From Flavobacterium amnicola (lineage in GTDB: Bacteria > Bacteroidota > Bacteroidia > Flavobacteriales > Flavobacteriaceae), in the NCBI RefSeq assembly GCF_004122165.1, contig NZ_SBKO01000001.1, positions 806,001 through 870,000 on the forward strand: 64,000 nt of DNA, given 5' to 3'. The translations under genes were made by a program, and so were the position numbers. The notes below the pieces were generated by a model. That model saw only the letters and a program-made list of their open reading frames with translations, was not told the DNA's origin and searched no databases. How positions within the stretch are numbered: the first letter of the stretch is position 1; the number at the start of each line of letters is the position of its first letter. Positions 1 through 64,000 of this stretch are shown piece after piece.

Positions 1-1
1 A

Positions 2-472
2 AACATTGGGTCTGGATTGTTTTATTATACCAATAAATATTATTTAGCTTTTTCGGTGCCTAATATGTTAAAATCCAACCATTTGAATATTGACAGAAGT
101 GGTCAAGCTTTAAAATTTGGAACTGAAGCTTTGCATTACTTTTTCACAGGAGGTTATGTGTTTCAGTTGAACCCAAATTTAAAATTCAAACCATTTTTTA
201 TGGTTAAATCGGCGTTTAATGCGCCAACTTCTTTAGATGTATCGACAAACTTCTTGTTTTTTGAAAAGTTTGAGTTAGGTGCAACATATCGATTACAAGA
301 TTCTTTTGGTGCGATGGTAAATTATAAAATAACAGATGGTTTGCGTATTGGATATGCATATGATCATATTGTTTCCGATTTGAAAATAGCAACACCATCT
401 TCGCACGAAGTTATTTTATTATTTGATTTGAATTTCCCTAAAAAAGTGTCGAGTTCTCCTCGTTATTTCTAA
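2..472 (+). CDS. PorP/SprF-family T9SS-associated outer-membrane protein (C-terminal part)
   Basis: The reading frame is open from the first bases of the window, so this is the last ~156 residues of a gene starting upstream. The segment has the PorP/SprF look: a GLFYYTNKYYLAFSVPN stretch, then alternating aromatic beta-strands (for example GATYRLQDSFG, and LRIGYAYDH near the end) and a short tail. Members of this family are predicted outer-membrane beta-barrels linked to type IX secretion and gliding; SprF helps deliver the adhesin SprB. The gene ends 11 nt before the ATG of an OmpA-family gene. That pairing usually follows a large T9SS-secreted adhesin, so one may lie just upstream (inference). 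An apparent TTG start at 17 is not the true start. Confidence 0.85.
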   Translation, partial: NIGSGLFYYTNKYYLAFSVPNMLKSNHLNIDRSGQALKFGTEALHYFFTGGYVFQLNPNLKFKPFFMVKSAFNAPTSLDVSTNFLFFEKFELGATYRLQDSFGAMVNYKITDGLRIGYAYDHIVSDLKIATPSSHEVILLFDLNFPKKVSSSPRYF

Positions 473-483
473 TACAATTGAAG

Positions 484-2352
484 ATGAAAAAAATATATAT
501 TTCCTTAAGTTTTGTTTTAACTTTTTTTAGTGGTTATTCTCAAAACAATGATACAAAGTCGGCTGATAAACTTTATAAGAGTTATGAATATGTAACGGCT
601 GCTAAAGAATATCTTAAACTAGTCGATAAACAAAAAGCCGATACATACGTGTACAAACAATTAGCAGATTGTTATTATAATATGTTCAACGCTGTTGAAG
701 CCGAAAAATGGTACGCCAAAACGGTAGAAACACCTCAAGATGGGGAAACCTATTTCCGCTATGCTCAAATGCTAAAAGCTAATAAAAAGTACGAGGAAGC
801 AAATACTCTAATGGACAAATTTGCTGCAGCATCACCTGGCGATTCTAGAGCAAAAAATTACCTAGCAGAAAAAAATTATGTAGCTAATTTGTCCAAACAA
901 AAAAAGCAATTTGATGTAAATTCGATAGAAATCAATAGTAAATATTCTGATTTTGGTGCTCTTTTAAACGGGAATACACTATATATGTCTTCGGCTAGAA
1001 ACGAATCTAGAAAAACCTATAACTGGAACGGACAACCTAAATTGGATTTGTATAAAGTCGATTTTACAGATAATAAAGCCAATGGCGAAGTGACTACAAT
1101 CACAGAATTGAATACTAAATTCCATGAAGGTCCAGTAGCCTTATCGGCAGATGGAAATACTATTTATTTTACTAGAGAAAGTTTTTTCGAAAATGATTTT
1201 GTAAAATCAGACGACAAGAAAAATAAATTCGGTAAAATGTACCTTTTCAAAGCTACCAATAAAGAGGGTAAATGGGAAAATATCACGGCATTATCATTTA
1301 ATGGAAAAGAATTCAATACCTCTAATCCTTCTTTAAGTAAAGATGGAACTACATTATACTTTAATTCTGACCGTCCTGGTGGAATTGGGGGTAATGATAT
1401 TTGGAAAATTTCGGTGAATAGCGACGGAACTTTTGGAACTCCAGAAAATCTAGGTGGACCAATTAATACAGAAGGTTCAGAGCAATTTCCTTTTATTGCA
1501 GACGATAACACCTTGTATTTTTCTTCTAATGGAAATACGAGTTTTGGAGGATTGGATGTATTCTCATACAATATGAATACTAAAAAAATAGTCAATCTTG
1601 GAGCTCCAGTGAATACTGAAAAAGATGATTTCGGATTTTCATTTAATCAAGCTAAAAACCTTGCTTTCTTTTCTAGTAATAGAGAAGGAGGAAAAGGTGA
1701 TGATGATATTTATCAAGCCATTCCAGTATGTAATGTAGATTTATTGGCAACGGTAAAAAATGCTAAAACAGGCGAAGTATTATCACAAGCAACCTTGGCT
1801 TTTGTTGATGATAAAGGTGTTGTGGCTGCGAACGGGACTACTTCTGATAACGGAACAGCTTCTTTAAATTTAGATTGTGATAAAGTTTATACGGTTAATG
1901 CTGATCGTTATGGTTTCATCAGTAGTTCGGTTACATTACAAAAATCAAAAGGGGAAACACCTCTTGAAATTTTATTAAATCCTACGGAAGCCATCGTTAC
2001 CGAAACGGAAGTTATTCTTAATGATGTTTATTTCGAGTTTAACAGAAGCAATATAACGCAATTAGGAGCCTCTGAATTGGATAAATTAGTGGATGTAATG
2101 AGCAAGTACCCTAAAATGGTTATTTCGGCTAAATCACACACCGATTCACGTGGAAATGACAAGTACAATCTTAATCTTTCAGAGAGAAGAGCAAAATCTA
2201 CGGTTCAGTATGTAATTTCTAAAGGAATTGCTGCCGAACGAATTTCAGGACAAGGTATGGGAGAAACCTCTCCGAAAGTGGTTTGTGATCCTTGTTCGGA
2301 AGAGCAACACGCTACGAACCGTCGTTCAGAATTCTTGATTATTTCTAAATAA
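484..2352 (+). CDS. OmpA-family protein with TPR-like, PD40 and OmpA_C domains
   Basis: A protein of 622 residues, using the ATG at 484; a TTG six bases upstream is in frame but would spoil the signal peptide. Order: signal peptide (1-20), a helical TPR-like region (~25-125), PD40/WD40-like beta-propeller repeats (~150-400, with motifs such as LSKDGTTLYFNSDRPGG and NTLYFSSNGNTSFGGLDVF), a carboxypeptidase-regulatory-like domain (~415-490), and a C-terminal OmpA peptidoglycan-binding domain with NDVYFEFNRSNI and the SHTDSRGND...SERRA signature. It probably sits in the periplasm, anchoring an outer-membrane T9SS/gliding component to the wall. It is co-directional with the PorP/SprF gene 11 nt upstream and followed by a strong terminator, so the two are probably the last genes of one operon. 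Confidence 0.88.
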   Translation: MKKIYISLSFVLTFFSGYSQNNDTKSADKLYKSYEYVTAAKEYLKLVDKQKADTYVYKQLADCYYNMFNAVEAEKWYAKTVETPQDGETYFRYAQMLKANKKYEEANTLMDKFAAASPGDSRAKNYLAEKNYVANLSKQKKQFDVNSIEINSKYSDFGALLNGNTLYMSSARNESRKTYNWNGQPKLDLYKVDFTDNKANGEVTTITELNTKFHEGPVALSADGNTIYFTRESFFENDFVKSDDKKNKFGKMYLFKATNKEGKWENITALSFNGKEFNTSNPSLSKDGTTLYFNSDRPGGIGGNDIWKISVNSDGTFGTPENLGGPINTEGSEQFPFIADDNTLYFSSNGNTSFGGLDVFSYNMNTKKIVNLGAPVNTEKDDFGFSFNQAKNLAFFSSNREGGKGDDDIYQAIPVCNVDLLATVKNAKTGEVLSQATLAFVDDKGVVAANGTTSDNGTASLNLDCDKVYTVNADRYGFISSSVTLQKSKGETPLEILLNPTEAIVTETEVILNDVYFEFNRSNITQLGASELDKLVDVMSKYPKMVISAKSHTDSRGNDKYNLNLSERRAKSTVQYVISKGIAAERISGQGMGETSPKVVCDPCSEEQHATNRRSEFLIISK

Positions 2353-2369
2353 TCCAAGCAAATAGATAT

Positions 2370-2399
2370 AAAAAGGTCCCGCAATTGCGGGACCTTTTT
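2370..2399. terminator. Rho-independent terminator between convergent ompA-like and fumarase genes
   Basis: This is a perfect palindrome centred at 2384/2385. A GGTCCCGCAA arm pairs with TTGCGGGACC and is flanked by A5 and T5 tracts, so it can work on both strands. It lies between the stop of the OmpA-family gene and the stop of the oppositely oriented fumarase gene. Confidence 0.9.
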
Positions 2400-2436
2400 A
2401 TTTAACGATATGTAAACTTTGAATCAGTATTGAAAA

Positions 2437-4038
2437 TTATAAATTCGCGAAGAAATCATTTCCTTTATCATCGGTAATGATAAAAGCGGGAAAGTCTTTG
2501 ACTTCGATTTTACGAACGGCTTCCATGCCTAATTCTTCAAAATCGACCACTTCTACCGAAAGAATGTTTTCTTTGGCTAAAATCGCTGCTGGACCACCAA
2601 TAGAACCCAAATAGAATCCGCCATATTTATGACAGGCATTCATCACATCTTTGCTACGGTTTCCTTTGGCCAACATGATCATACTTCCACCTGCGGCTTG
2701 AAATTCTTCCACATAGACGTCCATACGACCTGCTGTAGTTGGTCCAAAACTTCCTGAAGGCATTCCCTCTGGAGTTTTTGCAGGACCGGCATAATACACA
2801 GGATGGTTTTTGAAATACTCTGGCATTGGTTGCCCAGCATCTAACAATTCTTTGATTTTTGCGTGTGCAATATCACGGGCTACAATCAACGTTCCGTTTA
2901 GTTTTAATCGCGTTTTGATAGGATATTTCGACAATTCTGCCAATACTTCTTGCATTGGTCGGTTCAAGTCAATTTCAACAGCTGGTTCTAAATGTGGTGC
3001 CGTTTCCGGTAAAAATTGTTTCGGATTGGTTTCCAATTGCTCTAAGAAAATACCTTCTTTGGTAATTTTTCCTTTAATATTTCTGTCGGCCGAACAAGAA
3101 ACACCCATTCCCACCGGACAAGAAGCGGCGTGACGTGGTAATCGAATCACACGAACATCATGGGTTAAATATTTTCCACCGAATTGCGCTCCAATATGAC
3201 TTTCTTGACAGATCTTTTGGACTTTAGCTTCCCATTCTAAATCGCGAAACGCTTGCCCCGACATGTTTCCAGAAGTAGGAAGGTTGTCATAATAGCCTGC
3301 CGAGGCTTTTTTAACGGCAGCCAAATTCGCTTCTGCAGAAGTACCACCAATTACCAAAGCCAAATGGTAAGGTGGGCAAGCGGAAGTACCTAAATCTTTG
3401 ATTTTCTCACGAACAAACTCATCCATTGATTTTTCATTCAATAATGATTTTGTTTTTTGGTATAAGAAGGTTTTATTGGCAGAGCCTCCTCCTTTGGTCA
3501 AAAATAAAAACTCGTAGGAACTTCCTTTTTTGGCATAAATATCAATCTGTGCTGGAAGATTAGAACCTGAGTTCTTTTCTTCAAACATTGAAATCGGAAC
3601 AATTTGCGAGTAACGAAGGTTTTTATTTTGGTAGGTATTGAAAATGCCTTTTGATAGCCATTCGCCATCGTCTACACCGGTGTATACGTTTTCTCCTTTT
3701 TTCCCCATGACAATGGCCGTTCCAGTATCCTGACAAGAGGGTAATTCCCCATCAACGGCTACTACTGCATTTTGCAATAAATTATACGCCACAAAACGAT
3801 CATTATCGGTCGCTTCTGGGTCATCAATAATATTTTTTAGCTTTTGCAAGTGGGAAGAACGTAACATAAAAGAAACGTCTTTCATAGCTTCTTCGGCTAA
3901 CAATTCTAAACCTTTTGGGTCAACGGTTAGGATTTCTCTTTCTCCCAATTGTGTTATTTGTACATAATCGGAAGTTAATTTTTTGTATTGGGTATCGTCT
4001 TTAAGAATTGGATACGGGTCTTGGTATAAAAAGTCCAT
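2437..4038 (-). CDS. fumA: Class I (iron-sulfur) fumarate hydratase
   Basis: Fumarase of the oxygen-sensitive [4Fe-4S] class I type, interconverting fumarate and L-malate in the TCA cycle in the cytosol. The 533-residue length and single-chain layout (alpha-like N-terminal ~350 residues plus beta-like C-terminal part) match FumA/FumB. Candidate cluster cysteines are visible in [24 protein letters not shown] and [12 protein letters not shown]. The C-terminal half carries [15 protein letters not shown] and the KGNRSKDV segment typical of this family. I chose the ATG at 4038 ([10 protein letters not shown]); the frame extends ten codons further upstream, but those codons overlap AT-rich leader. 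The gene follows the terminator of the LRR gene, so it should have its own promoter; a 7/8 match to the -7 box (TATCTTTA) lies just upstream of the leader. Confidence 0.93.
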
Positions 4039-4070
4039 GTAGCAAAATTTTGTTGCGTAAAGATACAAAT

Positions 4071-4096
4071 AAAAAAAGCCGATGAAAATCGGCCTT
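4071..4096 (-). terminator. Terminator of the LRR gene
   Basis: Read on the minus strand, a GCCGAT stem with a 4-nt loop pairs with ATCGGC and runs into seven T residues. It lies just after the stop of the LRR gene and before the fumarase leader, separating the two minus-strand transcripts. Confidence 0.8.
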
Positions 4097-4105
4097 TAGA
4101 AATTG

Positions 4106-5044
4106 TTATAATTTTAAAATCATTTTTTTAACGATTTGGGATTGTCCAAATTCGAGTTTGGTGATCATTTCGTTTAAATTTTCAGGAAAACTCACCCAAA
4201 CATTGCCGCCCAAATACAATTCTTTTAAATTGACCAAATTGATAAACTCCTGCGGGATGGTTCTCAGCAAGTTGTCGTCTAAATCTAACACTGTAAGGTT
4301 CGTCAGTTTGCTATAGTCGACTGGAATCTTTTTAATTTGATTTTTATCCAATATCAAACTTTTCAAATTGATAAGGTTGCTCAATTCTACAGGAGCAACT
4401 TGAATTAGATTGTTTTTAAAATTCAAATCGGTTAAGGAGGTAATATTTCCAAATTCTACTGGAATTTCAGCAATGGCGTTTTTTTCAACATTGATGACTT
4501 TTAGTTTCGTTAAGAAACCTATTTCGACCGGAATCACTTTGATTTTATTGTCAAAAAAAGACATTTCCGTTAAACTGGTTAATTGACCGATTTCGACAGG
4601 AATGGCTTCAATTTTATTGTAGTTGAAATTCATTTTTCGCAATCGGCTCAGTTTACCAATATGCATCGAAACATTTTCCAGCTTATTTTTCTGCATTTCT
4701 AATTTTTCTAAACTAGGTACTTTTCCAATTTCGATTGGAAAACGCATAAACTGATTGTTGTTGATATACAATTCACGCAATTTGGTCAGTTTACTAATTT
4801 CTATGGGAAGCGATTGTAAATTGTTATAATTCAACCATAATCTTTCCAAATTAACAAAACGACCGATTTCTAAAGGCAATTTGGTTAAACTTCGATTGTT
4901 TAGGTTGAGTTCTTTGTATTTTTCTGGATCGGGAGCATTCATGATATCGAATGTCGATCGACTATCCGGTTCTTGTGCAAATAGCGAAAAAGAGGCACAA
5001 AGTGTAAGCGCTACCAGTAGGTATTTGGTAAAGTTATTCTTCAT
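4106..5044 (-). CDS. Secreted leucine-rich-repeat protein
   Basis: A protein of 312 residues with a signal peptide (1-24, ending SLFAQ) followed by about ten tandem leucine-rich repeats of 23 residues. The repeat consensus is roughly P-x-E-I-G-x-L-x-x-L-x-x-L-x-x-x-x-N-x-I-x-x-I, covering nearly the whole mature chain (~45-295). Spacing is very regular, and the PVEIG or PIEIG core recurs in most units. There is no visible membrane anchor and no T9SS tail, so a periplasmic or surface-exposed soluble solenoid is likely. LRR proteins of this kind serve as protein-interaction scaffolds; the partner is unknown. It stands as a single-gene unit, with its own terminator downstream and a separate operon upstream. 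Confidence 0.85.
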   Translation of the reverse strand: MKNNFTKYLLVALTLCASFSLFAQEPDSRSTFDIMNAPDPEKYKELNLNNRSLTKLPLEIGRFVNLERLWLNYNNLQSLPIEISKLTKLRELYINNNQFMRFPIEIGKVPSLEKLEMQKNKLENVSMHIGKLSRLRKMNFNYNKIEAIPVEIGQLTSLTEMSFFDNKIKVIPVEIGFLTKLKVINVEKNAIAEIPVEFGNITSLTDLNFKNNLIQVAPVELSNLINLKSLILDKNQIKKIPVDYSKLTNLTVLDLDDNLLRTIPQEFINLVNLKELYLGGNVWVSFPENLNEMITKLEFGQSQIVKKMILKL

Positions 5045-5101
5045 TATATTAATTATTTAGGGCGGGATAAAAGTAGAAATATTTATAGAATATTTTAAAA
5101 A

Positions 5102-5833
5102 TTAGCCATCTATTTTATGAAACGCATCAAAAGATTTGATTTCATTTCGATATACTTTTCCTTTTGGGGTTTTATAAATTCGAATCCATCTATTATGTAC
5201 TAGTTTAAATTCAATGGAATCGGAATATTCTGCCCTACCAATCTCTTCAATTTCATCATCTTTTGGAGAAAAAGACGTTGTTCTAAAAATAAAATTTTCT
5301 TGTTTTCCTGAAATTACTCGACTCCAAGTTCCCCAACCACTATCACTCATAGATTCCCATTGGTTTACTAAAGCTGACTTAGTCTTAGGGTTGATATAAA
5401 ATAAAAATTCCCGTTGTAAATATCCACAAGCAGGATAACCTAAGGTGATGGTCTTTAAGGTAGAAGAAATAGAATCTAATTCTAGATTTCCATACCACTC
5501 GGAACCATTATCAATGTTTTTTACTTTTAATTGATGCGAATACACCAATTGTTTTTTAAACATAAAATCGATTTTAAAAGTAGCCGAAGCAATGCTGTCT
5601 TCAGTATACTTTTTATCTAAAACAGAAATTAAAGCATAATCATTTAGTTTCGTCTTCTCATCATAACTAAAGAAAACAGTATCTATTTTTAGTTTTTTTG
5701 CATTTCCATTAGTAGCCGAATCAGAAACGAGAATAAGGGAATCCGATTTTGTTGCAGTAGACGTGGCTAATGATTCCTGTTTTTTACAACTAAAAAAAAA
5801 GAATATTACAATTAAAAAACCTAAAGTTCTCAT
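5102..5833 (-). CDS. Putative lipoprotein of unknown function
   Basis: A protein of 243 residues. The N-terminus is a short hydrophobic stretch ending FFFFSCKKQ, a lipobox with Cys16 as the acylated residue, followed by a Ser/Thr-rich linker. The rest looks like mixed beta-rich sequence without a motif I recognise; a stretch around IRIYKTPKGKVYRN lies near the end. The start codon lies only 3 nt after the stop of the SpmA/B-like gene, so the two are almost certainly co-transcribed. No function can be assigned from sequence alone. Confidence 0.75.
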   Translation of the reverse strand: MRTLGFLIVIFFFFSCKKQESLATSTATKSDSLILVSDSATNGNAKKLKIDTVFFSYDEKTKLNDYALISVLDKKYTEDSIASATFKIDFMFKKQLVYSHQLKVKNIDNGSEWYGNLELDSISSTLKTITLGYPACGYLQREFLFYINPKTKSALVNQWESMSDSGWGTWSRVISGKQENFIFRTTSFSPKDDEIEEIGRAEYSDSIEFKLVHNRWIRIYKTPKGKVYRNEIKSFDAFHKIDG

Positions 5834-5836
5834 CGC

Positions 5837-7276
5837 TTAAAAAAACCATCCAGCCACAAAAATGGCAGCAATCACACAAATCAAATCTACCAGCAACATA
5901 GTGCTTAACGTATAACGTGTGTTTTTGATATTTACCGATCCAAAATACACCGCAATGACATAAAATGTGGTTTCGGCACTACATTGAAAAATACAGGTTA
6001 ATCGACCGGTAAAAGAATCCGGCCCGAAGTTTCGCATCGCGTCAATCATGAAGCCACGTGATCCTCCCGAACTGAATGGACGTAACATGGCAACTGGTAA
6101 GGCATCAGTAATATCCTTGGCTACTCCAATGTTCGAAAAAGCAAACGAAATGCCGTTACTAATGATTTCAAACAAACCACTATTTCTAAAAAGTGAAATC
6201 GCTACCAACATCCCCATAACATAAGGGAAAATTTTAACTCCAGTATTCAAGCCGTTTTTAGCGCCGTCCACAAAAGTGTCAAAAATCGTGGTCGCGTGTG
6301 CCGTAAATTTTTTCTCGTGAATGAAAGAGAAAATTAATGTAAAGGCAATAATTGCAATTAGCATTAATCCTGATAAATTTCCTGTAAAATGGTTTTTCCC
6401 GATTAAATCCAAACTATTGATATAGAAAAGCAAACCTACAATTCCTCCAATAACTCCCATAAGCGCGGCTAATAATCCAGCGCTTTTGAAATTTACTTTT
6501 TGACGAATTCCTACAATTAAAAAGGCCGCGATAGTTCCGATAAAAGACGTTATCACACAAGGCAACATAACATCGGCGGGATTGGCGGCATTTTCGGCAG
6601 CACGATAGCCAATAATCGAAGTTGGGATTAAGGTCAAACCTGCGGCATGCAAACACATGAACATAATTTGAGCATCACTGGCTTTGTCTTTATCGGGGTT
6701 GATTTCTTGTAAACTTTGCATGGCTTTTAGTCCGAAAGGAGTGGCAGCCGAATCCAATCCAAGAAAATTGGCGGCAAAATTTAAAGTCATGTACGAAATG
6801 GATTCATGGTTTTTGGGTACCGAAGGAAAGACTTTTGCAAACATCGGACTTAATTTTTTAGCTAATTTTTCCGAAGCACCAGAAATGATTAGCAATTCCA
6901 TGATGCCACAGAAGAAGGCCAAATAGGCAATCAACGGGATGATTAAATCCAACAAACTGTTTTTACAAGTTGGCAATAATCCGTCAGATTTCTGAATGCC
7001 ACTGTATATTTTAACCGTTTTATTTTTGAAAACATAAGTAGTATCGCTATTTAAAGTATCACGATTGACAACCAGAGTCATTTCAGGGGCTTTTTCGATA
7101 CTGTCTTTGACAAATTTTGGAATATCATTCAAATACTTCTCAGATACTAAAATAGGATCATCTTTCTTCCCATTTAAAACATAATCAATCGCATAATTAT
7201 TTCCTGAAAACAGTGCGACTACGATAAATAAAATCGATGAAATAAATATTACTAACCAAAATCTGCTTAAAACCAT
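5837..7276 (-). CDS. SpmA/SpmB-like nucleoside-recognition (Gate) domain membrane protein
   Basis: A polytopic inner-membrane protein of 479 residues. After the first membrane helix comes a ~90-residue extracytoplasmic segment, then a cluster of helices containing two nucleoside-recognition 'Gate' domains. The first includes FAANFLGLDSAATPFGLKAM and the second includes PFSSGGSRGFMID. These match SpmA and SpmB of endospore formers, here fused into one chain as is common in non-sporulating Bacteroidota, where the role is unknown. The family is thought to form a transport or gate-like unit; the substrate is not established. It is first in a two-gene operon with the downstream lipoprotein. Confidence 0.82.
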   Translation of the reverse strand: MVLSRFWLVIFISSILFIVVALFSGNNYAIDYVLNGKKDDPILVSEKYLNDIPKFVKDSIEKAPEMTLVVNRDTLNSDTTYVFKNKTVKIYSGIQKSDGLLPTCKNSLLDLIIPLIAYLAFFCGIMELLIISGASEKLAKKLSPMFAKVFPSVPKNHESISYMTLNFAANFLGLDSAATPFGLKAMQSLQEINPDKDKASDAQIMFMCLHAAGLTLIPTSIIGYRAAENAANPADVMLPCVITSFIGTIAAFLIVGIRQKVNFKSAGLLAALMGVIGGIVGLLFYINSLDLIGKNHFTGNLSGLMLIAIIAFTLIFSFIHEKKFTAHATTIFDTFVDGAKNGLNTGVKIFPYVMGMLVAISLFRNSGLFEIISNGISFAFSNIGVAKDITDALPVAMLRPFSSGGSRGFMIDAMRNFGPDSFTGRLTCIFQCSAETTFYVIAVYFGSVNIKNTRYTLSTMLLVDLICVIAAIFVAGWFF

Positions 7277-7361
7277 AAAAGTATTTTTTGTAAAAATAGT
7301 AGTATTCGTATAATTATTGGATATATAATTGAATTTATTTCAAAACAAGGAGAAGTCTTAG

Positions 7362-7369
7362 TATATTCG
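7362..7369 (+). promoter_or_regulatory. Possible -7 box for the subtilase gene
   Basis: TATATTCG matches the Bacteroidota -7 consensus TANNTTTG at 7 of 8 positions. It lies 32 nt before the subtilase ATG at 7402. No clear -33 TTTG is present at the expected spacing, so this is tentative. Confidence 0.35.
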
Positions 7370-7401
7370 CAAAAATTTATTAAAAAACTAAAAATTAATT
7401 C

Positions 7402-10371
7402 ATGAAAACAAAATTAATTTTGGGGATTATTTCTTTGATGTTTTCTTCCATTTATGCACAGACCAAAGAGGATGTGTCTAAAATGGTAAGCGAATATGAT
7501 TTAGATAAAATCCGTACCAAAGAAATAGAATTTAAAGCCAAGCATGAGGCCCGAAAAAGTAAAGCGGTGGCTTTGGCAAAAATAAATGGATGGCCCTTAT
7601 CAAAGTTAAATGAAGACGGCTCTTACCAAGAATTAATGTATGTTACTAGTGATGGTTATCCTATTTATTACAGCACCGATAATGTAGTAGCAGCCCGTTC
7701 AACCCGAACCAATTATTTGAATACAGGAGGAGGATTAGGCTTGACACTTGATGGCCAAGGAATGGTTCCTCGTGTATGGGACGGTGGGACAGTTCGAAGA
7801 ACACATAGTGGTTTTGGTGGAAGAGTAAATACGATTGATGATCCAACGGGAACTACATATGGCTCTCATCCGACACACGTAACCGGTACTATTTTAGCCT
7901 TGCCATGGAATACTACAACTGCTTTACCTACAAAAGGGATGGCTACAGCAGCAACTGCAAGAACGTTTAGTTTTGATGGTGATGAGTCGGAAGCGATTTC
8001 TGAATTACCACAAGGGATGATCTTGTCAAATCATTCTTATGGTGTCCCATTAATTAGTCCCACTAATGGTGCCGTTGCACCGGCGTGGTTGGTAGGTGCC
8101 TACACGGAAGACGCTAGAGCTTGGGATGAAATTACCAATTTGTCTACGTATTATTTACCAGTTTTTTCAGCCGGAAATAACGGAACCGATAATAATACCA
8201 ATCCGATTCAAGCGGGATATGATAAGTTAATTGGCAATAAAGTTTCGAAAAACGTACTAACCGTTGCTAGTGCCAATGATGCTACAATCAATGCAGACGG
8301 AAGCTTAGGAAGTGTAACTATAAGTTCATTCAGTAGCCAAGGACCAACGGATGACAGAAGAATTAAGCCAGATATTGCGGGAAATGGTGCAGGATTGACG
8401 TCAACTAACAGTACTTCAAATACGGCTACTACATCTATGTCGGGTACCTCGATGTCGGCACCAAATGTTACTGGAACTTTGACGTTATTGCAACAACATT
8501 ATAGAAACATACACGGCCATTTCATGAGATCGGCTATGTTAAAAGGATTGGCCTGTCATACCGCTGATGATACTGGAAGACCAGGTCCCGACGTAAATTT
8601 TGGTTGGGGATTGTTAAATGCAAAGAAAGCTGCTGAAACAATTACGGGAGATGGTTTAACTTCTATACTATCAGAAATCACGTTAAATCAAGGACAAACT
8701 TACACAACCACTGTTAGAGCAGTAGGTGGAGCGACACCACTGATTGCTTCTGCTACTTGGACAGATTTGCCAGGCGCTATAAATGATGGTACTCATGGTG
8801 ACAACTATAATGTTCCAGCTTTGGTGAATGACTTAGATATCCGTATTACAAGATTAAGCACTACATATTTTCCTTGGAAATTAGATGCGTTGCCTTCTAG
8901 TAATGCCATCCGAACTGGAGATAACAATATTGATAATGTAGAAGCAGTTAAGATTGATGCTCCTACAGCGGATGATTATGTGGTTACAATAACCCATAAA
9001 GGAAACTTAGTAGGAGGCAATCAAAAATTTGCATTAGTAATCACCGGTATTACGTCTAATATTGCTTTAGAATCTACTTCCGACGACTTAACGGTATGTA
9101 GCAATCAAAATGCTGTTTTTACATTTAATTACAAGCAAACTGGTGGAGGGACTTCCACTTTTTCTGCAATTAATTTACCAAGTGGCGCTACAGCTTCTTT
9201 TTCACCAACCAGTTTAAGCGCAAATGGAACAGTGACAATGACCGTTAGCAATTTAAATGCAGTTCCTTATGGAAACTATTCAATAGGGATAAGCGCTAAT
9301 AATGGTTCGGAAACTGAAACCCGTTTTAAATCTTTAAAAGTATTTTCAACAACAGTTGTTGCTGTAAATCAAATTGCACCAACTAACAATTATCCAGACC
9401 TTCCAACCAGTTATATTTTTAAATGGGCAGAAGATGACAATTCAGAAGATTATAATTTACAGATTTCTACATCGAATACTTTTGCGACTACCTTTTTAAA
9501 TGTAACTGGAATTAAAAGTGGTGCGTATGCCGTTTCAGGATTAGCTGAAGAAACCACGTATTATTGGAGAGTGATACCTTCAAATCGTTGTGCGACAGGT
9601 CCGAGTTCAGCAACACGATCTTTTGTGACAGGAAAATATATTTGTGGTGCCAATACTTATACCGCAACCGATTTTAGTAATGCCACCATTGCCACTACTC
9701 AAGACGTTACTGCAAGTGTGCCTATTGTAGTAGCCGATAATTTTAAAATCGGAGACTTAAATGTAACGGTAGATATTACCCACACCTGGATTGGAGATAT
9801 GATCATTACCTTAAAAGGGCCTGCCGCTATCGGAAGTCCTGAAATTATTTTATTCGATCAACCTTGTGCGGGATCGAACTCAACGTATCCAAATATTCAA
9901 GCGATATTAGACGATTCGGGTGTAAATCATTCATGTTCAGCTACTGCACCGGTTGTTTCTGGAACGGTAAAACCAAACCAAAGTCTTTATGATTTGAATG
10001 GATTAAATGCACAAGGAACGTGGACTTTACATGTGCTTGATGTAGGTCCTGGGGATGGAGGATCTATCAATACTTTTGCCTTAAACTTTTGTAAAGTAGA
10101 ACAATCGTTGGGCTTAAACGATTCTGTTTTCAACAACATGACCGTTTATCCTAATCCAACCAAAGGGCTATTGAATATTAATTTGAATGCTATGGTTACA
10201 GGTGAAACAATCTATTCGATTTATGATTTTCAAGGGAGGTTAATCGCTTCTAAAAAATCAAGCGAATCAATAGAAACATTAAACATTGGAAACTTTGCCG
10301 ATGGGTTGTATGTATTGACGCTTGAAAACGGAAAGCATAAAACCGTTAAGAAAATTGTTTTGAATAAATAA
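7402..10371 (+). CDS. Subtilisin-like (S8) protease with P-domain and T9SS sorting domain
   Basis: A secreted serine protease of 989 residues. Signal peptide 1-20 (ends IYAQ). The catalytic domain (~100-420) shows the expected triad: Asp127 in VWDGG, His156 in SHPTHVTG and Ser350 in GTSMSAPNVTG. Next come Ig/FnIII-like beta domains (~550-745), and then a proprotein-convertase P-domain (~750-900, with ITHTWIGDMIITL and GTWTLHVLDVGPGD). The C-terminal ~80 residues are a T9SS type A sorting domain (VYPNPTKG ... GLYVLTL ... KIVLNK). The expected route is Sec export, then T9SS secretion with surface attachment or release. It stands alone between a divergent operon and a terminator; the role is probably extracellular protein degradation. 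Confidence 0.93.
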   Translation: MKTKLILGIISLMFSSIYAQTKEDVSKMVSEYDLDKIRTKEIEFKAKHEARKSKAVALAKINGWPLSKLNEDGSYQELMYVTSDGYPIYYSTDNVVAARSTRTNYLNTGGGLGLTLDGQGMVPRVWDGGTVRRTHSGFGGRVNTIDDPTGTTYGSHPTHVTGTILALPWNTTTALPTKGMATAATARTFSFDGDESEAISELPQGMILSNHSYGVPLISPTNGAVAPAWLVGAYTEDARAWDEITNLSTYYLPVFSAGNNGTDNNTNPIQAGYDKLIGNKVSKNVLTVASANDATINADGSLGSVTISSFSSQGPTDDRRIKPDIAGNGAGLTSTNSTSNTATTSMSGTSMSAPNVTGTLTLLQQHYRNIHGHFMRSAMLKGLACHTADDTGRPGPDVNFGWGLLNAKKAAETITGDGLTSILSEITLNQGQTYTTTVRAVGGATPLIASATWTDLPGAINDGTHGDNYNVPALVNDLDIRITRLSTTYFPWKLDALPSSNAIRTGDNNIDNVEAVKIDAPTADDYVVTITHKGNLVGGNQKFALVITGITSNIALESTSDDLTVCSNQNAVFTFNYKQTGGGTSTFSAINLPSGATASFSPTSLSANGTVTMTVSNLNAVPYGNYSIGISANNGSETETRFKSLKVFSTTVVAVNQIAPTNNYPDLPTSYIFKWAEDDNSEDYNLQISTSNTFATTFLNVTGIKSGAYAVSGLAEETTYYWRVIPSNRCATGPSSATRSFVTGKYICGANTYTATDFSNATIATTQDVTASVPIVVADNFKIGDLNVTVDITHTWIGDMIITLKGPAAIGSPEIILFDQPCAGSNSTYPNIQAILDDSGVNHSCSATAPVVSGTVKPNQSLYDLNGLNAQGTWTLHVLDVGPGDGGSINTFALNFCKVEQSLGLNDSVFNNMTVYPNPTKGLLNINLNAMVTGETIYSIYDFQGRLIASKKSSESIETLNIGNFADGLYVLTLENGKHKTVKKIVLNK

Positions 10372-10387
10372 TAATAGAAGAAAACAT

Positions 10388-10418
10388 AAAAGAGGGGTGA
10401 AATATCACCCCTCTTTTT
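10388..10418. terminator. Bidirectional terminator between subtilase and exonuclease genes
   Basis: A perfect 10-bp stem (AGAGGGGTGA paired with TCACCCCTCT) with loop AATA is flanked by A and T tracts. It lies between two convergent genes and can terminate both. Confidence 0.9.
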
Positions 10419-10419
10419 A

Positions 10420-11133
10420 TTATACATGAATAATTTCTTCTTCAATTAATAAATCCTCTCTTCTAAATCGAAGCAAGACTTGTGCTACTGCAATGACATC
10501 TTTTTCGCAATAGATAATAATCCGATCCATATTTTTTTCTTCATAATATACTTTAGCCACTTCGCTGCCGTCAATGTCGTCTTTGGGGGATGGTATTCCC
10601 AACACCGATGTCAATAATTTTAAAGAAGTGAACGTTTTATAATCGCCAAACTTCCACAATTCCATGGTGTCTAAATGAGGCACTTCCCAAGGTTTTTTGC
10701 CAAACAAATTCAATTTTTGCGGAATTGGAATACTGTTAATGATCATTCGTCGTGCAATAAAAGGAAAATCAAATTCTTTGGCATTATGACCACATAAAAT
10801 GTGTTGTGGCTGACCGAAATGATTGTCCAATAAATTGGAAAAATCCTTTAGAATTTTAGCCTCTTCTCCAAAAAAAGAAGTAACTCTAAAATGGCGAATA
10901 TCACTTTTGAAGGTAAAATAGCCCACCGATATGCAAATAATTTTGCCAAACTCGGCCCAAATGCCGGCACGTTCGTAAAATTCTTCAGGGGTAAAATCGT
11001 CTTTACGTTGGTATTGTGTTTTAGTACCAAAAAGTTGTTGGGTGGTCGTGTTTAAATCGGAATAATTTTCGAATTCAGGAACCGTTTCGATGTCGAGGAA
11101 TAGAATGTTCTCGAGTTGGATTTTGTCAAGCAT
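10420..11133 (-). CDS. DnaQ-fold 3'-5' exonuclease (DNA polymerase B exonuclease-like)
   Basis: A protein of 237 residues with the DEDD exonuclease layout: motif I FLDIETVPE near the start, motif II CGHNAKEFDFPFIARRM in the middle, and motif III EKDVIAVAQVLLRF near the C-terminus. This resembles the stand-alone 'predicted 3'-5' exonuclease related to the PolB proofreading domain', found widely in Bacteroidota. It likely trims DNA or RNA 3' ends in the cytosol; the exact substrate is not known. The next gene upstream on this strand, ogt, ends 42 nt before its start. Both act on nucleic acid repair or processing, but a weak -7-like box in the gap suggests they may be separately expressed. Confidence 0.82.
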   Translation of the reverse strand: MLDKIQLENILFLDIETVPEFENYSDLNTTTQQLFGTKTQYQRKDDFTPEEFYERAGIWAEFGKIICISVGYFTFKSDIRHFRVTSFFGEEAKILKDFSNLLDNHFGQPQHILCGHNAKEFDFPFIARRMIINSIPIPQKLNLFGKKPWEVPHLDTMELWKFGDYKTFTSLKLLTSVLGIPSPKDDIDGSEVAKVYYEEKNMDRIIIYCEKDVIAVAQVLLRFRREDLLIEEEIIHV

Positions 11134-11175
11134 AGTATCGTTATTTTGGCGTTTATACGACGAAAATAATCAATT

Positions 11176-11646
11176 TTAGAATAAACTTTGTTGTTTTAAT
11201 GGATTTTCATGGTCTAATAACCATTTTTTACGCCACAATCCACCCGCATAACCTGTTAACGAACCATCGGAACCAATCACTCGATGACAAGGTACTACAA
11301 TCCAAAGTGGGTTTTTGCCATTGGCGGAAGCTACCGCCCGAATCGCTTTGACGTCCCCTAGTTTTTTAGATAAATCGAGATAGGAAGTTGTTTTTCCGAA
11401 AGGAATAGTAAGTAATTCTTGCCAGACTTTTTGTTGAAATTCAGTCCCTTTTGGGTTGAGTTTGAACGTAAATTCGGTACGCTTACCTTCGAAATAATCT
11501 TGCAATTGCGAGACTGCTTCTTGTAATGCTTGAGGGATCTTTTTTGAGGGTTCTCCTTCTGAAAGTACAGAAATTACCGCAATACCATTTTCGTCCCCTT
11601 CAATTTTGGTGATGCCTAGTGGTGAATTGATAAATGCTGTTTCCAT
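11176..11646 (-). CDS. ogt: Methylated-DNA-protein-cysteine S-methyltransferase
   Basis: A protein of 156 residues with the alkyl-acceptor motif VVPCHRVIGSDGSLTGYAGG; the Cys takes the methyl group from O6-methylguanine or O4-methylthymine in a suicide repair reaction. The DNA-binding helix lies just before it (KAIRAVASANGKNP). The length matches the single-domain Ogt type, without an Ada regulatory domain. It follows the terminator of the cytochrome gene, so it begins a new unit; TACTTTTA, a 7/8 -7-box match, lies about 10 nt before its start. Confidence 0.92.
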   Translation of the reverse strand: METAFINSPLGITKIEGDENGIAVISVLSEGEPSKKIPQALQEAVSQLQDYFEGKRTEFTFKLNPKGTEFQQKVWQELLTIPFGKTTSYLDLSKKLGDVKAIRAVASANGKNPLWIVVPCHRVIGSDGSLTGYAGGLWRKKWLLDHENPLKQQSLF

Positions 11647-11664
11647 CTGATAAAAGTAAGGATT

Positions 11665-11693
11665 CTAAATAAAAAGCCATCCGAAGATGACTT
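11665..11693 (-). terminator. Terminator of the cytochrome c lipoprotein gene
   Basis: On the minus strand an AAGTCATC arm pairs with GATGGCTT (one G-U wobble) across a TTCG tetraloop and runs into a T-rich tract. It lies just after the cytochrome stop codon. Confidence 0.8.
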
Positions 11694-11703
11694 GATTTTT
11701 GTA

Positions 11704-12084
11704 TTATTTTGAAAAACTAAGCATATAAGCTTCCAATGCTTTTAGCTCTTCTTTTGGAAGGTTTTTGGTGATGGCAAAATTCGTTTTCATCGTAGCATAT
11801 TGACTCGGATCGACGATTGGCTCGCTTTTTTCTTGTAGAAAATTGACAATACTTCCCCCTTTTTCTTTATACAATTTGGCGATATCTTTTATGGATGGTC
11901 CCACAGTTTTGATTTCAGGTTTGTGACAGGTATAACAAACGCCTTTTCCTTCAAAAATTTCTTTTCCTAAATTTTCTGGATTTTGGGCTGAAGTTTCGTT
12001 TACTTCTGTTGGTTCTTTATACTCTTCTTTATTTTTACAAGAGATCAGCAATCCAATTAAAATGATATATACTAGTTTTTTCAT
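11704..12084 (-). CDS. Cytochrome c-type lipoprotein
   Basis: A protein of 126 residues. A signal with lipobox LLISCKNK (Cys16) predicts lipidation. The mature part carries one haem c attachment site, CYTCHK, preceded by GKEIFEGKGV, and a distal Met in the YATMKTNFAI region that could be the sixth ligand, so it is a small class I cytochrome c domain. It is likely membrane-tethered in the periplasm and shuttles electrons. It sits directly downstream of hemB on the same strand, which fits a heme context, but with its own leader containing the 17-nt repeat described at 12100. Confidence 0.85.
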   Translation of the reverse strand: MKKLVYIILIGLLISCKNKEEYKEPTEVNETSAQNPENLGKEIFEGKGVCYTCHKPEIKTVGPSIKDIAKLYKEKGGSIVNFLQEKSEPIVDPSQYATMKTNFAITKNLPKEELKALEAYMLSFSK

Positions 12085-12099
12085 TGATTTTATAAATTT

Positions 12100-12116
12100 G
12101 CCACGAATTCACGAAT
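12100..12116 (-). repeat. Dispersed 17-nt repeat, copy 1
   Basis: Read on the minus strand this is ATTCGTGAATTCGTGGC, itself an imperfect 8-nt tandem (ATTCGTGA, ATTCGTGG). An identical copy lies at 30587-30603 on the plus strand. Here it is 15 nt upstream of the cytochrome lipoprotein start codon, in the sense direction. Confidence 0.85.
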
Positions 12117-12165
12117 AATTAAGTGTGCTTTTGTCAAAACATTCTTGTATTTGTAGTTAAAAGAA

Positions 12166-13164
12166 TTATTTCTGATTCAATAAAATAGCGGCTTCTTTCG
12201 CAAAATACGTCGAAATCAAACTCGCACCGGCTCTTTTAATACACATTAACTGTTCCATCATGATTTTGTCGTGATCCAACCAGCCTCTTTCTGAAGCCGC
12301 TTTAATCATCGCATATTCACCCGAAACATGGAAAACTGTTACAGGCACATCAACGGCATTTTTCACTTCGCGGACAATGTCCAAATACGCAATTCCCGGT
12401 TTGACCATGACCATATCGGCACCTTCTTCTACATCCCACAACGCTTCTTTTACGGCTTCGATGCGATTCGCATAATCCATTTGGTAGGTTTTTTTATCTT
12501 TTGGCACTTCGACATCTGCTTCTTTAGGCGCGCTGTCTAAGGCATCACGAAACGGACCGTAAAACGCTGAAGCATATTTCGCCGAATAACTCATGATACC
12601 CACATTATGAAATCCTGCCGCATCCAAACCTTCACGTAAACGCAACACTCTTCCGTCCATCATATCACTAGGTGCTACAAAATCGGCTCCCGCTTGCGCA
12701 TGAGAAACAGCCATTTTTACTAAAGCTGCATTCGTGGCATCGTTGGCTACATCTCCATTTTCAATTATACCATCATGACCGTAAATTGAATACGGGTCTA
12801 AAGCCACATCGGGCATTACAATCATTTTGGGACAAGCAGATTTAATGGCTTTAATGGCTTGTTGCATCAATCCGTTGGGATTCCAGGCTTCTTTGCCGGT
12901 ATTGTCTTTTAGGTCTTCGCTTACTTTTACGTAAATGTTTACCGCACGAATTCCTAAATCGTATATTTCTTTGACTTCTTTGACTGTTAAATCAATCGAT
13001 CGACGGTAAATTCCAACCATAGAAGGAATCTCGACCTGCACGTTTTCACCTTCCGTAATAAACATTGGAAACATAAAATCACTTGGACTTAATGTGGTTT
13101 CACGAACTAAACTTCTGATGGATTCGTTAGTTCTTAATCTTCTGCCTCTGTGTAATGGGAACAT
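12166..13164 (-). CDS. hemB: Porphobilinogen synthase (delta-aminolevulinate dehydratase)
   Basis: Condenses two 5-aminolevulinate molecules into porphobilinogen in the cytosol. The 332-residue chain has the two Schiff-base lysine contexts (SYSAKYASAFYGPFRDA and MVMVKPGIAYLDI) and the DMMDGRV substrate-pocket motif. The metal site reads DVALDPYSIYGHDG, with Ala and Asp where zinc enzymes have a cysteine triad, so this is the magnesium-type rather than zinc-type enzyme (inference from family knowledge). It is the last hem gene of the hemD-hemE-hemF unit. Its start codon follows a 35-bp heptamer array by 8 nt, and an S23-family gene is interposed between it and hemF. Confidence 0.95.
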   Translation of the reverse strand: MFPLHRGRRLRTNESIRSLVRETTLSPSDFMFPMFITEGENVQVEIPSMVGIYRRSIDLTVKEVKEIYDLGIRAVNIYVKVSEDLKDNTGKEAWNPNGLMQQAIKAIKSACPKMIVMPDVALDPYSIYGHDGIIENGDVANDATNAALVKMAVSHAQAGADFVAPSDMMDGRVLRLREGLDAAGFHNVGIMSYSAKYASAFYGPFRDALDSAPKEADVEVPKDKKTYQMDYANRIEAVKEALWDVEEGADMVMVKPGIAYLDIVREVKNAVDVPVTVFHVSGEYAMIKAASERGWLDHDKIMMEQLMCIKRAGASLISTYFAKEAAILLNQK

Positions 13165-13172
13165 AGTTTATA

Positions 13173-13207
13173 AGTTTTAAGTTAACGGTTTACAGTTAAC
13201 AGTTATA
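13173..13207. repeat. Five-unit heptanucleotide array upstream of hemB
   Basis: Five contiguous 7-bp units lie in register. On the plus strand the first is AGTTTTA, then AGTTAAC and GGTTTAC, then a second AGTTAAC, ending with AGTTATA. The array fills the S23-hemB spacer, overlaps the S23 stop codon, and ends 8 nt from the hemB ATG. An inverted array of the same heptamer type lies at 13568-13588 on the other side of the S23 gene. Confidence 0.85.
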
Positions 13208-13562
13208 GTGTTGCACTTATTTTATTTATTAGTGATGCTAACATTTTTTTAATTTCAGATAGTTCAGAAAGAAGTTCTTCTGATTTTTCCTTTTCAACAA
13301 AATTTAATTCGGTTGACACAAAAAGTAAATATTCTAACTCATGTGCTGAACCTGAAGAAATATACAAAAATCGAATTAGTTCTTTTTGTGTTTGTCTTCC
13401 ATATCCTTCCGCGATATTTGTTGGAATTGAAAGTGAAGCTCTATTAATTTGCGAAATTAAATTGAATTGTTCACTTTTCGGAAAAGTAGAAGTTAATTTA
13501 TAAACATCTAAAACCAATTGATGCCCTTTTTGCCAAACATTGTATTTTCTATAATCAATCAT
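13203..13562 (-). CDS. S23/IVP-family four-helix-bundle protein
   Basis: A protein of 119 residues with the full family signature: YNVWQKGHQLVLDVYKLT at the start, then INRASLSIPTNIAEGYGR and LYISSGSAHELEYLL. The family was named from proteins encoded in 23S rRNA intervening sequences and also includes Avd, the accessory protein of diversity-generating retroelements, which binds nucleic acid. Free-standing members are common in Bacteroidota with no known job. It is unusual here because it splits hemF from hemB, and its two flanks carry inverted arrays of one heptanucleotide family. It may be a passenger cassette rather than a heme gene (inference). No reverse transcriptase is present in the window. 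Confidence 0.88.
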   Translation of the reverse strand: MIDYRKYNVWQKGHQLVLDVYKLTSTFPKSEQFNLISQINRASLSIPTNIAEGYGRQTQKELIRFLYISSGSAHELEYLLFVSTELNFVEKEKSEELLSELSEIKKMLASLINKISATL

Positions 13563-13567
13563 CGAGT

Positions 13568-13588
13568 GTTAACCGTTAACTGTAAACT
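13568..13588. repeat. Three-unit heptanucleotide array upstream of the S23 gene
   Basis: Three contiguous 7-bp units (GTTAACC, GTTAACT and GTAAACT on the plus strand) fill the space between the hemF stop codon, which the last unit overlaps, and the S23 start, 5 nt away. The 13-bp word GTTAACTGTAAAC (13575-13587) is the exact reverse complement of 13188-13200 on the far side of the gene. Confidence 0.85.
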
Positions 13589-14492
13589 AATTCAACCATT
13601 CGATTGGATTCTCTAATACTTTAATCAGCTTTTCTTCTTCGCTACCCGCTTCAGGATGATGATCGTAATGCCATTGCACATGTGGCGGCAAACTCATCAA
13701 GATACTTTCGATTCTTCCGTTGGTTTTAAGTCCGAAAAGGGTGCCTTTATCGTGCACCAAATTGAATTCTACATAACGGCCACGACGAATTTCTTGCCAA
13801 GTACGTTGTTCAGGTGTAAATGGTAAATCTTTTCTTCTTTCCACAATCGGAACATAGGCTTGTAAGAAAGAATTGCCAACTTCTGTCACAAAATTGTACC
13901 AATCTTCCATTTTCATGTCTTCTGTTTCTTTCAAATAATCAAAAAACAAACCGCCTAAACCACGCGCTTCATTTCGGTGAGCATTCCAAAAATAAGCATC
14001 ACATTGTTTTTTATATTTTGGATAAAATTCCGGATTGTGTTTGTCGCAAGCAGTTTTACACGTTTGATGAAAATGCTTTCCGTCTTCTTCAAACAAATAA
14101 TAAGGCGTTAAATCCTGTCCGCCACCAAACCAACTATTGATTACCTTCCCGTTATCATCATACATTTCAAAATAGCGCCAGTTGGCATGAACCGTGGGTA
14201 CCATTGGGTTTTTCGGATGAATTACCAAGCTCAAACCACAAGCAAAAAAATCGGCTTCCCCAACATTGAATAATTGCTGCATCGAATCCGGTAATTTACC
14301 ATGAACTGCCGAAATGTTGACACCGCCTTTTTCAAAAACGGCACCATTTTCGATAACGCGTGTTCTTCCGCCACCGCCTTCTGGTCTGTGCCATAAATCT
14401 TCACGGAATTTTGCCGTTCCGTCACTATCTTCCAGGCCTTTACAGATTTGGTCTTGTAAGTTTTGTATGTATTGATAAAATTTATTTTTCAT
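13587..14492 (-). CDS. hemF: Oxygen-dependent coproporphyrinogen III oxidase
   Basis: Oxidatively decarboxylates coproporphyrinogen III to protoporphyrinogen IX using O2. The 301-residue length is normal for the family. Signature stretches are visible: MVPTVHANWRYFE, SWFGGGQDLTPYY, NEARGLGGLFFDYL and GRYVEFNLVHDKGT. The conserved His residues in VHANWR and in the region around HFHQTC and HRNEARG are present. Its start overlaps the end of the DUF3575 gene by 11 nt, so the two are co-transcribed and probably translationally coupled. It lies downstream of hemE and upstream of the S23 gene and hemB. Its presence indicates aerobic heme synthesis. Confidence 0.95.
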   Translation of the reverse strand: MKNKFYQYIQNLQDQICKGLEDSDGTAKFREDLWHRPEGGGGRTRVIENGAVFEKGGVNISAVHGKLPDSMQQLFNVGEADFFACGLSLVIHPKNPMVPTVHANWRYFEMYDDNGKVINSWFGGGQDLTPYYLFEEDGKHFHQTCKTACDKHNPEFYPKYKKQCDAYFWNAHRNEARGLGGLFFDYLKETEDMKMEDWYNFVTEVGNSFLQAYVPIVERRKDLPFTPEQRTWQEIRRGRYVEFNLVHDKGTLFGLKTNGRIESILMSLPPHVQWHYDHHPEAGSEEEKLIKVLENPIEWLN

Positions 14493-15048
14493 TCTTACTG
14501 TTTAACTTATAAACAATCATAATGCCACCACGGTAAGGCAGCCATTCGCCACTTTTATTAAATTTTTTGGCCGATTCATAACGTTCACCGCTACTTAATA
14601 AATAGCCTCGGTAATACCCTTGTTGTGATCCACCTCCTAAAAAGACATCAAGGGCAAATTTATCGTTAATTTTTACTTGATAGCCTAAAGTGCCACCATA
14701 CATCACATTGTATCCTTTTTGATAATGGTCGGTATTTATGTAATTCCATTTTTGAAGTTTATAAGCAGAACCTCCTACATGTAAACCAAAATAAAATCCT
14801 TCCAATGCTTTTTTGGGATAGTATCTGAATTCTGGAACCAACATATACATTTGTTGTGGACCGCCATTAATTGATTTCCATAGCGAAGCCAAGGCATCTA
14901 CTTGAAAACTGGTATTTTTTCCCAAACTGGTTTCTACACCTATTTGTGGAAAACCAAGAGCCGTTGTGATATTAGCTTTTACTACAGTTTGTGCCTGTAA
15001 ATAAAAACCACCTAAGAAAAACAAAAGTATAAAATGCCCTTTTTTCAT
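14482..15048 (-). CDS. DUF3575-like outer-membrane beta-barrel protein
   Basis: A protein of 188 residues: signal peptide 1-19 (ends YLQAQ), then an alternating beta-strand pattern typical of small eight-stranded barrels. Matching features are KANITTALGFPQIGVET near the start, EFRYYPKKALEGFYFGLHV in the middle and a GTLGYQVKINDKFALDVFLG strand pair. This fits the DUF3575 family of Bacteroidota outer-membrane proteins, function unknown. It lies between hemE (19 nt upstream) and hemF (11-nt overlap) on the same strand, so it is part of the hem operon. A role in heme or porphyrin handling is possible but rests on position only. Confidence 0.75.
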   Translation of the reverse strand: MKKGHFILLFFLGGFYLQAQTVVKANITTALGFPQIGVETSLGKNTSFQVDALASLWKSINGGPQQMYMLVPEFRYYPKKALEGFYFGLHVGGSAYKLQKWNYINTDHYQKGYNVMYGGTLGYQVKINDKFALDVFLGGGSQQGYYRGYLLSSGERYESAKKFNKSGEWLPYRGGIMIVYKLNSKNEK

Positions 15049-15067
15049 AGGATTAAGTGCTTGGATG

Positions 15068-16093
15068 TTATTTTTGGTATTCTTTTACCGCTTCAATGAA
15101 TGCTTTCGCATGATCTACAGGAATATTTGGTAAAATCCCGTGACCTAAGTTCACGATGTAATTGTCTTTTCCGAATTCGTCAATCATTTCGTGTACCATT
15201 TTTTTGATGGTTGGAATTGGCGATAACAATCTACTTGGATCAAAATTTCCTTGTAAAGTGATTTTTCCACCTGATAAATAACGGGCATTTCTTGGTGAAC
15301 AAGTCCAATCTACTCCTAAAGCTGATGCTTTTGATTTCGACATTTCGTTCAAAGCAAACCAACAACCTTTTCCGAAAACGATAACTTTCGTGTCTTCTGC
15401 CAAGGCATCTACAATTTGGTTGATGTATGGCCATGAAAACTCATTATAATCTACTGGAGACAACATACCGCCCCAAGAATCAAAAATCTGGATGGCATTA
15501 CAACCTGCTTTTACTTTTTCTTTCAAGTATAAGATAGTCGTATCGGTAATTTTTTGCAATAACGTATGCGCTGCTACTGGATTGGAGAAACAAAATCCTT
15601 TCGCTGTGTCAAAACTTTTGGAACCTTTTCCTTCTACTGCATAACAGAAAATCGTCCAAGGCGAACCTGCGAAACCAATTAATGGCACTTCGTCGTTCAG
15701 CATTTCTTTGGTTAATTTAATCGCATCGAAAACATAACCTAAGGTTTCATGAACATCTGGAACAAAAACCTGATTGACTTGTTCCATTGTACGAATTGGA
15801 TCTGGTATAATAGGTCCTAAATTGTCTTTTAATTCTACGTGAATTCCCATGGCACGTGGCACTACCAAAATATCGGAAAACAAAATGGCCGCATCTGGTT
15901 GTACAATTCGAATGGGTTGTACCGTAATTTCTGCGGCTAATTCTGGTGTTTCACAACGCGTAAAGAAATCATACTTATCGCGTAATGCTCTAAATTCTGG
16001 TAAATATCTTCCGGCTTGACGCATCATCCAAACGGGTGGACGTTCTACCGATTCGTTATTTAAGGCACGTAGGAATAAATCGTTTTTTAACAT
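15068..16093 (-). CDS. hemE: Uroporphyrinogen decarboxylase
   Basis: Removes the four acetate carboxyls of uroporphyrinogen III to give coproporphyrinogen III. The 341-residue chain has the family signature near the N-terminus ([17 protein letters not shown]), the substrate-binding Asp in [13 protein letters not shown], and the [16 protein letters not shown] segment near the end. It lies immediately downstream of hemD. The 28-nt spacer from hemD and the last codons of hemD form a five-unit heptamer array, ending 5 nt from the hemE ATG. Downstream follow the DUF3575 gene, hemF, S23 and hemB. Confidence 0.96.
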
Positions 16094-16098
16094 ATTTT

Positions 16099-16133
16099 TT
16101 TTAGCTTTTAGCCAATAGCATTTAGCAATCAGC
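16099..16133. repeat. Five-unit heptanucleotide array across the hemD-hemE junction
   Basis: Five contiguous 7-bp units on the plus strand each end in AGC (ends at 16105, 16112, 16119, 16126 and 16133), for example TTTTAGC twice, CAATAGC and ATTTAGC. Read in the gene direction the unit is about GCTAAAW. The first units in the gene direction encode the last residues and stop of HemD; the last ends 5 nt from the hemE start codon. Confidence 0.85.
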
Positions 16134-16793
16134 TTTATAATAATTGATACATTGGATAATCACATTCTCAACAGAAGGTTGATTGGCGATTACGATATTT
16201 TGACTATACTTTTCGACTGCTTCTGCGGTGGTGTCTCCAATACAAAAACAAACTTCAGTAGTAATTTTATTGTCTTTAGTGTAACTTTCTACTCCCGATG
16301 GACTGAAAAACAAGAGGGCATCCGACTTTGAATTTATTTTTTGAGGAGTTAAAAGGGTTTGGTAGACTTCAATTTCATTGAATGTAATTCCGTTTTCGGT
16401 TAACAATTCCGGCAAGGTGTCCCGACGTAAATTGCCACTAAAAAAAGTATAGGTAGTGTCTGCATAAACCAAACTGATGATTTCAGCTAAATCGGCTGCA
16501 TAACCTGTGTATGCTTCCACTTTAAAACCCTTTTCTTCCAGTAGTGCTTTGGTTTTTAAACCCACACAAAAAACGGATTTGTTTTTTAATTTTTCTACCT
16601 CTTTATTTTCTAGAATGGCATAAACGGCATTTTGACTGGTAAAAATCAAGGTTTCATTCGTGTTTTTTAATTCGAATGGTTGGTGCATAATTTGAATAAA
16701 ATCAGCTTCAATAACCGAAAAACCAGCATTCAATAAGAACTGTTTCTGATTGATCTGAAGTTTTTTGGTCGATAAAATTCGTGTCTCTGCCAT
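16122..16793 (-). CDS. hemD: Uroporphyrinogen-III synthase
   Basis: Cyclises hydroxymethylbilane with inversion of ring D to uroporphyrinogen III. The family is poorly conserved, but the 223-residue length, the two-lobed pattern, and local features fit: [29 protein letters not shown], and the C-terminal [12 protein letters not shown] with [11 protein letters not shown]. The ATG at 16793 (MAETRIL) is chosen because the longer frame runs through a terminator and the TM2 gene on the same strand. An exact -7 box lies 18 nt upstream, so hemD heads its own unit with hemE downstream. Its last codons belong to the heptamer array. Confidence 0.9.
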
Positions 16794-16811
16794 TTTTTTG
16801 AAAACTTTTGC

Positions 16812-16819
16812 AAAGATAA
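16812..16819 (-). promoter_or_regulatory. -7 promoter box for hemD
   Basis: On the minus strand this is TATCTTTG, an exact TANNTTTG match, 18 nt before the hemD start and just downstream of the TM2 terminator. No TTTG is seen at the -33 spacing. Confidence 0.6.
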
Positions 16820-16850
16820 GGAAACCAATTGTATTTTGGCAGAAGTAATA

Positions 16851-16880
16851 AAAAAGCGGTAACTTTAAGATTACCGCTTT
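16851..16880 (-). terminator. Terminator of the TM2 gene unit
   Basis: A 9-bp stem (AAGCGGTAA with TTACCGCTT) with an 8-nt loop runs into T6 on the minus strand, directly after the TM2 stop codon and before the hemD promoter. Confidence 0.88.
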
Positions 16881-16888
16881 GTATTTTA

Positions 16889-17170
16889 TTAGAACCAGGC
16901 TTTTTTGTTGGCTTGATATGTTTGATAAAATTCTTCGTCTGATTTGGTAAGGTAAATAATGCCTTCTATAAATCCTACAAGACTTCCAATTCCGCAAGTC
17001 ACAACAGTAATTACTAGCTGAATAATTCCTTCAGTGGTATACCCTAATATGAATTTGTGAATTCCTAATCCTCCGAATAAAATGCCCATGACTCCAGCTA
17101 GGACTTTTTTGTTTTCTTGTCTAGGTTGTGCTGGATTGTTCCAGGTTTCTGTTGGTTTTGATGTTTCCAT
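16889..17170 (-). CDS. TM2-domain membrane protein
   Basis: A protein of 93 residues. A polar, Pro/Asn-rich N-terminus (~25 residues) is followed by a TM2 domain: two transmembrane helices joined by a tight turn, with the signature GGLGIHKFILGYTTEGIIQL and a second helix through ITVVTCGIGSLVGFIEGIIYL. The C-terminus after the second helix is short and polar. TM2 proteins are inner-membrane proteins of uncertain function. The start lies 3 nt after the stop of the neighbouring four-helix membrane protein gene, so they are co-transcribed, and a terminator follows. Confidence 0.88.
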   Translation of the reverse strand: METSKPTETWNNPAQPRQENKKVLAGVMGILFGGLGIHKFILGYTTEGIIQLVITVVTCGIGSLVGFIEGIIYLTKSDEEFYQTYQANKKAWF

Positions 17171-17173
17171 TTT

Positions 17174-17590
17174 TTAGTTTGAGTTATGATTATTTATATG
17201 ATGAATTTTTTTATAGAAAAAAGTGGTTGCAATGATTAAAATGATACCTTCAATGGTAAAGGCAAACATCGCATCTATATTGCCTGAAATATACGTACAG
17301 CCGAAGCCAAATACGGAAAGGCCAATTCCCAAAACCAGTACTTGAATTCTAGCAATGTGACTGCCGATTAAAATATGAGGGGTAACACTTAAAAGCCATA
17401 TGCCCGATACCAACATCATAATGGAAGAATAGAGCCATATCATTCGCATGCCATTAGCGGCAGGTTCTTGGATTTCTCCTTTGGCGATGTGTTCTAAAAC
17501 AGCTTGCATACCGAGAAAAGCATGAGGAAAAAAACTCAAACAGGTAATAATCCCGATCGTCATAACCATGTAATAACTTACTTTATTCAT
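17174..17590 (-). CDS. Small four-helix membrane protein, unknown function
   Basis: About 138 residues from the ATG at 17590 (MNKVSYYM); a longer frame starting at 17617 is possible but lies inside the upstream dehydrogenase gene. Four hydrophobic segments are visible, at roughly residues 5-25, 50-70, 75-100 and 105-125, with a polar loop (LEHIAKGEIQEPAANGM) after the first and a His/Asn-rich tail. No family is recognised. Its start overlaps the end of the 2-hydroxyacid dehydrogenase gene by 8 nt and its stop is 3 nt from the TM2 gene, so it is the middle gene of a three-gene operon. Confidence 0.7.
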   Translation of the reverse strand: MNKVSYYMVMTIGIITCLSFFPHAFLGMQAVLEHIAKGEIQEPAANGMRMIWLYSSIMMLVSGIWLLSVTPHILIGSHIARIQVLVLGIGLSVFGFGCTYISGNIDAMFAFTIEGIILIIATTFFYKKIHHINNHNSN

Positions 17591-18539
17591 TTGGATACAA
17601 TTTAATGATTTTATCAACGATCACTTGTGCTAATTTGATCTTGCTTTCCTGTGTCCAACCCGCAATGTGCGGAGTTAACAGTGTGTTTTTTGCTTTTAAA
17701 AGAGTGTCAAATGCGGCTGGTTTTTCGCCTTCAAAAAGGGTTTCAAACGATAGTTTTTCATATTCTAAAACATCTAATCCTGCGCCTAATATTTTACCCG
17801 ATTGCAAAGCTTCCACTAAATCGGCGGTCACGACACTTTTACCACGAGCGGTATTGATAAGCCAAAATGGTTTTGCAAACGCATTTATAAAAGAAGCATC
17901 GACCATTTTATCGGTTTGAGGTGTCCAAGGGATGTGTAAACTCAAAACGTCTGCTTGTTCTTGTAATTCTGTCAAGCTGACTTGAGTCGCATTTTCATCT
18001 CCAACATTTTCTAAAATATCATGGCATAACACTTTGACATCAAAACCACGAAGTTTTTTGGCAAACGCTTTTCCCATGTTGCCATAACCAATAATGCCTA
18101 CGGTTTTTCCATCCAATTCATGTCCACGATTCGATTCCCGGTTCCATTGACCCGATCGCACTTCACTATCGGCTGTATTGAGATTGTTGAAAAGGGAAAG
18201 TAACATTCCAAGGGCGTGTTCGCCAACTGCATTTCTATTGCCTTCCGGCGCTGCGATGAGGTGAATTCTTTTTGCACTTGCATAATCACAATCAATGCTT
18301 TCTAAACCAGCACCCACTCGTGCTATAAATTGTAAGTTGGTGGCTTTGTCTAAAAATGTTTTGTCAATTTTGAACCGACTGCGAATCACAATCCCATGAT
18401 AATCGGAAATTTTGGACTCAACAGCTTCTTTGGAAGATGTAAAATCTTCAAAATTTTGAAAGCCAGCTTCTTGCAATTGTTTCCACAACAAAGCATGATT
18501 ACTATCTAAATGAAGAATTTTGATATCGTTTGGTTTCAA
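17583..18539 (-). CDS. D-isomer-specific 2-hydroxyacid dehydrogenase (phosphoglycerate dehydrogenase-like)
   Basis: An NAD-dependent oxidoreductase of 318 residues. The Rossmann motif is VGIIGYGNMGKAFAKKL and the catalytic Arg sits in INTARGKSVV. The catalytic Glu is near LDVLEYEK and the catalytic His is in PHIAGWTQES. The length fits short-form SerA-like enzymes without an ACT domain, so 3-phosphoglycerate is a plausible substrate, but glyoxylate/hydroxypyruvate reductase activity cannot be excluded. It is the first gene of the unit with the four-helix and TM2 membrane proteins. Confidence 0.85.
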   Translation of the reverse strand: MKPNDIKILHLDSNHALLWKQLQEAGFQNFEDFTSSKEAVESKISDYHGIVIRSRFKIDKTFLDKATNLQFIARVGAGLESIDCDYASAKRIHLIAAPEGNRNAVGEHALGMLLSLFNNLNTADSEVRSGQWNRESNRGHELDGKTVGIIGYGNMGKAFAKKLRGFDVKVLCHDILENVGDENATQVSLTELQEQADVLSLHIPWTPQTDKMVDASFINAFAKPFWLINTARGKSVVTADLVEALQSGKILGAGLDVLEYEKLSFETLFEGEKPAAFDTLLKAKNTLLTPHIAGWTQESKIKLAQVIVDKIIKLYPNE

Positions 18540-18557
18540 AATAGAATTCTAATTTAT

Positions 18558-18565
18558 CAAATGTA
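18558..18565 (-). promoter_or_regulatory. -7 promoter box for the 2-hydroxyacid dehydrogenase operon
   Basis: On the minus strand this is TACATTTG, an exact TANNTTTG match, 18 nt before the start codon. It overlaps a 7-bp inverted repeat (ATCAAAT at 18556-18562 and ATTTGAT at 18569-18575), which could be an operator. Confidence 0.55.
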
Positions 18566-18622
18566 CTAATTTGATTTGAAAAATAAAAAGTGATTTTTGG
18601 TTGCCTGATGTTTTGGATTTTT

Positions 18623-18657
18623 TTCAAAAAAAAGAGCCTCACATTTGCGAGGCTCTT
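18623..18657 (-). terminator. Terminator of the M13 peptidase gene
   Basis: A 9-bp stem (AAGAGCCTC with GAGGCTCTT) with an 8-nt loop runs into a T-rich tract on the minus strand. It follows the peptidase stop codon. Confidence 0.9.
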
Positions 18658-18668
18658 GCATTATTTTA

Positions 18669-20720
18669 TTACCAAATTTTCACTCGATTTTCTGGTTTTA
18701 AATACAGTTTGTCTCCTTCTTTAATATCAAACGCTTGATAAAAAGCATCTACATTTTGAAGTGGTACGTAAGCACGATACATTCCTGGTGAATGCGGATC
18801 GGTTTTTACTTGATTTTTGATGGCTTCATCTCTCATTTTAGAACGCCAAATGGTTCCCCAAGAGATATAAAAACGTTGTTCTGGTGTAAAATCATCGATT
18901 AAACCTGGATTTCCATTTTTCTTTAAGAATAATTGTAAACCATCATAAGCTGCATTTACGCCTCCAAGATCTCCAATATTTTCGCCAAGTGTAAATTTAC
19001 CATCTACAAATGTCCCAGGAAGGGGTTCTAACGCACTGTATTGTGCAGCCAAAGCACCTCCAAGACCAGTAAATTGTTTTAAATCATCTTCTGTCCACCA
19101 GTTTTTTAGGTTTCCATCGGCATCATATCGAGAACCCGAATCATCGAAACCATGAGAGATTTCGTGACCAATTACAGCGCCAATTCCACCATAATTTACC
19201 GCTTCATCTGCTTTGTAATCGTAGAAAGGAGGTTGTAAAATAGCTGCAGGGAAAACAATTTCGTTATAAGATGGATTAAAATAGGCGTTTACCGTTTGTG
19301 GTGACATACCCCAACGGGTTTTGTCTACTGGTTTTTGTAAATCGGCTAGGTTTTCGATAAAGCCCCAACGCGCTACATTTTTCATGTTATCGTAGTAGTT
19401 TCCACCTTCTTCTTTCGATTCGATTACAAGTTTAGAATAATCTTTCCACTTGTCCGGATAACCAATTTTTACAGTCGATTTTCTTAATTTTTCGATTGCA
19501 CCTTTGCGGGTTTCAGGTGTCATCCATGGAAGGTTGTTAATTCTGTTTTCAAAAGCTAAAAACACATTTTCAATCATGGCTTTTGCTTTTTCTTTAGCTT
19601 CAGCAGGGAATTTTTTCTCTACGTATAATTTTCCAAGAGCTTCTCCAACCACTCCGTTTACCACTTGCAATGCTCTTTCTTCACGGGGACGTTGTTTTAA
19701 AGCGCCGGTCAATGTTTTGCTGTAAAAATCCCAATTGGCATTTTCGATATCGGTAGTTAAAACACCGGTTGATTTATTAATCAATGTCCAACGTAAATAC
19801 GCTTTCCAATCTTCTACTTTATTTGCTTTGAAAATGTCTTCTAAAGCGGCCATATATTTCGGTTGTGACACTACTAAAGAATCTATTTTTCCAATTCCAA
19901 TTCCTTGTAAATACCCATTCCAGTTAACTGATGGAGTCATTTTTTGCAAATCGGCAACTGTCATTGGGTTGTATGTTTTTCTTCTATCGCGACGTTCCAC
20001 ACGATCCAGACGTGGACGAGCCATTTCAGTTTCTAGTGCTAATACTTTTTCGGCATTTTGCTTTGCTATTTCAGGTTTTTCACCTAAAAATTGAAGCATT
20101 CTAGCTACGTGAGCCACATATTTTTCTCTTTTTTCTTTAGAATCCTTATCATCAGAAACATAATAATCACGATCAGGTAATCCGACACTTCCTAAACTGA
20201 TGTAAACGACATTTCGGTTGGAATTTTTAGCATCTGGACCGATTCCAGCGCTGTAAAATCCAAGTCCACCTTCAGGAGTCATCTCTGTGATTAATTGGTT
20301 AACTTCTGCAACTGATTTGATAGCGTTTATTTTCGCTAGATAAGGTTTTAAAGGTTTTATTCCTTGTTTGTTTCTGGCCACAGTATCCATAAAAGTACGG
20401 TATACATTTACGGCTTTTGCCTGATCTGATTTAGGGTCTAATTTTTTTGAAGCCGCTTCTTTCAAGATGGCTAAAGCATCTTTGTCGGTATTTTGACGAA
20501 GTTCGTCAAAACTTCCCCAACGGGTTTTATCGGCTGGGATTTCAGTTTTATCATACCAGGTTCCGTTTACGAAACGAAAAAAATCGTCACCGGGTTTAAC
20601 GGTTCTATCCATAAACTCCAGGTTGATTCCAGGGTTTGGTTTGGTCATTTGAGCAAATGTAGTATGCCCAAACAATGAAAATACCGTAATACTTCCAACA
20701 GTTAGTAGGTTTTTTTTCAT
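18669..20720 (-). CDS. M13-family (neprilysin/PepO-like) zinc metallopeptidase
   Basis: A protein of 683 residues using the ATG at 20720 (MKKNLLTV), which gives a clean signal peptide ending TTFAQ; the frame extends 15 codons further, but these are polar and lie downstream of a good promoter. The catalytic site is VIGHEISHGFDDSG (HExxH) with the downstream ENIGDLGG glutamate motif. The conserved NAYYxP-type substrate motif appears as VNAYFNPSYNEIVFPA. M13 enzymes are oligopeptidases; this one is probably periplasmic or surface-lipid-free and degrades small peptides. It is a single-gene unit. Confidence 0.93.
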   Translation of the reverse strand: MKKNLLTVGSITVFSLFGHTTFAQMTKPNPGINLEFMDRTVKPGDDFFRFVNGTWYDKTEIPADKTRWGSFDELRQNTDKDALAILKEAASKKLDPKSDQAKAVNVYRTFMDTVARNKQGIKPLKPYLAKINAIKSVAEVNQLITEMTPEGGLGFYSAGIGPDAKNSNRNVVYISLGSVGLPDRDYYVSDDKDSKEKREKYVAHVARMLQFLGEKPEIAKQNAEKVLALETEMARPRLDRVERRDRRKTYNPMTVADLQKMTPSVNWNGYLQGIGIGKIDSLVVSQPKYMAALEDIFKANKVEDWKAYLRWTLINKSTGVLTTDIENANWDFYSKTLTGALKQRPREERALQVVNGVVGEALGKLYVEKKFPAEAKEKAKAMIENVFLAFENRINNLPWMTPETRKGAIEKLRKSTVKIGYPDKWKDYSKLVIESKEEGGNYYDNMKNVARWGFIENLADLQKPVDKTRWGMSPQTVNAYFNPSYNEIVFPAAILQPPFYDYKADEAVNYGGIGAVIGHEISHGFDDSGSRYDADGNLKNWWTEDDLKQFTGLGGALAAQYSALEPLPGTFVDGKFTLGENIGDLGGVNAAYDGLQLFLKKNGNPGLIDDFTPEQRFYISWGTIWRSKMRDEAIKNQVKTDPHSPGMYRAYVPLQNVDAFYQAFDIKEGDKLYLKPENRVKIW

Positions 20721-20781
20721 AATTGAATTTGTTTTGGATTTTAGCATTAGTCCCTTTTTTTTCAAAAAGTTACAATGATGC

Positions 20782-20811
20782 CAAATTTATACAAAATCAA
20801 AAAAGGACAAT
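20782..20811 (-). promoter_or_regulatory. Promoter of the M13 peptidase gene
   Basis: On the minus strand the -7 box is TAAATTTG (20782-20789, an exact match), with ATTG at 20808-20811, 18 nt upstream, as the -33 element. The leader to the ATG is about 60 nt. Confidence 0.6.
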
Positions 20812-20837
20812 AGAATTTAACATTCTTTAAGAGAAAA

Positions 20838-20868
20838 TAAAAAAGCGGCAAGAAATTCTTACCGCTTT
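20838..20868 (-). terminator. Terminator of the T9SS beta-propeller gene
   Basis: An AAAGCGG arm pairs with CCGCTTT; inside it a second short pairing (AAGAA with TTCTT) continues after one mismatch. On the minus strand it runs into a T-rich tract. Confidence 0.82.
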
Positions 20869-20887
20869 GAAGTATAATGTATTATAA

Positions 20888-23800
20888 TTAATTTTTAATA
20901 ATTCTTTTTACGATGTTTTGTTTGTCAGAGATTATTTTAACAAAATAAATTCCAGTTGCGGTATTCGACAAATCCAGTTGGTATTGATTTTGTATTATTT
21001 TTCCGGTTTCAAAAATAATTTTTCCAGCAACATCATATACTTGTAATTTATCGATTGGTTTATCACCCAAAGAAATGGTAAAAATATCTTTTGAAGGGTT
21101 AGGATAAATCGCGATGTTTTTTAACTCAAATTCTTGGTTAGAAAGTGTGCCTTCAATTACAAAATCGTCAACGGTTACTCCTAAATCGGTTTGTGCACCA
21201 TCGGAATGGAAAACAATTCTAAAAATCACATTCGATTGCCCTATTAAACTGTTTAATCCATAAAAATAAGTTGTTAATGCAGGTACGGCACCCGATCCAT
21301 TGCTTCCACCTGTTCCACCTGTCCATTGCGCTCCAGGACAATTATAGCAATCATTTCCCGCAGTAGCTACTGTTCGATTACTATTGTACCAATTAGTGCC
21401 TTGCGTTCCTAAGACTGACCATGTTTGTCCCATATTGGTAGAGTATTCAACATAGACAACATCCCAGTTTTCTTCTAATGCAAATCCCATTTTGAATCGA
21501 ATAACTGGGTTTACAGCATTGGTTAAATTATAACATTTTGAATATAAAAACTCCTTTTTATTGTCGGCATAATTAGAACTAATGCCTACAGTATACACAT
21601 TATTTCCAGGAGTGGCTAAAGCACCATTCGTATTAATTCCTTTTTGCCAAACACCAGAACAACCTGCTGCTGAAGTTAATAAGTCATCGGTTGCCGATTC
21701 AAATGTATTAATTACACCTAATGCTTCTGAATTATTGATATAAAATACTGTTTTTCCAGAATTATTATCGGAATAAGCATCTCCTGCTACATTAGCAATT
21801 ATATTTAAAGTATAAGCTCCTTTATTTGAAATGGTTATCGTTGGAATATTAATGTTTTGAGTAGTATTTGGTGAAATAGTTCCATTCCAAACATAGTTTT
21901 GTGCACCTGTTCCGTAATCATAATTTAAAGTAACTTGACTAATAGCCGTTGAACCGTTATTTTTTACAGTTACTACAGGTGAAATATTTCCCGCGCAGTT
22001 AATTTCTGAGGTTGGACTTGTAATTTCTACTAATTTCACATCGTTTGATACTGTTTCAGTAGGAATTGGAGTTTGCCAAATGCCACGACCATAGGTAGCC
22101 GCTGTTAGAATATTGTCTTCTAAGTTTACTTCTAAATCGGAAACTGATACATTCGGTAGGTTTATTTCAAATGGCTCCCATTGCGCCATTGAATCATCGC
22201 GGTAATATACTCCCAAAGAGGTGCCTAAATACAACGGATTTAAAGAATGTCTGCCTTGGTGTTTGATTACATTTTTTCCAACAGCAGGTAAATTTTGAGA
22301 AAAAGAAGTGAAAGTCGCACCTCCGTCTGTCGATTTTAAAGCCAATCCTCCCGTTCCAGAAGTGGTTAAATACACAATACTGTTATTGGAATGATTTACA
22401 CATATAGAAGTTATAGTCCCAGTTGCGGTATACACTAAACTGAAATTTATTCCTTTGTCAACACTTTTGTATAATTGACTTCCATTTGAAACAAACATGA
22501 TATTATCATTATTTGGAGCGACTGCAATTTGTTCTACATCTCCTGAACCAATTGTAGTATTACTTTGCACATCCCAGTTGAAGGTACAAGTATTTAATTT
22601 GTAGAGGCGATTATAACCTGCAAACAAATCTCCAGAATTATTCATCATTAAAGGAGTCACCCAATTTCCACCATCGTCATTGGTACCCGTTTCGGTAGCG
22701 GGAGCACTAACGCCAGTTCCAACGCTTTCTCCAGCATCATTACTAATGTATAAACCACCTCCAAATTGAATAAAGCCATAATAATTATTACTGTTGGTAG
22801 GGTCTACAGCTGTATCCATACCATCGGCTCCATAGTAGTTTTTCCAATTATTGCTACTGTAAGCATGTCCGCCATTGTCTTGCAAACCACCCACCATTTT
22901 GCCAGCGGATTGTTTGGAAACGGCTACTTTATAAAACTGACTAATTTGCAATCCAGCTGTTAAGTCGGTAAAGTTAATTCCGTTATCTGTAGATACATAA
23001 ATACCTCCATCAGTTCCAGCATATAATTTTGAACCATAATAACGTAAAAAATGAATATCGGCATGGGTATAAGCAGCACCAGTTGGGTTACTCCAATCGT
23101 TAAGTTTGGTAAATCCTAATCCACCGTTGGTCGATTTCCAAACGTTCAATACACCGGTATAAATTTCATCCCTGTTAGAAGACGAAACAGCTAGCGCCAT
23201 GTCATAATAGGCTTGACCTGAACCATCAAAAATAGCAGGTGTTGCTGCTGTAGAAATTTTGGTCCAGTTGGTACCCGAATTCGTTGATCGATATATCCCT
23301 TGAAATGCTTGGGCGGATGTTGAGCTTAAAATATAAACATAATTTGCATCGGCTGCAGTAACATCAAGATTTAACCTTCCTGAAATAGCTGGTAAACCAG
23401 TGTTTATTTGTGTAAAAGTATCTCCTGTATTGGTTGATTTGTAAAAACCAGTATTACTCACCGCATACACGGTTGTAGGGTCACCTGGTTTTAATCGAAT
23501 ATTTCCTTTGGAAAAATTCCCAGTTCGGACATTTGTCCAAGTTGTTCCTCCATTGGAAGTTTTAAAAATACCCGTATTGGTAGCACACCATAAAATTTGG
23601 TTGTTACTAGGATGCATGATGATATCACCTGCATAATCAGACGTTCCGGCAAATGAAAGTCCTGTAGTGTTCCAAGTAAGTCCGCCATTTGTCGATTTTA
23701 GTACTCCGACCGAATAGGTGTCTTGACCATCTTTGTCACCCGTTGCAATATAAATTACGTTAGAGTTAGTATGATCTACGGTAATACCCGAAACGCCAAT

Positions 23801-24322
23801 TTGTGGCAATTGATCTGATAATGGCGTCCAGTTAGCTCCCGAATTAGTAGATTTCCAAATCCCACCGGCTGGCGCTCCAATATAAATTGTATTGGCGTTT
23901 GAAGGGTCTACATATACAAAGTTAACCCTACCTTGACCCGAAGACCAAGACCCAGTATTGGTATGAGTAAAAGGCCCAATTGGCGTCCAATTGCTAGTTG
24001 GTAATGTTCTTGAAGTATTCTTTTTAGCATTATTTTTTTGTCTCCAAGCGTTCCAAAACTCTTCAGAAGTAAGTACGGTGCCATCCTCTTTTACAAGATT
24101 TTGCCAATAATTTTCCCAACGTTTAAATGGTTTGAAACCGCTTCCTTTTTTTCTGAAATCTTTATCTTTCCAGTATTCGTTAAACGAATTGGTGATTTCT
24201 TGAAAGTTTCTTGCTTGTTTTGAATCTCCTTTGTTCTGCATCCATGGTGCGTCATCGCTATATTGTCCAAAGCTGACAAAAAAGGAAAAAAGGAGTAATA
24301 CAGTGGTGTAAAATTTGTTCAT
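20888..24322 (-). CDS. Large secreted VPS10/BNR-type beta-propeller protein with T9SS sorting domain
   Basis: A protein of 1144 residues. Signal peptide 1-20 (ends SFGQ). Residues ~95-760 hold many sialidase/VPS10-like (BNR, Asp-box) repeats of the type S-T-N-G-G-x-T-W and S-x-D-x-G-x-x-F, predicting one or two beta-propellers. A CARDB-like region (~770-870) and a jelly-roll-like adhesion domain (~880-1050) follow. The C-terminal ~75 residues are a type A T9SS sorting domain (IAIYPNPSKDIF ... GIYFVKI ... IVKRIIKN). Proteins of this class are surface or released binding proteins; glycosidase activity is not shown by any motif I can see. It is monocistronic, with its own promoter and terminator, and divergent from the SCO1 gene. 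Confidence 0.88.
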   Translation of the reverse strand: MNKFYTTVLLLFSFFVSFGQYSDDAPWMQNKGDSKQARNFQEITNSFNEYWKDKDFRKKGSGFKPFKRWENYWQNLVKEDGTVLTSEEFWNAWRQKNNAKKNTSRTLPTSNWTPIGPFTHTNTGSWSSGQGRVNFVYVDPSNANTIYIGAPAGGIWKSTNSGANWTPLSDQLPQIGVSGITVDHTNSNVIYIATGDKDGQDTYSVGVLKSTNGGLTWNTTGLSFAGTSDYAGDIIMHPSNNQILWCATNTGIFKTSNGGTTWTNVRTGNFSKGNIRLKPGDPTTVYAVSNTGFYKSTNTGDTFTQINTGLPAISGRLNLDVTAADANYVYILSSTSAQAFQGIYRSTNSGTNWTKISTAATPAIFDGSGQAYYDMALAVSSSNRDEIYTGVLNVWKSTNGGLGFTKLNDWSNPTGAAYTHADIHFLRYYGSKLYAGTDGGIYVSTDNGINFTDLTAGLQISQFYKVAVSKQSAGKMVGGLQDNGGHAYSSNNWKNYYGADGMDTAVDPTNSNNYYGFIQFGGGLYISNDAGESVGTGVSAPATETGTNDDGGNWVTPLMMNNSGDLFAGYNRLYKLNTCTFNWDVQSNTTIGSGDVEQIAVAPNNDNIMFVSNGSQLYKSVDKGINFSLVYTATGTITSICVNHSNNSIVYLTTSGTGGLALKSTDGGATFTSFSQNLPAVGKNVIKHQGRHSLNPLYLGTSLGVYYRDDSMAQWEPFEINLPNVSVSDLEVNLEDNILTAATYGRGIWQTPIPTETVSNDVKLVEITSPTSEINCAGNISPVVTVKNNGSTAISQVTLNYDYGTGAQNYVWNGTISPNTTQNINIPTITISNKGAYTLNIIANVAGDAYSDNNSGKTVFYINNSEALGVINTFESATDDLLTSAAGCSGVWQKGINTNGALATPGNNVYTVGISSNYADNKKEFLYSKCYNLTNAVNPVIRFKMGFALEENWDVVYVEYSTNMGQTWSVLGTQGTNWYNSNRTVATAGNDCYNCPGAQWTGGTGGSNGSGAVPALTTYFYGLNSLIGQSNVIFRIVFHSDGAQTDLGVTVDDFVIEGTLSNQEFELKNIAIYPNPSKDIFTISLGDKPIDKLQVYDVAGKIIFETGKIIQNQYQLDLSNTATGIYFVKIISDKQNIVKRIIKN

Positions 24323-24338
24323 AGTAGTTAAATTTCAT

Positions 24339-24346
24339 CAAAAATA
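24339..24346 (-). promoter_or_regulatory. -7 promoter box for the T9SS beta-propeller gene
   Basis: On the minus strand this is TATTTTTG, an exact TANNTTTG match, 16 nt before the start codon. Confidence 0.5.
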
Positions 24347-24410
24347 AGAAGGAACGGTGTTAAATAAAATTATTTTGAAGCTTTTTAACAAAAGTCATTT
24401 CAAATTCAAT

Positions 24411-24418
24411 TAATTTTG
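24411..24418 (+). promoter_or_regulatory. -7 promoter box for the SCO1 gene
   Basis: TAATTTTG is an exact TANNTTTG match 9 nt before the ATG at 24428, implying a very short leader. No -33 TTTG is visible. Confidence 0.45.
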
Positions 24419-24427
24419 CAAATAAAA

Positions 24428-25096
24428 ATGTTGCGATTTTTAAATAGATTTAAAACGCTTTTAGTAGTACTATTCTTCCTTTCAATAGTTATTATTTCGT
24501 TGTTTTACTTTGTGTTAAACCCAAAAAAAACATTACCTGTATACACTCCTTCCATTGTGAATCCTGAATTGGTTGACACCACTGTTCAGCACATTGCAAA
24601 CAATCATTTTATTGCCGATTTTGCCTTTACCAATCAAAACGGAAAGACCATTACTCAAAAAGAATACGAAGGAAAAATTTATGTGGCCGATTTCTTTTTT
24701 ACAACCTGTCCATCTATTTGCCCCTTAATGACTGATAATATGGTGTGGTTACAAGAAAAAATCAAAAACAATCCGAAAGTAATGTTGTTGTCACATTCCG
24801 TGACGCCCGATATCGATAGTGTTCCTGTTTTAAAAGCCTATGCCAAAAGAAAAGGCGTGTTAGATTCGAAATGGAATTTGGTTACCGGCGATAAAAAAGA
24901 CATTTATTACATCGCAAGAAAATCGTATTTGGCGGTTAAAACAGGAAATCCTTCGGAATTATACGATATGGTGCATACTGAAAACTTTGTGCTGGTAGAT
25001 GAAAAGAGACGCGTTCGCGGATTTTACGATGGTACCAAACGTGAAGAAGTTGAAAAACTGTTAGCCGACATAAATTTCCTTAGTAACAAAGAATAA
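24428..25096 (+). CDS. SCO1/SenC-family copper chaperone / thioredoxin-fold protein
   Basis: A protein of 222 residues starting at the ATG at 24428; an in-frame TTG 12 nt upstream overlaps the -7 box. One N-terminal transmembrane helix (~10-30) anchors a periplasmic thioredoxin-fold domain. The copper-binding CxxxC is Cys94/Cys98 in TTCPSICPLM and the third ligand is His183 in YDMVHTENF. SCO proteins deliver copper to the CuA site of cytochrome oxidase and can act as thiol reductases. The gene sits alone, upstream of mfd with a 34-nt gap that has no terminator, so read-through into mfd is likely. Confidence 0.92.
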   Translation: MLRFLNRFKTLLVVLFFLSIVIISLFYFVLNPKKTLPVYTPSIVNPELVDTTVQHIANNHFIADFAFTNQNGKTITQKEYEGKIYVADFFFTTCPSICPLMTDNMVWLQEKIKNNPKVMLLSHSVTPDIDSVPVLKAYAKRKGVLDSKWNLVTGDKKDIYYIARKSYLAVKTGNPSELYDMVHTENFVLVDEKRRVRGFYDGTKREEVEKLLADINFLSNKE

Positions 25097-25130
25097 TTTT
25101 CAAACCATTTTTACTTCAAATACAACCATC

Positions 25131-28100
25131 TTGAACGCTTCAATCCTTACGCAAAAATTTGCCGAACAATCCAAAATCATCCAAATGGCTACTGCTATTT
25201 CGGGGGATGCTAAAATTCAAGTGAAAGGATTATCGGGTTCTTCTTTATCTTTTGTGTTGGAAGCACTTTTTCATAAAACGGAAAATTCTTTTTTATTGTT
25301 ATGCAACGAAAAGGAAGAAGCGGCGTATATTTTAAATGATTTGGAAGAATTATTGGGTGATAAAGATGTATTGTTTTATCCAAGTTCCTACCGGAGACCC
25401 TATCAAATAGAAGAAACTGATAATGCGAACGTCTTGCTTCGTTCGGAAGTATTGAATCGTATTAATTCTCGCAAAAAACCAGCCATTATTGTGTCGTATG
25501 CGGAAGCTATTTTTGAAAAAGTAGTGACCAAAAAAGAACTGGAAAAAAATACCTTAAAAATTGCGGTTGGGGATAAAGTTTCCATCGATTTTATCAATGA
25601 AGTCTTGTTTGAATACGAGTTTAAACGTGTCGATTTTATTACCGAACCAGGAGAATTTTCGGTTCGTGGAGGTATTTTGGATGTGTTTTCATTTTCTAAT
25701 GACAATCCCTATCGCATCGAGTTTTTTGGAAATGAAGTCGATAGTATTCGTACGTTTGATGTGGCATCGCAATTGTCTGTCGAAACCAAAAATAAGATTA
25801 CCATTATTCCCAATTTTGAGAATAAACTTTTACAAGAAAAAAGAGAGAGCTTTTTAGACTATATCCATCCTAAAACGACTTTATTCATTCAAAACACGGA
25901 TTTACTAGGTGCAAATCTGGATAAGTTGTTTAGTAAAGCGGAAGAAAGTTTCGAGAAATTATCCAAAGACATCAAACACGCTTCTCCAGAAGAATTGTTT
26001 GTCAATCAAAAAACCTTTTTAAAACAAGCCTTGAACTTTTCGGTGGTGGAATTGGCTTCAAAACCATTATTTAAATCAGAAGCTACTTTTGAATTTTTAA
26101 TCAAACCACAACCGTCTTTCAACAAGCAATTTGATTTGTTATTGCAAAATCTGAAGGAAAACCGTCAACTCGGAATTAAAAATTATTTATTCTGTTCTAA
26201 CGAGCAACAAGCCAAGCGTTTTCATGATATTTTCGAGTCTCTAGACGAACAAGAACACGAACATTTCACCAAAGATTACGAAACGATAGTTTTGCCATTA
26301 TACCAAGGATTTATCGATGAAGAAAACGGAATTGCCTGCTATACCGATCATCAAATTTTTGAACGTTATCATAAGTTTTCTATCAAAAATGGCTATTCCA
26401 AAAAGCAAACCATCACGTTAAAAGAATTGAATTCACTTTCGGTTGGCGATTATGTGACGCACATCGATCACGGTATTGGAAAATTTGGAGGATTGCAAAA
26501 AATCCAAGTGGAAGGGAAAACCCAAGAGGCAATTAAATTGGTTTACGCCGATAATGATATTGTGTACGTGAGTATTCATTCGTTACATAAAATTTCGAAA
26601 TACAATGGGAAAGATGGCGTGCCACCTAAAATATACAAATTAGGTTCGGGCGCTTGGAAAGCCTTAAAACAAAAAACCAAAGCACGTGTCAAACATATTG
26701 CGTTCAATTTAATTCAATTGTATGCCAAACGTCGATTAGACAAAGGCTATGCCTTTGCTCCGGATAGTTATTTGCAACATGAATTGGAAAGTTCCTTTAT
26801 TTATGAAGATACGCCCGACCAATTAAAAGCGACGCAAGAGGTTAAAGCCGACATGGAAAACGAACGTCCGATGGACCGCTTAGTGTGTGGTGATGTGGGC
26901 TTTGGAAAAACAGAAGTCGCCATTCGTGCTGCTTTTAAAGCGGTAGACAATAGCAAGCAAGTGGCGGTATTGGTGCCTACGACCATTTTGGCCTATCAGC
27001 ATTATCGAACGTTCAAGGAACGTTTGAAAGGAATGCCGGTTACGGTAAATTATATCAACCGTTTTCGAACCGCCAAGCAAAAAGCAGAAATCTTAAAGGA
27101 TTTGGAGTCGGGAAAACTCGATATTTTAATTGGTACGCACCAATTGGTCAGTAAAAATGTCATTTTTAAAAACCTTGGACTTCTAGTAGTAGACGAAGAG
27201 CAGAAATTTGGCGTGAACGTTAAAGACAAATTAAAAACCATTGCGACCAATGTCGACACGTTAACATTGACGGCTACACCAATTCCAAGAACATTGCAGT
27301 TTTCGTTGATGGCGGCGCGCGATTTATCGGTGATTACTACGCCACCGCCCAACCGTTATCCAATTGAAACGCATGTGGTAGGTTTTAATGAAGAAGTGAT
27401 TCGTGATGCGGTTTCCTATGAAATTGAACGTGGCGGACAAGTATTTTTTATCAATAACCGAATTGAGAACATCAAAGAAATAGCGGGAATGATTCAGCGA
27501 TTGGTTCCCAATGCGAAAGTAGGAGTTGGTCACGGTCAAATGGAAGGCAAAAAACTGGAAGAAGTTATGCTTTCGTTTATGGAAGGCGAATTCGATGTTT
27601 TAGTGGCTACCACTATCATTGAAAGTGGTTTGGATGTACCGAATGCGAATACTATTTTTATCAATAATGCCAACAATTTCGGATTATCCGATTTGCACCA
27701 AATGCGCGGTCGTGTAGGACGAAGCAATAAAAAAGCGTTTTGTTATTTTATCACGCCTCCGTATTCGGCGATGACCGAAGAAGCGCGTAAACGTATTCAG
27801 GCTTTGGAACAATTTAGCGAATTGGGAAGCGGTTTCAATATTGCGATGAAAGATTTGGAGATTCGTGGTGCTGGTGATTTATTGGGTGGCGAACAAAGTG
27901 GTTTCATCAACGAAATTGGATTCGAAACCTATCAAAAAATCATGCAGGAAGCCATCGAAGAATTGAAAGAAAACGAATTCAAAGATTTGTATCCGGACGA
28001 AAATACGCCAGAAACCAAAGAATACGTCAAAGAATTGCAAATTGATGCCGATTTTGAATTGCTTTTCCCTGACGATTACATCAATAGTGTGACCGAACGT

Positions 28101-28484
28101 TTGAGTTTGTACAACGATTTGGCGTTAATCAAAACCGAAGAAAAGCTGCAAGAATTCCAACAACAATTGGAAGATCGCTTCGGGAAATTACCCAAACCTG
28201 CGGTAGCCTTGTTAGACAGTTTGCGTTTAAAATGGATTGCGACGCATTTGGGAATTGAAAAACTAGTCTTGAAGCAAGGGAAGTTTTTATGTTATTTCGT
28301 AGGCGACCAACAAAGCGAATATTACCAATCGTCGCGTTTTCATAAAGTCTTGCAATTTGTACAGCAGCATTCTAATTTGTGCAAAATGAAAGAAAAAGAG
28401 ACCAAAAATGGTCTCCGTTTGTTATTGACTTTTGAAAATGTAAAATCGATTAAAAAGGCATTGGAATTGATGGAGATGGTGTAA
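25131..28484 (+). CDS. mfd: Transcription-repair coupling factor
   Basis: Removes RNA polymerase stalled at DNA lesions and recruits UvrA for nucleotide excision repair. A 1117-residue chain in the expected order: UvrB-like N-terminal module (~1-330), RNA polymerase-interaction CarD-like domain (~435-505, with VGDYVTHIDHGIGKF), DEAD-type helicase with Walker A GDVGFGKTE (~586-594) and DEEQ box (~689), helicase C domain (QMRGRVGRS), and C-terminal TRCF domain (~960-1065). It starts at a TTG; the next ATG, 18 codons in, would remove sequence that looks homologous, so TTG is preferred. Its stop codon abuts the stop of the convergent gene with no spacer. Confidence 0.95.
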   Translation: MNASILTQKFAEQSKIIQMATAISGDAKIQVKGLSGSSLSFVLEALFHKTENSFLLLCNEKEEAAYILNDLEELLGDKDVLFYPSSYRRPYQIEETDNANVLLRSEVLNRINSRKKPAIIVSYAEAIFEKVVTKKELEKNTLKIAVGDKVSIDFINEVLFEYEFKRVDFITEPGEFSVRGGILDVFSFSNDNPYRIEFFGNEVDSIRTFDVASQLSVETKNKITIIPNFENKLLQEKRESFLDYIHPKTTLFIQNTDLLGANLDKLFSKAEESFEKLSKDIKHASPEELFVNQKTFLKQALNFSVVELASKPLFKSEATFEFLIKPQPSFNKQFDLLLQNLKENRQLGIKNYLFCSNEQQAKRFHDIFESLDEQEHEHFTKDYETIVLPLYQGFIDEENGIACYTDHQIFERYHKFSIKNGYSKKQTITLKELNSLSVGDYVTHIDHGIGKFGGLQKIQVEGKTQEAIKLVYADNDIVYVSIHSLHKISKYNGKDGVPPKIYKLGSGAWKALKQKTKARVKHIAFNLIQLYAKRRLDKGYAFAPDSYLQHELESSFIYEDTPDQLKATQEVKADMENERPMDRLVCGDVGFGKTEVAIRAAFKAVDNSKQVAVLVPTTILAYQHYRTFKERLKGMPVTVNYINRFRTAKQKAEILKDLESGKLDILIGTHQLVSKNVIFKNLGLLVVDEEQKFGVNVKDKLKTIATNVDTLTLTATPIPRTLQFSLMAARDLSVITTPPPNRYPIETHVVGFNEEVIRDAVSYEIERGGQVFFINNRIENIKEIAGMIQRLVPNAKVGVGHGQMEGKKLEEVMLSFMEGEFDVLVATTIIESGLDVPNANTIFINNANNFGLSDLHQMRGRVGRSNKKAFCYFITPPYSAMTEEARKRIQALEQFSELGSGFNIAMKDLEIRGAGDLLGGEQSGFINEIGFETYQKIMQEAIEELKENEFKDLYPDENTPETKEYVKELQIDADFELLFPDDYINSVTERLSLYNDLALIKTEEKLQEFQQQLEDRFGKLPKPAVALLDSLRLKWIATHLGIEKLVLKQGKFLCYFVGDQQSEYYQSSRFHKVLQFVQQHSNLCKMKEKETKNGLRLLLTFENVKSIKKALELMEMV

Positions 28485-29147
28485 TTACTTCGTCAATTTT
28501 AAATCTTTGATAATCTTAAAGGCTTTGTCCACCACATCTTCGCTGACTAATACTGTAAATTCATTGGAAGTGGAAATCACTTCGTAAATGATAATGCCTT
28601 CCCAAGCCAAACGTTGGAAAATGAAATAATAAATTCCAGAAGTCGTCGTGTTTTCTTTGGGTAATTTTACCGTTACCGAAGATAAATTCTCTAGTTTTTG
28701 GGTTTGTTTTTCACCTTTGAAGTATTTTTCGACCAAATGTCCCAAACTATCACTCAACACGATATTGGTTTCGTGAACCCCACGCGATGAGGTAAAAAAC
28801 ACATCAGGTAACTGATTGATTTCAGCAATCAAGTCGGCTTGTTTTGAAAAAATAGTATCAGAAATTTGAAAGGTAAAATCGGTTAAAGAAGAACGGACTG
28901 TTATTTCACCAATTCCTTTTAACACTTTGGTTACTTTATGGTTGACTTGAAAATCTAAATCTTCCGAAAGCCGCTTTAAGGCCATAATGACCGCACCTTG
29001 CTTTACATCTTTCCCTAATTCGGTTTCTAAATCTTCCGTCATAATTCTGGCCAAAGAAGTGAGATTAATGATGCCTTGCGATAAAGCATTCAGCAAGAAA
29101 GGTTTGGTTTTGATGTAATTTTCTACAACAGAAGAAATGGTTTTCAT
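28485..29147 (-). CDS. ACT-like protein with N-terminal helical domain
   Basis: A protein of 220 residues. The N-terminal ~80 residues are helical (SLARIMTEDLETELGKDVKQGAV) and look like a winged-helix-type fold. The C-terminal ~80 residues have the beta-alpha-beta pattern of an ACT domain (SGIYYFIFQRLAWEGI followed by FTVLVSEDVVDKAF). Relatives in Flavobacteriia are often labelled 'aspartate kinase', but no kinase domain is present, so that name should not be used. It is possibly a small ligand-responsive regulator. It is preceded by a consensus promoter and has zero spacing to the convergent mfd stop codon. Confidence 0.65.
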   Translation of the reverse strand: MKTISSVVENYIKTKPFLLNALSQGIINLTSLARIMTEDLETELGKDVKQGAVIMALKRLSEDLDFQVNHKVTKVLKGIGEITVRSSLTDFTFQISDTIFSKQADLIAEINQLPDVFFTSSRGVHETNIVLSDSLGHLVEKYFKGEKQTQKLENLSSVTVKLPKENTTTSGIYYFIFQRLAWEGIIIYEVISTSNEFTVLVSEDVVDKAFKIIKDLKLTK

Positions 29148-29171
29148 TATTGTTTTGATTTAAATCCGAGG

Positions 29172-29202
29172 CAAAGATAAAAATAAAACAAATTGTTACA
29201 AA
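29172..29202 (-). promoter_or_regulatory. Consensus Bacteroidota promoter for the ACT-like gene
   Basis: On the minus strand there is an exact -33 TTTG (29199-29202), a 19-nt spacer and an exact -7 TATCTTTG (29172-29179), 24 nt before the start codon. This is the best full match to TTTG-N19-TANNTTTG that I found in the window. Confidence 0.75.
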
Positions 29203-29219
29203 AATTAAAAATTTAAATC

Positions 29220-29579
29220 TTAAAAGTAATAAAAAGCATCTTCTAAGTGTTCGATGTTAAATTTTTTGTCAGTTTTAACAACAGAAATAATATCAAATCG
29301 AATGTCTAAATCCAAGTTGGTTTGTTGTACATATTCGTCGATGGCTTTGACTAAGAGTTTGATTTTCTTTTTATCCACAAAATCTTCTGGATTGCCATAA
29401 TCGGTTGAGGTTCTTGTTTTTACTTCCACCACAATAAGCCAATCTCCTTTTCGAGCAATGATGTCTATTTCCGCTTTTTGAAAGACAAAGTTTTGTTCTA
29501 AAATGGTGTATCCGTTTTCTTGAAGGTATTCAACTGCTTTGGCTTCACCTTGCTTTCCTAATTCGTTATGTTCAGCCAC
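29220..29579 (-). CDS. yraN: YraN/UPF0102-family endonuclease-like protein
   Basis: A protein of 119 residues with the restriction-endonuclease-like fold signature of UPF0102: GKQGEAKAVEYLQENGY, then EIDIIARKGDWLIVVEVKTR, giving the E...D...ExK set of active-site residues. The function is unproven; a Holliday-junction-resolvase-like or DNA-uptake role has been proposed for the family. It overlaps the upstream LD-carboxypeptidase gene by one base, so they are co-transcribed. Confidence 0.88.
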   Translation of the reverse strand: MAEHNELGKQGEAKAVEYLQENGYTILEQNFVFQKAEIDIIARKGDWLIVVEVKTRTSTDYGNPEDFVDKKKIKLLVKAIDEYVQQTNLDLDIRFDIISVVKTDKKFNIEHLEDAFYYF

Positions 29580-30541
29580 TATCTTTCAAAAATAAGTTTA
29601 GAACATTCACTATTTACATCCAAAGTCACTTGACTACCGAATGGTAACGCACGATTGTCTTGGATATGACCTGCTGGAAAATTATAGACAATCGGAATGT
29701 TGTATTTTTTGGTCACATCTTCAATGATTTGCAAAGCATCTTTCCCCCACGGAATATCGTTGTCTTTCATTTTGGTCATACCGCCCACTAAAATCCCTTT
29801 GATGCTTTCCAAACAACCGTTGCGTTTCAAATTCATCATCATTCGATCGATATGGTACAAGTATTCGTCTAAATCTTCAATAAATAAAATTTTATTCTCA
29901 CAATCTATAGCGGAAGGAGAGCCAAACAAACTGTATAAGATCGATAAATTTCCACCTACTAATTCGCCTTGGGCTTTCCCGAATTTATTCATCGGATGCG
30001 GTAAAATGTCGTATTCCAATCGCTCGTGTCCAAAAAGAGCAACTTTCATCGATTCTTTAGCGTCTTTACTGGCTCTGGCAACCGTTACTGGCATTATTCC
30101 GTGAATTGATTTAAATCCCATCGTATTCAAATGACTGTGTAAAACCGTTACATCACTAAAACCCACAATCCATTTTGGCTGTTGTTTGAATTTCGTAAAA
30201 TCCAATAAATCAACCATACGAACCGTACCATAACCACCACGAACACACCAAATCATCTTAATATTTGGGTTATCCAATTGTTCTTGAAAATCTTTAGCAC
30301 GTTGCTCGTCGGTTCCCGCCAACTGGTTTAGATCTAAACCAATGGTGCTCCCAATTTTAACTTCCAATCCCCAACTTTTTAGTAAATCAATGGCGGGTTT
30401 TAAATTGTCGTCAATATTTTTACGCGCAGTTGCTACAATAGCCACGGTGTCGCCTTTTTGTAAATAAGGAGGTGTAATCATCTTTTTTTGTGAATAGGAT
30501 AATGTTGATAGAAATATTAAAATTGAAAGGATGCGTAGCAT
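29579..30541 (-). CDS. LD-carboxypeptidase (peptidase S66), exported
   Basis: Cleaves the terminal D-Ala from L,D-linked muropeptides during murein recycling. The 320-residue chain has a signal peptide (1-18, ending TLSYSQ), unlike cytosolic E. coli LdcA, so this copy is probably periplasmic. Family motifs: GGYGTVRM, the nucleophile Ser in VGFSDVTVLH, the Glu in LFIEDLDEY, and the distal His in FPAGHIQDNRALPFG. It is the first gene of a two-gene unit with yraN and is divergent from metG. Confidence 0.88.
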   Translation of the reverse strand: MLRILSILIFLSTLSYSQKKMITPPYLQKGDTVAIVATARKNIDDNLKPAIDLLKSWGLEVKIGSTIGLDLNQLAGTDEQRAKDFQEQLDNPNIKMIWCVRGGYGTVRMVDLLDFTKFKQQPKWIVGFSDVTVLHSHLNTMGFKSIHGIMPVTVARASKDAKESMKVALFGHERLEYDILPHPMNKFGKAQGELVGGNLSILYSLFGSPSAIDCENKILFIEDLDEYLYHIDRMMMNLKRNGCLESIKGILVGGMTKMKDNDIPWGKDALQIIEDVTKKYNIPIVYNFPAGHIQDNRALPFGSQVTLDVNSECSKLIFER

Positions 30542-30560
30542 TTGTAATATTTATTCTTTT

Positions 30561-30568
30561 CAAAAATA
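30561..30568 (-). promoter_or_regulatory. -7 promoter box for the LD-carboxypeptidase-yraN unit
   Basis: On the minus strand this is TATTTTTG, an exact TANNTTTG match, 19 nt before the start codon. Confidence 0.5.
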
Positions 30569-30586
30569 AATAAAAATATATTTAAA

Positions 30587-30603
30587 ATTCGTGAATTCGT
30601 GGC
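30587..30603 (+). repeat. Dispersed 17-nt repeat, copy 2
   Basis: ATTCGTGAATTCGTGGC, identical to the minus-strand copy at 12100-12116. It ends 8 nt before the metG -7 box, so it overlaps where the -33 element should be. Confidence 0.85.
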
Positions 30604-30611
30604 TAATCAAC

Positions 30612-30619
30612 TATTTTTG
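30612..30619 (+). promoter_or_regulatory. -7 promoter box for metG
   Basis: TATTTTTG, an exact TANNTTTG match, 19 nt before the metG ATG. A one-mismatch -33 element (TTCG) falls inside the 17-nt repeat just upstream. Confidence 0.55.
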
Positions 30620-30638
30620 CAGTCAATTTTAATGAATT

Positions 30639-32699
30639 ATGTTACAAAATCCGAAAAGATATACAATTACGGCAGCATTGCCTTATACCAATGGCCCTAT
30701 TCACATTGGACATTTAGCAGGTGTTTATGTGCCAGGCGACATTTATGCGCGTTTTTTACGTTTACAAGGAAGAGATGTGGCCTACATTTGTGGAAGTGAT
30801 GAGCACGGCGTGGCGATTTCGATGAAAGCCAAAAAAGAAGGTATCACTCCGCAAGAAGTAATTGACAAATATGATGGAATTATTCGTCAGTCGTTTATCG
30901 ATTTCGGAATTTCGTTTGATAATTATTCAAGAACATCCTCCAAAATTCACCACGAAACGGCTTCGGCCTTTTTTAAAAAATTATACGAAGACGGAAAGTT
31001 CATCGAAGAAACGACCGATCAATTATACGATGAAAAAGCCGATCAGTTTTTGGCCGATCGATTCGTAACCGGAACTTGTCCAAAATGTGACAATCCGGAA
31101 GCGTATGGCGACCAATGTGAAAAATGTGGTTCGACTTTAAACGCAACCGATTTAATCAATCCGAAATCAACCATCACTGGAAGTACTCCCATTTTAAAAT
31201 CAACCAAACACTGGTTTTTGCCTTTAAATGAATATTCCGACTTTTTACAAAAATGGATTGTGGAAGGGCACAAAAACGATTGGAAACCGAACGTGTACGG
31301 ACAAGTAAAATCGTGGATTGACGGCGGTTTAGAGCCTCGAGCCGTAACCCGTGATTTGGATTGGGGAATTGATGTTCCCGTAGAAGGTGCCGAAGGCAAA
31401 AAGCTCTATGTATGGTTTGATGCGCCTATCGGTTATATTTCCTCTACCAAAGAATGGGCAGCTAGAGAAGGAAAAGACTGGGAACCGTACTGGAAATCGG
31501 AAGATACGAAACTGGTACACTTCATCGGAAAAGACAATATTGTATTCCATTGTGTGATTTTCCCTTCGATGCTAAAAGCCGAAGGAAGCTATATTTTACC
31601 AGATAATGTTCCTGCCAATGAATTCTTGAATTTGGAAGGCAATAAATTGTCAACGTCTAAAAATTGGGCGGTTTGGTTGCACGAATATTTAATCGATTTC
31701 CCTGAAAAACAGGATGCTTTACGTTATGCTTTAACGGCTAATGCACCCGAAACCAAAGACAACGACTTTACTTGGAAGGATTTTCAAGCGAGAAATAATA
31801 ATGAATTGGCCGCTATTTTCGGAAACTTTATCAACCGAGTGGTGGTATTGACCAATAAATATTACGAAGGAGTTGTTCCTACGCCAAACGAATTCAATGA
31901 AGTTGACCAAGCGACTTTAACCGAATTAAAAGCCTATCCAAAGGTGATTGCCTCGTCTGTGGAGCGTTATCGTTTTAGAGAAGCATTGGGCGAAATGATG
32001 AATGTAGCGCGTTTGGGTAATAAATATTTAGCGGATGAAGAGCCTTGGAAAATGGTGAAAACCGATCCGGAACGTGTCAAAACACAAATGTATGTCGCGT
32101 TACAAATTGCGGCGGCGTTACAAGTGTTGTGTGAGCCTTTTTTACCGTTTACATCCAAAAAATTGAGCAATATTTTAAAATTGGACGAATTGAATTGGAA
32201 TAAAGTTTCAGAAACGTCCGATTTATTACCAGCCGGGCATCAAATTGGTGAAGCGGAAATACTTTTCGCTCAAATCGAAGATGCTGAAATTCAAAAACAA
32301 ATTGACAAACTGGAAGCTACTAAAAAAGCTAATGTAGTTGCCACAAATAATACGATTATGCCACAAAAAGAAACGACTACTTTCGAAGATTTTTCTAAAA
32401 TTGATTTACGCGTTGGAACCATTATCGAAGCGGAGAAAATGCCCAAAGCCGACAAATTGTTAGTCTTAAAAGTAGACACCGGAATTGATGTGCGTACGAT
32501 TGTTTCAGGAATTGCAGAGCATTTTACTCCAGAAGAAGTAATCGGAAAAAGAGTGACTGTATTAGTCAACCTAGCACCAAGAGCCTTACGTGGCGTAGAA
32601 AGTCAAGGCATGTTGTTGTTGACGAACAATGCGGAAGGAAAATTGGTTTTCATGTCTCCCGAGAAGGATGGAGTGGAAAATGGGGCGACGATAGCGTAA
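30639..32699 (+). CDS. metG: Methionyl-tRNA synthetase
   Basis: Charges tRNA-Met with methionine. The 686-residue class I enzyme carries the HIGH motif as [10 protein letters not shown] (~residues 21-24), a zinc knuckle ([18 protein letters not shown]) and the KMSKS loop as KLSTSK (~336). It ends in an anticodon-binding domain and a C-terminal EMAP/CsaA-like tRNA-binding domain (~575-686, with [20 protein letters not shown]). The start at 30639 gives [11 protein letters not shown], normal for Bacteroidota. It is first of a run of four co-directional genes with gaps of 10 nt or less. Confidence 0.97.
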
Positions 32700-32709
32700 T
32701 TCAAAAACC

Positions 32710-34137
32710 ATGAATAAAATAATTATAGCACTAGTTTTAAGTCTTTTAGGAGCTAAATCATTTGCACAAGATTTAGTAAAAACTATTAACTACACCGTTC
32801 CAAAAAAATCAGAAATTTTTCAAATTGTTGAAGAAGAAAAAAAGCAACTTTCGTTGTTTTTTTGTACTAACAAACAAATTTCAAGTTTACGATTTAATGA
32901 AAATTTTGAAATTATAGATTCCTTAACAACCAATCAAATCGATAAAAAATTTGATGAAATTATTGGTTATAGTTTGTCGGGAGATAAATATTACACGTAT
33001 TGGACAAACGGTAAGGACTATATTTCAAAGGCATTTGATTTTAAAAACAAGAAAATTGAAAGTAATAATTACGATGTGATTTTAGAAAAAGAAAAAATCA
33101 TTAAAAAATTATCGATTAATAACTTGTTTTATTTAATCACGGTTAGTAAAAATTCAAGCCTATTAAATTTTTACGTTTTCAATGATGGTAATTTTACCAA
33201 AAAGGTGGTTGATTTCTCTTCAAAAATATTTTATAATACCTATGATAAGGAAGCGTTATTATCCAGTGTTTTTTCTGAAGCTACTGCGATGGAAAACCCC
33301 TATTCATTACAAAATATATCTAATGATAGTCCAGCTTCTTTAGTGTTTACAGCGAATAAAAGAAAATGTTATAACTATGGAGATCAATTTATCATAACGA
33401 TTGACAATAATAAAACTTTTACGCAGTATGTTTCTGTAAATCTAAAGGATTTTACTTCCGATTATAAAATATTTGGACAACCAGAAATTATTGAAAATGT
33501 TGACATGACAAATGATTCCAATTCCTTTCTTCTGGAAAAGAATTTAATCCAAATACGTTTAAATTCTGATAACATGACCATAGCAGTCAAAGACTTTGAA
33601 AACAAAACGGTTAAATCATTTAAAGCAAACTCTAAAGAAGAAATTTCATTCAAAAATTCGGATATAGTACAGGAAAATAAAAATGTTAAATCGGTAAGAA
33701 TTTTAGATAAGTCCAATCAGTTTATACGTAAAATATACAATCTTAATCCATCATTATCGTGTTATATTAACAATGATAATTATTATTTAACAATAGGTTC
33801 TGTGTCTGTTTTAGAGAACAACAATGCTGCATTATATGGCGCAATGCTTGGCGGGTTGACAGGAGCATTAATAGGTGCTGCGTTAACTTCCAACTATTCT
33901 ACCAACAATCTTAATTCCTATCACGAAAGAAAAGTCGTTTACATAAATAGTATTCTTGATAAAAATTTTAATCATGTTGCTGGCGATGCCAAAAAATTAG
34001 CATTTGATAAATTGAGAAATTTTGTTGAAGAACACAAAAATGTACAATATAGAACCATTTTTAAAAGAGGAAATAGTTTATATTTTGCAGGATATACTGG
34101 TTTAAATACCTATTCATTTTATAGCTTTAAAGACTAA
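32710..34137 (+). CDS. Secreted protein of unknown function with glycine-zipper segment
   Basis: A protein of 475 residues. Signal peptide 1-19 (ends KSFAQ), then a long Lys/Asn-rich beta-strand-like chain without a family I recognise, reminiscent of propeller-type repeats. Near residue 380 lies a hydrophobic Gly-rich stretch (ALYGAMLGGLTGALIGAAL), a glycine zipper that could insert into a membrane, followed by polar sequence. It lies 10 nt after metG and overlaps the next (HAD) gene by one base, so it is in the metG operon. It has the same general build as the gene at 38479, but I see no clear sequence similarity. Confidence 0.65.
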   Translation: MNKIIIALVLSLLGAKSFAQDLVKTINYTVPKKSEIFQIVEEEKKQLSLFFCTNKQISSLRFNENFEIIDSLTTNQIDKKFDEIIGYSLSGDKYYTYWTNGKDYISKAFDFKNKKIESNNYDVILEKEKIIKKLSINNLFYLITVSKNSSLLNFYVFNDGNFTKKVVDFSSKIFYNTYDKEALLSSVFSEATAMENPYSLQNISNDSPASLVFTANKRKCYNYGDQFIITIDNNKTFTQYVSVNLKDFTSDYKIFGQPEIIENVDMTNDSNSFLLEKNLIQIRLNSDNMTIAVKDFENKTVKSFKANSKEEISFKNSDIVQENKNVKSVRILDKSNQFIRKIYNLNPSLSCYINNDNYYLTIGSVSVLENNNAALYGAMLGGLTGALIGAALTSNYSTNNLNSYHERKVVYINSILDKNFNHVAGDAKKLAFDKLRNFVEEHKNVQYRTIFKRGNSLYFAGYTGLNTYSFYSFKD

Positions 34138-34820
34138 TGAACCCTAAAGTAATCGCTTTCGATGCCGATGATACCCTTTGGCATAATGAACCTTATTTTG
34201 ACGAAGCACAAGCCAAGTTTTGTGATCTTTTTCGAGACTTTGGCTCACATCAAGAAATATTGAGGTTAATCTTAACGCATCAGGTACGAAACTTGCCTTT
34301 ATACGGTTTCGGAATCAAGGCTTTTACCTTATCTATGATTGAATCGGCGTTAGAATTGACCAATCACCAAATTTCAGGAAACGATATTCAAAAAGTAATT
34401 CAAATAGGAAAGGAACTATTAGCAAAACCGGTCGAATTATTACCAAATGTGGTAGAGGTTTTAGAAGCCTTGAAAGGAAAATACAAACTTATTGTGGCAA
34501 CTAAAGGGGATTTAAAAGACCAACACCGCAAATTGCACGATTCGGGTTTAGGACATTATTTCCACCACATTGAAGTCATGAGCGACAAAACCGATTCGGA
34601 TTACCAGAAAATGCTAGGCCGTTTGGATATTTTGCCACAAGATTTTATGATGATTGGGAATTCGTTGAAATCGGATGTCTTACCCGTTTTAAATATTGGC
34701 GGTTACGGGATTCACATTCCGTACCACACCACTTGGGAATATGAAAAAATCGATTTTGAAGTACAACATCCTAACTTTAAAGCGATTGAAAATATCACAG
34801 AAGTTTTATCTTTGGTATAA
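34137..34820 (+). CDS. HAD-superfamily hydrolase
   Basis: A small-molecule phosphatase-type protein of 227 residues. Motif I is FDADDTLWH (catalytic Asp pair), motif II is the Thr in VATKGDLK, and the motif IV area is MIGNSLKSDVLP. A cap domain (~20-90) suggests subclass I. The substrate is unknown. The start ATG overlaps the stop of the preceding gene by one base, and its stop overlaps the next start, so translation of the three genes is probably coupled. Confidence 0.85.
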   Translation: MNPKVIAFDADDTLWHNEPYFDEAQAKFCDLFRDFGSHQEILRLILTHQVRNLPLYGFGIKAFTLSMIESALELTNHQISGNDIQKVIQIGKELLAKPVELLPNVVEVLEALKGKYKLIVATKGDLKDQHRKLHDSGLGHYFHHIEVMSDKTDSDYQKMLGRLDILPQDFMMIGNSLKSDVLPVLNIGGYGIHIPYHTTWEYEKIDFEVQHPNFKAIENITEVLSLV

Positions 34821-35446
34821 TGATGCAAAAACTTGATCTCAATACTTGGAACAGAAGGGAACATTTCGAATTTTTTTCGGCAATGGATGAGCCTTTTTAT
34901 GGGCTAACCGTTAAAATAGAGTGCACCAAGGCTTACGAAAAGGCAAAAGAATTGGAAATCCCGTTTTTTACCTATTACTTACACAAAACGTTGGTGGCGA
35001 TTAATGCCATTGAAAACTTCCGATACCGAATCATTGACAAAGAACCCTATGTTTTCGATAGAATTGATGTTTCTTCTACGGTGATGCGCGCCGATAAAAC
35101 CTTTGGTTTTTCTTTAATCGAATTTGATCCAGATTTGCATAAATTCCATCAAAATCTCGAAGCAGAAGTAGCTAGAATTCAAGAAACTTCTGGTTTGATA
35201 ACTCGAGAATTCAATGATCCCAATTTGATTCATTTTTCTGCACTACCTTGGGTGGATTTTACGTCGATGTCCCATGCACGAGGCTATTCCTATCCCGATA
35301 GCTGTCCAAAAATATCTTTCGGAAAATTAACCGAAGGAAACGGTGTAAAATCAATGCCCATGTCCTTACACGTCCATCACGGATTGGTAGACGGGTATCA
35401 TGTTGGTTTGTTTTTAGAAGAATTCCAAAACCAAATGAATGCCTAA
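34820..35446 (+). CDS. Chloramphenicol acetyltransferase (CatA)-like acyltransferase
   Basis: A protein of 208 residues with the type A CAT fold: an N-terminal WNRREHFEFF motif and the catalytic histidine in the C-terminal HVHHGLVDGYHVG (HHxxxDG). The length is close to classical CAT. Many Bacteroidota chromosomes carry such CAT-like genes beside housekeeping genes; the family includes resistance enzymes and acyltransferases with other substrates, so a resistance role is not implied. The ATG used overlaps the HAD stop by one base; an ATG three bases later is equally possible. It is the last gene of the metG operon. Confidence 0.82.
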   Translation: MMQKLDLNTWNRREHFEFFSAMDEPFYGLTVKIECTKAYEKAKELEIPFFTYYLHKTLVAINAIENFRYRIIDKEPYVFDRIDVSSTVMRADKTFGFSLIEFDPDLHKFHQNLEAEVARIQETSGLITREFNDPNLIHFSALPWVDFTSMSHARGYSYPDSCPKISFGKLTEGNGVKSMPMSLHVHHGLVDGYHVGLFLEEFQNQMNA

Positions 35447-35499
35447 AAAACATTCGTTAAAATCCTATTAATTATAAATCCTAAAGTTTAAAAACTTCG

Positions 35500-35507
35500 T
35501 ACCTTTG
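35500..35507 (+). promoter_or_regulatory. -7 promoter box for the bacilliredoxin gene
   Basis: TACCTTTG, an exact TANNTTTG match, 29 nt before the ATG at 35537. Confidence 0.55.
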
Positions 35508-35536
35508 TACTCGTTAACATTTTAACTTAAAGAATT

Positions 35537-35947
35537 ATGTATCCAGAAGAAATGGTAAAACCAATGCGTGCCGAATTATCGGAAGCCGGTTTTCAAGATT
35601 TATATAGTGCTGAAGCAGTAGAAAATGCTTTGGCTCAAAAAGGAACTACTTTGGTAGTGGTCAATTCAGTTTGTGGTTGTGCAGCAAGAAATGCACGTCC
35701 AGGAGCTAAAATGAGTTTAGAAAATGCTAAAAAACCAGGTCAATTAGTGACTGTTTTTGCAGGAGTGGATAAAGAAGCGGTAGATGCTGCACGTCAGCAT
35801 ATGTTCCCGTTTCCTCCTTCATCACCAAGTATTGCGTTGTTTAAGGATGGCGAGTTGGTACACGTTTTAGAACGCCATCACATTGAAGGTCGTCCGGCAG
35901 AAATCATCGCAGAAAATTTAAAAGACGCTTACAACGAGTTTTGCTAA
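35537..35947 (+). CDS. BrxA/BrxB-family bacilliredoxin
   Basis: A protein of 136 residues with the characteristic CGC redox motif in [16 protein letters not shown] and the conserved tail [22 protein letters not shown]. In Firmicutes these enzymes remove bacillithiol from S-bacillithiolated proteins; Bacteroidota members are widespread and some have disulfide-reductase activity. It is monocistronic: it has its own -7 box and a terminator immediately after. Confidence 0.9.
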
Positions 35948-35965
35948 TAAAAAAGACAGTAAAGT

Positions 35966-35997
35966 AAACCACGTTTCGGCGTGGTTTTTATTTTTTT
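35966..35997 (+). terminator. Terminator of the bacilliredoxin gene
   Basis: An 8-bp stem (AAACCACG with CGTGGTTT) with loop TTTCGG is followed by a T-rich tract. Confidence 0.9.
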
Positions 35998-36017
35998 AAC
36001 TGATTGTTTTTTGCTTT

Positions 36018-36752
36018 ATGGAAAAAATTATTTCGTACCCTATTTCTATAATTTATTACGCATTGTTTTTAAGCTGTTTGTTGGTTTTTCATCCCATACA
36101 GTGGATTTGTTTGAATGTTTTTGGCTATCAAGCGCATAAAAAAAGTGTCGATTATTTGAATTTTTGTTTGGCACGATGTACCAATTTGTTAGGAACACGA
36201 TATGTTTTTAAAAACAAAGAACTGATACCGGAAAACGCTCCAATCATTTTTGTAGCCAATCATCAGAGTTTGTATGATATCGTAGCCATGATCTGGTACT
36301 TGCGTCGATTTCATGCAAAATTCGTCAGTAAAAAAGAATTAGGAAAAGGAATACCAAGTGTATCGTATAATTTAAGACACGGCGGTTCCGTTTTAATCGA
36401 TAGAAAAGACCCAAAGCAAGCGATACCAACAATTATGGGATTGGGGGCTTACATTGAAAAGCATAAGCGTTCGGCTGTGATTTTTCCAGAAGGAACAAGA
36501 AGTAAAACGGGAGTGCCCAAGAAGTTCTCTGAAAACGGATTGAAAATGCTGTGTAAAAAAGCACCATCCGCCTATGTAGTGCCCATTACCATAAACAATT
36601 CGTGGAAAATGGTTAAATTTGGCAGCTTTCCGATGGGATTAGGGAATAAATTAGAATTTATAATTCACGAACCTTTAAAAGTTTCCGAGTATTCGTTTGA
36701 GGAAATTTTTACTAAAACAGAAAATGCGGTAACGCAATCAATAAAAAATTAA
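36018..36752 (+). CDS. plsC: 1-acyl-sn-glycerol-3-phosphate acyltransferase
   Basis: Transfers an acyl chain to lysophosphatidic acid to make phosphatidic acid at the inner membrane. A protein of 244 residues with an N-terminal hydrophobic segment (~10-35), the catalytic NHQSLYDI (HxxxxD) motif, and FPEGTRSK as the phosphate-binding motif. It is followed 51 nt downstream by an acyl-ACP desaturase gene on the same strand, a sensible pairing for membrane lipid synthesis. That spacer is mostly a heptamer array. Confidence 0.92.
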   Translation: MEKIISYPISIIYYALFLSCLLVFHPIQWICLNVFGYQAHKKSVDYLNFCLARCTNLLGTRYVFKNKELIPENAPIIFVANHQSLYDIVAMIWYLRRFHAKFVSKKELGKGIPSVSYNLRHGGSVLIDRKDPKQAIPTIMGLGAYIEKHKRSAVIFPEGTRSKTGVPKKFSENGLKMLCKKAPSAYVVPITINNSWKMVKFGSFPMGLGNKLEFIIHEPLKVSEYSFEEIFTKTENAVTQSIKN

Positions 36753-36758
36753 TCAGAC

Positions 36759-36793
36759 TTTAAATTCTAATATCTAAAATCTAAAGTCTAAAA
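36759..36793. repeat. Five-unit heptanucleotide array upstream of the desaturase gene
   Basis: Five contiguous 7-bp units start at 36759, 36766, 36773, 36780 and 36787. The last four are TCTAANR-like (TCTAATA, TCTAAAA, TCTAAAG, TCTAAAA). The array begins 6 nt after the plsC stop codon and ends 10 nt before the desaturase ATG. Confidence 0.85.
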
Positions 36794-36803
36794 TATATTT
36801 AAA

Positions 36804-37802
36804 ATGTCAATACAAAATGTGCGTCGCGAAGTGATGCAATTTTTAGAAAAAAATATCGACTCTTTTGTTGATACCTATTTGATGCCCGTTGAAAAAATTT
36901 GGCAACCTAGCGATTTATTACCCAATTCTGAAAAAGATACGTTTTTAGAAGAGGTGACCGAATTACGCGAAATTGCAAAAGAATTACCGTATGATTTTTG
37001 GGTGGTTTTAGTCGGAGATACAATTACCGAAGAAGCTTTACCAACCTATGAATCATGGTTGATGGATGTTGAAGGGGTTTCTCAAAAAGGAGAAGGCGGT
37101 GATAACGGTTGGGCCAAATGGTTGCGTCAATGGACAGGTGAAGAAAACCGTCATGGCGATTTGCTGAACAAGTATTTGTATTTGTCAGGTCGTGTGAACA
37201 TGCGTGAAGTTGAAATCACTACCCAACATTTAATTAATGATGGTTTCGATCCCGGAACCGATAGAGATCCGTATAAAAACTTTGTCTTTACGAGTTTTCA
37301 GGAGTTAGCTACTTATGTTTCACACAACCGTGTGGCACAAATTGCGAAAAAATTTGGTGATCATAAATTGTCTAAAATCTGCCGATTAATTGCTGGAGAC
37401 GAAATGCGTCACCACCATGCCTATTCCGAATTTGTAGATAGAATTTTCAAAATTGACCCAAGCGAAATGATGTTGGCCTTTCAATACATGATGAAGCAAA
37501 AAATCACCATGCCAGCGCATTTGATTCGTGAATCAGGAGAGGCAATTGGAACCGCTTTTGAAAAATTTTCCGAATCGGCACAACGCATTGGAGTGTATAC
37601 CGCTATGGATTATGTAGAGATTTTGCAAAAATTAATTGATCGTTGGGAAATTGATAAAATTTCTGATTTATCTGATGAAGCGGAAAAAGCCCGTGATTAC
37701 CTAATGAAATTACCAACCCGAATGACCAGAATCGCCGAACGTTTAGTCGTTCCTGCGGAAGAAAAATTATTCAAATGGGTACAACCAGCAATTGTAGTAT
37801 AA
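36804..37802 (+). CDS. Acyl-ACP desaturase (soluble, stearoyl-ACP type)
   Basis: Introduces a cis double bond into acyl-ACP using O2, ferredoxin and a di-iron centre. The 332-residue chain contains the two diiron motifs, EENRHGD (~residue 115) and DEMRHHH (~195), the pattern of plant-type and mycobacterial DesA-like enzymes. A conserved NAD-independent helical bundle surrounds them. The ATG is 10 nt after the heptamer array. It follows plsC and precedes an HD hydrolase gene (1 nt gap), so the three are probably transcribed together. Soluble desaturases are not universal in Bacteroidota but are common in Flavobacteriaceae. Confidence 0.93.
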   Translation: MSIQNVRREVMQFLEKNIDSFVDTYLMPVEKIWQPSDLLPNSEKDTFLEEVTELREIAKELPYDFWVVLVGDTITEEALPTYESWLMDVEGVSQKGEGGDNGWAKWLRQWTGEENRHGDLLNKYLYLSGRVNMREVEITTQHLINDGFDPGTDRDPYKNFVFTSFQELATYVSHNRVAQIAKKFGDHKLSKICRLIAGDEMRHHHAYSEFVDRIFKIDPSEMMLAFQYMMKQKITMPAHLIRESGEAIGTAFEKFSESAQRIGVYTAMDYVEILQKLIDRWEIDKISDLSDEAEKARDYLMKLPTRMTRIAERLVVPAEEKLFKWVQPAIVV

Positions 37803-37803
37803 G

Positions 37804-38448
37804 ATGGGTTTAATTGATGCTACGATTCTTTTTGTAAAAGAAAAATTGCACGATGCCGAAGGTGGACACGATTGGTTTCATATGGAACGTGTGTATAAAA
37901 ATGCGGTATTGATTGCCCAAGGTGAAAATTGTGATTTAACCGTTGTTAAATTGGGCGCTTTATTGCATGATATTGCCGATAGTAAATTTAACGATGGTGA
38001 CGAAACAGTCGGACCCAAAGTTGCTCGTGATTTTTTGGAAAGTCAAAACGTGGAAGAAACCATTATCCAACACGTGATCAATATCATCGAAAACATTTCA
38101 TTTAAAGGCGGAAATTTCGAAAAGCAATTCCACTCTAAAGAATTGGAAATTGTACAAGATGCCGATCGTTTGGATGCTCTTGGCGCTATAGGAATTGCCC
38201 GAACCTTCAATTATGGCGGTTTCAAGAATCGAACGCTTTACAATCCAGCTATTCCACCTAAACTAAATATGAGTAAGGAAGAGTATAAGAAAAGTGATTC
38301 GCCAACATTAAATCATTTTTACGAAAAATTATTATTATTGAAAGATAAAATGAATACCCAAACGGGACTTAAGATTGCAGAAGAACGCCATCGTTTTATG
38401 GAAGTATTCCTGTCGCAGTTTTATGCTGAATGGGAAGGAGAAAAATAA
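37804..38448 (+). CDS. HD-domain phosphohydrolase
   Basis: A protein of 214 residues with the HD signature in order: HDWFHMERVYKNA, ALLHDIADSKF and DADRLDALGAIG, giving the metal-binding His, His-Asp and Asp set. Single-domain HD proteins of this size (YedJ/RpcX-like) hydrolyse nucleotides or other phosphoesters; the exact substrate is unknown. It starts one base after the desaturase stop codon and is followed by a bidirectional terminator. Confidence 0.88.
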   Translation: MGLIDATILFVKEKLHDAEGGHDWFHMERVYKNAVLIAQGENCDLTVVKLGALLHDIADSKFNDGDETVGPKVARDFLESQNVEETIIQHVINIIENISFKGGNFEKQFHSKELEIVQDADRLDALGAIGIARTFNYGGFKNRTLYNPAIPPKLNMSKEEYKKSDSPTLNHFYEKLLLLKDKMNTQTGLKIAEERHRFMEVFLSQFYAEWEGEK

Positions 38449-38450
38449 AA

Positions 38451-38476
38451 AAGAGAACCATTTGGTTCTCTTTTTT
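38451..38476. terminator. Bidirectional terminator between the HD gene and the minus-strand operon
   Basis: A 9-bp stem (AAGAGAACC with GGTTCTCTT) with loop ATTT is flanked by A and T tracts, between two convergent genes. Confidence 0.9.
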
Positions 38477-38478
38477 AG

Positions 38479-40023
38479 TTATAAAGTAATTTTTAAAATC
38501 TGTTTTTTCTTGCCTTTTCGCCCCAAGAAATAAGTTGAATTACCTGAAATCACACCATTCGAAACCATGAATGGTACTTCATTTTCTTTATCGTCCAATA
38601 CCTCTTGATAATCAAAATTTCCGTCCTGATTAATTCGGATGATATTTAAGTTTGATTTGTTGGTACTGGTTTGTCCGAATTGAATACGATCATTGCTTAA
38701 TTTTCGTACTTTTTCACCAGTATTAATAAAGAAATAAGCATTACTGTCTTTTTCGGTTGAAGTATACGATATATACGAATCATCGCCTCCAGTTGATTGG
38801 CGTTTGTTGATGTTTCTTGCCCAAACGATTTCTCCAGAAGAATTTAATAAAGCACTCACAATATCGTCGTAATGATAGGTATAACGCCAATATCCTCCAT
38901 ATTGAGTGGCAACATAGGTCGAAACTATATAGAATTCTTCAGCATTAAAGAGAATTTCATTATTTTTAGTGGTGATAATTTTGCGAAACGAAAGATTTTT
39001 CAACTCTTTGTCTTTAGACTTTCCATACTTGTCAATCATGAATTGTTCAGTAAAAGGATTGAATTTAGACTTTAATATTTCTAAATTATTTGGGTCTAAT
39101 TGAAAGTAACTAATGCCTTTAAATCGATTGTCATTTTTGTCCGAATAAAATCCGAGACAAGATAAATTTCCTTCGTTAACAATTACTTTTAGGGAAGCTA
39201 CAAAATGTTCGTTGGTATCGAAAGTTTGAATTTTTTCAGAATCGGAAGTAATTCTTGCCAATTCGAACTGGTATTTACCACCTTCTTTTTTCTTTTTCTT
39301 ATCGTCTGTGTAGGCTTTTCCTAATAAAAATAAAGTACCGTCTTTGCTTATTTCGATATTTTCATATTTAAATTTCTTGTCTTTGAGCTCTCTCTTAAAA
39401 GTGTGATCAATCTTTTTTTCTAGACTTTTATTAAACAAGAATAATTTATGTGTTTCTGTTTCTTTGTTCTTAATGTCAACAGTTATAGCAAATGCACTTT
39501 TATCTTCATTAATAATCATTGCTGCTCCAGAATCACTGTCGAATCCCGATGTGGAAAAAAAGGAAAATTGTTTTATTTGTTCGCTATTAATTCGGAATAA
39601 TTCTTTTTGTTTGAAGTTAAAATCATTGATATTTGATGTCATCGCAGAACAGATATACGCTTTCTGATCTTTTTCGTAGATGAAGTCAACAATATGGATG
39701 TTTTGACCGTCTAATATAAGCCCCAAAACAGAACTTTGTTTCACCGCTTTAGAGTATTTCAATTCATATTCATACTCTTTGATTAATTTCAAGTTCGCGT
39801 CGTAATGCTCAAAATAATAGCCAAAACCATTGGAAAAAGACCCGCCAGCATAGGAGCGTACAATAATGACGCCGTCATGGCCGTCATTTTCGGCTAAAAC
39901 AATTGATGAATTTTTATATTCATCCTTAAATAATTCACTTTTTTTAATTTGAAAAGGGATTTCTTGTGCTACAGAAGTTAGCGTTAGCATTACAGTAATA
40001 ATGCTTAAAATAGTTTTTTTCAT
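38479..40023 (-). CDS. Secreted beta-rich protein of unknown function
   Basis: A protein of 514 residues. Signal peptide 1-19 (ends SVAQ). The rest has a repeated beta-strand pattern, with Gly-Thr-Leu-Phe and Asn-Ser-Ser-Gly-Glu turns (for example SKDGTLFLLGKAY and ALLNSSGEIVWARN), which suggests a propeller-like fold. No catalytic motif, lipobox or T9SS tail is seen. It is the last gene of the hemH-hemJ-kinase-crotonase operon, 15 nt after the crotonase gene. The build resembles the gene at 32710, though not by clear identity. Confidence 0.65.
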   Translation of the reverse strand: MKKTILSIITVMLTLTSVAQEIPFQIKKSELFKDEYKNSSIVLAENDGHDGVIIVRSYAGGSFSNGFGYYFEHYDANLKLIKEYEYELKYSKAVKQSSVLGLILDGQNIHIVDFIYEKDQKAYICSAMTSNINDFNFKQKELFRINSEQIKQFSFFSTSGFDSDSGAAMIINEDKSAFAITVDIKNKETETHKLFLFNKSLEKKIDHTFKRELKDKKFKYENIEISKDGTLFLLGKAYTDDKKKKKEGGKYQFELARITSDSEKIQTFDTNEHFVASLKVIVNEGNLSCLGFYSDKNDNRFKGISYFQLDPNNLEILKSKFNPFTEQFMIDKYGKSKDKELKNLSFRKIITTKNNEILFNAEEFYIVSTYVATQYGGYWRYTYHYDDIVSALLNSSGEIVWARNINKRQSTGGDDSYISYTSTEKDSNAYFFINTGEKVRKLSNDRIQFGQTSTNKSNLNIIRINQDGNFDYQEVLDDKENEVPFMVSNGVISGNSTYFLGRKGKKKQILKITL

Positions 40024-40038
40024 TTATAATTTTTAATA

Positions 40039-40821
40039 TTATTTTCCAGCAAATTCCGGTTTTCTCTTTTCTAAAAATGCTGTAGTGCCTTCTCTGAAGT
40101 CGGCGGTAGCAAAACACTCCCCGAATTTTCTAATTTCAACTTCAAATCCGTTTACGCCATCTTTATAATTGGCATTTACCGCTTCAATGGCCTTAGCAAT
40201 GGCTACAGGAGAATTGCGTTGAATTTTATCGGCAATCGTCATATACGTAGCAAATAAATCGGCTTGTGGCACGACATGGTTAACCAACCCGAAATCTTTG
40301 GCGGTTTGCGCATCAATCATGCCTGCAGTCATAATCATTTCCATCGCGCGACCTTTTCCGATTAGTTGTGCTAAACGTTGTGTTCCTCCATAACCAGGAA
40401 TAACGCCTAAAGAGGTTTCAGGTAATCCCATTTTGGCATTGTCAGAAGCAATTCGGAAATGACACGACATGGCTAATTCTAATCCCCCGCCTAAGGCAAA
40501 TCCGTTAACTGCAGCGATTACTGGAGTTTTCATGTTTTCTACAAAATTGAACAACAAGTCTTGTCCTTTTGCCGCCAATAAAGCGCCTTCTTTATCTGAA
40601 AAATGAGCAAATTCAGAAATATCAGCACCAGCAACGAATGCTTTTTCGCCACTACCGGTAAGGATAACGGTTTTTACATTTTCGTTTTCGTCTAATTTTT
40701 TTAACCAAAAATGCAATTCCTCGATGGTTTCTTTGTTTAAGGCATTGAGTTTGTCTGGTCGGTTAATGGTAACTGTTGCCGTTCCTTTTTCGTGTTCGAT
40801 TATAATATTTTTTGTTTCCAT
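40039..40821 (-). CDS. Enoyl-CoA hydratase/isomerase (crotonase family)
   Basis: A protein of 260 residues, close to short-chain enoyl-CoA hydratase: oxyanion-hole segments KAFVAGADI and VNGFALGGGLELAMSCHF, and the two catalytic Glu contexts GGGLELA and LPETSLGVIPGYGGTQRL. It probably hydrates trans-2-enoyl-CoA in beta-oxidation, but crotonase substrates vary. It starts 2 nt after the histidine kinase stop codon, so it is fully inside this operon; why a beta-oxidation-type enzyme is transcribed with late heme genes is not obvious. Confidence 0.9.
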   Translation of the reverse strand: METKNIIIEHEKGTATVTINRPDKLNALNKETIEELHFWLKKLDENENVKTVILTGSGEKAFVAGADISEFAHFSDKEGALLAAKGQDLLFNFVENMKTPVIAAVNGFALGGGLELAMSCHFRIASDNAKMGLPETSLGVIPGYGGTQRLAQLIGKGRAMEMIMTAGMIDAQTAKDFGLVNHVVPQADLFATYMTIADKIQRNSPVAIAKAIEAVNANYKDGVNGFEVEIRKFGECFATADFREGTTAFLEKRKPEFAGK

Positions 40822-40823
40822 AA

Positions 40824-42299
40824 TTATTGATTTATGATGGGTAATTTAACTTTAAAAGTGGTTCCTTTTCCTAATTCTGATTTAAATGTAATGCTTCCGT
40901 TATAATTTTCGATAATATTTTTAATAATGGCAAGTCCTAGACCCATTCCGCTGGTTTTAGTTGTAAATTTTGGTTCAAAAATACGATCAAAATCATTCTT
41001 AGCAATCCCTTTTCCGTTATCGATAACTTTGATGATTGCATTGTTGTTCGATTTAGAGACCAATACTTTAATGGTTTTATGTTCTTGTTCTTCCGGAATG
41101 GCTTGAATGGCATTTTTAACCAAATTGGTAATAATTCTGACCAATTGCGTTCGATCAATTTTAGTGATGATTTCAGGCGATTCTGCTTCAAAAACAATAA
41201 AATCTTCGTTAAAAATATCTAAGGATAAATTAATGACATCTACAACGTTTAAGGTCTCGTTTTGTTGCGCCGGCATCGAAGCAAAATTAGAAAAGGCAGA
41301 AGCCACGGCACTCATGGTGTCTATTTGCTGAATTAACGTTTTAGAAAAATCTTTTAATTTTTTTTTGGAATTAGGGTCTTCGGGATTAAAACGCATTTCG
41401 AAACTCTGCACTGTTAATCGCATTGGAGTTAATGGGTTTTTAATTTCGTGTGCCACTTGTTTGGCCATTTCGCGCCAAGCGCCTTCACGTTCGCCTATAG
41501 CCAGTTTATTGGCACTTTCTTCCAATTCATCAATCATGTGGTTGTAAGAAGCAATCAGTCGATCAATCTCAGCACTATTAGTGACCAAATGGATTTTTTC
41601 ATTTTTTTGAGTCAAACTCGTTTCGGTTAATCTTTTAGAAATAGTTTCTAACGATTTGGTAATGTATCGCGACAAATAAAAAGCTATCCAAATAGAAATA
41701 ATTATCATTCCTAGGTAAACCAAACCAAATATCTTTAAGAAATTTTCAATTTCATTTTTATAATAGCTATCGTCTTGTTTGTATGGAAGTCTAATAATTC
41801 CGATGGGTTTGTTTTCGACGTGGTCAATAAGATAGCTGTACGAAAACTGATAGGTGTCTCCTTTGGCTTCCCCCAAACTAACGTATCGGTTTGAGATAGA
41901 TCCTTTCAAATGCTGGATGATATTTTCAGAAATTAAGGGAGCGATTTGCCCTTTAATTCTTGGAGCTCTAGAGTTTATGATTAAGCGTCCGTTGAGATCA
42001 TAGATGTCAATTTCTATATTATGAATGTCTGCAATTTCAAATATTTTTCCTTCGAAAATGGAAGCCAAATTTGCGGTTATTAACGGATGGGGAGTGGTTT
42101 CCATCACATATTCAATATGCTGTTTGATTTGCATTTCTTTTCGTAAAAGTCGCTCCTGATGGTATTCCTGACTTTCAAATTGGAAATGTAAAATAGAGAC
42201 CAGTGCAATTAATACCGACGAAATAATGGTCACAAGAATCATAGCAAGAAAAATTCTTACTCGCAATGACCAATTTTTAATCGTAAAAAGGGTATTCAT
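40824..42299 (-). CDS. NtrY-like sensor histidine kinase
   Basis: A protein of 491 residues. Two transmembrane helices (~13-37 and ~188-210) frame a ~150-residue periplasmic sensor. A HAMP-like linker (~211-262) and kinase core follow. The phosphoacceptor is His284 in VAHEIKNPLTPMR, the NtrY/nitrogen-type H-box. N-box LVKNAIQAIP, G1 DNGKGI and G2 GMGLGLAI are all present. No response regulator gene is nearby, so it is an orphan. It lies 1 nt after hemJ and 2 nt before the crotonase gene, all on the same strand. A signal linked to heme or oxidative state is a guess from position. Confidence 0.9.
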   Translation of the reverse strand: MNTLFTIKNWSLRVRIFLAMILVTIISSVLIALVSILHFQFESQEYHQERLLRKEMQIKQHIEYVMETTPHPLITANLASIFEGKIFEIADIHNIEIDIYDLNGRLIINSRAPRIKGQIAPLISENIIQHLKGSISNRYVSLGEAKGDTYQFSYSYLIDHVENKPIGIIRLPYKQDDSYYKNEIENFLKIFGLVYLGMIIISIWIAFYLSRYITKSLETISKRLTETSLTQKNEKIHLVTNSAEIDRLIASYNHMIDELEESANKLAIGEREGAWREMAKQVAHEIKNPLTPMRLTVQSFEMRFNPEDPNSKKKLKDFSKTLIQQIDTMSAVASAFSNFASMPAQQNETLNVVDVINLSLDIFNEDFIVFEAESPEIITKIDRTQLVRIITNLVKNAIQAIPEEQEHKTIKVLVSKSNNNAIIKVIDNGKGIAKNDFDRIFEPKFTTKTSGMGLGLAIIKNIIENYNGSITFKSELGKGTTFKVKLPIINQ

Positions 42300-42851
42300 T
42301 TATGATTTACTTTCTCTTATTCGTTTGTAGAATTTATAGCCTAACATTAAAAGTACTGAAAAAAGAACAATTCCAACCACACCATAAATCCAATTGACAG
42401 CATTTTTAAGTATGACTAAGAAAACCACTGCAAATAAAATAATGGTTGCTCCTTCGTTCCAGAGACGGAAAAAACCGGAAGTATGTTTGACCTCGTTTTT
42501 TTGCAATTGTAAAAAGATTTGATGGCATTTCAAATGATACAAATACAACAAAAACACGAAGCCTAGTTTTACATGCATCCAAGGTTGGGTGAGCCATACT
42601 TGACCAATTTCGGTAAAAAACAACATCCAATAGGCAAAAAAACTAGCTAAAATAGCGCTTGGCCAAGTAATGATATACCACAAGCGGTACTGCATTATTT
42701 GATATTGGGTAATCAAAATGCTTTGCTCCGGCTCGGCTTTTTGTTTGGCTTCTGCATGATAGACAAAAAGACGTACCATGTAAAACAAGCCCGAAAACCA
42801 TGTGATGACAAAGATGAGGTGAAGCGATTTCAGGTAGTTATAGATGTCCAT
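42300..42851 (-). CDS. hemJ: Protoporphyrinogen IX oxidase, HemJ type
   Basis: An integral membrane protein of 183 residues from the UPF0093/HemJ family, oxidising protoporphyrinogen IX to protoporphyrin IX. The N-terminal signature SLHLIFVITWFSGLFYMVRLFVYH holds the conserved heme-ligand His, and a second conserved segment is MQYRLWYIITWPSA with Arg/Tyr. About four to five transmembrane helices are predicted, with WMHVKLGFVFLLYLYHLKCH conserved. It starts one base after the hemH stop, which supports coupling to ferrochelatase. Annotation pipelines often call it 'CopD family protein', which is misleading here. Confidence 0.88.
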   Translation of the reverse strand: MDIYNYLKSLHLIFVITWFSGLFYMVRLFVYHAEAKQKAEPEQSILITQYQIMQYRLWYIITWPSAILASFFAYWMLFFTEIGQVWLTQPWMHVKLGFVFLLYLYHLKCHQIFLQLQKNEVKHTSGFFRLWNEGATIILFAVVFLVILKNAVNWIYGVVGIVLFSVLLMLGYKFYKRIRESKS

Positions 42852-43871
42852 TTAATTGTTATTTGACCAGTCGTTAATCCAATTGGCAATGGTATCCATC
42901 CAAGCTTCGTCTTCGTTTAAACATGGAATGGCTTTAAAATTTTCTCCTCCGTTTTCTACAAATTCTTCATGAGCTCGCATCCCAATTTCTTCCAAGGTTT
43001 CTAAACAATCGGCCACAAATGCTGGAGTAACCACCGCTAAATTCTTAATTCCTTTAGAAGGCATCTTGTTGATTTCAACGTCGGTATATGGATCCAGCCA
43101 TTTGTCTCCCGCCAAACGCGATTGATAAGTCTGACTGTATTTTTCCTTTGGAATTCCTAATAGTTCGACCACTTGACGGGTAGTTTCGTGGCATTGATGA
43201 CGGTAGCAAAACTCATGTGCTGGCGAAGCCGTTACACAACAAGTTTTGTTCATTTTACAATGTGATTTGGTAATATCGGTCTTGCGAATATGTCTTTCAG
43301 GAATGCCATGATACGAGAATAACAAATGATCGTAATCAAATCCTTCTAAATGATTTTTAATCGAATCGGCTAAATTTTGGATATAGTCTTTTTTGTTATA
43401 GAAGGAATTTATTACCTTAATTTTCATTTCAGGGAAATGTTTTTTGCGTAATTCTTCTGCTAAAACAATGATTGTTTTGGTAGATGCCATGGCATACTGA
43501 GGATACATTGGCAAAAGTAATATTTCTGTTACTCCTTTGTCTTTTAATTCTTGCATCCCTTTTTGAATCGTCATGGTGCCATAGCGCATGGCTAGTGCTA
43601 CTGGGACATTCACTTTGTTTTGGACTTTTTTATGTACATTTTTTGAAATCACCACAAGCGGCGAGCCTTCTTTTGTCCAAATTTTGCTATAGGCTTCGGC
43701 AGCATTTTCGGGTCTTTTTCTTAAAATAATCCCGCGAACCAAAAAAGCTCTTAACAAATACGGGACATCAATCACATATTTATCCATTAAAAATTCATCT
43801 AAATACGGCTTAACGTCCTTGGGTGTAGGGCTTTCTGGTGATCCTAAATTAACTAATAATACTCCTTTCAT
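42852..43871 (-). CDS. hemH: Ferrochelatase
   Basis: Inserts Fe2+ into protoporphyrin IX, the last step of heme b synthesis. The 339-residue chain begins KGVLLVNLGSPESPTP and carries the catalytic His segment LFSYHGIPERHI and the conserved Glu region near the C-terminus (LETLEEIGMRAHEEF). A Cys-rich segment (C-x5-CC-x9-C-x4-C) directly follows the His motif; this may hold an Fe-S cluster as reported for some bacterial ferrochelatases, but that is inference. It is first in an operon with hemJ, a histidine kinase and crotonase, and divergent from the three secreted paralogs. Confidence 0.95.
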   Translation of the reverse strand: MKGVLLVNLGSPESPTPKDVKPYLDEFLMDKYVIDVPYLLRAFLVRGIILRKRPENAAEAYSKIWTKEGSPLVVISKNVHKKVQNKVNVPVALAMRYGTMTIQKGMQELKDKGVTEILLLPMYPQYAMASTKTIIVLAEELRKKHFPEMKIKVINSFYNKKDYIQNLADSIKNHLEGFDYDHLLFSYHGIPERHIRKTDITKSHCKMNKTCCVTASPAHEFCYRHQCHETTRQVVELLGIPKEKYSQTYQSRLAGDKWLDPYTDVEINKMPSKGIKNLAVVTPAFVADCLETLEEIGMRAHEEFVENGGENFKAIPCLNEDEAWMDTIANWINDWSNNN

Positions 43872-44083
43872 AAAGGTTTTAAATTTTGATAAAAATACAA
43901 ATTATTAGATTAATTGAATACATAAATCTGAATTGAAAAAATGATAAAAGAAATAACCAATAATGGGGAGTACACAATCAATTTCGTCGAAGTTTTTATC
44001 ACTTTAAACGAATAATTTAATGTTTTGAAAATCATGTGATTAAAAATTGGTATTATTAAGTGTAATTTCCAAAAAAAGCACCC

Positions 44084-44803
44084 ATGATAAAAAAATACCT
44101 TTTTTTTACATCCTTATTATGCCTTAATGCTTTTGCTCAGACAGGTGTTGGAATTGGAACCACAAATCCACAACAACAACTTCACTTAGCCGGTGCAACA
44201 GGTACCCTTAGAGTAGAAGGACTAAACAGTACTAACAATCCTTATAATGGTGGTGCTGGCAAAACATATCCTTTATATGTGAATAGTAATGGCGATTTGA
44301 CCTTGCAACTGGCCACTTTTCAAAACAGTGATGGGACAGACGCATTGACTAGTTCAACACCATTGATTACAACTAACCTGACTATGATTGCGGGAGCTGG
44401 CTCTAGTACACAAAGTATTGTGATATTGCCTTATACGATTACCGTTAATAGAGCTGCCGTTTTAGAAATTAAGTACAACATTAGTTTTAATGTATACAGC
44501 ACTGCCGTACTTACTAAAATTAAAGACATATACGCTAGAAGAATCTCTACTTTTTACACGGTTGATGGGGGAAGTAGAAGGTACGGGCAAGCTTCAAAAT
44601 GTTATTATAATAACAATCAAGATATTGTGTTGGCAAACGCCGCTGAAGGAACAATGTATAACAGTAGTACCACCTATATACCGCTTACAGCTGGGACACA
44701 TACTATTCGATTTTATGGGGAGCTAAATACTGGAGATGTTAGAAAAAACACCCATGTGGTTTTTGCACCAGATAACGATTCTGTTTTTATGCGTTTATAC
44801 TAA
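44084..44803 (+). CDS. Secreted GIGTTNP-type protein 1 of a three-gene tandem family
   Basis: A protein of 239 residues. Signal peptide 1-19 (ends NAFAQ), then the marker segment TGVGIGTTNPQQQLHLAG followed by RVEGLN and a YVNSNGDLTL motif. This N-terminal module recurs in Bacteroidota surface and tail-fibre-like proteins that often end in an S74 intramolecular chaperone domain, which is absent here. The remaining ~150 residues look like a beta-sandwich (TIRFYGEL near the end). No T9SS tail is seen. It is followed 12 nt later by the second paralog. Function unknown; surface coat or fimbria-like roles are possible. Confidence 0.7.
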   Translation: MIKKYLFFTSLLCLNAFAQTGVGIGTTNPQQQLHLAGATGTLRVEGLNSTNNPYNGGAGKTYPLYVNSNGDLTLQLATFQNSDGTDALTSSTPLITTNLTMIAGAGSSTQSIVILPYTITVNRAAVLEIKYNISFNVYSTAVLTKIKDIYARRISTFYTVDGGSRRYGQASKCYYNNNQDIVLANAAEGTMYNSSTTYIPLTAGTHTIRFYGELNTGDVRKNTHVVFAPDNDSVFMRLY

Positions 44804-44815
44804 AAATTTATAGAC

Positions 44816-45583
44816 ATGAAAAAAATACTATATATATCTTTTTTAATTTTTACTTGTGGGGTGTTTTCACAAGTAGGAATTGGAACTGCAAATCCTCAAA
44901 AAGAGTTGCATGTTGCTGGCACAACGTCTACTATTAGAATTGAAAAATTAGACGCGGTAAATAGTCCGACTTTAAATGACGGTGTAAAACTCGCACCTGT
45001 ATATGTAACTGAAAATGGAGATTTAACGTTAACACCTCCCAATTATACAACAGCAGGACCTCCAGCTGTTCCTGGAGCTCCTTTGAATTTCTTAATTACT
45101 TTGCAAAATTTTATTCCAGATGGTGCTTTGGGGTATGGCGTAGTACTTAATAATGGTTTAGGAGTTACTAATGCTAGCGGCCTTATTCAAACAGTGCCTT
45201 TTACAGCTCCACAAAGTGCCTTAATTGAAGTCAAATATGGGGTTACTGTATTGTTGTCGGATGTTGATATCAATGTTGGGCCTTCGGCCTTTGCTGATAT
45301 TTCTGCTCGAAATTTTAAGGTTTATTTTCATATAGATTTGAACAACGATGGCTTGGATGCTGCCGAGTTGTCTAAAAAATATGGGGTGAAAGGACAAAGC
45401 TATGCCTCTTTTAATCAAGGAATTATTGGATATCCTTACATGAACAGTCATGGCTATGCGAATATTCCCGCTGGGAATCATTCTCTAAAATTTTTCGCAG
45501 AGACGAACGATGGTACAAACTTATATACTAGTGCTGGGTTTGGTGGAGCGCAAGATTTTTTAAAAATTAGAATTTTTAATTAA
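44816..45583 (+). CDS. Secreted GIGTTNP-type protein 2 of the tandem family
   Basis: A protein of 255 residues. Signal peptide 1-19 (ends GVFSQ), then the shared module QVGIGTANPQKELHVAG, RIEKLD, and YVTENGDLTLTPP. The C-terminal half differs from its neighbours but keeps the ending pattern HSLKFFAET and a beta-rich core (LIEVKYGVTVLLSD compares with LEIKYNISFNVYS in paralog 1). It lies 12 nt after paralog 1 and 12 nt before paralog 3. The divergence indicates an old duplication rather than recent amplification. Confidence 0.7.
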   Translation: MKKILYISFLIFTCGVFSQVGIGTANPQKELHVAGTTSTIRIEKLDAVNSPTLNDGVKLAPVYVTENGDLTLTPPNYTTAGPPAVPGAPLNFLITLQNFIPDGALGYGVVLNNGLGVTNASGLIQTVPFTAPQSALIEVKYGVTVLLSDVDINVGPSAFADISARNFKVYFHIDLNNDGLDAAELSKKYGVKGQSYASFNQGIIGYPYMNSHGYANIPAGNHSLKFFAETNDGTNLYTSAGFGGAQDFLKIRIFN

Positions 45584-45595
45584 AAACAGTAGCAA

Positions 45596-46423
45596 ATGAA
45601 AACGTATATTCTTAGTATATTCAGTTTAATTCCAACACTAATAAGTGCGCAAATTGGAATTGGTACTAATACTCCGTTGGAAAAACTGCATGTAGCTGGT
45701 GCCACTTCAGGAGTTCGAATTGAGGGTTTAAACGCCCCTAATAACCCTTCAAATATGGGTACTGGTAGTTCTTCTAGAGTGTATGCGGATGCCGAAGGAG
45801 ATTTGGTTTTAGGTACCGCTACAAGCGATGTTGAAGTGCTTTTTAGCCCTGATAATTATCTTTCCGACGCCGAAGATACAGGAGGTGCTGATGCTAATGT
45901 AATCAATCAAACCGGGACGGGTTCGGGGTATACTATAGCGGGTTGGCCAAGAGTTGTAGGTGCTGGATCTTCCAATTTTACGTTGACACGAAATGCCATT
46001 ATAGAAATCAATTATTCGGTGTCTTGGAATATTGAAAAATCCAATATTCCCGTAAACGATCAACATGCGCGAATTGTACAAACTTTTTTATATTTGATAA
46101 AGGAAGATGCTCCCGGTGCAGGTTTGGTTCAATTTGACATTGATGGCAACCCTGTTAGTGGTGATCCTGCGTTTACCTATCCCTTAGGTATAAATGGACA
46201 ATTTTATACCAATGGTGCTGATGGTGGGGGTGCGGCGGATGAAGGGGCTTATCAAGGCTTTCATAATACTGGAACAGATTATGTGAAATTGGGGCCAGGA
46301 AGATATCGTCCGATGTTTGCAGCGCAATTAGCCGTAGGAAATACCTCTGGTACAGGTGCTGTTCAAATGTTTTTGGGTACAGGTAATGATGAAGTACAAG
46401 TAATTGCGCACTATTATAATTAA
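45596..46423 (+). CDS. Secreted GIGTTNP-type protein 3 of the tandem family
   Basis: A protein of 275 residues. Signal peptide 1-19 (ends LISAQ), then IGIGTNTPLEKLHVAG, RIEGLN and VYADAEGDLVLG. The core again has IIEINYSVSWNIE, matching IEVKYGVTV and LEIKYNISF of the other two, so the three share a C-terminal beta-domain as well as the N-terminal module. The chain has longer Gly/Asp-rich loops. It is followed by a bidirectional terminator shared with the convergent AraC gene. No homology to known adhesins is asserted. Confidence 0.7.
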   Translation: MKTYILSIFSLIPTLISAQIGIGTNTPLEKLHVAGATSGVRIEGLNAPNNPSNMGTGSSSRVYADAEGDLVLGTATSDVEVLFSPDNYLSDAEDTGGADANVINQTGTGSGYTIAGWPRVVGAGSSNFTLTRNAIIEINYSVSWNIEKSNIPVNDQHARIVQTFLYLIKEDAPGAGLVQFDIDGNPVSGDPAFTYPLGINGQFYTNGADGGGAADEGAYQGFHNTGTDYVKLGPGRYRPMFAAQLAVGNTSGTGAVQMFLGTGNDEVQVIAHYYN

Positions 46424-46444
46424 TGAAGTTATTCCACAAAAGTG

Positions 46445-46476
46445 AAAAGGGAAGTCCTACTAGGCTTCCCTTTTTT
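46445..46476. terminator. Bidirectional terminator between the secreted paralogs and the AraC gene
   Basis: A 10-bp stem (AAAAGGGAAG with CTTCCCTTTT) with a 10-nt loop is flanked by A and T tracts between two convergent stops. Confidence 0.9.
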
Positions 46477-47407
46477 ATAGACTTTTTTCTAAGATGTACT
46501 TTTTAGGGGTTGTACCAAATTTCTTTTTAAACGCTGCAATAAAATGACTGCCCGTACTATAGCCAATTTTTAAACCGGCTTCGTTCACGTTATAGGACCC
46601 AGAATCGAGCAGATTACGTGCATATTCCATTTTATAGTCGAATAAAAAACCGTAAACTGTATCGCCATAGATTTGCTTGAACCCAATTTTTAGTTTTTTT
46701 AAATTCAATCCCACTTGGTCTGATAATTCTTGAAGTCCTGGTGGTTCAGCCATGTTGGCAATAATAAGTTCTTTGGCTTTTTTGATTTTTTGAACGTTTT
46801 CTTCATCGATTAAAAACGGACATTGCTCTATATTAGGATCTTCACTTTTGTTAAAAAACAGACTCAAAAGTTCATATCCTTTGCCTTTGTAATAAAGGTT
46901 TTTGATGTTCTGATTTAAGTTATAATGAAACATTTGATTTAAAACAATCGCCATTGAAGGTGTGATGTTTTCTTCTCCGTAGTATTTTTTGTCTTTGTTT
47001 TGTTCGCTCAAAAAAGGAATGTGATCGGCTTCGGTAGTAAACAAACCATGGAATTTTTTTATTGAAATTAAAATGGAAATAATCCACGTTTTCGGTTCAA
47101 TTTCTAAATGAAGTGGTAATTCTTTTTCTGGATTGTAAAACAACAATGATTTTTCTTCATCCAAATCTACAGTATAATTCCCTTGATTGAAGATGAATTT
47201 GGCTTTTCCTTTTAATCCAAAATGAAACTGAATCAATCCAGTTTTAACCTGACGTTCATATTTTACTTGTTCATTTTCATTGTTTTGAAAGCGTAACAAA
47301 ATAAATTCATCGTCAATTTTTATTTCTTCTATAGCACTCATAGCGATACTTTTTTTATGCTGAAACGGGGTCAAATCGCAATAGCGAATTAATTTATTTA
47401 GAATCAT
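46475..47407 (-). CDS. AraC-family transcriptional regulator
   Basis: A protein of 310 residues if it starts at 47407, or 288 from the ATG at 47341 (MSAIEEIKIDDEF); the downstream ATG looks more natural. A cupin-like N-terminal domain (~25-130) is followed by a helical linker and a C-terminal double HTH: LQELSDQVGLNLKKLKIGF and then VNEAGLKIGYSTGSHFIAAFKKKFGTTP. It is divergent from hemA. AraC-hemA pairing is common in Flavobacteriaceae, which suggests it regulates heme synthesis; no ligand is known. Its downstream neighbours are unrelated. Confidence 0.85.
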   Translation of the reverse strand: MILNKLIRYCDLTPFQHKKSIAMSAIEEIKIDDEFILLRFQNNENEQVKYERQVKTGLIQFHFGLKGKAKFIFNQGNYTVDLDEEKSLLFYNPEKELPLHLEIEPKTWIISILISIKKFHGLFTTEADHIPFLSEQNKDKKYYGEENITPSMAIVLNQMFHYNLNQNIKNLYYKGKGYELLSLFFNKSEDPNIEQCPFLIDEENVQKIKKAKELIIANMAEPPGLQELSDQVGLNLKKLKIGFKQIYGDTVYGFLFDYKMEYARNLLDSGSYNVNEAGLKIGYSTGSHFIAAFKKKFGTTPKKYILEKSL

Positions 47408-47459
47408 TCTATTTAATTAACTTCAGAGGACTTGATTTTAGTGTAAAAATAAGATAAAT

Positions 47460-47547
47460 ATCGCTAAAAATACTTTTTACAATCAAAATAACTTATAGCG
47501 ACACAAATAGTCCTTGTAGCGTTGTTTTTGTAAAAATATCAACGCTA
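47460..47547. promoter_or_regulatory. Cluster of TAGCG half-sites between araC-like and hemA genes
   Basis: Four half-sites lie in 90 bp: ATCGCTA (47460-47466), TAGCGAC (47496-47502), TAGCGTTG (47517-47524) and CAACGCTA (47540-47547). The last two are the core of a 9-bp inverted repeat, GTAGCGTTG with CAACGCTAC, spaced by 15 nt. The right arm overlaps the hemA -7 box, as an operator would. The AraC neighbour is the obvious candidate binder (inference). Confidence 0.6.
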
Positions 47548-47553
47548 CTTTTG
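47521..47553 (+). promoter_or_regulatory. Promoter of hemA
   Basis: The -7 box is TACTTTTG (47546-47553, an exact TANNTTTG match), 24 nt before the ATG at 47578. Two -33 candidates are GTTG (47521-47524, 21-nt spacer) and TTTG (47527-47530, 15-nt spacer). Confidence 0.6.
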
Positions 47554-47577
47554 TATCATCATAAGGTTTAGAATTAC

Positions 47578-48819
47578 ATGACTCAAAATATACCTGTAAA
47601 AACAACTTCGTTCTATGCAATTGGGCTAAGCTATTTAAAAGCGGATGCCGAGATGAGAGGTAAATTTAGCTTGGATGAAAAAGCGAAAGAAAATTTGTTA
47701 CAGCAGGCTAAAAATGAGGGTGTAGAAAGTCTAATCGTTACCTCTACTTGTAACAGAACCGAAATTTATGGTTTTGCACAACACCCCTTTCAACTTATAA
47801 AATTGCTTTGCGACAACAGCCAGGGAACCGTTGAAGATTTTCAAAAAGTGGCTTATGTTTACAAAAGTAGAGAAGCCATCACGCATTTATTCCGCGTTGG
47901 AACAGGTTTAGACAGTCAGATTTTAGGTGATTTTGAAATCATTGCCCAAATCAAGAGTAGTTTTTCCCAGTCCAAAGCAGTAGGCTTAGCCAATACCTAT
48001 ATGGAACGTTTGGTGAATGCGGTGATTCAAGCCAGCAAGCGTGTGAAAAATGAAACAGAAATTTCTTCTGGAGCGACTTCTGTTTCTTTTGCCTCAGTGC
48101 AGTATATTTTTAAAACAGTTCCGGATATTTCGGAAAAAAACATATTACTTTTCGGAACCGGAAAAATTGGAAGAAATACTTGTGAAAATTTGGTCAAGCA
48201 TACCAAACACGATCAAATTACTTTGATTAACCGAACCAAAGACAAAGCAGAACGTTTGGCTAAAAAATTGAATGTAGTCGTAAAAGATTATATCGATTTG
48301 CAAGTGGAAATTCAAAAAGCAGATGTATTGGTGGTGGCCACTGGAGCTCAAAACCCAACCGTTGATAAGACCATTTTAAATTTAAAGCGACCATTACTTA
48401 TTTTGGATTTATCGATTCCGAAAAATGTAAACGAAAACGTTCAAGATATCGAGGGTGTTACTTTGGTGCACATGGATCATTTGTCTCAAATTACAGATGA
48501 AACGCTTGAAAATAGAAAGAAATTCATCCCACAAGCCGAGGAAATTAATGAAGAAATCATCAATGAATTCATTACTTGGACAAAAGGCAGAAAATATGCG
48601 CCAACCATTCATGCCTTAAAAGCAAAACTCAATGCGATTAAGGAAAAGGAAATGCAAACGCATCGCAAGAAGATGGCTAATTTTGATGAAGAACAAGTCG
48701 ATTTGATTAGTGATAAAATCATTCAAAAAATTACCAATCATTTTGCCAATCATTTGAAAGACGAAAATACGTCGGTAGACGAAAGTGTCGATTGGATCCA
48801 ACGTGTTTTTCAACTTTAA
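47578..48819 (+). CDS. hemA: Glutamyl-tRNA reductase
   Basis: First committed step of the C5 pathway: reduces Glu-tRNA to glutamate-1-semialdehyde. A protein of 413 residues with the catalytic Cys in TSTCNRTEIYG, the GTGLDSQILGDFEI active-site segment, the NADPH-binding GTGKIGRNTCEN, and a C-terminal dimerisation helix. It is divergent from the AraC gene and has an exact -7 box. hemC follows after 9 nt. hemL, the next enzyme, is not in the window. Confidence 0.96.
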   Translation: MTQNIPVKTTSFYAIGLSYLKADAEMRGKFSLDEKAKENLLQQAKNEGVESLIVTSTCNRTEIYGFAQHPFQLIKLLCDNSQGTVEDFQKVAYVYKSREAITHLFRVGTGLDSQILGDFEIIAQIKSSFSQSKAVGLANTYMERLVNAVIQASKRVKNETEISSGATSVSFASVQYIFKTVPDISEKNILLFGTGKIGRNTCENLVKHTKHDQITLINRTKDKAERLAKKLNVVVKDYIDLQVEIQKADVLVVATGAQNPTVDKTILNLKRPLLILDLSIPKNVNENVQDIEGVTLVHMDHLSQITDETLENRKKFIPQAEEINEEIINEFITWTKGRKYAPTIHALKAKLNAIKEKEMQTHRKKMANFDEEQVDLISDKIIQKITNHFANHLKDENTSVDESVDWIQRVFQL

Positions 48820-48828
48820 AATTTTACC

Positions 48829-49755
48829 TTGAAGCAAAAAACGATAAAAATAGGAACTCGCGATAGCGAATTAGCGCTTTGGCAAGCCCATACGGTTGAA
48901 AAACAACTCAACGATTTGGGTTATACAACCGAAATTATTGCCGTAAAATCGCAAGGAGACATTATTCTAGATAAGCCTTTATACGAATTAGGAATCACAG
49001 GAATTTTTACCAAAACACTAGATGTGGCCATGATTTCGGGTCAGGTGGATATCGCGGTGCATTCGATGAAAGATGTGCCCACCGCGTTGCCTCAAGGAAT
49101 CGTACAAGCTGCAGTACTAGAGCGTGCCAATGTAAATGATATTTTGGTGCACAAAGGGGATTTGTCTTTTTTTGAAACGGAAAGCACAATCGCCACCGGA
49201 AGTTTGCGTCGTCAAGCGCAATGGTTGCACAAATACCCACAGCATCAAACAGTCGATTTGCGCGGTAACGTGAACACACGACTTCAAAAATTACACGAAA
49301 GCACTTGGGGAGGAGCCATTTTCGCTGCTGCCGGTTTGGAGCGATTGAATTTGAAGCCCAATACCTTTATTGATTTAGATTGGATGATTCCTGCGCCCGC
49401 TCAAGGGGCCATGATGGTGGTCGCTATGGCAGAAGATACCTTTGCGTTAGATGCGTTGTCGCAACTCAATCATATTGAAACCGAGATTTGCACCTATATC
49501 GAACGCCAGTTTTTAAGAACCTTAGAAGGTGGTTGTACTGCGCCTATTGGAGCTTTGGCTACCTATAATGAAAAGACGGATGAAATTGATTTTAATGGGG
49601 CTTTGTTTTCGATTGACGGACAACAAAAACTTGAAATCAAGCGCTCATTTGCTATTTCCGAATGGAAAAAATTAGGATTTCATTGTGCCAAAGAAATTTT
49701 AGAAAATGGTGGGGCTGAGTTAATGAAGGAAATAAAAGAAAAGCTGAAAAAATAG
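48829..49755 (+). CDS. hemC: Hydroxymethylbilane synthase (porphobilinogen deaminase)
   Basis: Assembles four porphobilinogens into hydroxymethylbilane using a dipyrromethane cofactor. A protein of 308 residues with IGTRDSELALWQAH at the N-terminus, HSMKDVPTALP, and the cofactor Cys in LEGGCTAPIGAL. The start is a TTG; no ATG fits, because the core domain begins within five residues. The gene ends in a terminator, so hemD, which usually follows, is missing here: it lies 33 kb away on the other strand. Confidence 0.95.
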   Translation: MKQKTIKIGTRDSELALWQAHTVEKQLNDLGYTTEIIAVKSQGDIILDKPLYELGITGIFTKTLDVAMISGQVDIAVHSMKDVPTALPQGIVQAAVLERANVNDILVHKGDLSFFETESTIATGSLRRQAQWLHKYPQHQTVDLRGNVNTRLQKLHESTWGGAIFAAAGLERLNLKPNTFIDLDWMIPAPAQGAMMVVAMAEDTFALDALSQLNHIETEICTYIERQFLRTLEGGCTAPIGALATYNEKTDEIDFNGALFSIDGQQKLEIKRSFAISEWKKLGFHCAKEILENGGAELMKEIKEKLKK

Positions 49756-49777
49756 TTTTTTTAAATTTACACTTAAT

Positions 49778-49803
49778 AAAAACCCCCTTTATAGAGGGTT
49801 TTT
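49778..49803 (+). terminator. Terminator of hemA-hemC
   Basis: An 8-bp outer stem (AAAAACCC with GGGTTTTT) and a short inner pairing after one mismatch are followed by a T tract. It ends the hemAC unit and separates it from the convergent lipoprotein genes. Confidence 0.82.
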
Positions 49804-49831
49804 AAAGTATCAACAAAGTTTTTGTAGTTTT

Positions 49832-50422
49832 TTAATTTACCTTTGTAAGTGTAATTACTGCATTTGGTAGAGGTACGGGTATGGTGCCATTATAGGGGCA
49901 ATCAGGATCAAAAACAAAATGACCACGTGGTGAAAAAAGATAAGTTAGCTGGTTTGGGTTACTTAAGTTTCTTCTTAAAATTAATTCCCCTTCAGCATTG
50001 CAAAATTGAGGGTCTGAATAGGCAAATTTAAATTGATTGTTTATGCCAGTTCCTACGCTAAATATAGGTGCTGGTAGTGGGCTATTCATAGAGCTTGCAA
50101 TAATTGTGGTACTTGGCATTTCTGGATTGCCACTATACAACTCATACCTTCCAAACATTTCATCTTCATACCAGTAGCTACCATCACCATTTGTATGCTT
50201 GTTTTTTGTTGATTTTGTAATTAATAAAAATATGTATTTGCCTTCATATTCACCTTTCCATATACCTGTATAATAAGACATCCTATTGTTCATATCTTTT
50301 AAATAGGTACCACTGGTTATTTCATATCTGTACACTGTGCCTAATTCTTCAATCCTGCCTTCTTGCGCTTTACAAGCAAGGATATTTATTAACATTAAAA
50401 TTAAAAAAATTCTTTTTTTCAT
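49832..50422 (-). CDS. Putative lipoprotein (DUF6705-like)
   Basis: A protein of 196 residues with lipobox INILACKAQ (Cys17). The mature part has a YYTGIWKGEYEGKYIFLLITK segment and a following Tyr/Glu-rich stretch (YWYEDEMFGRYEL). This resembles what I recall of a Flavobacteriia-specific uncharacterised lipoprotein family (DUF6705); that assignment is from memory and tentative. It sits 15 nt after the JAMM-like lipoprotein gene, so both are transcribed together. No function is known. Confidence 0.6.
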   Translation of the reverse strand: MKKRIFLILMLINILACKAQEGRIEELGTVYRYEITSGTYLKDMNNRMSYYTGIWKGEYEGKYIFLLITKSTKNKHTNGDGSYWYEDEMFGRYELYSGNPEMPSTTIIASSMNSPLPAPIFSVGTGINNQFKFAYSDPQFCNAEGELILRRNLSNPNQLTYLFSPRGHFVFDPDCPYNGTIPVPLPNAVITLTKVN

Positions 50423-50437
50423 ATTCTTTGTTGTTTT

Positions 50438-51970
50438 TTAGTTACAAGGTGTTGGAATTACTTGATTTGTTCTATTGTCAATGGATAATTTTGCCCAAGC
50501 AGTATGATCACCATTTGTTGCTTTGTATAATCCTACCCTACCTGTTATATTAGATTTTTTCATATTATTTAACAGCATTTTTTCAAGAAATGTTGCTGTT
50601 AAAACACCATCTTCTTTTTTTTCATCTACATCTTTCAAATATTTGCTTTTAAATTCAGCTAACTTTATGGGACTAGCATTTGGACCAAAAATTGCATTAA
50701 AAGAAGCAGTATCAAAATTTTCTAACATCAAGGCATAAGTTCCCTGACTAGTAACAATTATTACGCCAACTTCGCTCAAAGGTAAGCCTAAATTTGTTGC
50801 ATTTCTCGCGTGATCTTTTATTAGGCCTGTAAAATCACCTGGGGAGGGTATTTTAATAGTATGTACAAGTTCACCTGTTATTGGATCTGTGTAATCGTTA
50901 TTATGAGCATGTACACTAAAATAAGCACCTACACCTTGAATATTTACCGCATTTCGTCCATCTGGAAGTAATATTGGATATTTAACCGGATTTAGTTGAT
51001 CATTAGGGTCTATAGTCACACCAAAACCACTTTCGTGAGTTTTATTTAAAATAGTAGGCGTATTCAATGCATTGGTTCTGTTTTTTATGTCTGCTTGTAA
51101 AGGGTTAGCAAATTTCTTTTTTAAGGAATTACAAGGATCGGGTTGCTCCGCATCAGACATGGCTGGAACCGTCAGAATCTCTGTGTTGTGATTTTCTGTT
51201 GCAGTGGTTGTATTAGTTGTTTCTGTAGGACTTGTGGTTGAGCCACTACTTCCTGTGTTTTCTTCTGAGGTAGGAGTCATTATAACATCTCCTAAATCAG
51301 TATTGGGGTCATTATCCGTACCACCTGTCCCTTCTGAAAAGACAAAACAATATTGAGAGGAAGTTGCACCGGCACAGCTATCTGTACCAGCTTGGTGCGA
51401 TTCGGTATTTGGATTTGTACATGGCATTAAAATATTCCAACAAATCAATACTCGACTCGTGGCTGATGTATATGGTCTGTTATTGTAAACAATAGGAATG
51501 ATTTGAGCCTTTCCTGTAAAAGTAGAAAAGCTGATAATTGGTGTTTCACTTTTGTATTTTAAAATAAAGGCCTTTGTTTCTTCCGTATAATTATTTACTT
51601 GAATAACCAGGTTTTCTATGTTATTGGTTGGAGTTATAGTGTCTCTTTTTATGGATAACGTGTAGGAAGTGATAGAATCACTTAATACTTCATTTGCATA
51701 TTCACTTGTAATGGTAAACCCATATTGTTCTTCCATTACGGTTCTTCCAAAAGTATTTACTACAGTAAATTTTCTTTTAGGTAGTTTTTGATAACTTGAA
51801 ATGAATCGTTTTTCTTTAAATAATTTAGTAACCTTTTTACGTGTAATTAATAAATCTTTGTTATGGTCAAATTGTTGTAGTTCTTCTTCTTGTAAGGAAC
51901 AACTAAACAATGTTATTCCTACCAAAAGCATCGTTGTTAGTAAATAGATTGTCTTGAGTTTTTGTTTCAT
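50438..51970 (-). CDS. Large lipoprotein with a possible JAMM-like C-terminal domain
   Basis: A protein of 510 residues. Lipobox LFSCSLQ (Cys24). Residues ~40-210 are beta-rich with a few Cys; residues ~211-275 form a Ser/Thr/Gly low-complexity linker. The C-terminal ~230 residues contain Glu313 in THESGFGV, His354 and His356 in FSVHAHNND, and Ser376/Asp379 in IPSPGDFTGL, followed by the strand VGVIIVTSQGTYALML. This resembles the E ... HxH ... SxxD arrangement of JAMM/JAB metalloproteases, though the HxH-SxxD gap (19 residues) is longer than the usual 7. The function is unknown. It is the first gene of a two-gene unit, with the XRE gene divergent. Confidence 0.6.
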   Translation of the reverse strand: MKQKLKTIYLLTTMLLVGITLFSCSLQEEELQQFDHNKDLLITRKKVTKLFKEKRFISSYQKLPKRKFTVVNTFGRTVMEEQYGFTITSEYANEVLSDSITSYTLSIKRDTITPTNNIENLVIQVNNYTEETKAFILKYKSETPIISFSTFTGKAQIIPIVYNNRPYTSATSRVLICWNILMPCTNPNTESHQAGTDSCAGATSSQYCFVFSEGTGGTDNDPNTDLGDVIMTPTSEENTGSSGSTTSPTETTNTTTATENHNTEILTVPAMSDAEQPDPCNSLKKKFANPLQADIKNRTNALNTPTILNKTHESGFGVTIDPNDQLNPVKYPILLPDGRNAVNIQGVGAYFSVHAHNNDYTDPITGELVHTIKIPSPGDFTGLIKDHARNATNLGLPLSEVGVIIVTSQGTYALMLENFDTASFNAIFGPNASPIKLAEFKSKYLKDVDEKKEDGVLTATFLEKMLLNNMKKSNITGRVGLYKATNGDHTAWAKLSIDNRTNQVIPTPCN

Positions 51971-52017
51971 GTAATTTAACTTAGTTTGTTTGTGGTAAAA
52001 CTAATGAAACAAATCAA

Positions 52018-52038
52018 TATAGGACAATAACTCCTATA
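52018..52038. promoter_or_regulatory. Operator-like palindrome between lipoprotein and XRE genes
   Basis: TATAGGA (52018-52024) and TCCTATA (52032-52038) form a perfect 7-bp inverted repeat with a 7-nt spacer. It lies in the 93-nt divergent region between the lipoprotein start and the XRE gene start. The XRE protein is the natural candidate binder (inference). Confidence 0.55.
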
Positions 52039-52063
52039 GTAAATTTTATCAACAAAGCCACTT

Positions 52064-52294
52064 TTGTGTGTGCGAAAAAAAGTTGATAAAATATTTTTAG
52101 AAAAATTTGGGTCTAACTTGAAAATGATTAGGGAGTCTAAGAATGTTACACAAGCCCAGTTAGCAATTGATTGTGATTTTGATGTTTCGGTAATAAGTAG
52201 AATAGAAAGGGGTGTGGTAAACACTTCTTTAGATAACATTAGATTAATAGCTATCTCTCTTCAAATAGAAGTAAAGCAACTTTTTGATTTTTAA
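52064..52294 (+). CDS. Small XRE-family HTH regulator
   Basis: About 76 residues using the TTG at 52064, or 74 from a GTG at 52070 (MRKKVDKIF); no ATG fits. A single HTH_3 domain covers most of the chain: LKMIRESKNVTQAQLAIDCD and then VSVISRIERGVVNTSLDNIRLIA. It is divergent from the lipoprotein pair, with a palindrome in between. Its stop codon overlaps that of the convergent olsF-like gene in a shared TTAA (52291-52294). Confidence 0.85.
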   Translation: MCVRKKVDKIFLEKFGSNLKMIRESKNVTQAQLAIDCDFDVSVISRIERGVVNTSLDNIRLIAISLQIEVKQLFDF

Positions 52295-54111
52295 TTCTTC
52301 TCGTTCTCTTCTCTTTCGGAGTGTTTTCTTTCCAATTCCGCTTGAAATTCTTCCATAACAGGTTTTACCGTGCTGTCTGGTAAGTCGGAAATTCGGATGT
52401 ACATCAAACCATCTACCGCATTATTAAATAAAGGATCGACATTAAATGCTACGACACGCGCATTTTGTTTAATGTACTTTTTGATTAAAACAGGCAAACG
52501 TAAACTGCCTGGCTCTACTTCATCAATAATTTTGTCAAACTTATTCAAATCGGCTTCCGCTTCGTTAAAAACGAAATCTTTGTCCGCATCTTTCAGTTTC
52601 ACACGGTATTCTTTTTTAGGATGGATGTATTGTGCTACATACGGATCGTAAAAATGCGATTTCATGAATTCAATCATCAAGGATTTTGAGAATTCTGAAA
52701 ACTGATTACTAATACTTACTCCTCCAATTAAGAATTTATGTTCTGGGTAACGTAAAGTAGTGTGAACAATACCTTTCCATAATAAGAACAAAGGCATTGG
52801 TTTTTGCTGGTATTCGGCTTTGACGAAAGCACGTCCCATTTCGATAGATTTACTCATCATATCGTATAATTCAGGCTCAAAACGGAATAAATCTTGTAGA
52901 TAAAAACCATTAATACCATGTTCGGCAAAAATTTGAGAGCCCAATCCCATTCGGTAAGCTCCTGCAATTTCTTTGGTGTCGTCATCCCAAAGGAACATGT
53001 GGTGGTAATAATCGTCAAATTTATCTAAATCGATGGATTCGTTGGTACCTTCTCCTACAGCTCTAAACGTGATTTCGCGCAAACGACCAATTTCATGCAA
53101 AATATTCGGAATATCGTCCGCTTTGGTCAGATAGACTTCGTAATTTTTGCTTTGTAGTAATCGAGCATCCATGCTGCGAAGTTTTTCCACTTCGGCAATC
53201 ATTTTTTCCTGATTGGCACCTGTAACAATTTGTTTGGCAGGTTTAGCAGGCGCTTTTAAAATAGTCGGAGTGGTTAAGAGCTTCGAATCTTTTTCATACG
53301 CATTAGCCAACATATAGGTTTTTTTGCGTAAAAATTCGGTGTATTCTTCTATGGTTTGGTGTTCGTTTTGTTCGGCAACCGAAATCGGTTTTCCAATACG
53401 AACTTTAATAACTCGGTCTTTTTGGGTTAGTAATTCCGAAGGCAATTTAGCCGTGCGTAATGTGCCGCTTATTTTCGATAAAAAGTAAAATAATTTACTG
53501 TTATTCGCGTGAAAATAAATAGGAACTACTGGAACTTGGGCTTTTCGAATCACTTTTATCGCGCCTTCTTCCCAAGCTTTATCCACAACTAATTTTTCAT
53601 CTTTGTAGGTTGAAACTTCGCCAGCAGGAAACATTCCCAAAGGTTTTCCGTCGCTTAAATGACGAAACGTTTCTTTTAAACCAATAACACTCGATTTGGA
53701 ATCCTTGTGCGTTTCAAAAGGATTAACCGGCATAATATACGGTTTTAAAGGTTCGATTCGATGCAATAAAAAATTAGCAATGATTTTGAAATTGGGTTCA
53801 CGTTCCAACATCAATTTCAACAATAAAATCCCGTCAATTCCTCCAAGCGGATGGTTGGAAATGGTAATGTATGGACCTTCTTTCGGGAGTCTTTTTAAAT
53901 CTTCTTCGTGGATTTCAAACTTAATTTGAAATTCATCCAATATAGCATTCAGGAATTCTACATCTTTCAAATGTTTATTCCTGTCGTAAATCTTATTAAG
54001 CGTAGAAATTTGAAGCACTTTCATCAATAACCAACCCGAAAAAGTTCCTAGAACTCCATATTTATCGGCGTTAATTGCTTTGGCAACTTCTTTGGCGGTA
54101 ACTAAACCCAT
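52291..54111 (-). CDS. olsF: Two-domain acyltransferase: PlsC-like plus OlsB-like (OlsF type)
   Basis: A 606-residue fusion. The N-terminal half (~1-290) is an lysophospholipid-acyltransferase domain with ISNHPLGGIDGI (HxxxxD type) and MFPAGEVSTY. The C-terminal half (~310-590) is an OlsB/GNAT-like domain with LREITFRAVGEGT, the GAYRMGLG motif and LFLLWKGI. Such fusions make ornithine or glycine aminolipids in one chain; OlsF-type enzymes are described in Serratia and in Flavobacterium. The symbol is given on this domain basis, not on proven activity. The gene is monocistronic with its own promoter. Confidence 0.82.
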   Translation of the reverse strand: MGLVTAKEVAKAINADKYGVLGTFSGWLLMKVLQISTLNKIYDRNKHLKDVEFLNAILDEFQIKFEIHEEDLKRLPKEGPYITISNHPLGGIDGILLLKLMLEREPNFKIIANFLLHRIEPLKPYIMPVNPFETHKDSKSSVIGLKETFRHLSDGKPLGMFPAGEVSTYKDEKLVVDKAWEEGAIKVIRKAQVPVVPIYFHANNSKLFYFLSKISGTLRTAKLPSELLTQKDRVIKVRIGKPISVAEQNEHQTIEEYTEFLRKKTYMLANAYEKDSKLLTTPTILKAPAKPAKQIVTGANQEKMIAEVEKLRSMDARLLQSKNYEVYLTKADDIPNILHEIGRLREITFRAVGEGTNESIDLDKFDDYYHHMFLWDDDTKEIAGAYRMGLGSQIFAEHGINGFYLQDLFRFEPELYDMMSKSIEMGRAFVKAEYQQKPMPLFLLWKGIVHTTLRYPEHKFLIGGVSISNQFSEFSKSLMIEFMKSHFYDPYVAQYIHPKKEYRVKLKDADKDFVFNEAEADLNKFDKIIDEVEPGSLRLPVLIKKYIKQNARVVAFNVDPLFNNAVDGLMYIRISDLPDSTVKPVMEEFQAELERKHSEREENEKN

Positions 54112-54137
54112 TTACGTTTTCTAATTAATGCAAGTTA

Positions 54138-54145
54138 CAAATATA
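54138..54145 (-). promoter_or_regulatory. -7 promoter box for the olsF-like gene
   Basis: On the minus strand this is TATATTTG, an exact TANNTTTG match, 26 nt before the start at 54111. Confidence 0.5.
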
Positions 54146-54278
54146 GCAAAAGTTGTGGTAAAAGGGAAGTAAAACCCTTTTTAAAATCCAAATATTTTAA
54201 AATTTTAACTTGAAAAGTCTGATAATAAGTTGTTTATAAAACTATGTGAAATTTGTTTTTTGTTGAAGCTTTTTTGGC

Positions 54279-54286
54279 TATTTTTG
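54279..54286 (+). promoter_or_regulatory. -7 promoter box for xth
   Basis: TATTTTTG, an exact TANNTTTG match, 19 nt before the ATG at 54306. Two TTTG candidates for -33 lie 16 and 23 nt upstream of it. Confidence 0.55.
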
Positions 54287-54305
54287 AAGAAATTCAGAAT
54301 TTATA

Positions 54306-55067
54306 ATGAAAATCATTTCCTATAATGTTAACGGCATTCGTGCAGCCATAACTAAAGGTTTTTTAGACTGGTTGCAAGCTGCAAATCCAGACGTAATTTG
54401 CCTTCAAGAAATCAAAGCCACACAAGATCAAATTCCGGTGATGGAAATTGAATTGGCAGGTTACCCGTTTCAATATTATTTTCCAGCAGAGAAAAAAGGA
54501 TACAGTGGCGTAGCCATTCTTTCTAAAGTGGCACCTAAAAATGTCGTTTTTGGAACTGGAATCCCACACATGGATTTTGAAGGACGTAATCTTCGTGTTG
54601 ATTTTGACGACTTTTCTGTAATGAGTTTGTATTTGCCTTCGGGGACAAACGACGATAGATTGAGCCATAAATTCATGTACATGGATGATTTTCAAGCGTA
54701 CATTAACGAATTAAAAAAGGAAGTGCCCAATCTTATCATTTGTGGCGATTACAACATTTGTCACGAGGCGATTGACATTCATAATCCGGCGCAAAATGCC
54801 AAAACATCAGGATTTTTACCGGAAGAACGCGCTTGGTTAGATGCTTTTATGAAGTCTGGATTTGTCGATAGTTTCCGTCATTTTAACAAAGAACCACATC
54901 ATTACAGTTGGTGGAGTTACCGCGCTGGTGCTCGTGGCAATAACAAAGGTTGGAGAATCGATTATAATTTGGTTTCCGAACCCTTAAAAGAACGAATGAA
55001 ACGTGCTTTAATTTTACCCGAAGCAAAACATTCTGACCATTGTCCCGTTTTAGTAGAAATTGAATAA
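54306..55067 (+). CDS. xth: Exodeoxyribonuclease III (AP endonuclease)
   Basis: Cleaves DNA at abasic sites and digests 3' ends in base-excision repair. A protein of 253 residues with the catalytic set: SYNVNGIRAA, Glu in VICLQEIKA, CGDYNICHEAIDIHNP and the C-terminal SDHCPVLVEI His. The size is that of E. coli XthA. It is 18 nt upstream of the OmpA lipoprotein gene, so the two are probably co-transcribed from the -7 box at 54279. Confidence 0.94.
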   Translation: MKIISYNVNGIRAAITKGFLDWLQAANPDVICLQEIKATQDQIPVMEIELAGYPFQYYFPAEKKGYSGVAILSKVAPKNVVFGTGIPHMDFEGRNLRVDFDDFSVMSLYLPSGTNDDRLSHKFMYMDDFQAYINELKKEVPNLIICGDYNICHEAIDIHNPAQNAKTSGFLPEERAWLDAFMKSGFVDSFRHFNKEPHHYSWWSYRAGARGNNKGWRIDYNLVSEPLKERMKRALILPEAKHSDHCPVLVEIE

Positions 55068-55085
55068 CCCAAAAATACCACAATC

Positions 55086-56072
55086 ATGATAAAAAAAATG
55101 TCACTAGGCCTACTGGTTTTAGCCTTGAACACCTCATGTGTTTCTAAAAAAATATACGCCGATTTAGAAAATAAATTTGCCGAATTAAAAAAAGAACGTA
55201 ATGCCCTTTCGGATGAAAACGAATCCTTAAAAACGGGAAAAACACAGTTGGAAAATGATCTAGCATCGGCAAAAGCAGAATTAGAAAAAGCGAAAAATGA
55301 TTTGGATAAACTTCGCTTGGATCGCGATAAGTTAGCTGCCGATTATACGGCATCGAGTAATAATTTGAAAAACTTACAAAACTCGTACAGTGCTTTAGAA
55401 AAAAACAGCGACGAAGCCTTAAAAGCGAATATGGATAAAAACCGTGAGCTTTTGGCGCAATTGGAAGCAAAGGAAAAAGCCCTAGCAGCCGAAAAATCAC
55501 GTTTGGAAAAACTAAGCAAAGATTTTAAAGACCGTTCGGATAGAGTCAATGAACTGGAAAGTTTAATTGCAGCGAAAGAAGCGTCGATGAAAAAACTAAA
55601 AGAAACACTTTCGAAATCACTAAAAGCATTCGAAGGAAAAGGGCTTACCGTACAGCAAAAAGACGGGAAAGTATACGTTTCTATGGAAAACAAATTACTT
55701 TTCGAATCAGGTAGCTGGACCGTTGGTGCTGAAGGTAAAAAAGCTGTGGATTTAGTGGGTAAAGTGCTGGGCGATAATCCTGATATTTCCGTATTAATTG
55801 AAGGCCATACCGATAACGACAAAATAACCGGAACTATTGGTGGTGGAATTGAAAATAACTGGGATTTATCGACCAAAAGAGCTACAGCCATTGTGAATAT
55901 CTTATCGGCCAATGCAAAAGTGAAAAAGGAGAATTTAACGGCTGCAGGACGTGGCGAATATTTTCCATTGGTAGGGAATGATACTCCTGATGGAAAAGCG
56001 AAAAACAGACGTATTGAATTTATTCTTACGCCAAAATTAGACGAATTAAGCAAAGCGTTAAACGATTTGTAA
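55086..56072 (+). CDS. OmpA-family lipoprotein with coiled-coil stalk
   Basis: A protein of 328 residues. Lipobox LNTSCVSKK (Cys18). Residues ~22-185 form a long charged coiled coil rich in Lys/Glu/Leu heptads. Residues ~195-325 are an OmpA-type peptidoglycan-binding domain (LLFESGSWTVG, EGHTDND, DLSTKRATAIV, AAGRGEYFPL). It is a Pal-like tether that anchors the outer membrane to peptidoglycan through a long spacer. It follows xth closely and is terminated by a strong hairpin. Confidence 0.9.
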   Translation: MIKKMSLGLLVLALNTSCVSKKIYADLENKFAELKKERNALSDENESLKTGKTQLENDLASAKAELEKAKNDLDKLRLDRDKLAADYTASSNNLKNLQNSYSALEKNSDEALKANMDKNRELLAQLEAKEKALAAEKSRLEKLSKDFKDRSDRVNELESLIAAKEASMKKLKETLSKSLKAFEGKGLTVQQKDGKVYVSMENKLLFESGSWTVGAEGKKAVDLVGKVLGDNPDISVLIEGHTDNDKITGTIGGGIENNWDLSTKRATAIVNILSANAKVKKENLTAAGRGEYFPLVGNDTPDGKAKNRRIEFILTPKLDELSKALNDL

Positions 56073-56089
56073 AAGAAGATAGTAGGTTT

Positions 56090-56121
56090 AAAAAAGGTTC
56101 AGAAATTCTGGACCTTTTTTA
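56090..56121 (+). terminator. Terminator of the xth-OmpA lipoprotein unit
   Basis: A 14-bp stem with one G-U wobble (AAAAAAGGTTCAGA with TCTGGACCTTTTTT) and a 3-nt loop contains the terminal T tract. Confidence 0.9.
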
Positions 56122-56153
56122 TTGCAATTCCAGAACGCACTTTTTTATCTTTG
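56122..56153 (+). promoter_or_regulatory. Promoter of the aldo/keto reductase gene
   Basis: The -7 box is TATCTTTG (56146-56153, an exact match) with TTG (56122-56124) 21 nt upstream as a -33 element. The ATG is 18 nt downstream, at 56172. Confidence 0.6.
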
Positions 56154-56171
56154 TACAATTATTTTTCAAAA

Positions 56172-57209
56172 ATGAAATACAACTTCCTACCCAATTCATC
56201 ACTAGAAGTCAGCGAAATTTGCTTGGGCACCATGACTTTTGGCAATCAAAATACAGAAGCCGAAGCACATCAACAACTTGACTATGCTTTTGAACGCGGC
56301 ATCAATTTTATAGATACCGCCGAAATGTACCCGATTGGTGGGAACGAACATATTTTTGGAAGTACCGAACGTTATATCGGCACTTGGTTGGCTAAAAACC
56401 AACACAAAAGGGAGAAACTGGTGGTTGCTACTAAAATTGCTGGACCCAATCGCGGTATGGGCTATATTCGTCAGCCTTTAGATTTTTCAAAGAAAAGTTT
56501 GCACGAAGCTGTCGATTTAAGTTTGAAAAACCTTCAAACCGATTATATCGATTTGTACCAAACGCACTGGCCAGAACGCGTTATGAATATGTTTGGTAAA
56601 CGTGGACTTACCGAAACCGATACGCAATGGCAAGACAATGTTCTCGAAGTTTTGACTGTTTTTGATGGATTGATCAAAGAAGGAAAAATAAAACATATCG
56701 GCCTTTCGAATGAAAATCCATGGGGCGTGATGAAGTTTCTCAACGAAGCTGAAAAACATAATTTACCACGAATTGCAACCATTCAAAATCCATTTTCGTT
56801 ATTAAATCGCTTGTTTGAAGTAGGACTTTCAGAAATCTGTATGCGTGAAAATGTGGGTTTATTGGCATATTCCCCTTTAGGTTTCGGGTTTTTAACTGGG
56901 AAATACCTAAACAGCACACCACCCAATTCAAGAATGGGAACGTTTCCCAATTTTGTGCGCTATACCAATGAAAATTGCTACAAAGTCACCCAATTATACC
57001 AAGAATTAGCACACAGTTTAGGTTTGACAGTAACGGAATTAGCCATTGCTTTCGTACACCATCAACCATTTGTCACCTCGACCATTATTGGCGCCACTAC
57101 TTTAGATCAATTGGAAGAAAACATCAATGCATTTGAAGTTCGCTTAACCGATGAAGTGATTGCTGCTATAGATAGAATTCAGGAGTTGCATCCGAATCCC
57201 GCGCCATAA
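56172..57209 (+). CDS. Aldo/keto reductase (Tas-like)
   Basis: An NADP(H)-dependent oxidoreductase of 345 residues from the ATG at 56172; a TTG 21 nt upstream would overlap the -7 box. The TIM-barrel AKR set is visible: FIDTAEMYPIG (Asp and Tyr), VVATKIAG (Lys), LYQTHWPERV (His), and the cofactor segment STIIGATTLDQLEEN near the end. The insertion MGYIRQPLDFSKKSLHEA and a length near 345 match the E. coli Tas type. The substrate is unknown. It is a single-gene unit. Confidence 0.9.
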   Translation: MKYNFLPNSSLEVSEICLGTMTFGNQNTEAEAHQQLDYAFERGINFIDTAEMYPIGGNEHIFGSTERYIGTWLAKNQHKREKLVVATKIAGPNRGMGYIRQPLDFSKKSLHEAVDLSLKNLQTDYIDLYQTHWPERVMNMFGKRGLTETDTQWQDNVLEVLTVFDGLIKEGKIKHIGLSNENPWGVMKFLNEAEKHNLPRIATIQNPFSLLNRLFEVGLSEICMRENVGLLAYSPLGFGFLTGKYLNSTPPNSRMGTFPNFVRYTNENCYKVTQLYQELAHSLGLTVTELAIAFVHHQPFVTSTIIGATTLDQLEENINAFEVRLTDEVIAAIDRIQELHPNPAP

Positions 57210-57229
57210 TAAACCCGATAGGTCAAAGC

Positions 57230-59197
57230 TTAATTAAAAAATTCGCTTTCTGGCACTAAAAGTGTATCAGAGGGAATAGAATCCTGCACTACTTTTAACT
57301 TTAAAAATGAACGGGCTCTTCCCGAAACAGTAATCGGAACCGATTGTCCAATAGTGTCTTCAGGAGTGATTAAAGCACGACGAAGCATTAAGTTTTTGAT
57401 GAATTTTTGCTGTTTTACGGCGTATGATTTTTGCAAACCTTCTTCGTTAAACTGGTACATGAATTTTTTAGGTTTCGGAACAATGGAAGCTAAAAATAAG
57501 CATTCATTGAGATTTAGATTTCTTGGGGTTTTTTGAAAATAAAATTTCGAGGCTTCGCCAATTCCATACACATCTGGACCAAATTCAATGACATTGAAAT
57601 ACACTTCTAGCATACGTTCTTTGGAAGCAATTCGATTGTTTTCAAGGATGTACACCAATAAAATCTCTTCTAATTTTCTAGACAAAGTTTTTTCTCTTGT
57701 AAGAAAGACATTTTTAACCAATTGCATACTTATGGTACTGGCACCACGTGCAAACTTTTTGGTTCGGATGTTTTTGGCAATCGATTGTTTAAAAGCTTCC
57801 GAAATAAAACCTCTATGATGCATAAAAGAAGGATCTTCATTGGTTAAAACGGCATGTTTTAAATAGGGTGAAATTGAATCTAGCGGTGTAAAATTTGGAT
57901 TGGATTTTCCGACAAAAATAGAACGTTGTGCTCTTCCATTTTCGATAGCAGCATAACTAAACTCGGTGTTTAATTTCTCTAAGTTGGCCTCGCCGTATTT
58001 CAAAATTTTCAAGTTGTTTTTGTTGAATTTGCTTTCAAAAATCAGTTGGTTGGGTTTGTTTTTGTTGAATTCGAAATCCAAATTATAATCAAATTCGCCT
58101 TCCGCTTGCATGCCTTCAAAATGAGTGAACAAACCATTCGGCAAGGATTCGATAAAATCTTGCGCCTTCATTTTGTTGATATTTAACTTCAATTTGTAAA
58201 GGGTGTCTTCTTCGGTGTTGTATTCTAAATAAGGTTCAATTTTTATTTTATTCAATTGGGCTGAAGACGTGTGGTCGAGGGCTATAAAATCGCTTCCTAA
58301 TAAAAATTTATAATCAAATTGGGCTTGTTGTACCACCACATCTTTTTTGGCGATTTTGGGATGATTTACCGTTAAATTTTCTACCGATACGATGCCGTCA
58401 ATATGCAATTCACTAAATCCCATTTCGATGCGATCCAATTGGACTCTAATCTTGTCAAAACTCGATTTTAGTCCAAATTTTTCATCGATATAAGGGATTT
58501 GAATTTTGGTAGTATCCGCCGATGCAAAAGTAATGTCAGCCTTTTTATCTCTCGGATTCGCGTAGCCTTTTATATTCCAATCTTGTGCAAAAGTATTGGT
58601 GGTCACGTGTATGTTGGTGTTGAGTTGTTCATCAACCAATTGCAAATGGTTCATGTGAAAATTCACTTTCTTTCCCATGTCATTCACACGAAGCGAAAGA
58701 TTATCCAAATTCATTTCTGATGGAATCAGATTAAGTAATTTGCTTAAAATGCGATTGGCTATTTGGGCATAATTACGTTTCTCTGTAGTCGTTTGTTCGT
58801 TTTTGTCTTTCTTTAAAAACGCATCAAAATTTCTTCCGTTTTCGTTTTTCACCAATTGAATAAAACCGTTTTTCATTTCAAGATTTTTCAACTGTACATC
58901 ACCCGTAACCATTTGTAAGAGACTGATTTCTGTCGTAATTTTTTCAACGGAAAGTAGCGTATCTTTTTCGAAAGGAATAATGTGAATGTTATCGAGAGTG
59001 ATGCTTGAAGTACCGACGAACTTTGCGTTTCCAACAGAAAAAGTAGCATTGTAATCGGATTTGAATTTGTGTTCTACTTTTTGTAGTACTTGTTGCAAAA
59101 TAGTATCACGGAAGAAATAAATACTTCCTACGGCAAGTACAATAAGTACTAGTGTTATTTTAAGAATCAGAAAAAACCATTGTTTTCTTGTTCTCAT
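57230..59197 (-). CDS. AsmA-like domain fused to a GT51 peptidoglycan transglycosylase
   Basis: A protein of 655 residues. One N-terminal transmembrane helix (~10-30) is followed by a ~400-residue beta-rich extracytoplasmic segment resembling AsmA-type proteins, then a GT51 glycosyltransferase domain (~445-600). The latter shows the catalytic-Glu motif NEDPSFMHHRGF, RGASTISMQLVKN, and RKLEEILLVYILE with VYFNVIEFGPDVYGIGEAS. No transpeptidase domain follows, so it is not a class A PBP. It probably polymerises lipid II; the AsmA-like part may position it between the membranes (inference). It is the last gene of the minus-strand run from panC. Confidence 0.85.
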   Translation of the reverse strand: MRTRKQWFFLILKITLVLIVLAVGSIYFFRDTILQQVLQKVEHKFKSDYNATFSVGNAKFVGTSSITLDNIHIIPFEKDTLLSVEKITTEISLLQMVTGDVQLKNLEMKNGFIQLVKNENGRNFDAFLKKDKNEQTTTEKRNYAQIANRILSKLLNLIPSEMNLDNLSLRVNDMGKKVNFHMNHLQLVDEQLNTNIHVTTNTFAQDWNIKGYANPRDKKADITFASADTTKIQIPYIDEKFGLKSSFDKIRVQLDRIEMGFSELHIDGIVSVENLTVNHPKIAKKDVVVQQAQFDYKFLLGSDFIALDHTSSAQLNKIKIEPYLEYNTEEDTLYKLKLNINKMKAQDFIESLPNGLFTHFEGMQAEGEFDYNLDFEFNKNKPNQLIFESKFNKNNLKILKYGEANLEKLNTEFSYAAIENGRAQRSIFVGKSNPNFTPLDSISPYLKHAVLTNEDPSFMHHRGFISEAFKQSIAKNIRTKKFARGASTISMQLVKNVFLTREKTLSRKLEEILLVYILENNRIASKERMLEVYFNVIEFGPDVYGIGEASKFYFQKTPRNLNLNECLFLASIVPKPKKFMYQFNEEGLQKSYAVKQQKFIKNLMLRRALITPEDTIGQSVPITVSGRARSFLKLKVVQDSIPSDTLLVPESEFFN

Positions 59198-59215
59198 GGT
59201 GGGGATGAATTGGGA

Positions 59216-59731
59216 TTATTGAGAAAGCGAAGCTACAAAATCTTCGACTTCTTTTTTCTGTAAAGCGTATTTTTCTTGTAATGCTGAACCAATTCCCATT
59301 TTAGCATAATAGTCTAAAGCCTTGTTGGCAAAGAAGAGCTGTTGGTGTTTGGGAACATCTGGCACTTGCGGATAGGTTTTGTGAAACAACATTTCGTAAT
59401 ACGCTTGCCATTCGCGTTCGTTCCGGTCGTCTATGAAATTTCCAATGGCTTTTTGCCCTACATGAATCATTTCGTGTGCGATTAAGTTGAGCATTAACGT
59501 AAACTCAAATTCAAAGGTATTTTCCGGAATTCGGATTACTTGTGGCAAACCAAAAGTACCTTCGGTGGTCATTAAAATGTATTTGGGTTCGGCTTTTTCG
59601 CGCAATTGAAATTCTCCGAAGTTAGGGTGTTTGATGTCATACGCTTCAATCACAAAATTAGCTGCCGCGATGGTTTCCCCTAATTCGTGATAGGTTTGGA
59701 TGGTTTGTAGTATTTCCGAGTAGGGTTTCAT
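59216..59731 (-). CDS. HExxH metalloprotein, unknown function
   Basis: A protein of 171 residues with one zinc-protease-like motif, LIAHEMIHVGQKAIG, and a following Glu (EREWQAYYEMLF) that could be the third ligand. There is no signal peptide, so it is cytosolic. The pattern resembles SprT-like or gluzincin minimal peptidases but is not assignable with certainty. It lies 9 nt after radA and 18 nt before the AsmA/GT51 gene on the same strand, so it is part of their operon. Confidence 0.75.
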   Translation of the reverse strand: MKPYSEILQTIQTYHELGETIAAANFVIEAYDIKHPNFGEFQLREKAEPKYILMTTEGTFGLPQVIRIPENTFEFEFTLMLNLIAHEMIHVGQKAIGNFIDDRNEREWQAYYEMLFHKTYPQVPDVPKHQQLFFANKALDYYAKMGIGSALQEKYALQKKEVEDFVASLSQ

Positions 59732-59740
59732 AAATAAATT

Positions 59741-61102
59741 TTACCCAAACAATTCGCTCGCCACGTCTTCAATCTTCGCTACCATTTTGATTTTGATTGC
59801 GGTATTTTTCAAAGTGACTTTGTTGTATTTGGAAATAAAGATGGTTGAAAATCCTAATTTTTCGGCTTCTTGAATGCGCTGGTCGACACGATTTACGGGA
59901 CGAATTTCGCCCGAAAGTCCTACTTCGCCTGCAAAGCAAAAATCTTTATCGATCGAGATGTCTTCGTTAGAAGATAAAATAGCGGCTACTACTGCCAAAT
60001 CGATGGCGGTGTCATCTACCGAAATACCCCCCGTAATGTTTAAAAAGACGTCTTTTGCTCCTAAACGAAACCCGGCACGTTTTTCCAAAACGGCCAAAAT
60101 CATGTTCAGTCGTTTGGCATTGTAACCTGTGGTACTTCGTTGTGGCGTGCCATAAACGGCAGTTGAAACTAGCGCTTGAATTTCTATCATTAAAGGACGC
60201 ATGCCTTCTAGAGTAGAAGCAATGGCGGTTCCTGATAATTCCTCGTTTTTGTGTGAAATTAAGATTTCAGATGGGTTGGAAACTTCTCGTAATCCGGAGC
60301 CTTGCATTTCATAAATGCCCAATTCGGCCGTAGAACCAAAACGGTTTTTAAGCGAACGCAAAATGCGGTACACGTGATTTCGGTCCCCTTCGAATTGCAA
60401 AACGGTATCGACCATGTGTTCCAAAATTTTAGGGCCAGCAATGGTGCCATCTTTGGTGATATGGCCAATTAAAATCACCGGAACATTGGTTTCTTTGGTA
60501 AATTTTATCAATTCTGCGGTGGTTTCGCGAATTTGCGAAATGCTTCCGGCAGAAGACTCGATATAATCAGTATGAAGCGTTTGAATCGAATCGATAATCA
60601 CGATTTCAGGTTCTATTTCTTCAATTTGGCGAAAGATGTTTTGTGTTTTGGTTTCGGTTAAAATATAGCAATTATCGCTGTCGGGTGTAATTCTCTCGGC
60701 GCGCATTTTGATTTGCTTCTGACTTTCTTCTCCCGAAACGTATAAGGTTTTGTAGGGTAATTTTAAAGAAATTTGAAGTAACAAGGTGCTTTTTCCGATA
60801 CCCGGTTCACCACCTAAAAGCGTTAAAGAGCCTGGAACTAATCCGCCTCCTAAAACACGATTTAGTTCGCCGTCGGTTGTATCCATTCGGATTTCTTCAC
60901 CCGAATCGATTTCTTTTATTTTTAAGGGTTTAGAAGCCTTTTTAACCGAAGAAGTTTCGGTTTTCCAACTTGCTTTTTCTTCCTTTTGAATAATTTCTTC
61001 AACAATCGTATTCCATTCTTTGCAAGCGTTGCACTGACCTTGCCATTTGGCATATTGGCTTCCGCAGCTTTGGCAAAAAAAAGACGTTTTTATTTTGGCC
61101 AT
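59741..61102 (-). CDS. radA: DNA repair protein RadA
   Basis: A RecA-related ATPase that processes recombination intermediates by branch migration. The 453-residue chain has the N-terminal zinc finger (CQSCGSQYAKWQGQCNAC), Walker A GGEPGIGKSTLL (~95-105), the RadA-specific SLKNRFGS motif, and a C-terminal Lon-protease-like domain. It starts 9 nt after the esterase-like gene stop and continues into the metalloprotein gene after 9 nt. Confidence 0.96.
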   Translation of the reverse strand: MAKIKTSFFCQSCGSQYAKWQGQCNACKEWNTIVEEIIQKEEKASWKTETSSVKKASKPLKIKEIDSGEEIRMDTTDGELNRVLGGGLVPGSLTLLGGEPGIGKSTLLLQISLKLPYKTLYVSGEESQKQIKMRAERITPDSDNCYILTETKTQNIFRQIEEIEPEIVIIDSIQTLHTDYIESSAGSISQIRETTAELIKFTKETNVPVILIGHITKDGTIAGPKILEHMVDTVLQFEGDRNHVYRILRSLKNRFGSTAELGIYEMQGSGLREVSNPSEILISHKNEELSGTAIASTLEGMRPLMIEIQALVSTAVYGTPQRSTTGYNAKRLNMILAVLEKRAGFRLGAKDVFLNITGGISVDDTAIDLAVVAAILSSNEDISIDKDFCFAGEVGLSGEIRPVNRVDQRIQEAEKLGFSTIFISKYNKVTLKNTAIKIKMVAKIEDVASELFG

Positions 61103-61111
61103 GTATCTAAA

Positions 61112-62410
61112 TTATTCGCTTTTTTTCTCTTCTTTTTTAGGTTCTTCTGCTGGAGCATCTGTAGGTACGTCTGTTGGAGTCTCTGCTGGTGTTTCTTCTA
61201 GCAAATCTTCAGTTTTTTTGTCTTTTCCTTTTCCGCCTTTTAGTTTGTCTTTTTTGGGCATCAAGGCTTTTAAATCTTCTGCCTTATTCATCATCATGTC
61301 TTTGGTTAAATCGCCAATTTCTTCTTTAATAAAGGCATTTTGATAAAACTTCATGGCTTTTTTAAGGTCGTTTCTTTTTTCCCAATACATGCCCATGTGG
61401 TAATCATACAACATTGATTTTTCATATTGCTGACCCGATATTTGAGCCAATTGTTCGTATTCGTACCAGGCTTCATTTTTCTTGATAGCCGCTTCAATGG
61501 CTTTCATATCGCTTAGACGCATTTTCATTTTTACACCCAGCGCTTTGTCAATCATTTCATATTTTTTGTTCAAATAATCAACATAGCCTTCTTTTAATAC
61601 AACAATTTTTTCTTGATATTCGATAGAAGAAATAGGTTGGTACACCGAAAAAATTTGGTATAAAGCACTTGGAGCTGCATTGGGAGCAATGCCATAATGT
61701 GCAATTCCTTTAAAATCATCAAATTTATAATTCAAAGTAGACGTTGAGTCTTTTTTAATAGCTTTAATGTTTTCGTCTAATTTTTTAATTTGTTTTTGAA
61801 ATTTTTTCAAATCACCATCGGCAGTAGCCTGATAATAAAAAATAGGGGTTTTTAAAACGCTTAAACGTTGCGCTACACGTTGCTCCATTCCAGCAGCTAA
61901 TTCAGGGCTCATAGAAATGTAGGCGTTAAACAACGGGATTTCTTTGTATAAGAAAGCATTGATGAATCCTGCAGTCGTATCTAAACCTGCAATGACTTTA
62001 AACGGAGAAAGTCTGTATTTTTTTTCTAAATGTGGTAATAATTCGGTGCCGATAAATTCGAAAAAAGCAGCTCCTTTCCCTTTTGGTAATCCCGTATTTT
62101 CATCAAATTCGGAATCGTCATAACGCTCGTTGTTCTTGTTTTGTCCAATTCCAACCAAAACAACATCAGGCATATCGTCCCAATATTTTCCATAGGTTAG
62201 ATTGCCATCAAAAATGCCAAATAAATATTCGCTATCCAAAACCAGCACCATAGGATATACTCGTTCTGGGTTTTTATCATAATTTGCGGGTAGTTTTACG
62301 GTGATTTCTCTTTTAGCTCCCAATTTTGCTGAGTAAAACTGGTCTACAGTAGTTTGAGATACAAGTGTGATGGAAAAGAATAAGGCTACACTTAGGAAAA
62401 TATTTTTCAT
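61112..62410 (-). CDS. Exported esterase-fold protein lacking the catalytic serine
   Basis: A protein of 432 residues. Signal peptide 1-19 (ends TLVSQ). An esterase D/IroE-type alpha/beta-hydrolase domain (~20-275) follows: VYPMVLVLDSEYLFG, VVLVGIGQNKNNERYDD and VIAGLDTTAGFINAF. The last should be the nucleophile elbow, normally GHSxGG; here it reads GLDTTAG, with Asp144 in place of Ser. A His-like segment (GIAHYGIAP) is still present. TPR-like helices (~320-380) and a Glu/Pro/Lys-rich tail complete the chain. It is probably a binding or structural protein rather than an enzyme. It is in the panD-radA run. Confidence 0.78.
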   Translation of the reverse strand: MKNIFLSVALFFSITLVSQTTVDQFYSAKLGAKREITVKLPANYDKNPERVYPMVLVLDSEYLFGIFDGNLTYGKYWDDMPDVVLVGIGQNKNNERYDDSEFDENTGLPKGKGAAFFEFIGTELLPHLEKKYRLSPFKVIAGLDTTAGFINAFLYKEIPLFNAYISMSPELAAGMEQRVAQRLSVLKTPIFYYQATADGDLKKFQKQIKKLDENIKAIKKDSTSTLNYKFDDFKGIAHYGIAPNAAPSALYQIFSVYQPISSIEYQEKIVVLKEGYVDYLNKKYEMIDKALGVKMKMRLSDMKAIEAAIKKNEAWYEYEQLAQISGQQYEKSMLYDYHMGMYWEKRNDLKKAMKFYQNAFIKEEIGDLTKDMMMNKAEDLKALMPKKDKLKGGKGKDKKTEDLLEETPAETPTDVPTDAPAEEPKKEEKKSE

Positions 62411-62454
62411 AACTTAAATTATTACATTGCTGATAGAAAGAGCAAGATAATAAT

Positions 62455-63417
62455 TTATTTCTTTCGAGTCACTATTGGCAATAGCAAAAAGGCAAATATT
62501 CCCATTAAAATAGTGATCAGTAATTGGGAAGTCCAAATTATCCAACCGAAAGCGTTACCCGCTTCCAAAGGAATGCTGTATAAAAAGAGAATTTTAGCAA
62601 TTAAAACAGGGAAAAATCCAAAGCCACCATTGGTAAATGACATGGTTAATCCGCCAATAACGAAGGCAACTATTATCGTTCCGATGCTTATGTTGCTGGT
62701 AGCTTCAAGGGAAAACACGGTGATGTAAAACATCAGGATATAGGACAGCCAAATCAACAAGGTAAAAAACAAATATTTCCATTTATTGGGCATGTGCATG
62801 ACACTGAAAATACCTTCTTTTAATCCTGTTACTTTGGTTTTAAAAAGTAAAATATATTTCCAATTGGAATAGCTGTACAATAAGACAAAGGTCAAAAATA
62901 AAACCAACCCAATGATCAGGATAGTAATCAGTTTTGAAACAGGAATGTAAAATAATAGAAAATTTTTAAGAGTGTGAAATTCTAGTGCTAACGCCGTGAA
63001 TACAAAAGCCAACAAAAAGAATAAATCGACAATTCTTTCTGCAATAATGGTTCCAAAAGCCTTATCAAAAGGAACGTCTTGGTATTTTTTCAGAATTAAG
63101 GCTCTTGAAAATTCACCCGAACGTGGTATGGTCAAATTCACAAAATAACCCACACTTACCGCTAATAGATTCAATTTGAAGTTTGGCGTAACACCAATTT
63201 CGGTTAAGGAATATTTCCAACGATAGGCTCTGAAAATATAACTGAAGACTGCAATTACTAAGGAGATTAAGACGTAATTGTAATTGGCTGTTTTAAAATA
63301 GCTTTTCATTTGAGCAATTTGCTCAGGAGAAAAAGAATTGTAAGTGTAATAGGTGAGTCCAGCCCCTAGTAATAAAGGAATAATAATGCCAGCATAGGAA
63401 CTAACTTTTGCTTTCAA
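62455..63417 (-). CDS. Flippase-like (UPF0104/LPG synthase TM region) membrane protein
   Basis: A protein of 320 residues with about eight transmembrane helices and no soluble domain. Family marks include VSYIFRAYRWKYSL-like sequence near helix 2, FVNLTIPRSGEFSRALILKK, and the late Gly/Asn-rich FTNGGFGFFPV. It belongs to the membrane domain shared with lysyl-phosphatidylglycerol flippases (AglD/MprF type) and probably moves a lipid or lipid-linked molecule; the substrate is unknown. It lies 2 nt after panD. Confidence 0.85.
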   Translation of the reverse strand: MKAKVSSYAGIIIPLLLGAGLTYYTYNSFSPEQIAQMKSYFKTANYNYVLISLVIAVFSYIFRAYRWKYSLTEIGVTPNFKLNLLAVSVGYFVNLTIPRSGEFSRALILKKYQDVPFDKAFGTIIAERIVDLFFLLAFVFTALALEFHTLKNFLLFYIPVSKLITILIIGLVLFLTFVLLYSYSNWKYILLFKTKVTGLKEGIFSVMHMPNKWKYLFFTLLIWLSYILMFYITVFSLEATSNISIGTIIVAFVIGGLTMSFTNGGFGFFPVLIAKILFLYSIPLEAGNAFGWIIWTSQLLITILMGIFAFLLLPIVTRKK

Positions 63418-63419
63418 AA

Positions 63420-63770
63420 TTATTGTAACAAGTTGGTTTCTTCGTTTGGAAAAACGATGGCAGGTTTAAAACTTTTGGCTTCTGCAATATCAAGACTACC
63501 GTAGGCAATAATGATGATGATATCGTCTTTGTGTACTTTACGAGCGGCGGGTCCGTTTAGTGTGATTTCGCCACTATTTCTTGGTCCGGTAATTGCATAG
63601 GTTTCCAATCTTTCGCCATTGTTAATGTTTACGATAGATACTTTTTCACCTTCAAAAATATTGGAAGCCTCCATTAAAGCTTCGTCAATAGTAATACTGC
63701 CAATATAATTTAAATCGGCACCTGTTACCCTTACTCGGTGTATTTTAGATTTTACAACTTGAATTCGCAT
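63420..63770 (-). CDS. panD: Aspartate 1-decarboxylase
   Basis: Makes beta-alanine from L-aspartate for pantothenate and CoA. A protein of 116 residues; a pyruvoyl enzyme self-cleaved at the Gly-Ser in [13 protein letters not shown], which creates the active group on the new alpha chain. [16 protein letters not shown] near the middle is also typical. It is 14 nt after panC, so the two form a pan operon, with the flippase gene 2 nt downstream. Confidence 0.95.
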
Positions 63771-63784
63771 ACTGCAAAATTAAA

Positions 63785-64000
63785 TTATTTTAATGAAATG
63801 TTATCTATCAAACGAATATTGTTTACAAAAACAGCAATAAAACCTCTGTATTGTTTCGATTTGCTCTTTCTTTTGCATTCTAAAAGTGTTTTTTCATCGG
63901 CAATTTCGAAATATTCCAAAGTAAACAGAGATTGTTTTTTAAACTGATTGGTGACCCAATCGCTTACTTGTTTAGCACTTTTTTTGCCAAACAATTGTTT
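63785..64000 (-). CDS. panC: Pantoate-beta-alanine ligase, C-terminal part
   Basis: The frame is open to the end of the window, so only the last ~71 residues are seen. The segment (KQLFGKKSAKQVSDWV, LEYFEIADEKTL, YRGFIAVFVNNIRLIDNI) matches the C-terminal domain of PanC, which joins pantoate and beta-alanine in an ATP-dependent step. It is followed 14 nt later by panD, which makes its substrate. Confidence 0.9.
   Translation of the reverse strand, partial: KQLFGKKSAKQVSDWVTNQFKKQSLFTLEYFEIADEKTLLECKRKSKSKQYRGFIAVFVNNIRLIDNISLK

Follow-up and report, generated by a model that had tools for sequence, protein, structure and literature searches.

An S23 gene between inverted heptamer arrays in a Flavobacterium hem operon suggests an overlooked operon counterpart of rRNA intervening sequences

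The hemF–hemB junction and its nearest described relatives

The nearest described systems to the locus reported here are the heptamers of the Coxiella intervening sequence (PMC4990558) and the TAACTGA direct repeats (PMC4679880). In the Coxiella type of 23S rRNA intervening sequence (IVS), as that account describes it, an S23 ORF lies in the loop of a 28 bp terminal stem, a variable number of tandem heptamers precedes the ORF, and the element is 428–444 nt in length (PMC4990558). The same source reports that RNase III cuts at the first heptamer, and its discussion notes that, with more than 25 years gone by since rRNA IVSs were discovered, their function and origin had still not been clarified (PMC4990558). 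The TAACTGA heptamers are direct repeats reported from Beggiatoaceae, Cyanobacteria and Bacteroidetes (PMC4679880).

The locus considered here lies in a 64 kb stretch of the Flavobacterium amnicola genome (the window), where an S23 (23S rRNA IVP) family gene (13203–13562) is positioned between hemF (coproporphyrinogen III oxidase; 13587–14492) upstream and hemB (porphobilinogen synthase; 12166–13164) downstream, all on the minus strand. The gap between hemF and hemB is 422 bp. Read on the same strand, the 5′ arm (13567–13588; TRF period 7) is the heptamer array AGTTTAC AGTTAAC GGTTAAC, which overlaps the hemF stop codon (13587–13589). The 3′ arm (13173–13205; TRF period 7 at 13180–13205) is an inverted heptamer array reading TAACTG TTAACTG TAAACCG TTAACTT; it overlaps the S23 stop codon (13203–13205), and between it and the hemB ATG lie 8 nt (13165–13172). 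The original prediction, made from the sequence alone, had described this S23 gene as splitting hemF from hemB between inverted heptamer arrays that touch the hemF stop codon and end just short of the hemB ATG. The ORFs, the TRF arrays and the pair formed by GTTTACAGTTAAC (13188–13200) and its inverse (13575–13587) are all present, and the predicted coordinates are correct. The full inverted match, found by an inverted-pair scan and by RNA folding, joins 13163–13194 to 13567–13599 and spans 437 bp with its loop (13163–13599, minus strand); at one end it runs 2 nt into the hemB start codon, and at the other it takes in the last codons of hemF.

The 150 nt flanks of the window S23 gene gave an inverted match score of 17.5 (z 6.8 against 100 dinucleotide shuffles), and none of the 71 S23 downstream flanks in our genus set pairs better with its upstream flank than its own does. 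The same score was reached by 8 of 4000 random placements at the same spacing in the window. Eight inverted pairs score at least 17 across the 64 kb, and only the S23 pair has a periodicity of at least 10 in both arms. The predicted RNA fold of 13160–13600 (minus strand) contains an 18 bp stem between the arms with S23 in the loop, and has a minimum free energy of −87.5 kcal/mol (z −3.7), equalled by 0 of 100 shuffles.

The 119 aa product, a four-helix-bundle protein, matches PF05635 (E 2e-39; 134.5 bits against a cut-off of 33.8), TIGR02436 (E 8.5e-39) and a solved relative, PDB 2gsc (E 1.4e-16). Among the best 80 of 584 loci, the nearest named S23 match is a Flavobacterium record, at 76%. 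The protein also shows a weak profile match to Avd of diversity-generating retroelements, but falls below the curated cut-offs of both bAvd (30.2 bits against 40) and DivGenRetAVD (34.2 bits against 80), and the array copies around S23 lack adenine-specific variation. An Avd-like adenine mutagenesis of the arrays was rejected, given that C/T copy-to-copy mismatches were above expectation (286 vs 168) and A-containing pairs were close to expectation. S23 genes of Flavobacterium can be transcribed, judging from an S23-annotated gene listed in a differential-expression table for Flavobacterium psychrophilum (PMC5787105).

The hemF–hemB unit resembles the Coxiella-type IVS, as described in PMC4990558, in having an S23 ORF in a loop with complementary ends as the stem, tandem heptamers upstream of the ORF (13567–13588 in the hem unit, with TRF period 7), a length of ~430–440 nt, sense orientation to the host transcript and sporadic presence at conserved sites. 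It differs in that an rRNA IVS lies in a 23S (or 16S) rRNA gene, in place of a helix loop, whereas the hem unit lies between the protein genes hemF and hemB; in addition, both arms of the hem unit are arrays, and its excision by RNase III is a step that we infer. The TAACTGA repeats share with the 3′ arm before hemB the position of intergenic tandem heptamers a few nucleotides upstream of a start codon (PMC4679880). In contrast, the unit in the window is GTTAACA-like rather than TAACTGA itself, and the TAACTGA sets are described as repeats in direct orientation, the main genome holding one inverted case (PMC4679880). A word search of that text did not find 'S23' or 'intervening' (PMC4679880).

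By analogy with the Coxiella element, we regard the proposition that the hemF–hemB unit is the operon-junction counterpart of the S23-coding 23S rRNA IVS as evenly balanced. The sequence supports it through the S23 ORF, arms of complementary heptamers, a size of 422–437 bp and the sense orientation in the operon; further support comes from the recurrence of arms, across many phyla, at the majority of the S23 genes sampled, from the match of arms within an element despite turnover of their words, and from S23-free hairpins at two of the three junctions compared. The most fitting description of the unit is as a new S23 IVS variant borne by an operon, whose excision would follow the rRNA example, and it suggests that rRNA IVSs have an overlooked counterpart in ordinary operons. 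Among the titles and abstracts listed in our searches, some of them the top of longer lists, there was no report of inverted heptamer arrays around free-standing S23 genes; most subscription journals lay outside this search, so that the novelty is provisional.

We hypothesize that the hemF–S23–hemB transcript forms a hairpin whose loop contains S23, and that RNase III would cut the stem, freeing an S23 piece and separating the hemF and hemB messages; since the stem could be cut from the message, the insert would be tolerated. The arms may be kept alike mainly by DNA-level copying between inverted repeats together with heptamer slippage, and S23 may be retained as a passenger or as a stem-binding protein. 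The location outside rRNA counts against the counterpart reading, as does the published conclusion that production of the Coxiella-type S23 protein in vivo is improbable (PMC4990558). If operon-borne S23 units are of the same kind as IVSs, the problem can be taken out of rRNA, in which the insert has no visible effect, and into ordinary operons; stem processing, S23 binding and effects on neighbouring genes would become directly testable in harmless, genetically tractable Flavobacterium.

Inverted arrays at S23 genes within and beyond the genus

The selection of S23 genes disregarded the arrays and relied on profile score or on adjacency to hemF. The sample represents the best-scoring end of longer match lists, and low-scoring S23 genes are under-sampled in it. 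A profile search from which the best-scoring matches were taken placed at least one S23 gene in 60 of 61 genus genomes. The genus set comprised 71 unique S23 genes with both flanks, derived from 80 S23 ORFs after nine had been dropped for lying at an edge or encoding an identical protein, and flanks were classed as inverted when the inverted match of the 150 nt flanks exceeded z 3.

Inverted flanks were present at 53 of the 71 genus S23 genes, compared with 18 of 369 controls (non-S23 genes flanked on both sides by 25 nt or more of intergenic DNA). Fisher's exact test gave p = 4e-37, a value that is too small because relatedness was ignored and orthologous loci were pooled. Non-S23 genes overall had inverted flanks in 22 of 616 cases, and RsfS, taken as a control family, in 1 of 29 (one of 30 was dropped for a short contig, and an odd ORF was used in scoring the row L160). 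It had been expected that heptamer arrays flank S23 more often than other small genes, and this was borne out: small control genes with intergenic DNA on both sides had inverted flanks in only 5 of 85 cases.

For a wider scan, one genome was taken per species from 84,980 species, and the best 80 of 584 S23 loci were kept, of which 76 were scored (four were dropped at an edge). Inverted flanks were found at 45 of these 76 S23 genes and at 23 of 184 control genes from the same loci. Outside Bacteroidota, as assigned from record titles and including two records titled only 'bacterium', the counts were 16 of 31 S23 genes and 9 of 82 controls. At least half of the members exceeded z 3 in 45 of 70 locus classes. 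Of 144 S23 elements, 131 had an array with a period of 7 or 8 nt (z >2) in one arm or both, vs 77 of 200 controls, the period in S23 arms being mostly 7 nt and next most often 8. The association between S23 and inverted arrays is real, and general within this sample. It should be noted that the S23 genes failing z >3, 18 of 71 in the genus and 31 of 76 in the wide set, count against the reading of these units as IVS counterparts, as does the hemB class itself, with 6 of 12 members above z 3.

The orientation of S23 is also biased. S23 points in the same direction as both neighbours in 123 of 142 cases, compared with 376 of 637 background gene triples, and is antisense to both in 3 of 142, compared with 47 of 637.

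Against the original interpretation stand the privacy of the arm words to each locus and the occurrence of similar arms at GxxExxY genes and, in 5 of 20 species, at a native mnmE segment. Of 29 scored GxxExxY genes (TIGR04256; genus loci L127–L156; one of 30 was dropped for a short contig), 24 have inverted flanks. Their arms resemble those around S23 in the same genus, and differ in enclosing another protein, in a vocabulary of CGCAAAG, CACAGAG and CACGGATT, and in being less periodic (at least one arm with z >2 in 11 of 29).

Junctions with and without S23

The prediction had treated arrays and S23 as one cassette dropped between two hem genes, and relatives were expected to show a clean junction where the cassette was absent. 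We examined 30 hemF loci from the 44 genomes with a hemF match (60 searched); hemB lay no more than 700 nt after hemF in 18 of the 30, and S23 was present in two, the window's genome and G027. Fourteen S23-free hemF–hemB junctions were shorter than 200 nt. Thirteen of these were scored, the 11 nt junction of G011 being excluded, and six exceeded z 3 as hairpins, compared with 18 of 166 control junctions; one of the six (G014) is by eye not of the short-word type. Most empty junctions hold other arrays, and only that of G011 is too short for a hairpin, so the clean, array-less junction foreseen in relatives is rare. Judged by eye against L093, the G035 junction contains an apparent decayed S23 3′ end followed by a GCTAACAG arm, and looks like a case in which S23 was lost and an arm left behind. 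In G028 and G002 the junction holds another small gene, chagasin-like by eye.

A second junction, gmk–nadD, was resolved in all but two of 30 loci taken from the 59 genomes with nadD, and three S23-free loci fell outside the scored length. S23 was found in six of the 30, four by motif and two (G073 and G005) by inspection of junctions of 481 and 473 nt. Hairpins with z >3 were present at 16 of the 19 scored S23-free junctions (the 166 control junctions apply here also), although several of the 16 come from close relatives and hence are not independent. The words of three of these hairpins (G009, G010 and G067) are by eye like those of the S23 arms at this junction. Within one clade of close relatives (support 100/98), seven species have CGCAGAG-type hairpins, and the S23 units of G075 and G015 are nested among them; the type labels come from a crude pattern, and L306 and L311, labelled as this type, do not belong to it by eye. 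At panB–rluA (30 loci from 60 genomes with panB; 13 unresolved and three outside the scored length), S23 was present in 7 of 30, and only one of the seven scored S23-free junctions had a hairpin with z >3, a result that counts against the counterpart reading.

S23-free hairpins were therefore found at two of the three junctions compared, and the hairpin whose loop S23 appears to occupy also occurs where S23 is missing. Our reading of the gmk–nadD pattern is that whole hairpins are exchanged between close relatives. The cassette idea is half right, and partly supported. In its favour, relatives carry at gmk–nadD either arms with S23 or an S23-free hairpin of other words, as if a unit had been swapped; against it stands the rarity of array-free junctions.

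A recent arrival at hemF–hemB is contradicted by the phylogeny. S23 genes of two distinct clades, across genera, occupy the hemB junction, and the window copy groups with hemB-upstream copies from Mesonia, Muricauda, Gramella, a Flavobacterium and a Flavobacteriaceae MAG; the proposal that the cassette was recently dropped in was rejected on these grounds. When the 12 locus classes with at least three members were mapped onto the S23 tree (120 columns, 144 rows, with a bootstrap that had not settled), 15 changes were needed, compared with a minimum of 11 and a shuffled mean of 57.5, indicating that S23 genes mostly stay at their own junction. In G027 a second S23 gene adjoins hemE by eye, and belongs to the same S23 clade as the window copy. 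The window's genome has two S23 genes, the second of which (G000:C11:640841–641092) is flanked by similar direct repeats of ~100 nt as well as by an inverted match of z 4.8.

These observations lead us to speculate, with less than even confidence, that a widespread and undescribed class of hairpin cassettes fills the stop-to-start gaps of operons. Its members would be self-matching arrays of short words with a spelling that varies between species and an exchangeable loop (empty, S23 or GxxExxY), and the rRNA IVSs would be the one branch that was noticed, through having landed in rRNA. Short IVSs without an ORF exist elsewhere.

Origin and maintenance of the arms

The words of the arms vary by locus, with GTTAACA in the window and CTAAGTTT, CAAAGGTT, TCTAAGAAG, TTAGTGA, TTAAAGC and others at further loci. 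At one junction the word differs between species too, yet both arms change together. The pairing of each element's own 5′ and 3′ arms was compared with 5000 random cross-species pairings, junctions being named by eye from the downstream protein. No random pairing was as good at ndpA (n=15), hemB (n=12) or rluA (n=11), and few were at nadD (15 of 5000; n=8) and acdh (12 of 5000; n=6). The signal was weak at acat (248 of 5000; n=5), metH (185; n=4) and leuD (191; n=4), and not significant at agm (856 of 5000; n=3) or in a mixed group (835 of 5000; n=3). Own-arm pairing was no better than random at groL (3568 of 5000; n=6) and pyrF (5000 of 5000; n=3), and these arms, unpaired beyond chance, count against the counterpart reading, as do the weak or non-significant smaller groups. 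In the larger locus groups, the sequences indicate that an element's arms fit each other better than they fit orthologous arms elsewhere. Such concerted change of two separated arrays would provide a natural read-out of bacterial DNA copying between inverted repeats.

Genome-wide homogenization of arm words was considered and rejected. Arms of different S23 loci within a genome were no closer than arms between genomes (median 12 vs 12; 62 vs 2198 pairs; p 0.26, with 160 of 2000 label permutations), and because these arms are unlike, the matching is local to each element. RNA-level selection was assessed through wobble pairs in the 98 of 144 elements with an arm score of at least 15. G.U arm mismatches were fewer than A.C mismatches (114 vs 164), a difference for which base composition accounts in part, and compensatory evolution of the RNA via wobble was rejected. 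Given the lack of a G.U excess, which counts against the counterpart reading, copying between inverted repeats in the DNA is the more likely reason that the arms stay alike, whatever happens in the RNA.

This result favours an alternative in which hairpin arrays arise anywhere in DNA, through slippage and template switching between arms at replication, with S23 and GxxExxY as loop passengers and RNA processing unnecessary. We consider this alternative possible, if doubtful. The mnmE arrays speak for it: in 5 of 20 species, matched inverted arrays sit, without S23, at two loops of the coding region that are shared between these species, a pattern that again weighs against the counterpart reading. 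In the window's genome they are in-frame GTTAAC arrays (G000:C31:101156–101176 and 101339–101363; L020 and L267), ~160 nt apart with native mnmE sequence between them, and the same two loops carry other words in G005, G002, G007 and G001. The summed own-arm pairing in mnmE was reached by 1 of 5000 random pairings, so arms can arise and stay matched without S23. The privacy of words to their loci points the same way, as does the abundance of S23-free hairpins with short loops. A census of 40 loci picked for holding S23 (689 genes, 45 of them S23 ORFs) found two periodic arms in 35 inverted pairs, compared with eight in a mirror control; 17 of the 35 flank S23, 13 are short-loop hairpins outside any single ORF, one flanks a clpP-like gene and four are other. 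What replication alone leaves unexplained is the enrichment of arms at S23 and GxxExxY over other genes, and the sense orientation of S23.

REPs flank RAYT transposases, with the gene lying between inverted repeats and gene-free pairs occurring elsewhere. The S23 units share this layout, and it is conceivable that S23 moves or copies the unit via its arms in the same manner, the S23-free hairpins being non-autonomous copies; the original prediction likewise allowed for a mobile or self-maintaining element. The S23-arm-like words (by eye) of the S23-free gmk–nadD hairpin in G009 would fit, as would the other-word units found where close relatives have S23 units (G075 and G015 among the CGCAGAG-hairpin species) and the multiplication of GTTWAC arrays in some genomes. 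We nevertheless find mobility of this kind unlikely. A profile search of the S23 protein found no mobility, transposase or catalytic domain, the matches at E ≤0.001 being PF05635, alone above its cut-off, and the sub-cut-off bAvd, and unlike REPs beside their transposase, the units have words that vary by locus. Moreover, S23 is mostly static on the tree, and separate S23 loci in one genome show no closer arms than loci in different genomes.

Host regulation, in which the 3′ arm by the hemB start would exert translational or attenuator-like control, as proposed for the TAACTGA heptamers, and S23 would bind the arm, is in our view very unlikely. The short distance from the 3′ arm to the hemB ATG is what such control would lead one to expect; the TAACTGA sets, for their part, mostly lie no more than several nucleotides before start codons in one Beggiatoaceae genome (PMC4679880), and co-directional downstream genes lie at a median of 45 nt from S23. 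Similar arms nevertheless precede unrelated genes, their words are not conserved, and the G011 relative manages with its 11 nt junction. Finally, that AT-rich intergenic filler arrays merely chance to flank the window S23 is scarcely credible, for although S23-free arrays are present in the window's genome and some controls also pass z >3, the contrast of 53 of 71 S23 genes with 18 of 369 controls, the single RsfS case in 29 and the wide set refute coincidence as a general account.

Two of the S23-free arrays lie in the window. At 16099–16136, a GCTAAAAGC-type array directly precedes the hemE start codon, without S23 and without a hairpin (z 0.3). At 36750–36800, an array of TCTAAAA words fills the gap between ORFs that are acyltransferase-like and desaturase-like by eye, with a hairpin z of 4.2. 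Triple arrays of GTTWAC number four in the window's genome and are absent from 54 of 61 genomes, whereas G080 has 105 matches (overlapping and palindromic, counted on both strands; for example, C1:7858–7905 and 2808420–2808467), a lineage-specific multiplication of one word.
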